Source: Candidatus Nitrosopumilus sp. (GTDB lineage: Archaea > Thermoproteota > Nitrososphaeria > Nitrososphaerales > Nitrosopumilaceae). From it: a DNA stretch of 36,552 bases. A program made the translations under genes and the position numbers. The stretch covers positions 1 through 36,552 of the forward strand of contig JAOTYR010000006.1 of NCBI GenBank assembly GCA_029861785.1. The letters are read 5' to 3'. Below, one piece after another: positions 1-36,552 of the stretch. How positions within the stretch are numbered: the first letter of the stretch is position 1; every line of letters begins with the position of its first letter. The notes beneath the pieces were generated by a model. It was not told where the DNA came from. It saw nothing but the letters and a program-made list of their open reading frames with translations, and searched no databases.

Positions 1-686
1 TGAGGTATAGTTCCGCTCCAAAATGGTCCTGTTATTACAAAATCATTTTCTCCAGTACCAGTTGTCCTTTTTCCAGGAGATGTAAAGACATTGGAATAAG
101 CATCAAGTATAGGGACTAGATAATATCTGTCATCAGTATCAGGAACATGTAGCACAAGTGGTTCATCAGATAAATCCAACCAAGCGAAGGAATACAAAGT
201 ATCTGCATTTGGACGTACTATATCCCTAAAATCAGCAGTTGGAAATTGTGGCCAATGAGAAAACTGGTTTATTGGTGCTTTTGCTGGTCCTGCTTCTGCA
301 ACATTTGACATTTGTAATTTTGTTAACTCCATCATGACCAATGGGTATCCAAAGACGTAGGCATCCTCTGCAATCATTTTTTCTTCTTCAAAAGACGCCT
401 CGTCGAGTTCAGCTTCTTCCATCATTGTTGCTTCTTTTTCTATTATTCCCCATCCTGCATTTGATAACTTTTCTGCAGTGGGAGGCGTTACACAAGCTGC
501 GTCCCCTGAACTACGAATCATCAAAGCCAATCCAGATTTACAAACTACTTCTTCAGCTGCAATTCCATCTTGCATCTGTTTTCTTGGAGAATCAATTTCA
601 GCAAAAGAAAGTGCAGGAGTTATTCCAATTGACAGGATTAGAGGAATTAAAAAAACTGCCAAAAGAATTGAACGCCCCGATTCCAA
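1..686 (-). CDS. DUF1254 domain-containing secreted protein (C-terminus cut by window edge)
   Basis: Open minus-strand frame running off the left edge. It contains ...AYVFGYPLVMMELTKLQ...PNADTLYSFAWLDLSDEPLVLHVPDTDDRYYLVPILDAYSNVFTSPGKRTTGTG..., typical of DUF1254. Proposed TTG start at 684-686 is followed by a signal peptide (ESGRSILLAVFLIPLILSIGITPALSFA). Not in the ORF track because it is truncated and starts with a non-ATG codon. Confidence 0.82.
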   Translation of the reverse strand, partial: MESGRSILLAVFLIPLILSIGITPALSFAEIDSPRKQMQDGIAAEEVVCKSGLALMIRSSGDAACVTPPTAEKLSNAGWGIIEKEATMMEEAELDEASFEEEKMIAEDAYVFGYPLVMMELTKLQMSNVAEAGPAKAPINQFSHWPQFPTADFRDIVRPNADTLYSFAWLDLSDEPLVLHVPDTDDRYYLVPILDAYSNVFTSPGKRTTGTGENDFVITGPFWSGTIP

Positions 687-806
687 TATTGTAATATCTT
701 TTTTGTTACTATTTAAGATGAGATCTGGTTTTCAGGTAGGAATATTTGAAATTACTCTATTGTGAATGGTTGTTTATTGTTAAGTGAAAATTTTGATTAA
801 GTATTT

Positions 807-1373
807 TCAGTTTTTACTTGGAATTGGTGTCATCATTTTGTTTCCAGTTATGCCAGAAATAATACTTGCAATTCCATTGAATAATAGACCAAGAGATAGA
901 AACACCAACATCATTACGACTCCAAGACCTGGATAGCCATACAAGACTCCTGCAAATGCTACTGCAATACCACCTAATACAATATTTGCAATACGAGGGC
1001 CTTTCTCAATATTTTTTGAAGCAATTCCACTTGCGATAAGACCCAACCCATGAATTAAAATGAATATTGCAACAATTGTAATCAGGGTAACAACAGCAGC
1101 TATTGGATTTACAAGTGCAAAGAATCCTCCAGCAATTGAGATTACACCAATTCCTATATTGATACCCCTAAAGCTTTTAGAAACTCCTTTTGGAACGGCA
1201 CCAGCTATAATTCTTGAAATTCCAATCATAATTAATGCAGTACCTAATAATGCAACATAAAGCAAAGTTGTAGTGTCTGGATTTGATAAAACCCATCCAG
1301 ATAAGGCAATAGCAATTGCTCCTAAAACAATTTCAGCTATACGAACACCTTTGGGTGTTTTTTCAATACTCAA
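807..1373 (-). CDS. HdeD/DUF308-family multi-TM membrane protein
   Basis: 188 aa, six hydrophobic segments with internally repeated GxxxIxxGxxxLxNP pattern, as in DUF308 proteins. Confidence 0.7.
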   Translation of the reverse strand: MSIEKTPKGVRIAEIVLGAIAIALSGWVLSNPDTTTLLYVALLGTALIMIGISRIIAGAVPKGVSKSFRGINIGIGVISIAGGFFALVNPIAAVVTLITIVAIFILIHGLGLIASGIASKNIEKGPRIANIVLGGIAVAFAGVLYGYPGLGVVMMLVFLSLGLLFNGIASIISGITGNKMMTPIPSKN

Positions 1374-1577
1374 TAGAGCACCCCATTTGTAGAGTTATTT
1401 AAAGCAAGATCGCCTAGTCTTTAGATATTAAATTAATTAATTGCAGAGTGTGTTGTATTTCTCCTCTTTCAGAAAAATAATTTCAAATCCCATAAAGGGA
1501 TTCCCCATATTGGAGAAACACCCTACAAATTTCCATTAGTCAGTTTATCATCATTAACTTTAGCAAAAAAATATCAA

Positions 1578-4562
1578 TTACCCTATATTAAAAAAATCAT
1601 TTACAATTACATCATGGTATTCTAATTGAGCAACATATACTCCTGGTTCAAATGGGATTTGTACAAGTTCATTGAATCTTCCTGAAGAATTATCTTTCAA
1701 TGCAATTGATTGGACCAATGCTCCTTGTTGATCAAAGATATCAACAAAAAGATCTTCCCTGAATGCTAGAGATTTTTGCACTGCTCCAGATAAAATGAGA
1801 TTGCCATCATATTGAGCCTCAATTATTGCTGAACGAGAACGAATAGGAAGATATCTTTCAATGAGTCTTTTTAATTCCTCTAATTTCTCATCAACATTTT
1901 CTGCATCTCGATTTGCTATTCCAAGCTTGATGTCACCAATGACTTTTGAAAATCTTGATTCGGCATCATAACCTGAGCCGCCAAATTTTTCTACAAATGT
2001 TTGTAGTTCTTCAAAGTCTCGGGCCATCGCAACTACATCATAATCGGATTCAGAGTATGTAGTATCAAATTTTTCTTCAATGTTAATAATCTGAGTAGCC
2101 TTGACATTTTGATATTGTAATGTTACAAAATACAATCCAGGTTCTGCAGGTGCAATCCATTGGGTGTAGAAATCACCATGCTTGGTGTCTGTAAATTTCA
2201 GTTTGCTGTGTTTACTGCCATCCATATTGAAAATAGTCACATAGAGATTTTCTCTGTCATCAAACCGAGATTTTTCAACTGCCCCACGTAAAACCCAGAT
2301 TTCTTTCTCTAAATCATATGAAATGTTATAGATGATTCGTCTGTTATCAGCCACCAGGTGTTCTGCAAGAAATTGCCCAATTTCTAGAATTTTTGTCTCT
2401 AAATCGACAAAGTTACCAATTTCAATTAGTTCATACGCATCTGAAATCATCTTATTGTACTCTGCAGTATATGGACCAAAGGCTGCATGGTTGAAATTAG
2501 AAACAGCATTTGAAAAGGCTTCTAGTTTTTCCCTAAACTCTATTCGTTTTAATTCATCAAGACTATAACCCTCAGGAGAGCCATAAGGATCATCCTCATA
2601 AGCATATGATACTTGTCGCCATTCAGAGAACAAATCACGAACCAAATTATCTGCAGTATCAATATCATTTGCAATTACAAGATCTCTTACGTCGTCAATT
2701 TTTTCATTAAAGGTTTCTGAAAATTCAATAAATCCAGGAAAGAATCTATTTTTTGTCATGCTCAACTCTACAAGATTTTCAATAGACTTTGCTCTTTGAA
2801 GTACGTTTTCTGCACGTGCTTTTATTGCCTCCTCATCTTTTTTATCAAGATCATCTTTTATCTTTGGAGCCATCTCACTTACCCATACAAGTAAAACTTC
2901 TATTCTGTCGATTCTTGTAATGGAAGGATTGCCAGATCCCATTTGTTCTGCGGTGTCAAGGATTTTTAGAGCATTCTCAATTAAGAAGAGATTATTATAA
3001 TCAGCTTGAAGTTCGGCTTGCGCCTTCATTGCCTGGTATTCAAATTTTAGAACAGACACAGGATTTCTCTTTTCACGCAATTCTTTCATTGAATTATCAA
3101 AGTCTGAAACAATTTTGAGAATTTCATCAATGGATGATGCTTTTTTTACTTGACCTAGTAACCCTTCCCACTCTTTGGCAAGACCTTTGTCCACGCCAAT
3201 ATCTTTTGAAATTTTTACGGATTTACTAATCCTTGAAGAAATGTCAACGGTTTGTTTCATTTTAGAAATATCAGATTCAGATTCAATGATATTCTCAACT
3301 GATGAGGCTCGCTCTAATTTTGATTTCAATGAATCCCAATCTGGCCTTAAGATGTTGGCAAGCTCAGAGTTTTCCGCAGAGTTTGATGAAATAAATCGTT
3401 CAACATTATCTAGATCACGCAAGATTATGGCGCCTTTATGAAGTTTAATTGTTTTATCCTTGTTTTCAAGTACTTCATCAATAGTAAATTTGGTCTCAAA
3501 AGAAGTTTTAGTTTGGTTCCAATCACTTTGTATCATCCTGTAGAGATCACTTTGTTTTCTGGAGACTACATCAAGGTATCTGGATTTTGATAAGATATCC
3601 ACAAGCTCAGTCAGCTCGGATGTGTAAAGAGGGCCAGTTCCTCGAGCAAAAATAAAACCAATCTCCTCCTTTACAGGCCGAGTCAATATAGTGTTGGATT
3701 TTTTCATAAGGTTCAACAGCATTTCCTCAATCTCATCAAAGGTCAAAGTCTTTGCGGGGGTTTTTACGGGATTTGCATTTCTAACTTCTACAAATGCGTC
3801 AGATAGTATATCTAATCCTTTTTTCTTATCCCCAATCTCATAATAAAATATAGATGAAATGATTTCACTATCAATTGATTTAGATACTTCAAAGGAGATT
3901 TCATCGTTGTCTAACATAGATGCCACAGAATTCAGAGATGATGAAATGGCAGGTCGGATTAGAGGGTTGATTTCATAAATGAATTCATCAGTAAAAAATT
4001 CGTTTGACAAGTCCACATAAACTGTTTCTAGTTCTTCCAGATCATTGTTGGAAACTGCAATATTCAATCGATTAAAGAAAGTAATGCCCACACCAAATTC
4101 TTTATCAATTATATCAATTTTTTCAGAAATCAGAATTTCAGCAGAATCTAATAGCTTGTCAGGATTGGGTTTGGAGTATTGATTAGAAGTTACCTGGAAT
4201 TGCGAAGAAGTAGAATAGTCCCCGTAAAATAATTTAATTTCATAATCTCCACTTAATCCACAGATTCGTCCCTCCAGTGGAATTACTTCAGTGATGAAGA
4301 AGCCATTTGAGAGAGGAACAAGTTGTTGAATTTGACACAAATCACCTTGAGGATTAATTATCTGCATTATGAGAAATGAATCGTTATCAGGATTTGCTAC
4401 TTGTCCATAAATAAAAAGAGGCTCCCCCTTGCCATATTCTCCAAAACTATCCAAGATTGTAATCCTATCAGAGGTCTGTGCGTGGGCATATACTGGCATA
4501 AGTAACATAACAATAAACCCGAATACTATTGCCCCATTTCGCATAGAATTGAGATGGAGCAA
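1578..4562 (-). CDS. Large predicted secreted/cell-surface protein with beta-sandwich modules and a helical middle region
   Basis: 994 aa with N-terminal signal peptide, an N-terminal YGKGEPLFIYGQV module, a long charged helical centre, and two C-terminal modules (VLRGAVEKS...GLYFVTLQYQNV and ILSGAVQKS...GVYVAQLEYHDV). Confidence 0.65.
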   Translation of the reverse strand: MLHLNSMRNGAIVFGFIVMLLMPVYAHAQTSDRITILDSFGEYGKGEPLFIYGQVANPDNDSFLIMQIINPQGDLCQIQQLVPLSNGFFITEVIPLEGRICGLSGDYEIKLFYGDYSTSSQFQVTSNQYSKPNPDKLLDSAEILISEKIDIIDKEFGVGITFFNRLNIAVSNNDLEELETVYVDLSNEFFTDEFIYEINPLIRPAISSSLNSVASMLDNDEISFEVSKSIDSEIISSIFYYEIGDKKKGLDILSDAFVEVRNANPVKTPAKTLTFDEIEEMLLNLMKKSNTILTRPVKEEIGFIFARGTGPLYTSELTELVDILSKSRYLDVVSRKQSDLYRMIQSDWNQTKTSFETKFTIDEVLENKDKTIKLHKGAIILRDLDNVERFISSNSAENSELANILRPDWDSLKSKLERASSVENIIESESDISKMKQTVDISSRISKSVKISKDIGVDKGLAKEWEGLLGQVKKASSIDEILKIVSDFDNSMKELREKRNPVSVLKFEYQAMKAQAELQADYNNLFLIENALKILDTAEQMGSGNPSITRIDRIEVLLVWVSEMAPKIKDDLDKKDEEAIKARAENVLQRAKSIENLVELSMTKNRFFPGFIEFSETFNEKIDDVRDLVIANDIDTADNLVRDLFSEWRQVSYAYEDDPYGSPEGYSLDELKRIEFREKLEAFSNAVSNFNHAAFGPYTAEYNKMISDAYELIEIGNFVDLETKILEIGQFLAEHLVADNRRIIYNISYDLEKEIWVLRGAVEKSRFDDRENLYVTIFNMDGSKHSKLKFTDTKHGDFYTQWIAPAEPGLYFVTLQYQNVKATQIINIEEKFDTTYSESDYDVVAMARDFEELQTFVEKFGGSGYDAESRFSKVIGDIKLGIANRDAENVDEKLEELKRLIERYLPIRSRSAIIEAQYDGNLILSGAVQKSLAFREDLFVDIFDQQGALVQSIALKDNSSGRFNELVQIPFEPGVYVAQLEYHDVIVNDFFNIG

Positions 4563-4621
4563 CGATCATACTTAAAATTTAAGAAGGCATGATATCCAAA
4601 ATTTGTCTGATTTGTATTAGA

Positions 4622-4831
4622 TCAGGCCAAGGTCATACTAGATAGATTTACAGGAATATTTTTTGGAAGATGATTGTATTGTTCTAAGTTAAGCAGGCAT
4701 TGGCTGTGAAACTGTTCAGTAGTCTTTGTACAACATGATTTGCAAATGTGACTGATTACTTTTTTGCATTGGGCACATTGGGCAAAATCAATCAGTGTTC
4801 CACCACACAGTCTACATGATTCATCAGGCAA
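4622..4831 (-). CDS. Small zinc-finger-like protein
   Basis: 69 aa with CRLCGG...CAQCKKVISHICKSCC...FHSQC metal-ligand spacing. Confidence 0.55.
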   Translation of the reverse strand: MPDESCRLCGGTLIDFAQCAQCKKVISHICKSCCTKTTEQFHSQCLLNLEQYNHLPKNIPVNLSSMTLA

Positions 4832-4940
4832 TTTGTTTTCAATAAAAAAATAAAAAATTTGAATATAAGCTAGACGTAGAACTCGTTCATCGGTCTAGAT
4901 GAGCCTAAGGTTATAATGGAAAAGAAGTGAAATAAAAAAA

Positions 4941-5582
4941 GTGGATTTAATTCGAAAAACTTTTGATCGATGGGCTCAAAATGGAAGAGCAGAACTGATG
5001 GAGAAAGAACATGGTAAAAATGTGTCAAAATTTTTAGAAAAGATTTCTTTTGATAGGCCATTTTCATTTCTAGATGTAGGATGTGGTAATGGGTGGGTAG
5101 TTAGAAAAATATCTGCCAGCCCAAACTGTATCAAGGCTATAGGAATAGACAAGAGTAAAAAGATGATAACCCAAGCCAACAAAAATAAAAAAAAATCAAA
5201 TGAGAGATATATTCACACAGATATTGAGACATGGAAATATTCTGGAAAGTTTGATTTTATTTTTTCAATGGAATCGCTTTACTATGCAAACTCTATAGAG
5301 ACGGCCTTAAAAAAAATAAATAGGTTGTTAAAACCCGAAGGTCGTTTTTATTGTGGTACTGATTTTTACACTGATAACAAGGCCACAGCAAAGTGGTCAG
5401 AAATGATGAAAATACAAATGCATTTACATTCAAGAAAAGAGTGGAAAAAACTTTTTGTTGATGCAGGGTTTAAAACTAGATCAAAACAAATCAAAGATTT
5501 AAAGAGTCAGAAAAAATGGAAAAGAGAATTTGGTACTTTGTTTATTATCGGGGAAAAACGAAAAACGAAATCTTCAAATTAA
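4941..5582 (+). CDS. Class I SAM-dependent methyltransferase
   Basis: Motif I FLDVGCGNGWVVRKIS, later DFIFSMESLYYANSIETALKKINRLLKPEGRFYCGTDF. Confidence 0.85.
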   Translation: MDLIRKTFDRWAQNGRAELMEKEHGKNVSKFLEKISFDRPFSFLDVGCGNGWVVRKISASPNCIKAIGIDKSKKMITQANKNKKKSNERYIHTDIETWKYSGKFDFIFSMESLYYANSIETALKKINRLLKPEGRFYCGTDFYTDNKATAKWSEMMKIQMHLHSRKEWKKLFVDAGFKTRSKQIKDLKSQKKWKREFGTLFIIGEKRKTKSSN

Positions 5583-5600
5583 ATTACAAAAGCCAATTGA

Positions 5601-5884
5601 CGTGTGAGCTGGAGCACGAAACGCTGCTACGGCAGAGGAAACTCCTCCCTTCATACAGGAAATGTGATCTGGAGATAGATAATCAGAGATGATTGGCAAC
5701 GGAGCAGAAAAGAATCCAACCTGGCGTACTATGATGGCAAAACCTGAGGTTTCCAGAGAAGGAATGAAAAAGCCGACCCACATGAAGCAAAGCCAAACAG
5801 AACTATTGGATCCTGTACCAAGTTCAGGTAGGCTGCAAAGCGAAATATCGTGAAAACAGAAGGAGGGTTACTCCCAGCACACAC
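5601..5884 (+). ncRNA. rnpB: RNase P RNA (archaeal)
   Basis: 5' GUGUGAGCUGGAG can pair with 3' CUCCCAGCACACAC (P1). CR-I-like GGCAGAGGAAACUCCUCC. GCAAAGCCAAACAGAAC...GGUAGGCUGCAAAGCG resembles the bacterial GCAAGGCCAAAUAGG...GGGUAGGCUGCUUGAG. 3' AACAGAAGGAGGGUUACUCCC resembles CR-V (ACAGAAcccGGCUUA). Confidence 0.9.
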
Positions 5885-5925
5885 AATTAACTAAGATAGT
5901 AACATTTGAGATAAATTATTTTTTT

Positions 5926-7287
5926 TTAACTCATCGAACTTGCTTGTTCTTTGCAAATATCTGCACTACATTGACAGTTTGCATCACATAGGCAAGAACC
6001 TTGCATTTCACAATCACATTCAGAACCCATTTCAGCAGATGCTGCACATCCGCATGCAGCCTCCTCAGATGTGACTGGAGAAGGTGGAGGGGATTGTTGA
6101 GTCGTTTGTTCCTCATAAACGGATCTAGTCTGCTCGTAGCCAGTATCATCTTTTAACTGAGCTTCTCCTCTATTGGTTTGATAACCACCAGCTGAGGCGC
6201 TTGTTTGATACCCAGTTAACCTACTTGGATCAATTCCTGTTTGGGCAGTTTCTTGATTCTTGAGGGCTCTGTTACTAAATATGAAAAATCCAATTCCACC
6301 AATTGCAGCCATGCCAGCCATACCATATACAATCATAATTGGAAATTCGCCAGTAGACGTTGTAGCAAATCCTTCTGGTGCAGTAGGAGTAATTCCGGCA
6401 ATTTCTAAGCCATCTAAAATATCTAAAGCCCCAAATCCGATGGTAGACAGATTTGCAGCATCAGCAGATTGAACGCTTCTAACCACATAATTTTTATCTG
6501 CAACGACTTCTGTTTCAAAGACTCTTTCAACTTGTCTTCCTTCTCTTATACTACTCTCTCCCATTGTCCAATGAGATATAACAAATCCAGAAATAGATTC
6601 ATCTAGACCAAAAGTACCTGCATCCACATTAATTCCAGTAGGATCAAATAAAAAGTGCCAGTTAGTAAGAGGCTGATTCTTGATAAATTCAGCATCAATT
6701 AGATTTTTAGATAAAATTTCTTCAGCCTCACTTCCTGAAAGGGCATCATAAACTAAAGGTTCACTTTCCTTTAGAACTGAAATTGGATGGTTTATTTCAA
6801 CGCCATCTATTATCACCTCATCAACAACTGTCAGGCCCCTCCAACCCATATCAATAAGAGTTTTGGTTTGGTCTTTTGAAATCACATAATCAGTTATTGT
6901 TCCTTCTAAAATCACCTTGTAATCAATTGATGTGTTTAGATTTCTTCCTTTTAGATGAAAGTCATAAGTTACTGTAAGATCTGAGATTCTTGCTTGACTG
7001 CCATCATTTTGCAATTTAGAATTAAGTTTATCAATTAAATCTTGTACACCTGCTTTCGAAGAATCTGCCGTTCCACTGATTGTCCATTCTTTAGTGTGTA
7101 AATCATCAAATAATTGTCCACCATCAGGATACTCCAGAAATATAGTTTTTTGATAATTTATTTTAAAGAAAGATTCATCACTGTTTGGATTAACCCTTGC
7201 ATCCATTTGAGCAGCCCATGCAGATGAACTAGTACTAACTACAAGAAGACCGGCAAGTAAAACTGTTAAAAATACAGCCTTAAACAC
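5926..7287 (-). CDS. Signal-peptide protein with one C-terminal TM helix and a cysteine-rich (CxC)4 tail
   Basis: 453 aa. N-terminal signal peptide, TM segment FPIMIVYGMAGMAAIGGIGFFIF, tail EEAACGCAASAEMGSECDCEMQGSCLCDANCQCSADICKEQ. Confidence 0.75.
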   Translation of the reverse strand: MFKAVFLTVLLAGLLVVSTSSSAWAAQMDARVNPNSDESFFKINYQKTIFLEYPDGGQLFDDLHTKEWTISGTADSSKAGVQDLIDKLNSKLQNDGSQARISDLTVTYDFHLKGRNLNTSIDYKVILEGTITDYVISKDQTKTLIDMGWRGLTVVDEVIIDGVEINHPISVLKESEPLVYDALSGSEAEEILSKNLIDAEFIKNQPLTNWHFLFDPTGINVDAGTFGLDESISGFVISHWTMGESSIREGRQVERVFETEVVADKNYVVRSVQSADAANLSTIGFGALDILDGLEIAGITPTAPEGFATTSTGEFPIMIVYGMAGMAAIGGIGFFIFSNRALKNQETAQTGIDPSRLTGYQTSASAGGYQTNRGEAQLKDDTGYEQTRSVYEEQTTQQSPPPSPVTSEEAACGCAASAEMGSECDCEMQGSCLCDANCQCSADICKEQASSMS

Positions 7288-7398
7288 AGAAAAACTTTCA
7301 GAATATGAGTAATAAACTTATCCTAAATCCAGATCGGCAAATTTTGAAAAAGTAATATGGAGTAATATAGATAGATTAGACGTTTTAGAGGAAATAAG

Positions 7399-8319
7399 AT
7401 GATTACTATATTAGCGGGAGGAACAGGATCGGTCAAGTTAGTTAGGGGGCTAGTATCTCAGGAGGACAAAGTAAACGTAATTTCTAACGTGGGAGACAAT
7501 TATTGGTTGTACGGACTCTATGTATGTCCAGATATTGATACCATAATCTATGGACTTGCAGACTTACTCGATCAAGAAAGAGGTTGGGGAATTAAAAAAG
7601 ACACATTCAACTTTTTGCGACAAATGGAAGTATTTGGCGAGGAGACTTGGTTTAGAGTAGGAGATAGAGATGCAGCAACTCATTTGATTAGAACCAATAT
7701 GCTCAAAAATGGAAAGAATTTGAGCGACATTACAAAGTGGATGTGTGAAAAATTTGCAGTAACTGCAAATATTATTCCAGTTACTGATAACAGCGTAGAA
7801 ACTAGAATCACAACTGACAAGGGAGAATTACATCTTCAAGAATATTGGGTCAAACATAGAGGAAAAGACAAAGTTCAAGGCATTCAATACATTGGTGCCG
7901 AAAAGGCAAGACCAAACCCGGAGGCAGTAAATGCAATTCATGATGCAGACATGATAATTCTTGCACCTGGAAATCCATTGACATCCATAGGTCCAATGCT
8001 TCAAATCAAAGGAATAAGAAAAGAACTTTCTAAAATAAAGAAAAAAGTAGTTGCGGTCAGTCCATTAATTGGAGACAAAGCCATAACAGGACCTGCTGCA
8101 AAATACATGGAGGCTGCAGGAATTGAAGCAAATTCTTATGGATTAGCAAAGATGTATTCGGATGTCTGTTCAAATATTGTTGTTGACTCTAAAGATAAAG
8201 ACATGGTAAAAAAAATTCAAAATCTAGACATGAAGGCATACGAGACAAAAATAACTATGAAAAACAAAATTGCCGAAGATGCATTAGCTAATTTTATTTT
8301 AAAACAAATTCACGTATAG
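7399..8319 (+). CDS. cofD: 2-phospho-L-lactate transferase (F420 biosynthesis)
   Basis: N-terminal MITILAGGTGSVKLVRGL, ISNVGDNYWLYGLYVCPDIDTIIYGLADLLDQERGWG, RVGDRDAATHLIRT. Confidence 0.95.
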   Translation: MITILAGGTGSVKLVRGLVSQEDKVNVISNVGDNYWLYGLYVCPDIDTIIYGLADLLDQERGWGIKKDTFNFLRQMEVFGEETWFRVGDRDAATHLIRTNMLKNGKNLSDITKWMCEKFAVTANIIPVTDNSVETRITTDKGELHLQEYWVKHRGKDKVQGIQYIGAEKARPNPEAVNAIHDADMIILAPGNPLTSIGPMLQIKGIRKELSKIKKKVVAVSPLIGDKAITGPAAKYMEAAGIEANSYGLAKMYSDVCSNIVVDSKDKDMVKKIQNLDMKAYETKITMKNKIAEDALANFILKQIHV

Positions 8320-8320
8320 T

Positions 8321-8959
8321 TTGAAAACTGCAGCAATAATTCCCGTGAAAACTTTTTCGAAGGCAAAGACACGTTTAGATTTAGCCCCAGGACAAAAAGA
8401 AAAAATCTGTGAGATAATGTTAGAAGAAATCCTTTACACTCTGTCAATTTCACCTCAAATTGATAAAATCATAATTGTAACTAGAGATAAAAAAGCCCTA
8501 GAGATTAGTAATAGATTTGACGTAGTTTCGATTATGGATAATAAAGAGTCAGGAGTAAATGATGCAGTTACCCTAGCTGACAAATATCTTTTAGAGAATG
8601 ATTTTGAGACATCAATTGTTTTTCCTCAGGACATACCATTCATCAAAACACAGGATATTGATTTTATTTTAAAATTTAAGGCAAGTTCTGAATATGCAAT
8701 CATTGTTCCATCCAGAAGATTTGATGGGACAAACGCACTAGTCCGTAAACCAGTAAATTTGATGAAAACTCATTACGATGAAGATAGCTACAAAATTCAC
8801 ATGAGCGTTGCCAAAGAAAAGACTAAAGAAGTATCAATGGTTTTTGCCAAAAGAATAATGTGGGATGTCGATAATATGGATGATTTACAATTCCTACTAT
8901 CCAAAAATGATAAACCCGAGGTTTCAAAAAAAATTCAAGGTGTTTTAGAATCAAAATAA
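8321..8959 (+). CDS. cofC: 2-phospho-L-lactate guanylyltransferase (F420 biosynthesis)
   Basis: AAIIPVKTFSKAKTRLDLAPGQKEKICEIMLEEIL, FPQDIPFIKTQDID; 1 nt after cofD; TTG start. Confidence 0.92.
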   Translation: MKTAAIIPVKTFSKAKTRLDLAPGQKEKICEIMLEEILYTLSISPQIDKIIIVTRDKKALEISNRFDVVSIMDNKESGVNDAVTLADKYLLENDFETSIVFPQDIPFIKTQDIDFILKFKASSEYAIIVPSRRFDGTNALVRKPVNLMKTHYDEDSYKIHMSVAKEKTKEVSMVFAKRIMWDVDNMDDLQFLLSKNDKPEVSKKIQGVLESK

Positions 8960-9066
8960 GTAAATATTGTAAAATTAGTTTACTATTGTCGATCACCAAA
9001 AAAGTTATATATAATAATACAGCAATGGTTAAATATTATAATTAAACGATTCAGGAGTCATAAAAA

Positions 9067-9975
9067 ATGGTTGAAAGTGTAAATCAAAAAGATAGGTGCC
9101 CGAGATGTGGTAAAGGAACATTAGTGACAGATGCCAGTACTGGTGAGAATTTCTGTGGAAAATGTGGTTTCGTCATTACTGAGAAAGTAGACGAATCAGG
9201 CCCAGAATGGAGATCATTTTCAAATGAAGGAGAAAACAAGAGTAGAGCGGGAGTTCCAACATCCTTGGCAATGCACGATATGGGATTGGCCACAGTTATC
9301 AATCCACAAAACAGAGATGCTACAGGAAAGCCCCTGACGGCAGCAATGAAAAGCACAATTGAGAGACTAAGGACATGGGATAGCAGAAGTCAAGTTCATG
9401 AACCAGTTGATAGAAATTTTAGACAGGCATTTAGTGAACTAGACAGATTAAAAGATAAACTTGCAGTGGGGGATTCAGTAATTGAAAAGGCCGCGTATAT
9501 TTATCGTAAAGCATTAGAGAAAGGACTGGTTAGAGGAAGGTCTATTTCGGCATTAATTGCATCAGCACTTTATGCGGCTTGTCGTGACACAGAGACACCT
9601 AGAACACTAAAAGATATTGGACAATCTAGCAACATTAAACGCAAAGATATTGCCAGATGTTACCGGTTATTGTTAAGAGAACTTGAATTAAAAATGCCAG
9701 TAGTTGATCCCGTAAAATGCATTGCAAGAATTGCAAGCAAAGCTGGGTTATCGGAAAAAACAAAAAGAAAAGCTACCAAGATTTTACAAACTGCAGAAGA
9801 AATGAAAATTTCTGCAGGTAAAGACCCAATGGGTTTAGCTGCTGCAGCGTTGTATGTTGCATGTGTTACAAATGGGGAAAACAAAACCCAGCGTGATGTG
9901 GCCGAAGCTGCCGGAGTTACTGAAGTTACAATTAGAAATAGGTACAAAGGCCTAAAGATTGCATTAAATCTCTAG
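9067..9975 (+). CDS. tfb: Transcription initiation factor IIB (TFB), paralog 1
   Basis: Zinc ribbon CPRCGKGTLVTDASTGENFCGKCGFVI, B-reader region, two cyclin repeats, C-terminal HTH GVTEVTIRNRYKGL. Confidence 0.96.
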   Translation: MVESVNQKDRCPRCGKGTLVTDASTGENFCGKCGFVITEKVDESGPEWRSFSNEGENKSRAGVPTSLAMHDMGLATVINPQNRDATGKPLTAAMKSTIERLRTWDSRSQVHEPVDRNFRQAFSELDRLKDKLAVGDSVIEKAAYIYRKALEKGLVRGRSISALIASALYAACRDTETPRTLKDIGQSSNIKRKDIARCYRLLLRELELKMPVVDPVKCIARIASKAGLSEKTKRKATKILQTAEEMKISAGKDPMGLAAAALYVACVTNGENKTQRDVAEAAGVTEVTIRNRYKGLKIALNL

Positions 9976-10977
9976 TGCAGTTTCTTGCTTTGAATAAAAA
10001 TAATTTATTATCAATATACTAATTGATAACACCCCAGAAATTAAAAAAACTATTTCCATGGTATTAATTAGCGAATGAGAAAAAGCATCATCAACTGAAA
10101 TGAAACTTATCTGTGAAATGAAATTTACATATGAAAATACAAAGTAATTAGTCCCCCAATGCACAAGAATTGCAGGGATTAATCCAAATCTAAAATATAA
10201 CCAACCCAAAATAATTCCACTAGCAGTAGCTTGTGCAAATTTTCCGTTACTCCATGGCTCTCCAGAGATTACATGAGAGAGTCCAAAAAATATAGCAACA
10301 AGGATTATCAAAATTAACGCCTTTTTTGAATCAAAGATAAGCAGATAATGAGAAGGAGACCAAAGTGATTTGAAAAAATGTTTAACAGAGGTTCTTTGAG
10401 AATAAAATGCAAATAAAGGGATTCCAATTAAAATTACTCGAAAACTGATTTCCTCAGTGATTGGGGCAAGACTGACATAAAAAAACTTAGTAAGATCGTT
10501 TTCAACAACTGGAGGAATGGTAGGAACACCAAATCCTTCTTGAATGAAATTAATTATTGCAGATATTAATATCAAAATCGAAAACCACTTGGTAACAGCT
10601 ACCATGTAGTTTGATTTTGTTTTTAGAGTACCATGAGATAAAAGAGAAGACATTGTTTTTAGAAAACCATCTTTTGGACCAAACATTGCAATAGTGAAAA
10701 AAATTATGTATATTGACCACAGAACAATAAATGCATCGCCAATTTCAAAACTTAATGGAATTGTAATGTCAAATCCGGTTGAAAATATTTCAAATGGATT
10801 TATAGGGAATTGAAAATTAATATCATCGCCTAGTTCACTGTTAAACATGACAAATGCACCTAGAGGAAACGAAAGAAACATCATACCAAATATTACTGAT
10901 AAAAGTGCAGAGTGAGGAATTCCAATCCCTTGTAGAATTTTATTTGAGGTTTGCAATTTTGGTCTAATGAAGTTCAA
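9964..10977 (-). CDS. CPBP-family intramembrane metalloprotease
   Basis: EEISFRVILIGIPLF, FFGLSHVISGEPWSNGKFAQATASGIILGWLYFRFGLIPAILVHWGTNYF. Confidence 0.85.
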   Translation of the reverse strand: MNFIRPKLQTSNKILQGIGIPHSALLSVIFGMMFLSFPLGAFVMFNSELGDDINFQFPINPFEIFSTGFDITIPLSFEIGDAFIVLWSIYIIFFTIAMFGPKDGFLKTMSSLLSHGTLKTKSNYMVAVTKWFSILILISAIINFIQEGFGVPTIPPVVENDLTKFFYVSLAPITEEISFRVILIGIPLFAFYSQRTSVKHFFKSLWSPSHYLLIFDSKKALILIILVAIFFGLSHVISGEPWSNGKFAQATASGIILGWLYFRFGLIPAILVHWGTNYFVFSYVNFISQISFISVDDAFSHSLINTMEIVFLISGVLSISILIINYFYSKQETALEI

Positions 10978-11272
10978 TACTTGCTTCTGGGAATCCCAAG
11001 TTGATCAGAGTTTCTTTAATTGTGTCTCGATGATCACCTTGCAAAAATATGTATCCTTCTTTGGCAGTTCCACCACATGCATATTTGTTCTTTAATTCTT
11101 TGGCAACATTTTCCAAATTATTTAACTTTGAATCTAATCCCTCAATCATAGTTCCTTTTTTCTTAAAACGTCTGGTTTCTAAACGAATTATGATTTTTGT
11201 ACTGTCTTTTGCAAGTTCGCCACAAGCACAGAGATCTTCAGGAAGGCCACAGATATTACAAATTACCGCCAT
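10964..11272 (-). CDS. Translation initiation factor 1 (SUI1/eIF1 family)
   Basis: LPEDLCACGELAKDSTKIIIRLETRRFKKKGTMIEGL...LKNKYACGGTAKEGYIFLQGDHRDTIKETLINLGF. Confidence 0.93.
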   Translation of the reverse strand: MAVICNICGLPEDLCACGELAKDSTKIIIRLETRRFKKKGTMIEGLDSKLNNLENVAKELKNKYACGGTAKEGYIFLQGDHRDTIKETLINLGFPEASIELH

Positions 11273-11375
11273 GCGTTCGAAGAATGTTGCTGTTACGCAC
11301 TATTAAGCCTTCTTAGAGGAAAAAGGGCATGTAAATAATAATTGGATTTTTTAAACAGAATGTTAAATGGAATGC

Positions 11376-11699
11376 ATGTCAGATGACTTAACAAAAAAGG
11401 CAGCAGATATGTTACTTCAAGGAGCTACTCTTCTAAAAGAACCATGTCCTTATTGTTCAGGAGTTAGAGTGATGAAGGAAGGTAAGGCATTGTGTGTCAG
11501 CTGTGGGCGAGAACCAGAAAAACGAGACATACCTCAACAAAATAACAAAGAACAAAAAACTCAACTAATGGAAATGTTAGAAAAAAAACTCCAAACTTTA
11601 TCTGAGGAATTAGAACAGGAATCTGATCACCAAAAACAGCAAAACATTCTAAAATCAATCAATTCCCTCATCGAAGCAATAGATAAAATAAAAAGATAA
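11376..11699 (+). CDS. Sjogren's syndrome/scleroderma autoantigen 1 (p27) family zinc ribbon protein
   Basis: MSDDLTKKAADMLLQGATLLKEPCPYCSGVRVMKEGKALCVSCG. Internal ATG preferred over the track start at 11367. Confidence 0.8.
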   Translation: MSDDLTKKAADMLLQGATLLKEPCPYCSGVRVMKEGKALCVSCGREPEKRDIPQQNNKEQKTQLMEMLEKKLQTLSEELEQESDHQKQQNILKSINSLIEAIDKIKR

Positions 11700-12070
11700 G
11701 AATAAAGTTTAGAACGCAAATTTTTTTATCATTAAACAGGTAGTCTTGGATTATTTTTTAGAAAGTCCTTTCCCATAAGGAAAGAGTATTAAACTAAAGG
11801 TTCAACACCGCTATTGGGTTTAACCATATGGAGACTCGCCTATCAAATGTAATAATAGAAAAAGATGAACTTGGACGGAGAAATAAAATTGAGATTTTTC
11901 TCCAATTATTTGATTGCTTCGATTTTAGTATTCCAATTCTCATCCCAAACACCAAAAATGAACAAATGCAGGTAGTATCAAAAATTTATTTAAAGAACAA
12001 CTTTGGCATATCTTAAATGATGTATTTTTATTATTCTGATATTAATCTACTTTTGGGATAGTTTTAGAAG

Positions 12071-12859
12071 TTGGATGATTATAATAAATTAAAAAAATCA
12101 TTACGAAATACTCAGTATCTCATCATCATAGTAATGGGTTTAGTAGTAATAGGATTTGCTTTTGATTTTCTTTCAGTTCAAAAAACTGTATCTACTAACG
12201 AAGAAAACCTTCAGACTAAACCGCTTAAAACTCAATACATCGTACAAAACCTGAAGGGTGATGCAATCGAAACATGGTATGCATGGCAACCTCGAGATAA
12301 ACTCGAAATCCAAATTGTTGGAGAAAATAATTATCCTACAGAAAAAATTGATGCCATCAAAAAAGCGATTCTTTCAACAGATATAATTGAAATTGATAAT
12401 AGCTTGGTGTTTAAAGGAGATGAGGGAACCTATTCTTATTATTGGATAGGCTGGAAGGGAGCAGCAGACCACATAAGAGAACAACGTGGAATTGAAGAAC
12501 CTCTCGAAATTATTTTTACTGATAAAGATAATGCAGATGTTATCATCACCCTTACAAATTCAAAAAGTGGAGAAGGATTGTCTGGCCAAACAAGTTCTTC
12601 TGTAAATGATGCAGAACAAACAATATTGAGATCATTTGTTACAATTTATGAAGCAGATAAATTATCTAATGAACTTATGGAGATAATAATTCGGCACGAA
12701 TTTGGGCATGTCGTAGGTCTTGCACATTCCACCGCACCAGAAGACTTGATGTATCCAGTAATTCAAACACCCGCACCATTCATTTCTGAATGTGATATAG
12801 ATGCCTTATTGCATCTCTACACAGGAGGAAAGACAAGTCAAGTGGTGTGTGAAAGATAG
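12071..12859 (+). CDS. Membrane-anchored metzincin/matrixin-like zinc metalloprotease
   Basis: N-terminal TM, HEFGHVVGLAHS (HExxHxxGxxH) followed by Met-turn-like DLMYP; TTG start. Confidence 0.82.
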   Translation: MDDYNKLKKSLRNTQYLIIIVMGLVVIGFAFDFLSVQKTVSTNEENLQTKPLKTQYIVQNLKGDAIETWYAWQPRDKLEIQIVGENNYPTEKIDAIKKAILSTDIIEIDNSLVFKGDEGTYSYYWIGWKGAADHIREQRGIEEPLEIIFTDKDNADVIITLTNSKSGEGLSGQTSSSVNDAEQTILRSFVTIYEADKLSNELMEIIIRHEFGHVVGLAHSTAPEDLMYPVIQTPAPFISECDIDALLHLYTGGKTSQVVCER

Positions 12860-13105
12860 ATTCTGATCATTTCAAAAAAATAATTACAAATTTCAGGTTC
12901 AATTCTAGAGTCAGATCATTTTTTGGGAAATATTTTAGGCGGAATAAAACTAATTTAAAAAAACCCACCCCTGGCTTGCCTATTTTTTTGAGTTTATCTA
13001 TCCAGTACTAAAAGATCTATGGATTTTGAAAATTTCTGATTTAAAGCCTAATTCAGGCATGCCAATAAAGTTTTTATGTCAAATTCATTGACTTGAAAAT
13101 TAGCC

Positions 13106-13273
13106 ATGAGTAGTAGTAAAAAATCAGCCCCTCTACCAGCATCAAGTGGAGGATTGATGAGATTCTTTGAAGATGAAACTAAGGGATTTAAAATAGATCC
13201 AAAAATTGTAGTTAGCATACCAATTAGTCTAATCGTTGTTTCTTGGGTAATTGAACTATTAATAACTCCGTGA
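13106..13273 (+). CDS. Preprotein translocase subunit Sec61-beta/SecG-like
   Basis: 55-aa ORF missing from the track: MSSSKKSAPLPASSGGLMRFFEDETKGFKIDPKIVVSIPISLIVVSWVIELLITP*. Archaeal Sec61beta pattern (LxxxxGLxRFFEDE..G.KI.P..V, then one TM). Confidence 0.9.
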   Translation: MSSSKKSAPLPASSGGLMRFFEDETKGFKIDPKIVVSIPISLIVVSWVIELLITP

Positions 13274-13280
13274 TTAAACA

Positions 13281-15020
13281 ATGGAAAAAGCAGAAGATGA
13301 TGTTTCAAATATTCATAACAGGTTCTCCCTTACACTAATCAACCCATCATCACATTATTTCTCACTTGTAGTTTCGCTACTTGTGGCAACAGCAATTACT
13401 TCAATAACTCATTTGATATATCTTGGTTCTGATGAATTGTGGTATAGAATTCCAGCAGTTGTTGCAACGTTAGGGGTGATTCAGTTAATTGATACAAAGT
13501 TTACGAAAAGAAAGGAATATTCAAAAGCACTTCACGCATCTCTATTTGGGAATTTAATTTGGCTCTTAACATTAGTGATGGGAATAGCTGCAAGCATATT
13601 TTTGTCAAAAGAGATATCATTATTTTTCATCACCTTTGGAATGTTTCTGTTTGCCAGTTTCAGGATAGGAATTTTCACCACCACTTTAGGTGCAAGTATT
13701 AGAAAAGGATGGGCAATATGTCTCGTCCAACCACTTGCAATGTTTTTAGTTTTAATTCCATTTGAAATGTGGACTCGAATGTTAAATGATCCTATAACCT
13801 TGGTATACGGAATTTCATTTTTAATAATTGCAAGTGTTTGGTCATTTTTAACAGATAGAGCAGGTAGACCAGGAATGGAAAGTACACATAAAACTATTCA
13901 AGCATATTTAGCATCACAAAAAAACGATTATTCAGAAGCCGAAGAAATAATGGAGCAACGCTCAAGTTTGACCAAAGTTGCCACAACACAAATCAGACTA
14001 CACTCACCCACACATCAAACCGATTTTAGAATGGTTTTACCTGAGATTCATCCAGGCCCATATCACCCAGTAGGTGGAAGTAATATTCCGTATCTGATTT
14101 ACAAGAATCTTGATTCCTCAGCTATGGTGATGCATAGCATATCAGACCACTCATTGAACATTCCTTCAAGAGATCAAGTTGAAAATTATTTAAAAAATTT
14201 AGACAATAGTTTTACTAAGGCAGAAGGATTAACATGCACAGAGCCTGTAACTGTTCAGATTAACAAGGCCAGAGTCATCGGATTACTTTTTGGAGAAAAC
14301 CCATTATTGTTTTTATCATTGTCTCCTCATGGGATGGAAGACATTCCAAGCTTTATGAAAAAAGAAATAGAACAATATGCAAAGAACAGGAATTACTCAA
14401 AACCATTGATTGTAGACACACATAATGCAATGGGAAAGGAGATCTCAAAAGAAGATTCAGAGAACATGTTAAAGGCTGCAAAATCTTGCCTCGATACATT
14501 AATTGGAAAAGAAAGCCACCGTATAGAATTTGGATATGCAAATTCTGATGACATGGATGTGTGGACTGAAGATTTGGGAATGGGGGGACTAGGAGTAATG
14601 TGTCTTAAGATAAAAGAAAAAAAATACTTTCTTGCATGGGCAGATGCAAACAACATGGAAAATGGTGTAAGAGAAAAAATGGTACAAATTTTCGAAGATA
14701 ATAATTACAATCTCTTAGAAATATGTACATCAGATACACACTTTGCAAGAGTAAAGGCTAGGAACAAAAATGGATACTATCATTTAGGTTTGATTACAGG
14801 GGCAGATAAATTATCAAAGTGGTTATTAGAAATTGCAAAAAAAGCAGAGAAAGAAATTGGAACTGCAAAGTATGAGATTCTTGAGAATCAGACAGAAGTA
14901 AAAATAATGGGTGATGGTATTTTCGAAGACTATTCTAAAGCTTTAGATAATTCTTTAAAAATTACCAAAGGATTCATGATTGGTTGCGCTATGTTCTTTT
15001 TGACTAGTTTGTTTCTATAG
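13281..15020 (+). CDS. DUF2070 family membrane protein
   Basis: 579 aa, N-terminal TM bundle, MVLPEIHPGPYHPVGGSNIPYLIYK, VDTHNAMG. Confidence 0.85.
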   Translation: MEKAEDDVSNIHNRFSLTLINPSSHYFSLVVSLLVATAITSITHLIYLGSDELWYRIPAVVATLGVIQLIDTKFTKRKEYSKALHASLFGNLIWLLTLVMGIAASIFLSKEISLFFITFGMFLFASFRIGIFTTTLGASIRKGWAICLVQPLAMFLVLIPFEMWTRMLNDPITLVYGISFLIIASVWSFLTDRAGRPGMESTHKTIQAYLASQKNDYSEAEEIMEQRSSLTKVATTQIRLHSPTHQTDFRMVLPEIHPGPYHPVGGSNIPYLIYKNLDSSAMVMHSISDHSLNIPSRDQVENYLKNLDNSFTKAEGLTCTEPVTVQINKARVIGLLFGENPLLFLSLSPHGMEDIPSFMKKEIEQYAKNRNYSKPLIVDTHNAMGKEISKEDSENMLKAAKSCLDTLIGKESHRIEFGYANSDDMDVWTEDLGMGGLGVMCLKIKEKKYFLAWADANNMENGVREKMVQIFEDNNYNLLEICTSDTHFARVKARNKNGYYHLGLITGADKLSKWLLEIAKKAEKEIGTAKYEILENQTEVKIMGDGIFEDYSKALDNSLKITKGFMIGCAMFFLTSLFL

Positions 15021-15657
15021 TTTTCATTTTTTCTAAATTACCATAAAATTCATCCACAAAAGAGGAAAATTGAAAAATCGGAACAATTGGGACACGATCG
15101 ATAAAATCAATTTTGTCTTGATACAGTGTAACTATTACAGGAACCGCAATAGATCCTGGTGTTTTTGAGATATAGTGCTTTGTTCTATCTACTTGTTTTT
15201 TTACTGCCTCAGACAATGCTGAAGAGCTGTATCTTTTCCAGTGTTTGCAATCAATTATCATTGCAACCCCCAATCGTATTCCAATTACATCAATTTCCAT
15301 TCTAGGTTTTGTTAGAATTAGATTTTTAATAATCGCAAAATTTTTTGTTTCTAGGATTTCAGCGGTTAATCCTTCAAAATCTCTCCAATTAAGAGCAATG
15401 GCGATTTCATCTAGAGGAAGGCCATTTTCAATTAACATCACAGCTGTTTTTAATTTGTCACTTTCTGCAAAGTAATATTTACAATCTTGTTTTGTACCTA
15501 TTCCAATTTTATAAAAATTTTCTAAAATTTTTTCTGATTCCTCATCATTAGTTTTTGTAATAGCAGAAAAGTCTTGGACGGAGATCCCTCCAGGAATAAT
15601 TCCAGGTAAAACATCTAAGATATTTTTCGTAAATTTCAATCGAATTTGAGATGACAT
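15004..15657 (-). CDS. wHTH plus PD-(D/E)XK restriction-endonuclease-like protein
   Basis: ETKNF...KPRMEIDVIGIRLGVAMIIDCKHWKR (E...D...DCK core), N-terminal helical/HTH region. Confidence 0.6.
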   Translation of the reverse strand: MSSQIRLKFTKNILDVLPGIIPGGISVQDFSAITKTNDEESEKILENFYKIGIGTKQDCKYYFAESDKLKTAVMLIENGLPLDEIAIALNWRDFEGLTAEILETKNFAIIKNLILTKPRMEIDVIGIRLGVAMIIDCKHWKRYSSSALSEAVKKQVDRTKHYISKTPGSIAVPVIVTLYQDKIDFIDRVPIVPIFQFSSFVDEFYGNLEKMKTIETN

Positions 15658-15733
15658 TTAAGATGATATAGGTTTTAGCAGCTAATAATACAAGGTTATA
15701 ATGAAATAGGTTTTATTAAGACCATCTCAAATT

Positions 15734-18196
15734 ATGAGCATGAATTTATTGCTAGTAATTACACTAGCTTTTGTAATTACAACTTTAGGAATTAACGAAA
15801 TTTTCGCAGAAAATAATACATATTTTGATTCTGTGAAATTCATTCAGTATTTAGATGAAAATACTGCCCTTGAAGAAGTAAGAAATGGGAATTTAGATAT
15901 CTATTATTATAGAATTTCGGCAGATAGGTTAGAAAATTCAAAGTCCAGAGAAGGACTAGATGTTTTTGATTCTACAGGAGGTTCATACAGCATATTGCTA
16001 AATCCAGCAGAAACTGAAAAATTCAATCCATTCTCCTTAAAGGAGGTAAGATTTGCTCTAAATTATCTTGTAGATAGAAAATTAATTGTAAATGAGTTAA
16101 TGGCAGGATATGGAGCTCCTATGATTTCATACTATAGTCCATTTGATCCAGAATACCTTACAATAATTGAGCAATTAGAGGCATTCAATTTCAGATACAA
16201 TCCAACATTAGCTGAAGAGATAATCACAAAGCAGCTCAATGATAGAGGGGCAACTAAAGTTAATGAAAAATGGGAGATAGATGGCACTCCGATTGAAATT
16301 ACATTTTTCATAAGAAGTGATGATCCGGTTAGAAAATCAATTGGAGAGATTTTAGCTTCAGAATTAGAAAGGATTGGATTCACTGTGAAAAAAGATTTTG
16401 GAGATTTGAATAAGGCCTTTGTAGTTGTCTATGGTTCAAACCCTGCAGATTTGAAGTGGAATTTATACACCGAAGGTTGGGGGAGATCTGCGTTTGTAAA
16501 ATACGACTCGGTAGGATTGGGTCAAATGTATTCACCATGGTTTTCAAATATGCCAGGATTCAATGATCCTACTTATTGGAACTATCAAAATGAGTATATA
16601 GATAATTTAACCCAAAAGATCTATACTGGAGACTTTCAATCTTCTAAAGAAAGAGAACAATTAATTCAGGAAGCAGTGGTTGAGGGAATAAATGAATCAG
16701 TTAGAATTTTTTTGGCAAGTAAGGTTGATCAATATGTTGTAAATCAAGGAATACAAGGAATTGTAAACGACTTTGGTGCAGGTGTACCAACTAGATTTAC
16801 GCCAATAAATGCTCAAAGTGATAAAGATGAATTAGTTATTGGCGTTAAACAAATCTATCAGGGATCTTGGAATCCAATATTGGGTTTTAGTGATACCTAT
16901 AGTAGACAGATATGGGGAATCTTATCAGATCCTGTTACCTTCAAGCATCCATTTACTGGAGAAACTATTCCTGTTCGAGGAGATTGGAAAGTGGAAACTG
17001 CTGGTCCTGATGGAAGATTAGATCTTCCAGATGATGCAATAATGTGGGATCCCTTTATCCAGGAATGGAGAAAAGTTCCCAACAACGCCACAGCCATAAG
17101 TAAGGTTACCTTTGATCTTGAATTCAGCAATTGGCATAACGGTCAGAAAATGGATATGAATGATGTTCTTCATTCATTGTATTTTACTATAGAATGGGGA
17201 ACTCAAACTGGTGAGAATGACAAAACATTTGATACAGAATTCACACCACGTGCAGCACAAACTGTTCAGACACTAATTGGAGTAAAACCAATCGATGAAA
17301 ATACCATTGAAGTGTATGTAGATTATTGGCATTTTGATGAAGGGGAGATTGCTGATTGGGCATCACTTTGGAGCACAATGCCATGGGAGATATTTTCCTC
17401 CATAGAACAGGCAGTTATTGACGGAAAAGTAGCCATATCAAGATCCGGCTCTACTAGTAAAAATATCAGCTGGGTATCTCTGATAATTCCTAATGATGCA
17501 CTTGTAGTCCAAAGTTATTTGGATGAATTTAAAAATGAAAAATTCATTCCATCATCATTAAAGGGATTCGAATCAAATTTAGAGTATTTTGAAGAGAGAT
17601 ATTCTGCATCCTCAGATTGGATTACAAAAAATAATCATGCAGTGATCAGTAATGGACCATTTTACCTTAATGCATATTCTCCAGAATCAAGAACCATAAG
17701 CGTATCTGCATTTGATGATAATTCATACCCTTTCAAAGCAGGTCATTGGTCTGCATTTGAAAATACTCAATTTCCAAAAATAATAGAGATTCAAGTTCCA
17801 AAAATATTTCAAAAACAAGAAGAATTGAATATCATTGTAAAGACATCTCATACAGATTCGATTCTTTATTTCTTAAATAATAATAGAGGAGACCTAGTCT
17901 CATCGGATACAATCAAAGTTAACGAAGATCCAACTAGAATTAAAATTTCAACCGAGCAAACCAGAGAATTAGGTGTTGGAGCAAATGATCTTAAGATATT
18001 TGCAATATCAAATTCCGTACTAAAACCTGATTTTTACTCTACAAGCTTTCTAGTTACGGATTCTCAAAATAAATTACCTGAGACTTTTCAAGATAATACA
18101 CAATTAATTGATACCGAGGAAGTAGCCCCATGGCTTGCAATACCCATCATTGGCATAATAATTGCGATTATAATTTTTGTTAAAAAAAGAAAATAA
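15734..18196 (+). CDS. Membrane-anchored ABC-type (family 5, OppA-like) substrate-binding protein with apparently permuted lobes
   Basis: Signal peptide; FIQYLDENTALEEVRNGNLDI...LKEVRFALNYLVDRKLIVNELMAGYGAP; later KVTFDLEFSNWHNGQKMDMNDVLHSLYF and ISNGPFYLNAYSPESRTI; C-terminal TM WLAIPIIGIIIAIIIFVKKRK. Confidence 0.85.
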   Translation: MSMNLLLVITLAFVITTLGINEIFAENNTYFDSVKFIQYLDENTALEEVRNGNLDIYYYRISADRLENSKSREGLDVFDSTGGSYSILLNPAETEKFNPFSLKEVRFALNYLVDRKLIVNELMAGYGAPMISYYSPFDPEYLTIIEQLEAFNFRYNPTLAEEIITKQLNDRGATKVNEKWEIDGTPIEITFFIRSDDPVRKSIGEILASELERIGFTVKKDFGDLNKAFVVVYGSNPADLKWNLYTEGWGRSAFVKYDSVGLGQMYSPWFSNMPGFNDPTYWNYQNEYIDNLTQKIYTGDFQSSKEREQLIQEAVVEGINESVRIFLASKVDQYVVNQGIQGIVNDFGAGVPTRFTPINAQSDKDELVIGVKQIYQGSWNPILGFSDTYSRQIWGILSDPVTFKHPFTGETIPVRGDWKVETAGPDGRLDLPDDAIMWDPFIQEWRKVPNNATAISKVTFDLEFSNWHNGQKMDMNDVLHSLYFTIEWGTQTGENDKTFDTEFTPRAAQTVQTLIGVKPIDENTIEVYVDYWHFDEGEIADWASLWSTMPWEIFSSIEQAVIDGKVAISRSGSTSKNISWVSLIIPNDALVVQSYLDEFKNEKFIPSSLKGFESNLEYFEERYSASSDWITKNNHAVISNGPFYLNAYSPESRTISVSAFDDNSYPFKAGHWSAFENTQFPKIIEIQVPKIFQKQEELNIIVKTSHTDSILYFLNNNRGDLVSSDTIKVNEDPTRIKISTEQTRELGVGANDLKIFAISNSVLKPDFYSTSFLVTDSQNKLPETFQDNTQLIDTEEVAPWLAIPIIGIIIAIIIFVKKRK

Positions 18197-18197
18197 T

Positions 18198-18692
18198 TTA
18201 ATTCAACAGTCCATACTCTTTTAGAATACTCTCTATCTGATCCTCAGATTCTAATTTAGAATATTCCTCCAAAAGATTTTGATTTAGATCATAGAAGGTA
18301 TGACCCCACTTGAATTTATCAAGCAAATCAAGAGCATTTTGTTTAAATCCTAAAATAAATAATGATGCAGAAATTGCCTCTGCAGTTGTAAGCTTGTTTA
18401 ACTTTGAATAATTTACAGGGTTACCGGCAAGTAATGGAGGTAACTTTCTTTTTACTCCAACAAACTTTTTGGAGAATGCTTGATCCGCTAGATTCCATGA
18501 ACAATCAATCCCAACTATTGAATTTACTCGAGATTTATCTTTTGGAAGTAGTACTTTATCAGAAAAAGGATTCAATACAAGATTTTTTTTATTCGTATTT
18601 TTAACATCACTTGCAATTTTAAATTTCACCATCTTAGCAGCTGTACATTTCTTTGGATCATCTTGGTTAAATCGTAGAACGTATAGTTTCAA
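18198..18692 (-). CDS. tsr3: Tsr3/DUF367 family rRNA aminocarboxypropyltransferase
   Basis: LYVLRFNQDDPKKCTAAKMVKFKIA, VLLPKDKS, GIDCSWNLAD, RKLPPLLAGNPVNYSKLNKLTTAEAISASLFILGF. Confidence 0.92.
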   Translation of the reverse strand: MKLYVLRFNQDDPKKCTAAKMVKFKIASDVKNTNKKNLVLNPFSDKVLLPKDKSRVNSIVGIDCSWNLADQAFSKKFVGVKRKLPPLLAGNPVNYSKLNKLTTAEAISASLFILGFKQNALDLLDKFKWGHTFYDLNQNLLEEYSKLESEDQIESILKEYGLLN

Positions 18693-18724
18693 TAAAATTT
18701 GGTATTAAAATTTCTATTTGGATT

Positions 18725-21700
18725 TTACTCTATTGGAGAATAATTAATTTTATAGTAAAGACGAGATACTTGATTATCTTTTACCACGTGAATATCCCAA
18801 ACAGAGTCAGATAACATTTCTGTTTCAGATTCAGGTAGAATTGAGAACTTCTCCACACGGGCATCAGGGCCGCTATATCTTACCTTGAGACTTGTACCAT
18901 CCACTTGTACAATATCATAAATTTCTCCAGGTTTTCTTGTTGAATTCTGAACTAGACAATCATCTTCAGTGCCAATCACACAAACTCCTGATTCTGAGAC
19001 GATACGTAGATTAACATTTGACTCCTCTCCACGCGGCGATGCAATAAGAGAGCCCAACAAAACTCTTGGACCAGCCTCCAGACCATCAAAATCTTTTTGA
19101 ACAGTATTAACTGAGATGCGATTATCGGGTATGCCATTGACTTTTTCAATAATAGTTTGAGATATCTTTTCCTCTGATTTCTCTATAACATCAAATACAA
19201 TGCTTTTAGTTTCAAAATCGGACTCTACAGTCACTTCATACTTGCCAATACTTGATACAGAATCAGGAATAATAAATTGATATGAAAATGAACCGTTTGG
19301 ACTTGGTCTAATGGTTGTGACTGGACCTTCGTGAGTTCCGCAGGTAAATGAACCACAAGTTATTTCAGAACCGGTTTTCTTAAACACACTAACATTATAT
19401 TCTTCAAGATAGATCAACTTGTTTGGTTTTCCGGTGACAAACACTACATCACCAGGATGGTATTGAGACTTATCAAACGATATCAACAAAGAAACAGGCT
19501 CATCTAATCCAAATGTAAAGTCATTTACTACTCCAAACGAATAGTCTGTTTGTTTTTTTGAATATACTGCCTTTACTTTGTATTGACCTTCACTGAAAAT
19601 TGTTATGGGTAATTCAAAAAAGCTTTGGAAATTTCCACCTTGATTTGGATAAACCGAAGCTTGATGAATTGTTTTTGTAGGTAACTTTTTAGAAGTTATT
19701 GTAAGATGAACTCTTTCAGGAACTACTAATCCCTCACTTCCTTGCTCTCTTAGGATAACTGAACCAAGCACGTTTAGTGTATCACCTGCCTGATAGATTG
19801 GTTTTTCAGTGAATACAGTTATGGGTAAAATTGAAAGACTATCATTTCCTGGGTCTAGTGAGACTTTAAAGAAAAGATCTTTTCCAAAAGATGCAGTGGA
19901 TATATGAATTTTGTAAATTCCAAGATTAGTAGTCGATAAAGATCTATCATCAGATTTTATGGAGGGTTGTTTCTCAGCCAAAGGAGTAACCCACGACCAG
20001 AAAAATTTTTGATTCTCCACAGTAGCTCCGGAGTTTCTCACACTCCCATCTGGTTTTGTCAGAGAAATAGATACAGAATTATCACCTGTTGGAGGGAGTA
20101 TCCCTGATAGCAAAACTGTTTCTCCCAAACCATAGACTTGTTTATTTAGTGAAATTGAATCATCATCTATTTCTGAAAGGGAATCAGTTACCGAAAATAT
20201 CATTGATTTTATATTTTTAAGATATTTTGCAGTTACAAGATATTGCCCTTCATCAAAAATGCTTCTGCTTAGTTGAGTTGAAACAGAAAATCTCCCAGAA
20301 GGGTCTGGCACTGCAGTGAAATCATAGGAGACAGAAGAGCCCGTGCTTCCCAATCTACCGCCACCGGTATCACCAATAATGGTCAGAGGATTTCCATCCT
20401 TGTCCTTTATAGAAATATTTACTACTGGAACTTCAGAGGTAGATTGACTTAATTCTTCTATAAATCCACTAATTGTTATTTTTTCTCCAAAATCATAAAT
20501 TAATTTATCTGTTGATAGAGATAATGGCTCTACAGGTACAACCAAATCAGAGGGATTATCTACTACCCTGATTGTCTTTATGGCAGTTCCTACTTCTTTG
20601 GAAACCTTTATTCTATAATCGCCTAATCTGTCATCTCCTTTTGGAATTTGAAATGTATACTGGAAAGAGCTATCCCCTTCTAATCTAACAACATCCAAAA
20701 TTTTGAATGCAAAATCTCCTCCTTCAAAATCAGCTCCAAGTGCGGTATTTCGGGTTTGAAGAATTTCTAAATCAAGGGAGCTTACCCACAGATCGTTTAA
20801 TCTTCCAGTAATTTTTACAACATCTCCTAAACCATAAACCTCTTGGTCAGACCACAAAGAAATTGGAACATCTTCTTTTACATCCTCAACTACTTCAAAA
20901 GAAGTAGAAGTCTTATCGGAATATTCAGCCGATATTACATAGGTTCCAAAAACAGGATTAACAGTAGTTAGAAAAATGGAGGTTGCAAACTCGCCATCAG
21001 TAGGATAAAGTGTACCAGTTTCAATTATTAGTCCATTGGGATCTCGAAGTTCGAACTTTAAACCTTCAAAAGGAATAATTTTATTTGTCATCCCAGAAAT
21101 ATACAGTGTCTCACCTGGAAGATACTGAGATTTGTCAGTTGCAATAGCAAAAATTCTATCTTCAGGTATTTCTATTTCTATAACCTCATCACCTACTGAA
21201 AAGGTGGTTGATGATGTAGCCCCTGCATAAATTGCTGACACTTCATAAACCCCTTGGTTTATTCCAAGAACGGGATGCAAATTAAGGGAAGTTTCAAAAT
21301 TTAAATTAAGATCTGGATAAAGCAAAACTTCAGAATTATAATTTGGTCCTTTAATTGAAACCGTTATTGATTCTGGTTTAAAATCTCCATGTTGTACTTT
21401 GAAAACTTTTTCGGATATATTGCCTTTAAGAATAGCAGTTTCTCCAAATACATAACTAGACTTTACAGAATCTATTGCGATTGCGACATCTTGAATATCC
21501 TCAGTTACAGGTAATTTGCCATTTGATGAACCAGCATTTGAATTTTCAAATTTCCAATCATCTACGCTGTCAAGATCAAATCCATCATAGATTCTTTGCC
21601 AAGAAGAAAAATCACTTTTAATATCAGACAACAACGGTGTGTTATCAACTACAATTCCATTTTTGTCACGAAGTTCGACTATTTCATTTGTGTCAGTAAA

Positions 21701-22003
21701 CCATACTGTTTTGTATGAATATGTCAAAAATTTCCCTGCCTCGATTACGGTTCCAATTGGAATTGAAAATGTTTGTTTGAGAACAGTAGTAGAGGCAATT
21801 TTCCAACCACCAATATCTACATTTGAATCAGTAGGGTTGTAGAGTTCTATCCATTCTGATGGAGACGCAGAATCATCACCTGGAGGATTAATATCAACTT
21901 CATTAATTACGATGTGATCAGCAATCGATGACTGAGCGTTTGCGGGGGTAATTAGTGCTACGAGAATTAGAATAGAAAATAAAATAGTACCGTTCCTGAT
22001 CAT
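18725..22003 (-). CDS. Large secreted surface protein: lamin-tail domain followed by seven Ig/MG2-like repeats
   Basis: 1092 aa. Signal peptide, IVINEVDINPPGDDSASPSEWIELYNPTDSNVDIGGWKI (LTD), then repeats marked by YVFGETAILKG, YLPGETLYISG, YGLGDVVKITG, YDFGEKITISG, YGLGETVLLSG, YQAGDTLNVLG, YHPGDVVFVTG. Confidence 0.8.
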   Translation of the reverse strand: MIRNGTILFSILILVALITPANAQSSIADHIVINEVDINPPGDDSASPSEWIELYNPTDSNVDIGGWKIASTTVLKQTFSIPIGTVIEAGKFLTYSYKTVWFTDTNEIVELRDKNGIVVDNTPLLSDIKSDFSSWQRIYDGFDLDSVDDWKFENSNAGSSNGKLPVTEDIQDVAIAIDSVKSSYVFGETAILKGNISEKVFKVQHGDFKPESITVSIKGPNYNSEVLLYPDLNLNFETSLNLHPVLGINQGVYEVSAIYAGATSSTTFSVGDEVIEIEIPEDRIFAIATDKSQYLPGETLYISGMTNKIIPFEGLKFELRDPNGLIIETGTLYPTDGEFATSIFLTTVNPVFGTYVISAEYSDKTSTSFEVVEDVKEDVPISLWSDQEVYGLGDVVKITGRLNDLWVSSLDLEILQTRNTALGADFEGGDFAFKILDVVRLEGDSSFQYTFQIPKGDDRLGDYRIKVSKEVGTAIKTIRVVDNPSDLVVPVEPLSLSTDKLIYDFGEKITISGFIEELSQSTSEVPVVNISIKDKDGNPLTIIGDTGGGRLGSTGSSVSYDFTAVPDPSGRFSVSTQLSRSIFDEGQYLVTAKYLKNIKSMIFSVTDSLSEIDDDSISLNKQVYGLGETVLLSGILPPTGDNSVSISLTKPDGSVRNSGATVENQKFFWSWVTPLAEKQPSIKSDDRSLSTTNLGIYKIHISTASFGKDLFFKVSLDPGNDSLSILPITVFTEKPIYQAGDTLNVLGSVILREQGSEGLVVPERVHLTITSKKLPTKTIHQASVYPNQGGNFQSFFELPITIFSEGQYKVKAVYSKKQTDYSFGVVNDFTFGLDEPVSLLISFDKSQYHPGDVVFVTGKPNKLIYLEEYNVSVFKKTGSEITCGSFTCGTHEGPVTTIRPSPNGSFSYQFIIPDSVSSIGKYEVTVESDFETKSIVFDVIEKSEEKISQTIIEKVNGIPDNRISVNTVQKDFDGLEAGPRVLLGSLIASPRGEESNVNLRIVSESGVCVIGTEDDCLVQNSTRKPGEIYDIVQVDGTSLKVRYSGPDARVEKFSILPESETEMLSDSVWDIHVVKDNQVSRLYYKINYSPIE

Positions 22004-22195
22004 TGTCTTTACCTAATGGAGTTCACTAAAAGCCTCTTTTTAGAATTGAATAAAGCAAAAGTTGAGCTAATTGTTAAAGTTGACCTAAGAATTCTTACCT
22101 TTTGGATATTTTTCATGCGTAAATTGCAACTTTTTGGTATTTAGAGAATGCGCAGTATTGATCTTAATACAAAAAAGAAAGAGAAAGTGAATTGT

Positions 22196-22507
22196 TTATC
22201 TTACAGATGCACGTTTTTTGCTTGCTTTACGTGCTAAACGGATAGGTTTTTGCGATTTTAGTTTTGGTTTGTCTGTAACAAGACTCCTTCCTTGTTTTTG
22301 TGCTTTCCTTCTAGAGGTGTTTCGAACCTTTTCTTGTCTTTGAAGTTTTTTTAATTTCTCAGCGGTTAATTTCCGAGATGTTTTGGTAGTAGTGGTTTGT
22401 TTCTTAGAGGATTGTTCTGCATTTTTACGTCTTGATATCCATCCTTTTCTTGATGCTTCACTTCTTTTTTGAGATTCAGAATTAGATGTTGTTTTTTTTG
22501 TTACCAT
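22196..22507 (-). CDS. Highly basic Lys/Arg/Ser/Thr-rich small protein, probably nucleic-acid binding
   Basis: 103 aa, long K/R-rich tracts, SRKGWISRRKN motif. Confidence 0.6.
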   Translation of the reverse strand: MVTKKTTSNSESQKRSEASRKGWISRRKNAEQSSKKQTTTTKTSRKLTAEKLKKLQRQEKVRNTSRRKAQKQGRSLVTDKPKLKSQKPIRLARKASKKRASVR

Positions 22508-22543
22508 ATTGATTGTTTGTTATCAGGGGTTCCTAAAAATCAT

Positions 22544-22783
22544 TTAGTTAGAGTCGCAATTGGGGCATTTGTCGTCAATAATTTTAAAACCGCACTCCAT
22601 GCAAAGCCCTTCTCCAACATCATTTTCAATCATTCTTCTTTTTCTTCCAACATACACTTTGATTCCAAAATACAACAAAATTCCAATTAAGGCAGAAAAG
22701 TAAAGAGGTATGTATTGTGTGATTCCAAGTATTACAAGGAAAATTCCTACAATTAGAATAATATCACGTCTCTCAAAATTCAA
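22544..22783 (-). CDS. Two-TM protein with C-terminal zinc ribbon-like motif
   Basis: 79 aa, two hydrophobic segments and CMECGFKIIDDKCPNCDSN. Confidence 0.6.
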   Translation of the reverse strand: MNFERRDIILIVGIFLVILGITQYIPLYFSALIGILLYFGIKVYVGRKRRMIENDVGEGLCMECGFKIIDDKCPNCDSN

Positions 22784-22817
22784 CTAAATCAAAAGTATCA
22801 AGAATTGATAAAAACAT

Positions 22818-22886
22818 GCCGGAGCTCAGAGCTATTAGGTTTACTTCATATCAAGTCATCACTCTAACTCTTCTTCATTGCTCGGC
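22818..22886 (-). ncRNA. Candidate C/D-box-like small RNA
   Basis: Minus strand GCCGAGCA-AUGAAGA (C-box-like)...GUGAUGA...UGAUAUGA...CUGA (D box)-GCUCCGGC. Flanks GCCGAGC/GCUC(C)GGC can pair. AT-rich AAATATAATA lies upstream. Confidence 0.35.
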
Positions 22887-22932
22887 ACTAAAATTAGTAT
22901 TATATTTCATAATAAGATAATGATTGAAATAA

Positions 22933-23006
22933 TGGGATCGGCGAGATTCGAACGCGCGACCTCTGCGTCCCAAACGCAGAATCATACCAAGCTAGACCAC
23001 GATCCC
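22933..23006 (-). tRNA. tRNA-Pro(UGG)
   Basis: Minus strand GGGAUCGUGGUCUAGCUUGGUAUGAUUCUGCGUUUGGGACGCAGAGGUCGCGCGUUCGAAUCUCGCCGAUCCCA. 7-bp acceptor stem GGGAUCG/CGAUCCC, anticodon loop UUUGGGA (UGG), T loop UUCGAAU. Confidence 0.97.
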
Positions 23007-23262
23007 AACAAACCATAAAAAATACCCAATTTAAGCCTGACAGATGTTAAACTGATCAAATTTTAAATTAAAGAAATATACTATTTTGTAGTTCTCAAAG
23101 AATATTATATCTGGTTGGTTAAATTGGTTAATTCAAACCTAGATTTTATCAAGTATTCAAAAATTTTCATCAATATTATTTATCAGAAAAAGTGAGCAGG
23201 TCAAAATTACACTTGAAAATTAGATGAAGTGTTACATCAGATTACTGGCATTAAAAATGCTA

Positions 23263-23370
23263 TTAATGATTAACAATTTTTTTATTGTCTCTATCTCTCT
23301 TACAAAAACTACAATATTCCTCTGAGGAATTACGGTTAATTGGAGTTAAACAATCATGACAGTATTTCAT
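23263..23370 (-). CDS. 35-aa double-CxxC zinc-ribbon microprotein
   Basis: MKYCHDCLTPINRNSSEEYCSFCKRDRDNKKIVNH*, in-frame ATG to TAA with CxxC-x12-CxxC; below the ORF-track length cutoff. Confidence 0.55.
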   Translation of the reverse strand: MKYCHDCLTPINRNSSEEYCSFCKRDRDNKKIVNH

Positions 23371-23670
23371 AATTACTATAGGTTAAACCAAGTATATTAA
23401 GAAAATACATGGAGTATTTCAAAGATAATCAACATATTTTTCTTAATAAAATGCTTCCTTTTCAAGTATTATTTTAAATAAAATCCATAAGGATTTTCTC
23501 AAGACGATTTAAAAAATATTTCAAGCATTAAGAATACCTGAATATCCTAAAAAATCACAGATTCGCCATGCGGTGGTTTTTTTGTACCAAGAAAACGTAT
23601 ATTCACAAACTGGACAATTCATCAATTCAGGGGATTTTTTTTATTCAAGCAGAAAAATAAATTTTCAAAA

Positions 23671-24600
23671 TTATAACACCATATCGTTCATTTGTTGGCT
23701 TAATTTTAATCCCTTGTATCGATTTCTTATAGTTACTTCAGTTACACCTGCAGCTTCTGCAAGATCTCGTTGAGTAATTGATACTCCGTTTTTAACACAT
23801 GATAGATATAATGCAGTTGCAGCAAGACCCATTGGATCCTTTCCAGATGATTCTTTACTTTCTTGTGCTTCTTGAAGTACTTTAACTGCATATCGTTTTG
23901 CTTTTTCTGTGATTTTGAGTTTGCTTGAAATTCTTGAGATACATTGAATTGGATCTACTACAGGCATCTTTAGATCTAATTCATGATGCAATAATCTATA
24001 ACAGCGAGAGATATCTTTTCGTTTAACATTAGCGGCAACAGCAACATCTTTTAGTGTTCTAGGGGTTTCGGCATCTCTACATGCTGCATAAAGTGATGCA
24101 GCAATCATTGCAGAAATAGATCTTCCTCGAACTAGTTTTTTCTCTAATGCCTTTCTGTAAATATAAGCGGCTTTTTCAAGAACATTTGAAGAAATAACTA
24201 GCTTGTCTTTGAGTTTGTTTAGTTCACTAAGCGCTTGTCTCAAATTCCTATCAGCAGACTCGTGTACTTGACTTCTGCTATCCCAAGTTCTAAGACGTTC
24301 GATTGTGCTTTTCATAGATGTAGAAAGTGGCTTTCCAGACGAATCTTTGTTTATTGGGTTAATTACAGTAGATAACCCTCTATCATGTATTGTAAGTGAT
24401 GAAGGTGCACCTGTTCTTGCAGGATTTGAACCACTATCGTTCTGAAAAGATCTCCATTCTGGACCCGTTTCTTGAGATTTTTCCGAAATCACAAATCCAC
24501 ACTTTGCACAAAATTGTTCTCCTGTAACTTCGTCAGTCAATAACGAGTTTTTTCCACAACGTGCACATGTTGATTTATTATTGAAATTATCTAACACCAT
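23671..24600 (-). CDS. tfb: Transcription initiation factor IIB (TFB), paralog 2
   Basis: CARCGKNSLLTDEVTGEQFCAKCGFVI, STIERLRTWDSRSQVHESADRNLRQAL, VTEVTIRNRYKGLK. Confidence 0.96.
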   Translation of the reverse strand: MVLDNFNNKSTCARCGKNSLLTDEVTGEQFCAKCGFVISEKSQETGPEWRSFQNDSGSNPARTGAPSSLTIHDRGLSTVINPINKDSSGKPLSTSMKSTIERLRTWDSRSQVHESADRNLRQALSELNKLKDKLVISSNVLEKAAYIYRKALEKKLVRGRSISAMIAASLYAACRDAETPRTLKDVAVAANVKRKDISRCYRLLHHELDLKMPVVDPIQCISRISSKLKITEKAKRYAVKVLQEAQESKESSGKDPMGLAATALYLSCVKNGVSITQRDLAEAAGVTEVTIRNRYKGLKLSQQMNDMVL

Positions 24601-24939
24601 GAAGCTGTATCCTTCCTTATCATAAGCTTATTGTTCAATCCTTGTTTCTGAATCTTCAAGATTTGCATTATTTTTTTAATTTCAGTTATTATTCCATAAG
24701 TAAAGCGTAATTCTACCATACATTGTAAACTCTTCATTGGTATTTAAACCGAAGAAAACTATGAATTAAAAAATAGATTAGCATTACGAGGGTAAATCAT
24801 CCAAAGTCAGTTAACGTATCAATTCTTATCCTTTCCAAAAAATAATTTCAAGAGATAAACCTAAACAGGATAGATATTAAATTGGCCAACCTTTAGGTTA
24901 TATCATTGATATTTTGGGAGTTATTTACTGGTTGTTTTG

Positions 24940-25332
24940 TTAACCAAATGGGTTAAAATCGCCTTTTCCAAGTTTTCCGAGAGTATCGCCAACCAAATCC
25001 TCTTGTTTTTGACTCGAATTGGGTTGTAGAGATTTCATTATCTCGGTCATCACTTGTTTTGATTTTGCCTTATCGTTAATACCACATTTACTATCAAGAG
25101 TATTAATCAGATCGTCTTCAGTCATGTCTTGCTGGGTTGTGGTAAAGTCTTTTTTCTCATCATCTGAGAACATTCCAGTTATGTCTGTTGGTAATGCAGA
25201 TAGTAATCCTGATGCTTGGTCTGGAGATGATTTTTGTAAGATAAATTTTGAAACTAAGGGAATTGCCATTTTTGCCATTTCGGGGCTAATTCCAATTTTT
25301 TGAGCAACCATGTTTATTATCATATCTAACAT
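24940..25332 (-). CDS. Conserved-looking hypothetical helical protein
   Basis: 130 aa ORF in isolated context; amphipathic helices, conserved-looking FNPFG C-terminus; no confident family. Confidence 0.5.
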   Translation of the reverse strand: MLDMIINMVAQKIGISPEMAKMAIPLVSKFILQKSSPDQASGLLSALPTDITGMFSDDEKKDFTTTQQDMTEDDLINTLDSKCGINDKAKSKQVMTEIMKSLQPNSSQKQEDLVGDTLGKLGKGDFNPFG

Positions 25333-25463
25333 GATAATTCAAAGTTACATGACATTATAAAATTTTCCTATGTCCAGAAAGAAATTATAAAATTCTCTGC
25401 AAATAATAGGTAAAGCAATTTCTTCAGATAATCATTTTAAAGGCAATTCAAAGAACAAAACCG

Positions 25464-26360
25464 TTGGAAATAGAAGACTATATCAAAGCTGGAAAAATCG
25501 CTTCGGAGGTAAGAGAAATAGTCAGAGTGAAAGATTGGACAGGGAAAACAGTTTATGAAATATGCGAAAACGTAGAAAATGAAATTATCAAAAGAGGCGC
25601 AAAATGTGCATTTCCAGTAAATACAAGTATCAACGAGATTGCAGCTCATTATACTGCAGAACCAAATGATCCAATTACCATTTCAGATACAGATTTAGTG
25701 AAAATTGATCTAGGTGCCCAAATTAATGGATTCATTGCAGATACGGCAGTAACAGTCTGCTATGATCCACAATATGATGGCCTTGTACAAGCAGCAGAAG
25801 AGGCCTTGAAGAAGGCAATGTCAATGGTCAAAACTGGTGTAAAGGCAAGTGATATTGGAAGAGCAATTGAAACAACCATTAAACAAATGGGATTCAAACC
25901 AATTGCAAATCTAAGTGGACATTCATTAGACAAGTATACTATTCATGCAGGAAAAACAATTCCAAATATTTGGTCAATTGGTGGATTTACTTTATCTGGA
26001 GATTCTGCATATGCATGTGAACCATTTGTCACAACAGCAGAAGGAGGAGGCTTCGTAAGAAATGGAAAAATAAAAAATATCTTTGCCCTTAATTCAAGAA
26101 AGAAAACAAAAAATGAAAAAGCAGACAAGATGCTTGATTTTATTTGGGAAAATTTCAACATGCTTCCCTTTGCATTAAGATGGATTACAAAACAATGGGA
26201 AGAAAAAGAAGCAAGAGAGTTACTGGAACATTTGATTAAGAAAAAAGCAGTACAAGCATATCCTGTTCTTATTGAAGTTCATGAGCAAAGAGTTGCTCAG
26301 GCAGAACACACATTTATTCCAAATGAAAAAGGAGTAACAATAACTACGATTTCTCAATAA
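25464..26360 (+). CDS. map: Methionine aminopeptidase, type II
   Basis: KIDLGAQINGFIADTAVTVCYD, LSGHSLDKYTIHAGKTIPNI, YACEPFVTTAEGGGFV, QAEHTFI. Confidence 0.95.
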   Translation: MEIEDYIKAGKIASEVREIVRVKDWTGKTVYEICENVENEIIKRGAKCAFPVNTSINEIAAHYTAEPNDPITISDTDLVKIDLGAQINGFIADTAVTVCYDPQYDGLVQAAEEALKKAMSMVKTGVKASDIGRAIETTIKQMGFKPIANLSGHSLDKYTIHAGKTIPNIWSIGGFTLSGDSAYACEPFVTTAEGGGFVRNGKIKNIFALNSRKKTKNEKADKMLDFIWENFNMLPFALRWITKQWEEKEARELLEHLIKKKAVQAYPVLIEVHEQRVAQAEHTFIPNEKGVTITTISQ

Positions 26361-26526
26361 TTTCGCCAAAGATTTTTTCTATTTGCATTATGCCATCACA
26401 AGAATCACATTTGGAAGTCTCGGTAAAAAGATAATCACCTTTTTTGAATTTTCTTTTTCTTTCCATGTTGCATGATTTGCATTTTTCTAAAGTATATGCT
26501 ACAATAATTTCATCTTTTGAGAACAT
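26344..26526 (-). CDS. Small zinc ribbon protein
   Basis: 60 aa, CKSCNMERKRKFKKGDYLFTETSKCDSCDG. Confidence 0.6.
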   Translation of the reverse strand: MFSKDEIIVAYTLEKCKSCNMERKRKFKKGDYLFTETSKCDSCDGIMQIEKIFGEIIEKS

Positions 26527-27674
26527 TATTGAGGAACCCCTATAGTATTTCCCACACCAATCAACAAAACTTTTTGTCCGGGTTTTGTATTATCCTGAAT
26601 CATTTCATTGATTTGTGATGTTACATTTTCTGCTTGATTGGCAATATCTTTTGTCATCAAAGTAATGGCCTCTTTGATTGATTGTTTAATCACAATTGCA
26701 AAGATTGGAATGTTGTTTTTCGTTGCAATATCCTCGATTTGGAATCTCTCAGTTCCAATACCTCCAATTGCGGCTCCAAATCCCTGAGCAGTTATTGCAG
26801 AATCTTCACCTTCCATTTTTAATGCAGCATCCACCATGATAATAATATCGGGCTTGTTTTTTGCAACAATACTTTCCACAGCATCTCCAGGTCTTCCGAC
26901 GTTAGAGCCAGGACCTTCTGCTTTTAACAAAAATAATTTTCGTCCATTGTATTCTTTTTCACCAAGTACTGTTTGAAATGCTACCAATTCTTTTTTTGTA
27001 TCTAACATCATTTTTCCAACAATCATAGGTCCAATTCCATCACCTACTGGCTGCCCCAACTGAAAGGCAGGAATGGCTTTTGTTATGGCTTCGGCTTCTT
27101 CCATAATAAATGGCAAAATCATTTGAAGTGGCAAAATCAAAGGATAGTTGTTCTGTTTTTTTGCAGTCAAATACATGTGATTAACTATCTTGTAAATCAT
27201 ATGAAGTGATGTTGCAATTTCAAGAAGTGTGATTACTTTGCTTAATTCTAATTCATTGGAATCTGGAGACAATGATTTTACATGATTTCTTGAATAATCT
27301 TCTCTTGCTCTAAGAGTATGTCTTACCTTATCTACAACGCCATTTGGATCCATATCTACTGGCATTATTGTGAAATAATCTAAAAACCGGTCAATTTTTT
27401 TCGTCGGATCTTCGCTTGGACTCATATTTTTCTTTACATAATCAATTAGCTCAGTTCTTGCCTCAGTTCTATAGCCATCTAGTTTCTTGATGGCTTTTTT
27501 AATTTCCCCAGAGGTGACTTGTAATTGGATTCTCTGACCATAAAAAATAAAAATAATTATTGGTAGAATCCAGACTAACATTAACAAAGGATTAGAATCA
27601 TCACTAAAACCAAATAATTGATCAAGATCAATATTTGTAAAATCCACCATTATATCTAAGGTCCTTGAATCCAA
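26526..27674 (-). CDS. DUF1512 family protein
   Basis: 382 aa, N-terminal TM, GQRIQLQVTSGEIKKAIKKLDGYRTEARTELIDYVKK..., EGPGSNVGRPGDAVE; matches my recollection of archaeal DUF1512. Confidence 0.75.
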   Translation of the reverse strand: MDSRTLDIMVDFTNIDLDQLFGFSDDSNPLLMLVWILPIIIFIFYGQRIQLQVTSGEIKKAIKKLDGYRTEARTELIDYVKKNMSPSEDPTKKIDRFLDYFTIMPVDMDPNGVVDKVRHTLRAREDYSRNHVKSLSPDSNELELSKVITLLEIATSLHMIYKIVNHMYLTAKKQNNYPLILPLQMILPFIMEEAEAITKAIPAFQLGQPVGDGIGPMIVGKMMLDTKKELVAFQTVLGEKEYNGRKLFLLKAEGPGSNVGRPGDAVESIVAKNKPDIIIMVDAALKMEGEDSAITAQGFGAAIGGIGTERFQIEDIATKNNIPIFAIVIKQSIKEAITLMTKDIANQAENVTSQINEMIQDNTKPGQKVLLIGVGNTIGVPQ

Positions 27675-27804
27675 ATTAAATCATTCGTATAATTTTGAAT
27701 CAATAGTCAAATCCGTCACATTTTAAAGGCAAAACCTAGTGAGAAAACAACACCACGGCTATCACATATGGATGGAGTAGATTGCAATTAAATTTTAAAT
27801 CAAA

Positions 27805-28140
27805 TTATTTTATGGGACTTCCTAATGGAATATCCCCATCAACTGTTAACCAAAATGGTTTATCATCTACATCTGCTGCTAACAACATTGCATTGGATTC
27901 AACGCCTGCCATTTTCTTTGGTTCTAGATTTGCAACAACTATCACAACCTTACCAATGAGATCCTCTGGTTGATAGTATTGAGCACCACCTATAATGACA
28001 TCCTTTTTATCATCTCCCAGATCAATAGTCCCTTTTATGATTCTAGATTTACCGGGGATAGGCTCAGTGTTTATTATTTTTGCGACACGTAAATCTAATT
28101 TTGCAAAATCATCATATGAGACATTGGACATAAAATTCAC
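27805..28140 (-). CDS. Stand-alone tRNA-binding (MetRS beta/C-terminal-like, Trbp111) protein
   Basis: FAKLDLRVAKIINTEPIPGKSRIIKGTIDLGDDKKDVIIGGAQYYQPEDLIGKVVIVVANLEPKKMAGVESNAMLLAA. Confidence 0.9.
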   Translation of the reverse strand: MNFMSNVSYDDFAKLDLRVAKIINTEPIPGKSRIIKGTIDLGDDKKDVIIGGAQYYQPEDLIGKVVIVVANLEPKKMAGVESNAMLLAADVDDKPFWLTVDGDIPLGSPIK

Positions 28141-28172
28141 TTTATTCTCCTGTTAAAATGATTTTCGAATAG

Positions 28173-28370
28173 TCACATAAGATCTTTTTTTTGTATGCCA
28201 CTAGTTTCTATATCATATCTTAGTGGTGCAGGTAATTCCAGATATTTTTTGTTGGCAAGAACTAGTATTTGGTCTTCAGGAACATTTACTTTTTTTAGTA
28301 ATTTTCCTCGTTGGTGGGCATAAGCATTTTTCCAAAATCCTGCTGCATCAAAGGTCCCAATTTTTGTCAT
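28173..28370 (-). CDS. Small hypothetical protein
   Basis: 65-aa ORF with coding-like composition, adjacent to the codirectional MetRS-beta-like gene. Confidence 0.5.
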   Translation of the reverse strand: MTKIGTFDAAGFWKNAYAHQRGKLLKKVNVPEDQILVLANKKYLELPAPLRYDIETSGIQKKDLM

Positions 28371-28398
28371 ATGTTTTCATCATCCATTTTATTGAAAG

Positions 28399-28477
28399 GA
28401 CTGTGACGGAAGAGTGGCATATGCCGTTAGAACTGGAGTTACTGTTCTGGATTTTAGGCATGATGCCCATCACAGTC
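28399..28477. other. Long nested inverted repeat (structured RNA or paired operator dyads)
   Basis: GACTGTGA...GGCAT-ATGCC...AGAAC-N10-GTTCT...GGCAT-G-ATGCC...TCACAGTC; four stacked complementary segments in a divergent intergenic region. Confidence 0.6.
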
Positions 28478-28534
28478 TGCATTTCTATTCATTGTAATCT
28501 AATATATTTACTGCGAAAGCACTATTCCATTGTA

Positions 28535-28951
28535 ATGGCAGTAATTGAAACCTCAATGGTGGTTAATGCACCAGCTGAAAAAGTTTGGGAATTGGTATCA
28601 GATATTGATAATGAGCCCAAATATTGGAAGGGAACCAAAGAAGTTCACAACATCTCAAAAGAAGGAAATGTGGTCAATAGGGAGATAATAATCGCTTTTA
28701 GGGACCAAAAATGTACTCAAGAAGTCACAATATATCCTAAAGAAAAGATCATAGCCATATTTACCAAGGGCATAATCATCGGTAACAAGACCTTAACTCT
28801 TGTAACGCAACAAAATCAGACAAGAATTGATGTAAAATGGGATATCAAACTCGCAGGATTAATGGGAATGTTTACAGGAATGGTAAAAAAACATATCAAA
28901 GACGGGACTAATTTAGCATTACAAAGTATCAAAAAAGATTTAGAGAGATAA
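28535..28951 (+). CDS. SRPBCC/START-like (polyketide cyclase/coenzyme Q-binding type) protein
   Basis: MAVIETSMVVNAPAEKVWELVSDIDNEPKYWKGTKEVHNI; internal ATG preferred because the track ORF start (28223) overlaps the opposing gene. Confidence 0.85.
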   Translation: MAVIETSMVVNAPAEKVWELVSDIDNEPKYWKGTKEVHNISKEGNVVNREIIIAFRDQKCTQEVTIYPKEKIIAIFTKGIIIGNKTLTLVTQQNQTRIDVKWDIKLAGLMGMFTGMVKKHIKDGTNLALQSIKKDLER

Positions 28952-28960
28952 TTTAAGAAA

Positions 28961-30163
28961 ATGATCGTTGATATTTTCAATTATTCTCTTACTGCAATTT
29001 TAATTGGAATTTGCGGAGCCTGGATTTTTTTAATAAAATCTATGATAACTTCTTTTAGGCTAACACCATATTTAGATAAATTTGAAAAAACAAAACACCA
29101 ATCCCCAAAAGTATCTATCATACTTCCGGCAAGAAATGAAGAAGAGTTTCTTTCCCAATGTTTAGATACTCTAATCGAACAAGACTATCCAAACTATGAA
29201 ATAATTGTTATCGATGACTCTTCAACGGATTCAACTGGAAAAATTATTTCAGATTATTCCAAAAAAAATTCAAAAATTATTCCAGTGTCAGCAAGACCCA
29301 AACCTGATGGGTGGATGGGAAAAAATTGGGCATGTATAGAAGGATATCAGAAAGCAACCGGGAAGTTGCTATTATTTACTGACGCAGATACAAAACATTC
29401 AAAAAATGTGATCTCCCTTGCAGTATCGCATTTAATTTCTCTTAATTTAGATGCATTAACTGCGATTCCAAAAATGGTTTCATTAGATTTTTGGACAAAA
29501 ATCACGCTGCCTATGATATCCACATTTTTGCACACAAGATTTTCAGCTGTTCGAGTAAATGATCCTTCAAAAAAGACAGGATATTTTTTTGGGAGTTTTT
29601 TTATCATAAAACAAAAAACGTATGAAGAAGTAGGAACACACGAAGGTGTAAAACAGGAAATTATTGAAGATGGCGCCCTGGGGAAAAAAGTCAAAGATTT
29701 AGGCTATAAATTAAGGATGGTTCGTGGAGATCATCTAATTGATGCAATGTGGGCACGAGATAAAAGTACACTTTGGAATGCTCTCAAAAGGTTGATGATT
29801 CCTCTATATCTTCAAAGTCATGGTATTGCGGTGGGAATATTTTTTGCAGTGTTATTTTTGCTTTTTATTCCATTTCCCATTTTGGTATATTCTTCAATTC
29901 TTGGTTTTGAAACATTATCAAATTCAATGGTTTTTTCATCATCTCTAACTGCCTCAATATTGATCTATTCGGGTGCAGTAATTGAAGTCAAAAGGGGATT
30001 GCACTTAAAATTAATTCACGCATTATTTGGCCCCATAGGGAGTTTAGTAGTGGTGTTGGGATTTTTAAGCGGACTTCTTCAGGCAAAAAAAGATTCTTCT
30101 ATCTCTTGGAGAGGAAGGAAATATTCAATGAGGGACCACGTCCAAGATTCAATTAGGATTTAG
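28961..30163 (+). CDS. Family 2 glycosyltransferase (membrane, HpnB/CrtQ-like)
   Basis: PKVSIILPARNEEEFLSQCLDTLIEQDYPNYEIIVIDDSSTDSTG, LLLFTDADTKHS, C-terminal TM helices. Confidence 0.88.
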   Translation: MIVDIFNYSLTAILIGICGAWIFLIKSMITSFRLTPYLDKFEKTKHQSPKVSIILPARNEEEFLSQCLDTLIEQDYPNYEIIVIDDSSTDSTGKIISDYSKKNSKIIPVSARPKPDGWMGKNWACIEGYQKATGKLLLFTDADTKHSKNVISLAVSHLISLNLDALTAIPKMVSLDFWTKITLPMISTFLHTRFSAVRVNDPSKKTGYFFGSFFIIKQKTYEEVGTHEGVKQEIIEDGALGKKVKDLGYKLRMVRGDHLIDAMWARDKSTLWNALKRLMIPLYLQSHGIAVGIFFAVLFLLFIPFPILVYSSILGFETLSNSMVFSSSLTASILIYSGAVIEVKRGLHLKLIHALFGPIGSLVVVLGFLSGLLQAKKDSSISWRGRKYSMRDHVQDSIRI

Positions 30164-30203
30164 GAGAAATCTTTTTAGTTGCAAGTAAGGAATTCAAAGT
30201 CTC

Positions 30204-31346
30204 ATGGATAAATCAGGCGTTATTGTAGGTGGGATCGCAGGTGCAGTAATAGTTTTAGTGGTTTTTGCATTCATTCTTGTACCCCCACCAAATATGCTAA
30301 AACCTGAAATTGTTGTAACCAATGGACATGATGTCAGTACGGTTGGAGAAACTACACCAACATATTCAAAAAACCTTTCGTTAATTGAAATATTTGAAAA
30401 TTCAGAAGCTGGAGTGATAAGAGTTAATGTCCAGAGAGCCGAAGAAGATTTGACTCAAACAGGAGTAGGGTCTGGTTTTGTTTTTGATAAAAAAGGTCAC
30501 ATTATTACAAATGCACACGTAGTTGATGGTGCAAAAAAAGTAGTAATTACATTTTTGGATGGAAGATCATATAATGCAAAAATTATTGGCGTTGACACAT
30601 TTACAGATATTGCAGTAATCAAAGTAAATGCAGACCTGTCATTGCTACATCCTTTATCGTTAGGAGATTCTTCAAATCTTCAAGTTGGAGAGCCTATAGC
30701 AGCTATTGGCAATCCGTTTGGATTATCAGGTTCGATGACCTCAGGAATTGTTAGTCAATTAGGGAGGTTGCTTCCTTCTGGAGCAGGATATTCTATTCCT
30801 GATGTAATTCAAACAGACGCCGCAATAAATCCCGGAAATTCTGGAGGGCCTCTTCTAAACATGAGAGGCGCGATTGTCGGAATAAACACAGCAATCCAGT
30901 CTGCAACAGGAGAATTCACAGGTGTAGGTTTTGCAGTACCGTCACAAACACTGGCTAAAATTGTTCCAACTCTAATTCAAAATGGGGAATACAAACACCC
31001 ATGGATTGGAATTTCTGGAAGAGATATTGATCCAGATTTGGCAAAGGTTCTGAATCTTAATGATGCTGTGGGATTTTTAGTAGTAACTGTTGTTCCAGAT
31101 AGTCCGGCCTCAAAAGCAGGCCTTCATGGTTCAGAAAACACTGTAGAGATGGATGGATCTCAATATATTGTTGGAGGAGACATTATACTCTCAATAGATG
31201 AATTAGAAGTAAGAAAAATATCAGACATTTTAATTCATTTGCAAAGAGCAAAGTCTGTTGGCGATGAAATAATTTTAGAAATTCTAAGAGATGGAAGAAC
31301 AACTAATTTCACTATTGTTTTGGGTGAGAGACCAAATGGTGAATAA
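30204..31346 (+). CDS. HtrA/DegP-like trypsin-family serine protease with PDZ domain
   Basis: N-terminal TM, His ITNAHVVDGA, Asp FTDIAVIKV, Ser AAINPGNSGGPLLN, C-terminal PDZ. Confidence 0.95.
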   Translation: MDKSGVIVGGIAGAVIVLVVFAFILVPPPNMLKPEIVVTNGHDVSTVGETTPTYSKNLSLIEIFENSEAGVIRVNVQRAEEDLTQTGVGSGFVFDKKGHIITNAHVVDGAKKVVITFLDGRSYNAKIIGVDTFTDIAVIKVNADLSLLHPLSLGDSSNLQVGEPIAAIGNPFGLSGSMTSGIVSQLGRLLPSGAGYSIPDVIQTDAAINPGNSGGPLLNMRGAIVGINTAIQSATGEFTGVGFAVPSQTLAKIVPTLIQNGEYKHPWIGISGRDIDPDLAKVLNLNDAVGFLVVTVVPDSPASKAGLHGSENTVEMDGSQYIVGGDIILSIDELEVRKISDILIHLQRAKSVGDEIILEILRDGRTTNFTIVLGERPNGE

Positions 31347-31388
31347 AACAATACAAGATTAAATACTTTAAAGGATGCATTTTTTCTA

Positions 31389-32558
31389 TTGAGCAATCTT
31401 ATCTTGAACTCTGAAAGGTTAAACAATGTTTTAGAAAACAAAATAATTTCAAATGCAGATGTGCTACAGATTTATCAAGAGGCCAGGACAGATTCATCAG
31501 AGCTGTTTTTAGCAGCTCAAAATCTAAGAAAAAAATTCAAAGGTAAAACTATAACATTTTCGAAAAAAGCTTTTTTTAATGTCATTAACATGTGCAAAGA
31601 TACCTGCACTTATTGTACATACAAGGCAGAGCCTGGAGAAGAAAAACTCTCTATGATGTCCAAGCAACAGATAAAGCAAATGTTGAGTCTGGCAAAAAAA
31701 TACCGATGTGTAGAGGCATTATTTGTTACTGGTGAACGACCAGAGCAAAGATATCAAGAAGCAAGAGATTGGCTTGCAGAAAATGATTTTAAATCAACTG
31801 CAGAATATCTAACCCATGCCTCAGAATGGGCCTTGGAGGAAGGACTCTTTCCGCATACAAATGCAGGGAATCTTACTTATGATGAAATGAAAGATTTGCA
31901 AAAGACCAATGTATCCATGGGATTAATGTTAGAGAATAGCAGTGAGCGGTTATCTATGAAGGGAATGCCACATTATTTGGCTCCAAGTAAACGACCTAAA
32001 TCTAGATTAGAAGTTTTAGAAAATTCTGGTAAATTAAAAATTCCCATGACAACTGGAATACTCTTAGGAATTGGAGAAACCCCAGAAGAGATTATTGAGT
32101 CAATTTTTGCGATAAAAAAATTGCATGAGAAATATGGAAACATACAAGAAGTGATTTTACAAAACTTTCAGCCCAAATTAGATACTGCAATGAGTAATTT
32201 TCCATCAACTGAAGAAAACTATTTCAAAATAATTGTTTCATTAACTAGAATCATTATGCCCGAAATGAATATACAAATACCTCCAAACCTTTCACCAAAA
32301 TCCTATCAAAGTTTTCTTTCAGTTGGGATTAACGACTGGGGAGGAATATCCCCACTAACGCCCGATTATGTAAACCCAGAGTTTTCATGGCCAAAGATAA
32401 AAAACATAGCTAAAAATTCAAAAAAGGTAGGATTTGATTTAAAATGCAGATTTCCAATATATCCAGAATTTTTCTCATTTATTAGCAAAGAGTTAAGAGA
32501 AAAGATATCCTTTATTGAGGATGAAGAGGGATTGGTAAAGGAGGAATATTGGAGATGA
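31389..32558 (+). CDS. cofG: 7,8-didemethyl-8-hydroxy-5-deazariboflavin synthase subunit CofG
   Basis: Radical SAM motif CKDTCTYCTYKAEPGE, ALFVTGERPEQRYQEAR, FQPK. Confidence 0.95.
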   Translation: MSNLILNSERLNNVLENKIISNADVLQIYQEARTDSSELFLAAQNLRKKFKGKTITFSKKAFFNVINMCKDTCTYCTYKAEPGEEKLSMMSKQQIKQMLSLAKKYRCVEALFVTGERPEQRYQEARDWLAENDFKSTAEYLTHASEWALEEGLFPHTNAGNLTYDEMKDLQKTNVSMGLMLENSSERLSMKGMPHYLAPSKRPKSRLEVLENSGKLKIPMTTGILLGIGETPEEIIESIFAIKKLHEKYGNIQEVILQNFQPKLDTAMSNFPSTEENYFKIIVSLTRIIMPEMNIQIPPNLSPKSYQSFLSVGINDWGGISPLTPDYVNPEFSWPKIKNIAKNSKKVGFDLKCRFPIYPEFFSFISKELREKISFIEDEEGLVKEEYWR

Positions 32559-33814
32559 GCTTAAACACTGATTCTTTATTTAAAAAGGCAGATCCACAAA
32601 TTTCGGATATACTAAACAAGGCTTTATCAGAAAAAGAGATAACAGCAGAAGAAGGTCTCGTTCTATACAATTCGGATGGAATTGAATTTCATTTAGTTGG
32701 ACTAGTTGCCGATGAATTAAGAAGAAGAAGGGTTGGAAATATTGTAACTTATGTGGTGAATAGAAATATCAATTTTACGAATGTCTGCATAAAGCAATGT
32801 GGGTTTTGTGCATTTAGTAGAGATTTCCGAGAAGAGGAAGGATATTTTCTACCCACTGAAGAAATTGTACGCAGAGCAAAAGAAGCACATAAGTTGGGTG
32901 CAACTGAGGTATGCATTCAAGCAGGTCTTCCACCCGACATGGAAGGGGATCTTTATGAGAATATTTGTAGGGCAATAAAAAAAGAGATTCCAGATATTCA
33001 CATTCACGGATTTTCACCTGAAGAGGTGCTTTATGGAGCAACGAGATCAAACACAACAATCGAAGAGTATCTCAAAAGGCTAAAGGAATCTGGCGTAAAC
33101 ACTCTGCCAGGTACTGCAGCTGAGATTTTGGATCAAAAATTAAGAGATAAAATTTCCCCAGGAAGAATTAGTGTCAAAGATTGGATTGATGTAATCAAGA
33201 CAGCCCATAAAATTGGAATTAACACCACCTCAACTATGATGTTTGGTCACATTGAAACTGCAAAAGATAGAGTAGATCATATTGCAAAGATTAGGGAGAT
33301 TCAAAAAGAGACTGGAGGATTTACCGAGTTTGTACCTCTTGACTTTATTCATAGTGAGGCTCCCATGTACAAACACCAACTCCACGAGGAGATACGACAA
33401 GGAGGAAGTGGAAAAGATGTTTTATTGACTCATGCAATTGCCAGGATTATGTTAAACAACTACATTGATAATATTCAAATGTCATGGGTAAAAGAAGGGC
33501 AGAAAATGTCACAGCTTTTGTTAATGTGGGGAGCAAATGATTTTGGTGGAACTTTGATTAATGAAAGTATTTCAACATCGGCAGGTTCAGAACATGGGCA
33601 ATTATTAAGACCAAGAGAAATTAAAAGAATAGTAAGAGAGATTGGTAGAATTCCAGCCGAAAGGAGCACCAATTATAAAATTTTAAAAAGATTTGAAAAT
33701 TCTAATGACTTAGACGAAGAATTAGATAAAGTTGAGAATGCTTCACAGTTTGGCTCATATACGGAGTTAATCAAGATAGACAAATACAAATACCAAAATC
33801 CAAGGAAAGAATAG
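32549..33814 (+). CDS. cofH: FO synthase subunit CofH (5-amino-6-(D-ribitylamino)uracil--L-tyrosine transferase)
   Basis: NFTNVCIKQCGFCAFSRDFREEEGYFLP (CxxxCxxC), QAGLPPDMEGDLYENICRAIKKEIPDIHIHGFSPEE; overlaps cofG. Confidence 0.95.
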   Translation: MEMSLNTDSLFKKADPQISDILNKALSEKEITAEEGLVLYNSDGIEFHLVGLVADELRRRRVGNIVTYVVNRNINFTNVCIKQCGFCAFSRDFREEEGYFLPTEEIVRRAKEAHKLGATEVCIQAGLPPDMEGDLYENICRAIKKEIPDIHIHGFSPEEVLYGATRSNTTIEEYLKRLKESGVNTLPGTAAEILDQKLRDKISPGRISVKDWIDVIKTAHKIGINTTSTMMFGHIETAKDRVDHIAKIREIQKETGGFTEFVPLDFIHSEAPMYKHQLHEEIRQGGSGKDVLLTHAIARIMLNNYIDNIQMSWVKEGQKMSQLLLMWGANDFGGTLINESISTSAGSEHGQLLRPREIKRIVREIGRIPAERSTNYKILKRFENSNDLDEELDKVENASQFGSYTELIKIDKYKYQNPRKE

Positions 33815-35176
33815 TTGTCTGCCTTAGAGAAGGCTTTAGATCATTCACGGAAATTAAGGATAGACGAGTGCGAAATTGTATCTGTTAAACGAAAGGTTAC
33901 AACTGTTCGAATAACGGATTCTGAGATTTTTGAGTTAAAACAAAACTTTGATGAAAATTATGGAATTAGAATTATTCATGATAAAAAAATATCATCAGTT
34001 CAAACAAGTAACGATAAAGAAATTCCAAGAAAAATTGATGAGGCATATCAGATAACTTCTTTTCTAAAACCAAGACAATTTTGGAAATCCCTTCCACATG
34101 AATTAAAATCAAATAATGAACTTGATGGGGTATATGATAAAAAATTAGATGAAATATCAGGATCTACCATCACGGATATCGCACAAAATATGATAAATCA
34201 CACACTAGACCATAAAATTGATACGATGTCTGGCTCAATAAATATTGTTTCTGAGAATTTTGAGATTAAAAATTCTAATGGATTATCAGCTTCAGATAAA
34301 GGAACTTACATATCAGGAATTATTAATTGTGATTCAGAAATTGACCAATCTGAAGTTTCTGGAATAGGTCAAGGGTGTTGTCGGACACTAGACAAATTTT
34401 CTCCCGAACAAATAGGAAATGACGCAAAAACGATGTGCATAGAATCAATTAACCCACAAAAATGTGAGAGTGGGGAATATTCAATTATTTTTGAGCCGTA
34501 TTCTGTTGGAGAAATTTTGGCTTTTGTTGTAGCCTCGAATTTTAATTTTAAAACATATTCAGAAAAACGAAGCTGTTTTTCTAATAATTTTAAGGAAAAA
34601 ATTACAGCAGAAGATTTTAGTTTGATAGATAACCCTCACATTTCGCAGGGAATTGGATCAAAAAGATTTGATGATGAGGGAGTAAAAACACAAATCAATA
34701 CTCTTGTCGACAATGGTATTTTCACAAAAACGTATTGTGATCTTTTTGATGGTTTCAAAGAAAATATAGAAACAACTGGGAATGCCGCAAGGCCAGGATC
34801 ACCTATGGGAAGAAGTGCCGAATCAATTCCAGTTTCGATGCCACACAACATGCAGGTAAGAAAAGGAAACACATCACAAGAAGACATGATAAAAGATACC
34901 AAACACGGATTACTTGTAGGCAGATTATGGTATACTTATGCAGTTAACCCCATTAAGGGAGACTTTTCATGCACTGCACGAAGTGGAATTAGAATAATTG
35001 AAAATGGAGAGATAAAAAGTCCAGGAAGATCAGTAAGAATTATTCATAATTTGCCAAAACTGTTACAAAACATTTCGGCAGTTGGAAACAATGAAAAAAA
35101 TGTTCTCCAGTGGGCATCTCTTCCATCAATTACACCATCAATTAAAGTGGAAAAAATCATAGTAAATTCAATCTAA
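33815..35176 (+). CDS. TldD/PmbA family protein (TldE/PmbA-like; no HExxxH seen)
   Basis: GNAARPGSPMGRSAESIPVSMPHNMQVRKGNTSQEDMIKDTKHGLLVGRLWYTYAVNPIKGDFSCTARSGIRIIENGEIKSPGRSVRI; TTG start directly after cofH stop. Confidence 0.85.
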   Translation: MSALEKALDHSRKLRIDECEIVSVKRKVTTVRITDSEIFELKQNFDENYGIRIIHDKKISSVQTSNDKEIPRKIDEAYQITSFLKPRQFWKSLPHELKSNNELDGVYDKKLDEISGSTITDIAQNMINHTLDHKIDTMSGSINIVSENFEIKNSNGLSASDKGTYISGIINCDSEIDQSEVSGIGQGCCRTLDKFSPEQIGNDAKTMCIESINPQKCESGEYSIIFEPYSVGEILAFVVASNFNFKTYSEKRSCFSNNFKEKITAEDFSLIDNPHISQGIGSKRFDDEGVKTQINTLVDNGIFTKTYCDLFDGFKENIETTGNAARPGSPMGRSAESIPVSMPHNMQVRKGNTSQEDMIKDTKHGLLVGRLWYTYAVNPIKGDFSCTARSGIRIIENGEIKSPGRSVRIIHNLPKLLQNISAVGNNEKNVLQWASLPSITPSIKVEKIIVNSI

Positions 35177-35221
35177 ATCAAAAAACGATGTAAAATAGCC
35201 GTTTCTAGGCACAATTATGAC

Positions 35222-36157
35222 TCAAATTAAGAATGAAGATACAAGATAAGCCACATATGCAATAGTCAAAATTATTCCCATTACTCTGTTTATCACTCCT
35301 GTTTTCAGAGCAATTAATAATGCAGCACTAAATGCAATCATGATTGCATAATCAATAAAGACATCAGATGCAATAATTACACTTCCAAGTGCTGCACCCA
35401 CACCCATTATCATTAAAATGTTGTAAATATTACTTCCAATAATATTTCCAACACCAATATCAGTATGGCCTTTACGAATTGCAATAATAGAAGTAATTAA
35501 TTCAGGAAGCGAAGTTCCTATTGCAATTACTGTTAGTCCTATTAGTTTTTCAGAAAGACCAAATTCCTGAGCTAAAACTACAGCATTTTCTACTGTAAGA
35601 TAAGCACCAACACCAAGTAAAGATACACCAAGTACAATTAATCCAGCAGCCTTAAGATATACACCATTTTTTGTATCACTTATCTCTTCATTTGTATCAT
35701 CTCTTTGTTTTTTTGCATCTCTGTATGTATAAATTGCAAAAGCAATCAGAAAACCAATCAAAATTAATCCATCGTAATGTGACAGTTCCCCATCTAACGA
35801 TAATGCAATTAGCAAAAGAGAAACACCCAACATAATTGGAATTTCTTTTCGTAATGTTGCCTTGCTTACTGCAAGTGGAACTATTATTGCTGCAATGCCA
35901 ATAACCATTCCAATATTTGCAATGTTGCTTCCAATAATATTGCCCAAAATTATCTCACTGTGTTCACCAGCTGCTGCAACACTTGCAGCTAACTCTGGAG
36001 TAGAAGTACCATAAGCAACTACAGTCATTCCAATTACTAAATTACTTATTCGTAGTTTTTTAGCAATTACCACACCGCCACTTACCAGCCAATTTCCACC
36101 AAAGCATAACAAAGCAAGCCCCACTACAGTAAGTACAGCATTGATGGTAACATCCAT
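35222..36157 (-). CDS. CaCA-family sodium/calcium antiporter
   Basis: Two repeats with GMTVVAYGTSTPELAAS...GNIIGSNIANIG and GLTVIAIGTSLPELITS...GNIIGSNIYNIL. Confidence 0.95.
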   Translation of the reverse strand: MDVTINAVLTVVGLALLCFGGNWLVSGGVVIAKKLRISNLVIGMTVVAYGTSTPELAASVAAAGEHSEIILGNIIGSNIANIGMVIGIAAIIVPLAVSKATLRKEIPIMLGVSLLLIALSLDGELSHYDGLILIGFLIAFAIYTYRDAKKQRDDTNEEISDTKNGVYLKAAGLIVLGVSLLGVGAYLTVENAVVLAQEFGLSEKLIGLTVIAIGTSLPELITSIIAIRKGHTDIGVGNIIGSNIYNILMIMGVGAALGSVIIASDVFIDYAIMIAFSAALLIALKTGVINRVMGIILTIAYVAYLVSSFLI

Positions 36158-36309
36158 AATGAGAGTTCAGATCTAGGTTGTTTAAACGAAATGATCTACC
36201 ATTAATTCACAATTCTGATAATCAAAGCAGAAAGCTAGGCGTCAAAATGGTGTAAAAAAACCATCCACAAAGGCAAATAATACATCAGTTTAACATTAAT
36301 AAAGTAATG

Positions 36310-36326
36310 TACCGTACCATACGGTA
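36310..36326. promoter_or_regulatory. Perfect 7-3-7 inverted repeat overlapping a start codon (candidate operator)
   Basis: TACCGTA-CCA-TACGGTA; last A is the first base of the ATG at 36326; TTAATA-like box about 25 bp upstream. Confidence 0.5.
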
Positions 36327-36552
36327 TGATGCGAGCAAGATTGACATATGTACCTGTAGAGGTAGCAGATCAATTTGAGGATTTTATTATCAAAAGAGAC
36401 GAGCAAATACTAGATGCAGTAAAAGCAAGGACAAAGGATTACAGTACGCTATCCCTTCTAAAACTATTGTACCAACTCAAAGGAAACCCCATGACATTTT
36501 CAGAACTGTATTCAAAGTCAAAGATTAGAATGAAAAGATCATTTCTAAATTA
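36326..36552 (+). CDS. Hypothetical protein, 3' truncated by window edge, possibly DNA-binding
   Basis: Open frame MMRARLTYVPVEVADQFEDFIIKRDEQILDAVKARTKDYSTLSLLKLLYQLKGNPMTFSELYSKSKIRMKRSFLN... to edge. Confidence 0.6.
   Translation, partial: MMRARLTYVPVEVADQFEDFIIKRDEQILDAVKARTKDYSTLSLLKLLYQLKGNPMTFSELYSKSKIRMKRSFLN

Follow-up and report, generated by a model that had tools for sequence, protein, structure and literature searches.

Few transport proteins have been studied as much as the family-5 substrate-binding proteins (SBPs), whose chain order is assumed to be fixed. Oligopeptide-binding proteins have been described from Sulfolobus. The closest solved structure to the protein analysed here is TkOppA (PDB 7fi3, Thermococcus oligopeptide permease A), an archaeal OppA of canonical order carrying an endogenous pentapeptide. 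Circular permutation of binding proteins has been approached by design: periplasmic binding proteins permuted in this way still serve as ligand-binding modules and sensors (PMC3454389, PMC6335823). These are artificial constructs, whereas the SBP described below belongs to a whole family that evolved naturally. The permutation papers that we found concern engineered sensors, or mention permutation just for sensor design. In the open-access literature that was searched, we came across no family-5 SBP described as naturally circularly permuted, and the sequence-only reading of this DNA, which knew of no description, stands to that extent.

The SBP gene lies in a 36,552-nt stretch of DNA from Candidatus Nitrosopumilus sp., the whole of which is called the window below. 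Its features are collected in Table 1. Translation may begin at the ATG at 15740 rather than at 15734, since M(K/N)LLLV opens most orthologs. With PF00496 members (OppA, DppA, AppA, NikA; cluster C) it shares Opp/Dpp-type permeases and oligo_HPY ATPases. It differs from ordinary members in three respects: the profile order is swapped, the protein is much larger, and it carries a stalk and a C-terminal anchor. No Pfam family matched the stalk (residues 672-778).

Table 1. Features of the SBP gene, with nucleotide positions in the window
Feature	Residues	Position	Strand	Basis
ORF, predicted permuted family-5 (OppA-type) SBP, 820 aa		15734..18196	+	Pfam, phmmer, orthologs
Signal peptide, MSMNLLLVITLAFVITTLGINEIFA, mature from E26	1-25	15734..15808	+	ortholog-conserved hydrophobic N-terminus; modelled helix 3-19; predicted cleavage site
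Canonical C-half, placed first	28-345	15815..16768	+	Pfam profile 144-350; TkOppA 319-621 plus 675-722
Junction of canonical C-terminus to canonical N-terminus, DFGAGVPTRFTPINAQSDKD	346-365	16769..16828	+	ortholog-conserved
Canonical N-half, placed second	366-668	16829..17737	+	TkOppA 17-309; Pfam profile 28-139 (weak)
Beta-rich Ig-like stalk	672-778	17747..18067	+	all-beta in model, pLDDT about 70-90; family-conserved
C-terminal transmembrane anchor, then basic end	about 800-818	18131..18187	+	sequence, model; family tails

SBP_bac_5 (PF00496) was the single Pfam family found on this protein (102.2 bits over the full chain; the curated cut-off is 32.4). Its best stretch aligned residues 27-253 with profile positions 144-350. 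When the chain after residue 345 was scanned alone, residues of about 466-662 matched profile positions 28-139, a match that is weak alone (E = 0.008). Both halves of the fold are present, and the profile coordinates descend along the protein instead of following the canonical N-to-C order. Comparison with TkOppA was decisive and gave the same order. By phmmer, residues 373-666 aligned with TkOppA 17-309 (95 bits) and residues 28-303 with TkOppA 319-621 (80 bits), both halves being homologous at about 25% identity, the large N-half lobe included. Family profiles matched TkOppA 18-309 with the N-half (E = 1.9e-53) and 320-594 with the C-half (E = 8e-46); in canonical family-5 SBPs of the PDB, the C-half profile matched residues of about 180-500. 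The profile of the whole permuted family matched TkOppA with E = 4e-100 in three blocks: 348-639 to 17-309, 3-250 to 321-592 and 288-335 to 675-722. The last of these terminates at 'SAR', the point where the permuted chain continues into the old N-terminus.

These blocks define the rearrangement. Relative to TkOppA, the chain is broken in the loop between about 309 and 319, a link of about 20 residues connects the former ends (about 722 and 17), and the anchor follows the N-half. This N-half stops just past the GPFYLNAYSPESRTISVSAF motif, and the new termini correspond to the loop after its GPF/Y motif. Since the order of the halves is swapped, we did not file the protein as an ordinary member but as a circularly permuted variant, which is homologous without being co-linear. 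The alignments support a circular permutation of one family-5 SBP fold. The sequence-only reading had placed the C-half ahead of the N-half in one continuous ORF and proposed a single permuted fold that descending SBP_bac_5 coordinates would reveal; ORF, motifs and coordinates were as it gave them, the descent (144-350, then 28-139) was found, and each half occurs once, as complementary TkOppA blocks with a short junction.

Structure prediction was less informative. Two AlphaFold models had mean pLDDT of 64.6 and 60.1 and pTM of 0.60 and 0.54, a modest quality that we attribute to input alignments limited to close orthologs. With these models Foldseek, which is order-dependent, found family-5 SBPs; its alignment to the 724-residue 7fi3 covered about 300-310 columns, roughly half the length, and a permutation would be expected to give such a match.

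We consider it very probable that the gene provides the only Opp/Dpp-type ABC importer of its genome with its SBP, and that this SBP carries the family-5 fold in naturally circularly permuted form. Judged from its sequence, it is probably a membrane-tethered SBP with peptides as predicted ligand. Both a signal peptide and a C-terminal hydrophobic anchor are present. The signal peptide would export the protein, and its two halves would combine into an ordinary three-lobed Venus-flytrap SBP, held on the outer side of the membrane by stalk and anchor; there, by homology, it would catch oligopeptides and pass them on to the two permeases. In family-5 SBPs the original N- and C-termini are close neighbours on lobe I, so the pocket should survive the swap unchanged. 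The tether would move with the swap, since stalk and anchor come after the new C-terminus, and the binding protein may in this way have been re-anchored at a different point. Such a gene could have arisen early in Thermoproteota if a canonical gene was duplicated in tandem, fused and then truncated.

One alternative to this reading differs in the ligand alone. The same importer SBP might bind nickel, a metallophore complex or another solute, given that the C-half aligns also with nickel-binding NikZ and NikA, with AgaA and with other non-peptide family-5 SBPs. We regard this as unlikely, though it keeps appreciable weight: the NikA-type matches are confined to the C-half and score far below the NCBIfam cut-offs, whereas TkOppA, whose structure contains a pentapeptide, is the relative that matches best across both halves. 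Ammonia-oxidising archaea have long been regarded as nearly autotrophic, and the permuted SBP bears on what they take up via a single Opp-type importer.

The partners of the SBP were then considered. No permease or ATPase gene adjoins it in the window. Its own genome, a fragmented MAG (126 contigs, 77% complete), contains one PF00496 gene, both permeases on contig C100 and one oligo_HPY (OppD/F) ATPase, found on C89. Transporter genes are mostly dispersed in the window's family (f1), which makes the missing adjacent permease a local trait; some members of the family are operon-linked (L070, L073, L077). Among the fetched stretches, 52 loci carried the permuted gene together with both Opp-type permease types, often followed by two ABC ATPases, and the composition of an Opp/Dpp/Nik-type (PepT) importer (two BPD_transp_1 permeases, two oligo_HPY ATPases and an SBP) was seen in operons of relatives. 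The earlier statement that no permease or ATPase lies beside the gene therefore holds for the window and fails for the family, as the 52 permease-linked loci and the genes on C100 and C89 show. The DppB-like permease (L062:2099-3466 (+) and orthologs, about 455-516 aa) has an extra segment of ~200 residues ahead of its BPD_transp_1 domain; it occurs in operons of either SBP order.

An ortholog of this permease was detected in 31 of 34 genomes tested, nearly all of the 31 having two oligo_HPY ATPases. The remaining three are reduced genomes of genus g15, in which permease, ATPases and SBP are absent together. Five genomes (G044, a single contig, and G143, G172, G208 and G215) keep permease and ATPases with no SBP of the family detected, so the partnership between SBP and importer is not strict, and in these genomes the importer may draw on a different binding protein. 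One might conclude from such genomes, and from the isolated gene in the window, that the permuted SBP of the dispersed Nitrosopumilaceae no longer serves an importer and has turned into a sensor tethered to the membrane or a binding protein of the cell surface; a 2102-aa homolog, in which a permuted SBP is joined to a beta-propeller and to two further binding domains, points the same way. This appears improbable, however, in view of the joint loss in g15, of the single permease set, two ATPases and one SBP found in most complete genomes, and of operon linkage in most other lineages, including the three linked f1 members.

We then asked how widely the permuted order is distributed. In Nitrosopumilaceae, 27 loci from independent assemblies were collinear with the window SBP (54-80% identity). 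A survey of thaumarchaeal orthologs, which the sequence-only reading had proposed, thus returned only permuted proteins among those sampled in Nitrosopumilaceae, and separate permeases were found. In the class sample, 58 of 79 genomes gave a match, and every homolog there with both halves was permuted. The same order was present in complete single-contig genomes. In the phylum sample, 255 of 398 Thermoproteota genomes matched the permuted profile (E<=1e-10), mostly at full length and in one block, and distinct near-complete homologs across Thermoproteota (n = 165) divided into 161 permuted and 4 canonical, both sets of counts coming from genomes preselected by profile and being no unbiased census. 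The thaumarchaeal scope implied at the outset was therefore too narrow. Among the 161 permuted homologs the junction measured 20-50 aa (median 22), and 146 of the 160 having a tail carried a hydrophobic segment in it. Plasmid records gave only partial C-half matches (Agrobacterium, Thermus and similar). On these sequence comparisons, the permutation turns out to be apparently ancient and common to much of Thermoproteota, no quirk of one genome.

Canonical-order members of the subfamily were found in two families, f46 (L192, L193) and f45 (L242, L244). All four occupy the same operon position and adjoin orthologous permeases. In L192 and L193 the N-half comes first, and a T-rich linker and an anchor form the C-terminal end. 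L242:7877-10123 (-), like L244, has canonical order with an N-terminal transmembrane anchor, a PTKPTTPTVPT linker and no C-terminal anchor, a layout that differs from that of its permuted neighbours in the tree. These relatives, and the constancy of the junction, bear on whether the window protein could consist of two tandem incomplete SBP domains, relics rather than one permuted fold. Pfam and phmmer do match the halves as two separate stretches. Tandem relics are nevertheless very unlikely, because no part is duplicated (TkOppA 17-309 on one side, 319-621 plus 675-722 on the other) and because the canonical relatives share the operon position; in addition, both halves and the 20-50 aa junction are kept in 161 of 161 distinct permuted homologs. 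That the protein is a normal co-linear SBP, swapped by an alignment, assembly or frameshift artefact in a fragmented MAG, is hardly credible and was rejected on the conservation of order, which is identical in the 27 independent loci, in complete single-contig genomes and across the phylum, with TkOppA match statistics far beyond chance.

To follow the direction of change within the single permuted fold, trees were built after rearranging the two halves into one common order, with TkOppA as outgroup. The two canonical-order lineages, both small, nest inside permuted groups. All bootstrap trees examined required at least three order changes, and forcing the canonical rows together (a single switch) was rejected (AU p = 0.0002). 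With this outgroup, the cheapest reading would provisionally be one early permutation followed by two returns; a scenario in which the same loop was permuted repeatedly would, equally provisionally, need more steps. The number of changes is provisional because long branches lead to the canonical groups. We searched for an intermediate with both orders and found none in this subfamily. L051/L052, which have two C-half matches, were considered as such an intermediate and rejected, since they proved to be a different permutation.

This second class, like that of the window, is a natural permutation of SBP_bac_5 in large open frames. The two differ in the position of the break, which lies at profile positions of about 270-297 in the second class and of about 138-146 in the window class. 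In L051/L052 (771 aa), profile positions 276-358 come first and 1-293 second, and the proteins also carry Ig-type domains and a C-terminal hydrophobic segment. L125, L266-L269 and L272-L274 show the second-class pattern too, with the break at about 270-297; L270 and L271, tested for this permutation, gave no N-terminal SBP match. In L051, L273 and L274 the two profile matches overlap at both ends, by about 18-28 positions, which might be a footprint of permutation by duplication, although such an overlap is suggestive only. Other family-5 groups of Thermoproteota also place the C-part first (L123, L130, L131, L174, L177), and in L123, L130, L174 and L177 the break falls at the same profile position as in the window class, 138-146. 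In another Nitrosopumilaceae genome (G119), the 2102-aa frame mentioned above (L124:6817-13125 (-)) carries three binding proteins in one chain, its domains being FG-GAP beta-propeller repeats, SdrD_B, permuted SBP_bac_5 (712-1346), Peripla_BP_6 and ANF_receptor.

With more doubt than conviction, we suggest that Thermoproteota family-5 SBPs were permuted repeatedly (at least two break points, at profile positions of about 140 and about 285, and at least three order changes in one subfamily, apparent reversions included), with a new C-terminus bearing stalk and anchor as the recurrent outcome. Selection might then have acted on the position of the tether relative to permease and S-layer, permutation being a route for moving it. 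Profile-based annotation names these archaeal SBPs without revealing the swap. A phylum-wide permutation with canonical sisters in the same slot offers a natural experiment on folding order, tethering and docking of SBP to permease.

Two further observations concern other genes of the window. The frame at 18725-22003 (-) encodes a probable surface protein of 1092 aa that contains MG2 and lamin-tail (LTD) domains. TFIIB-type transcription factors are encoded at 9067-9975 (+) and 23671-24600 (-), and a third on contig C100 (L062:5203-6132 (-)).
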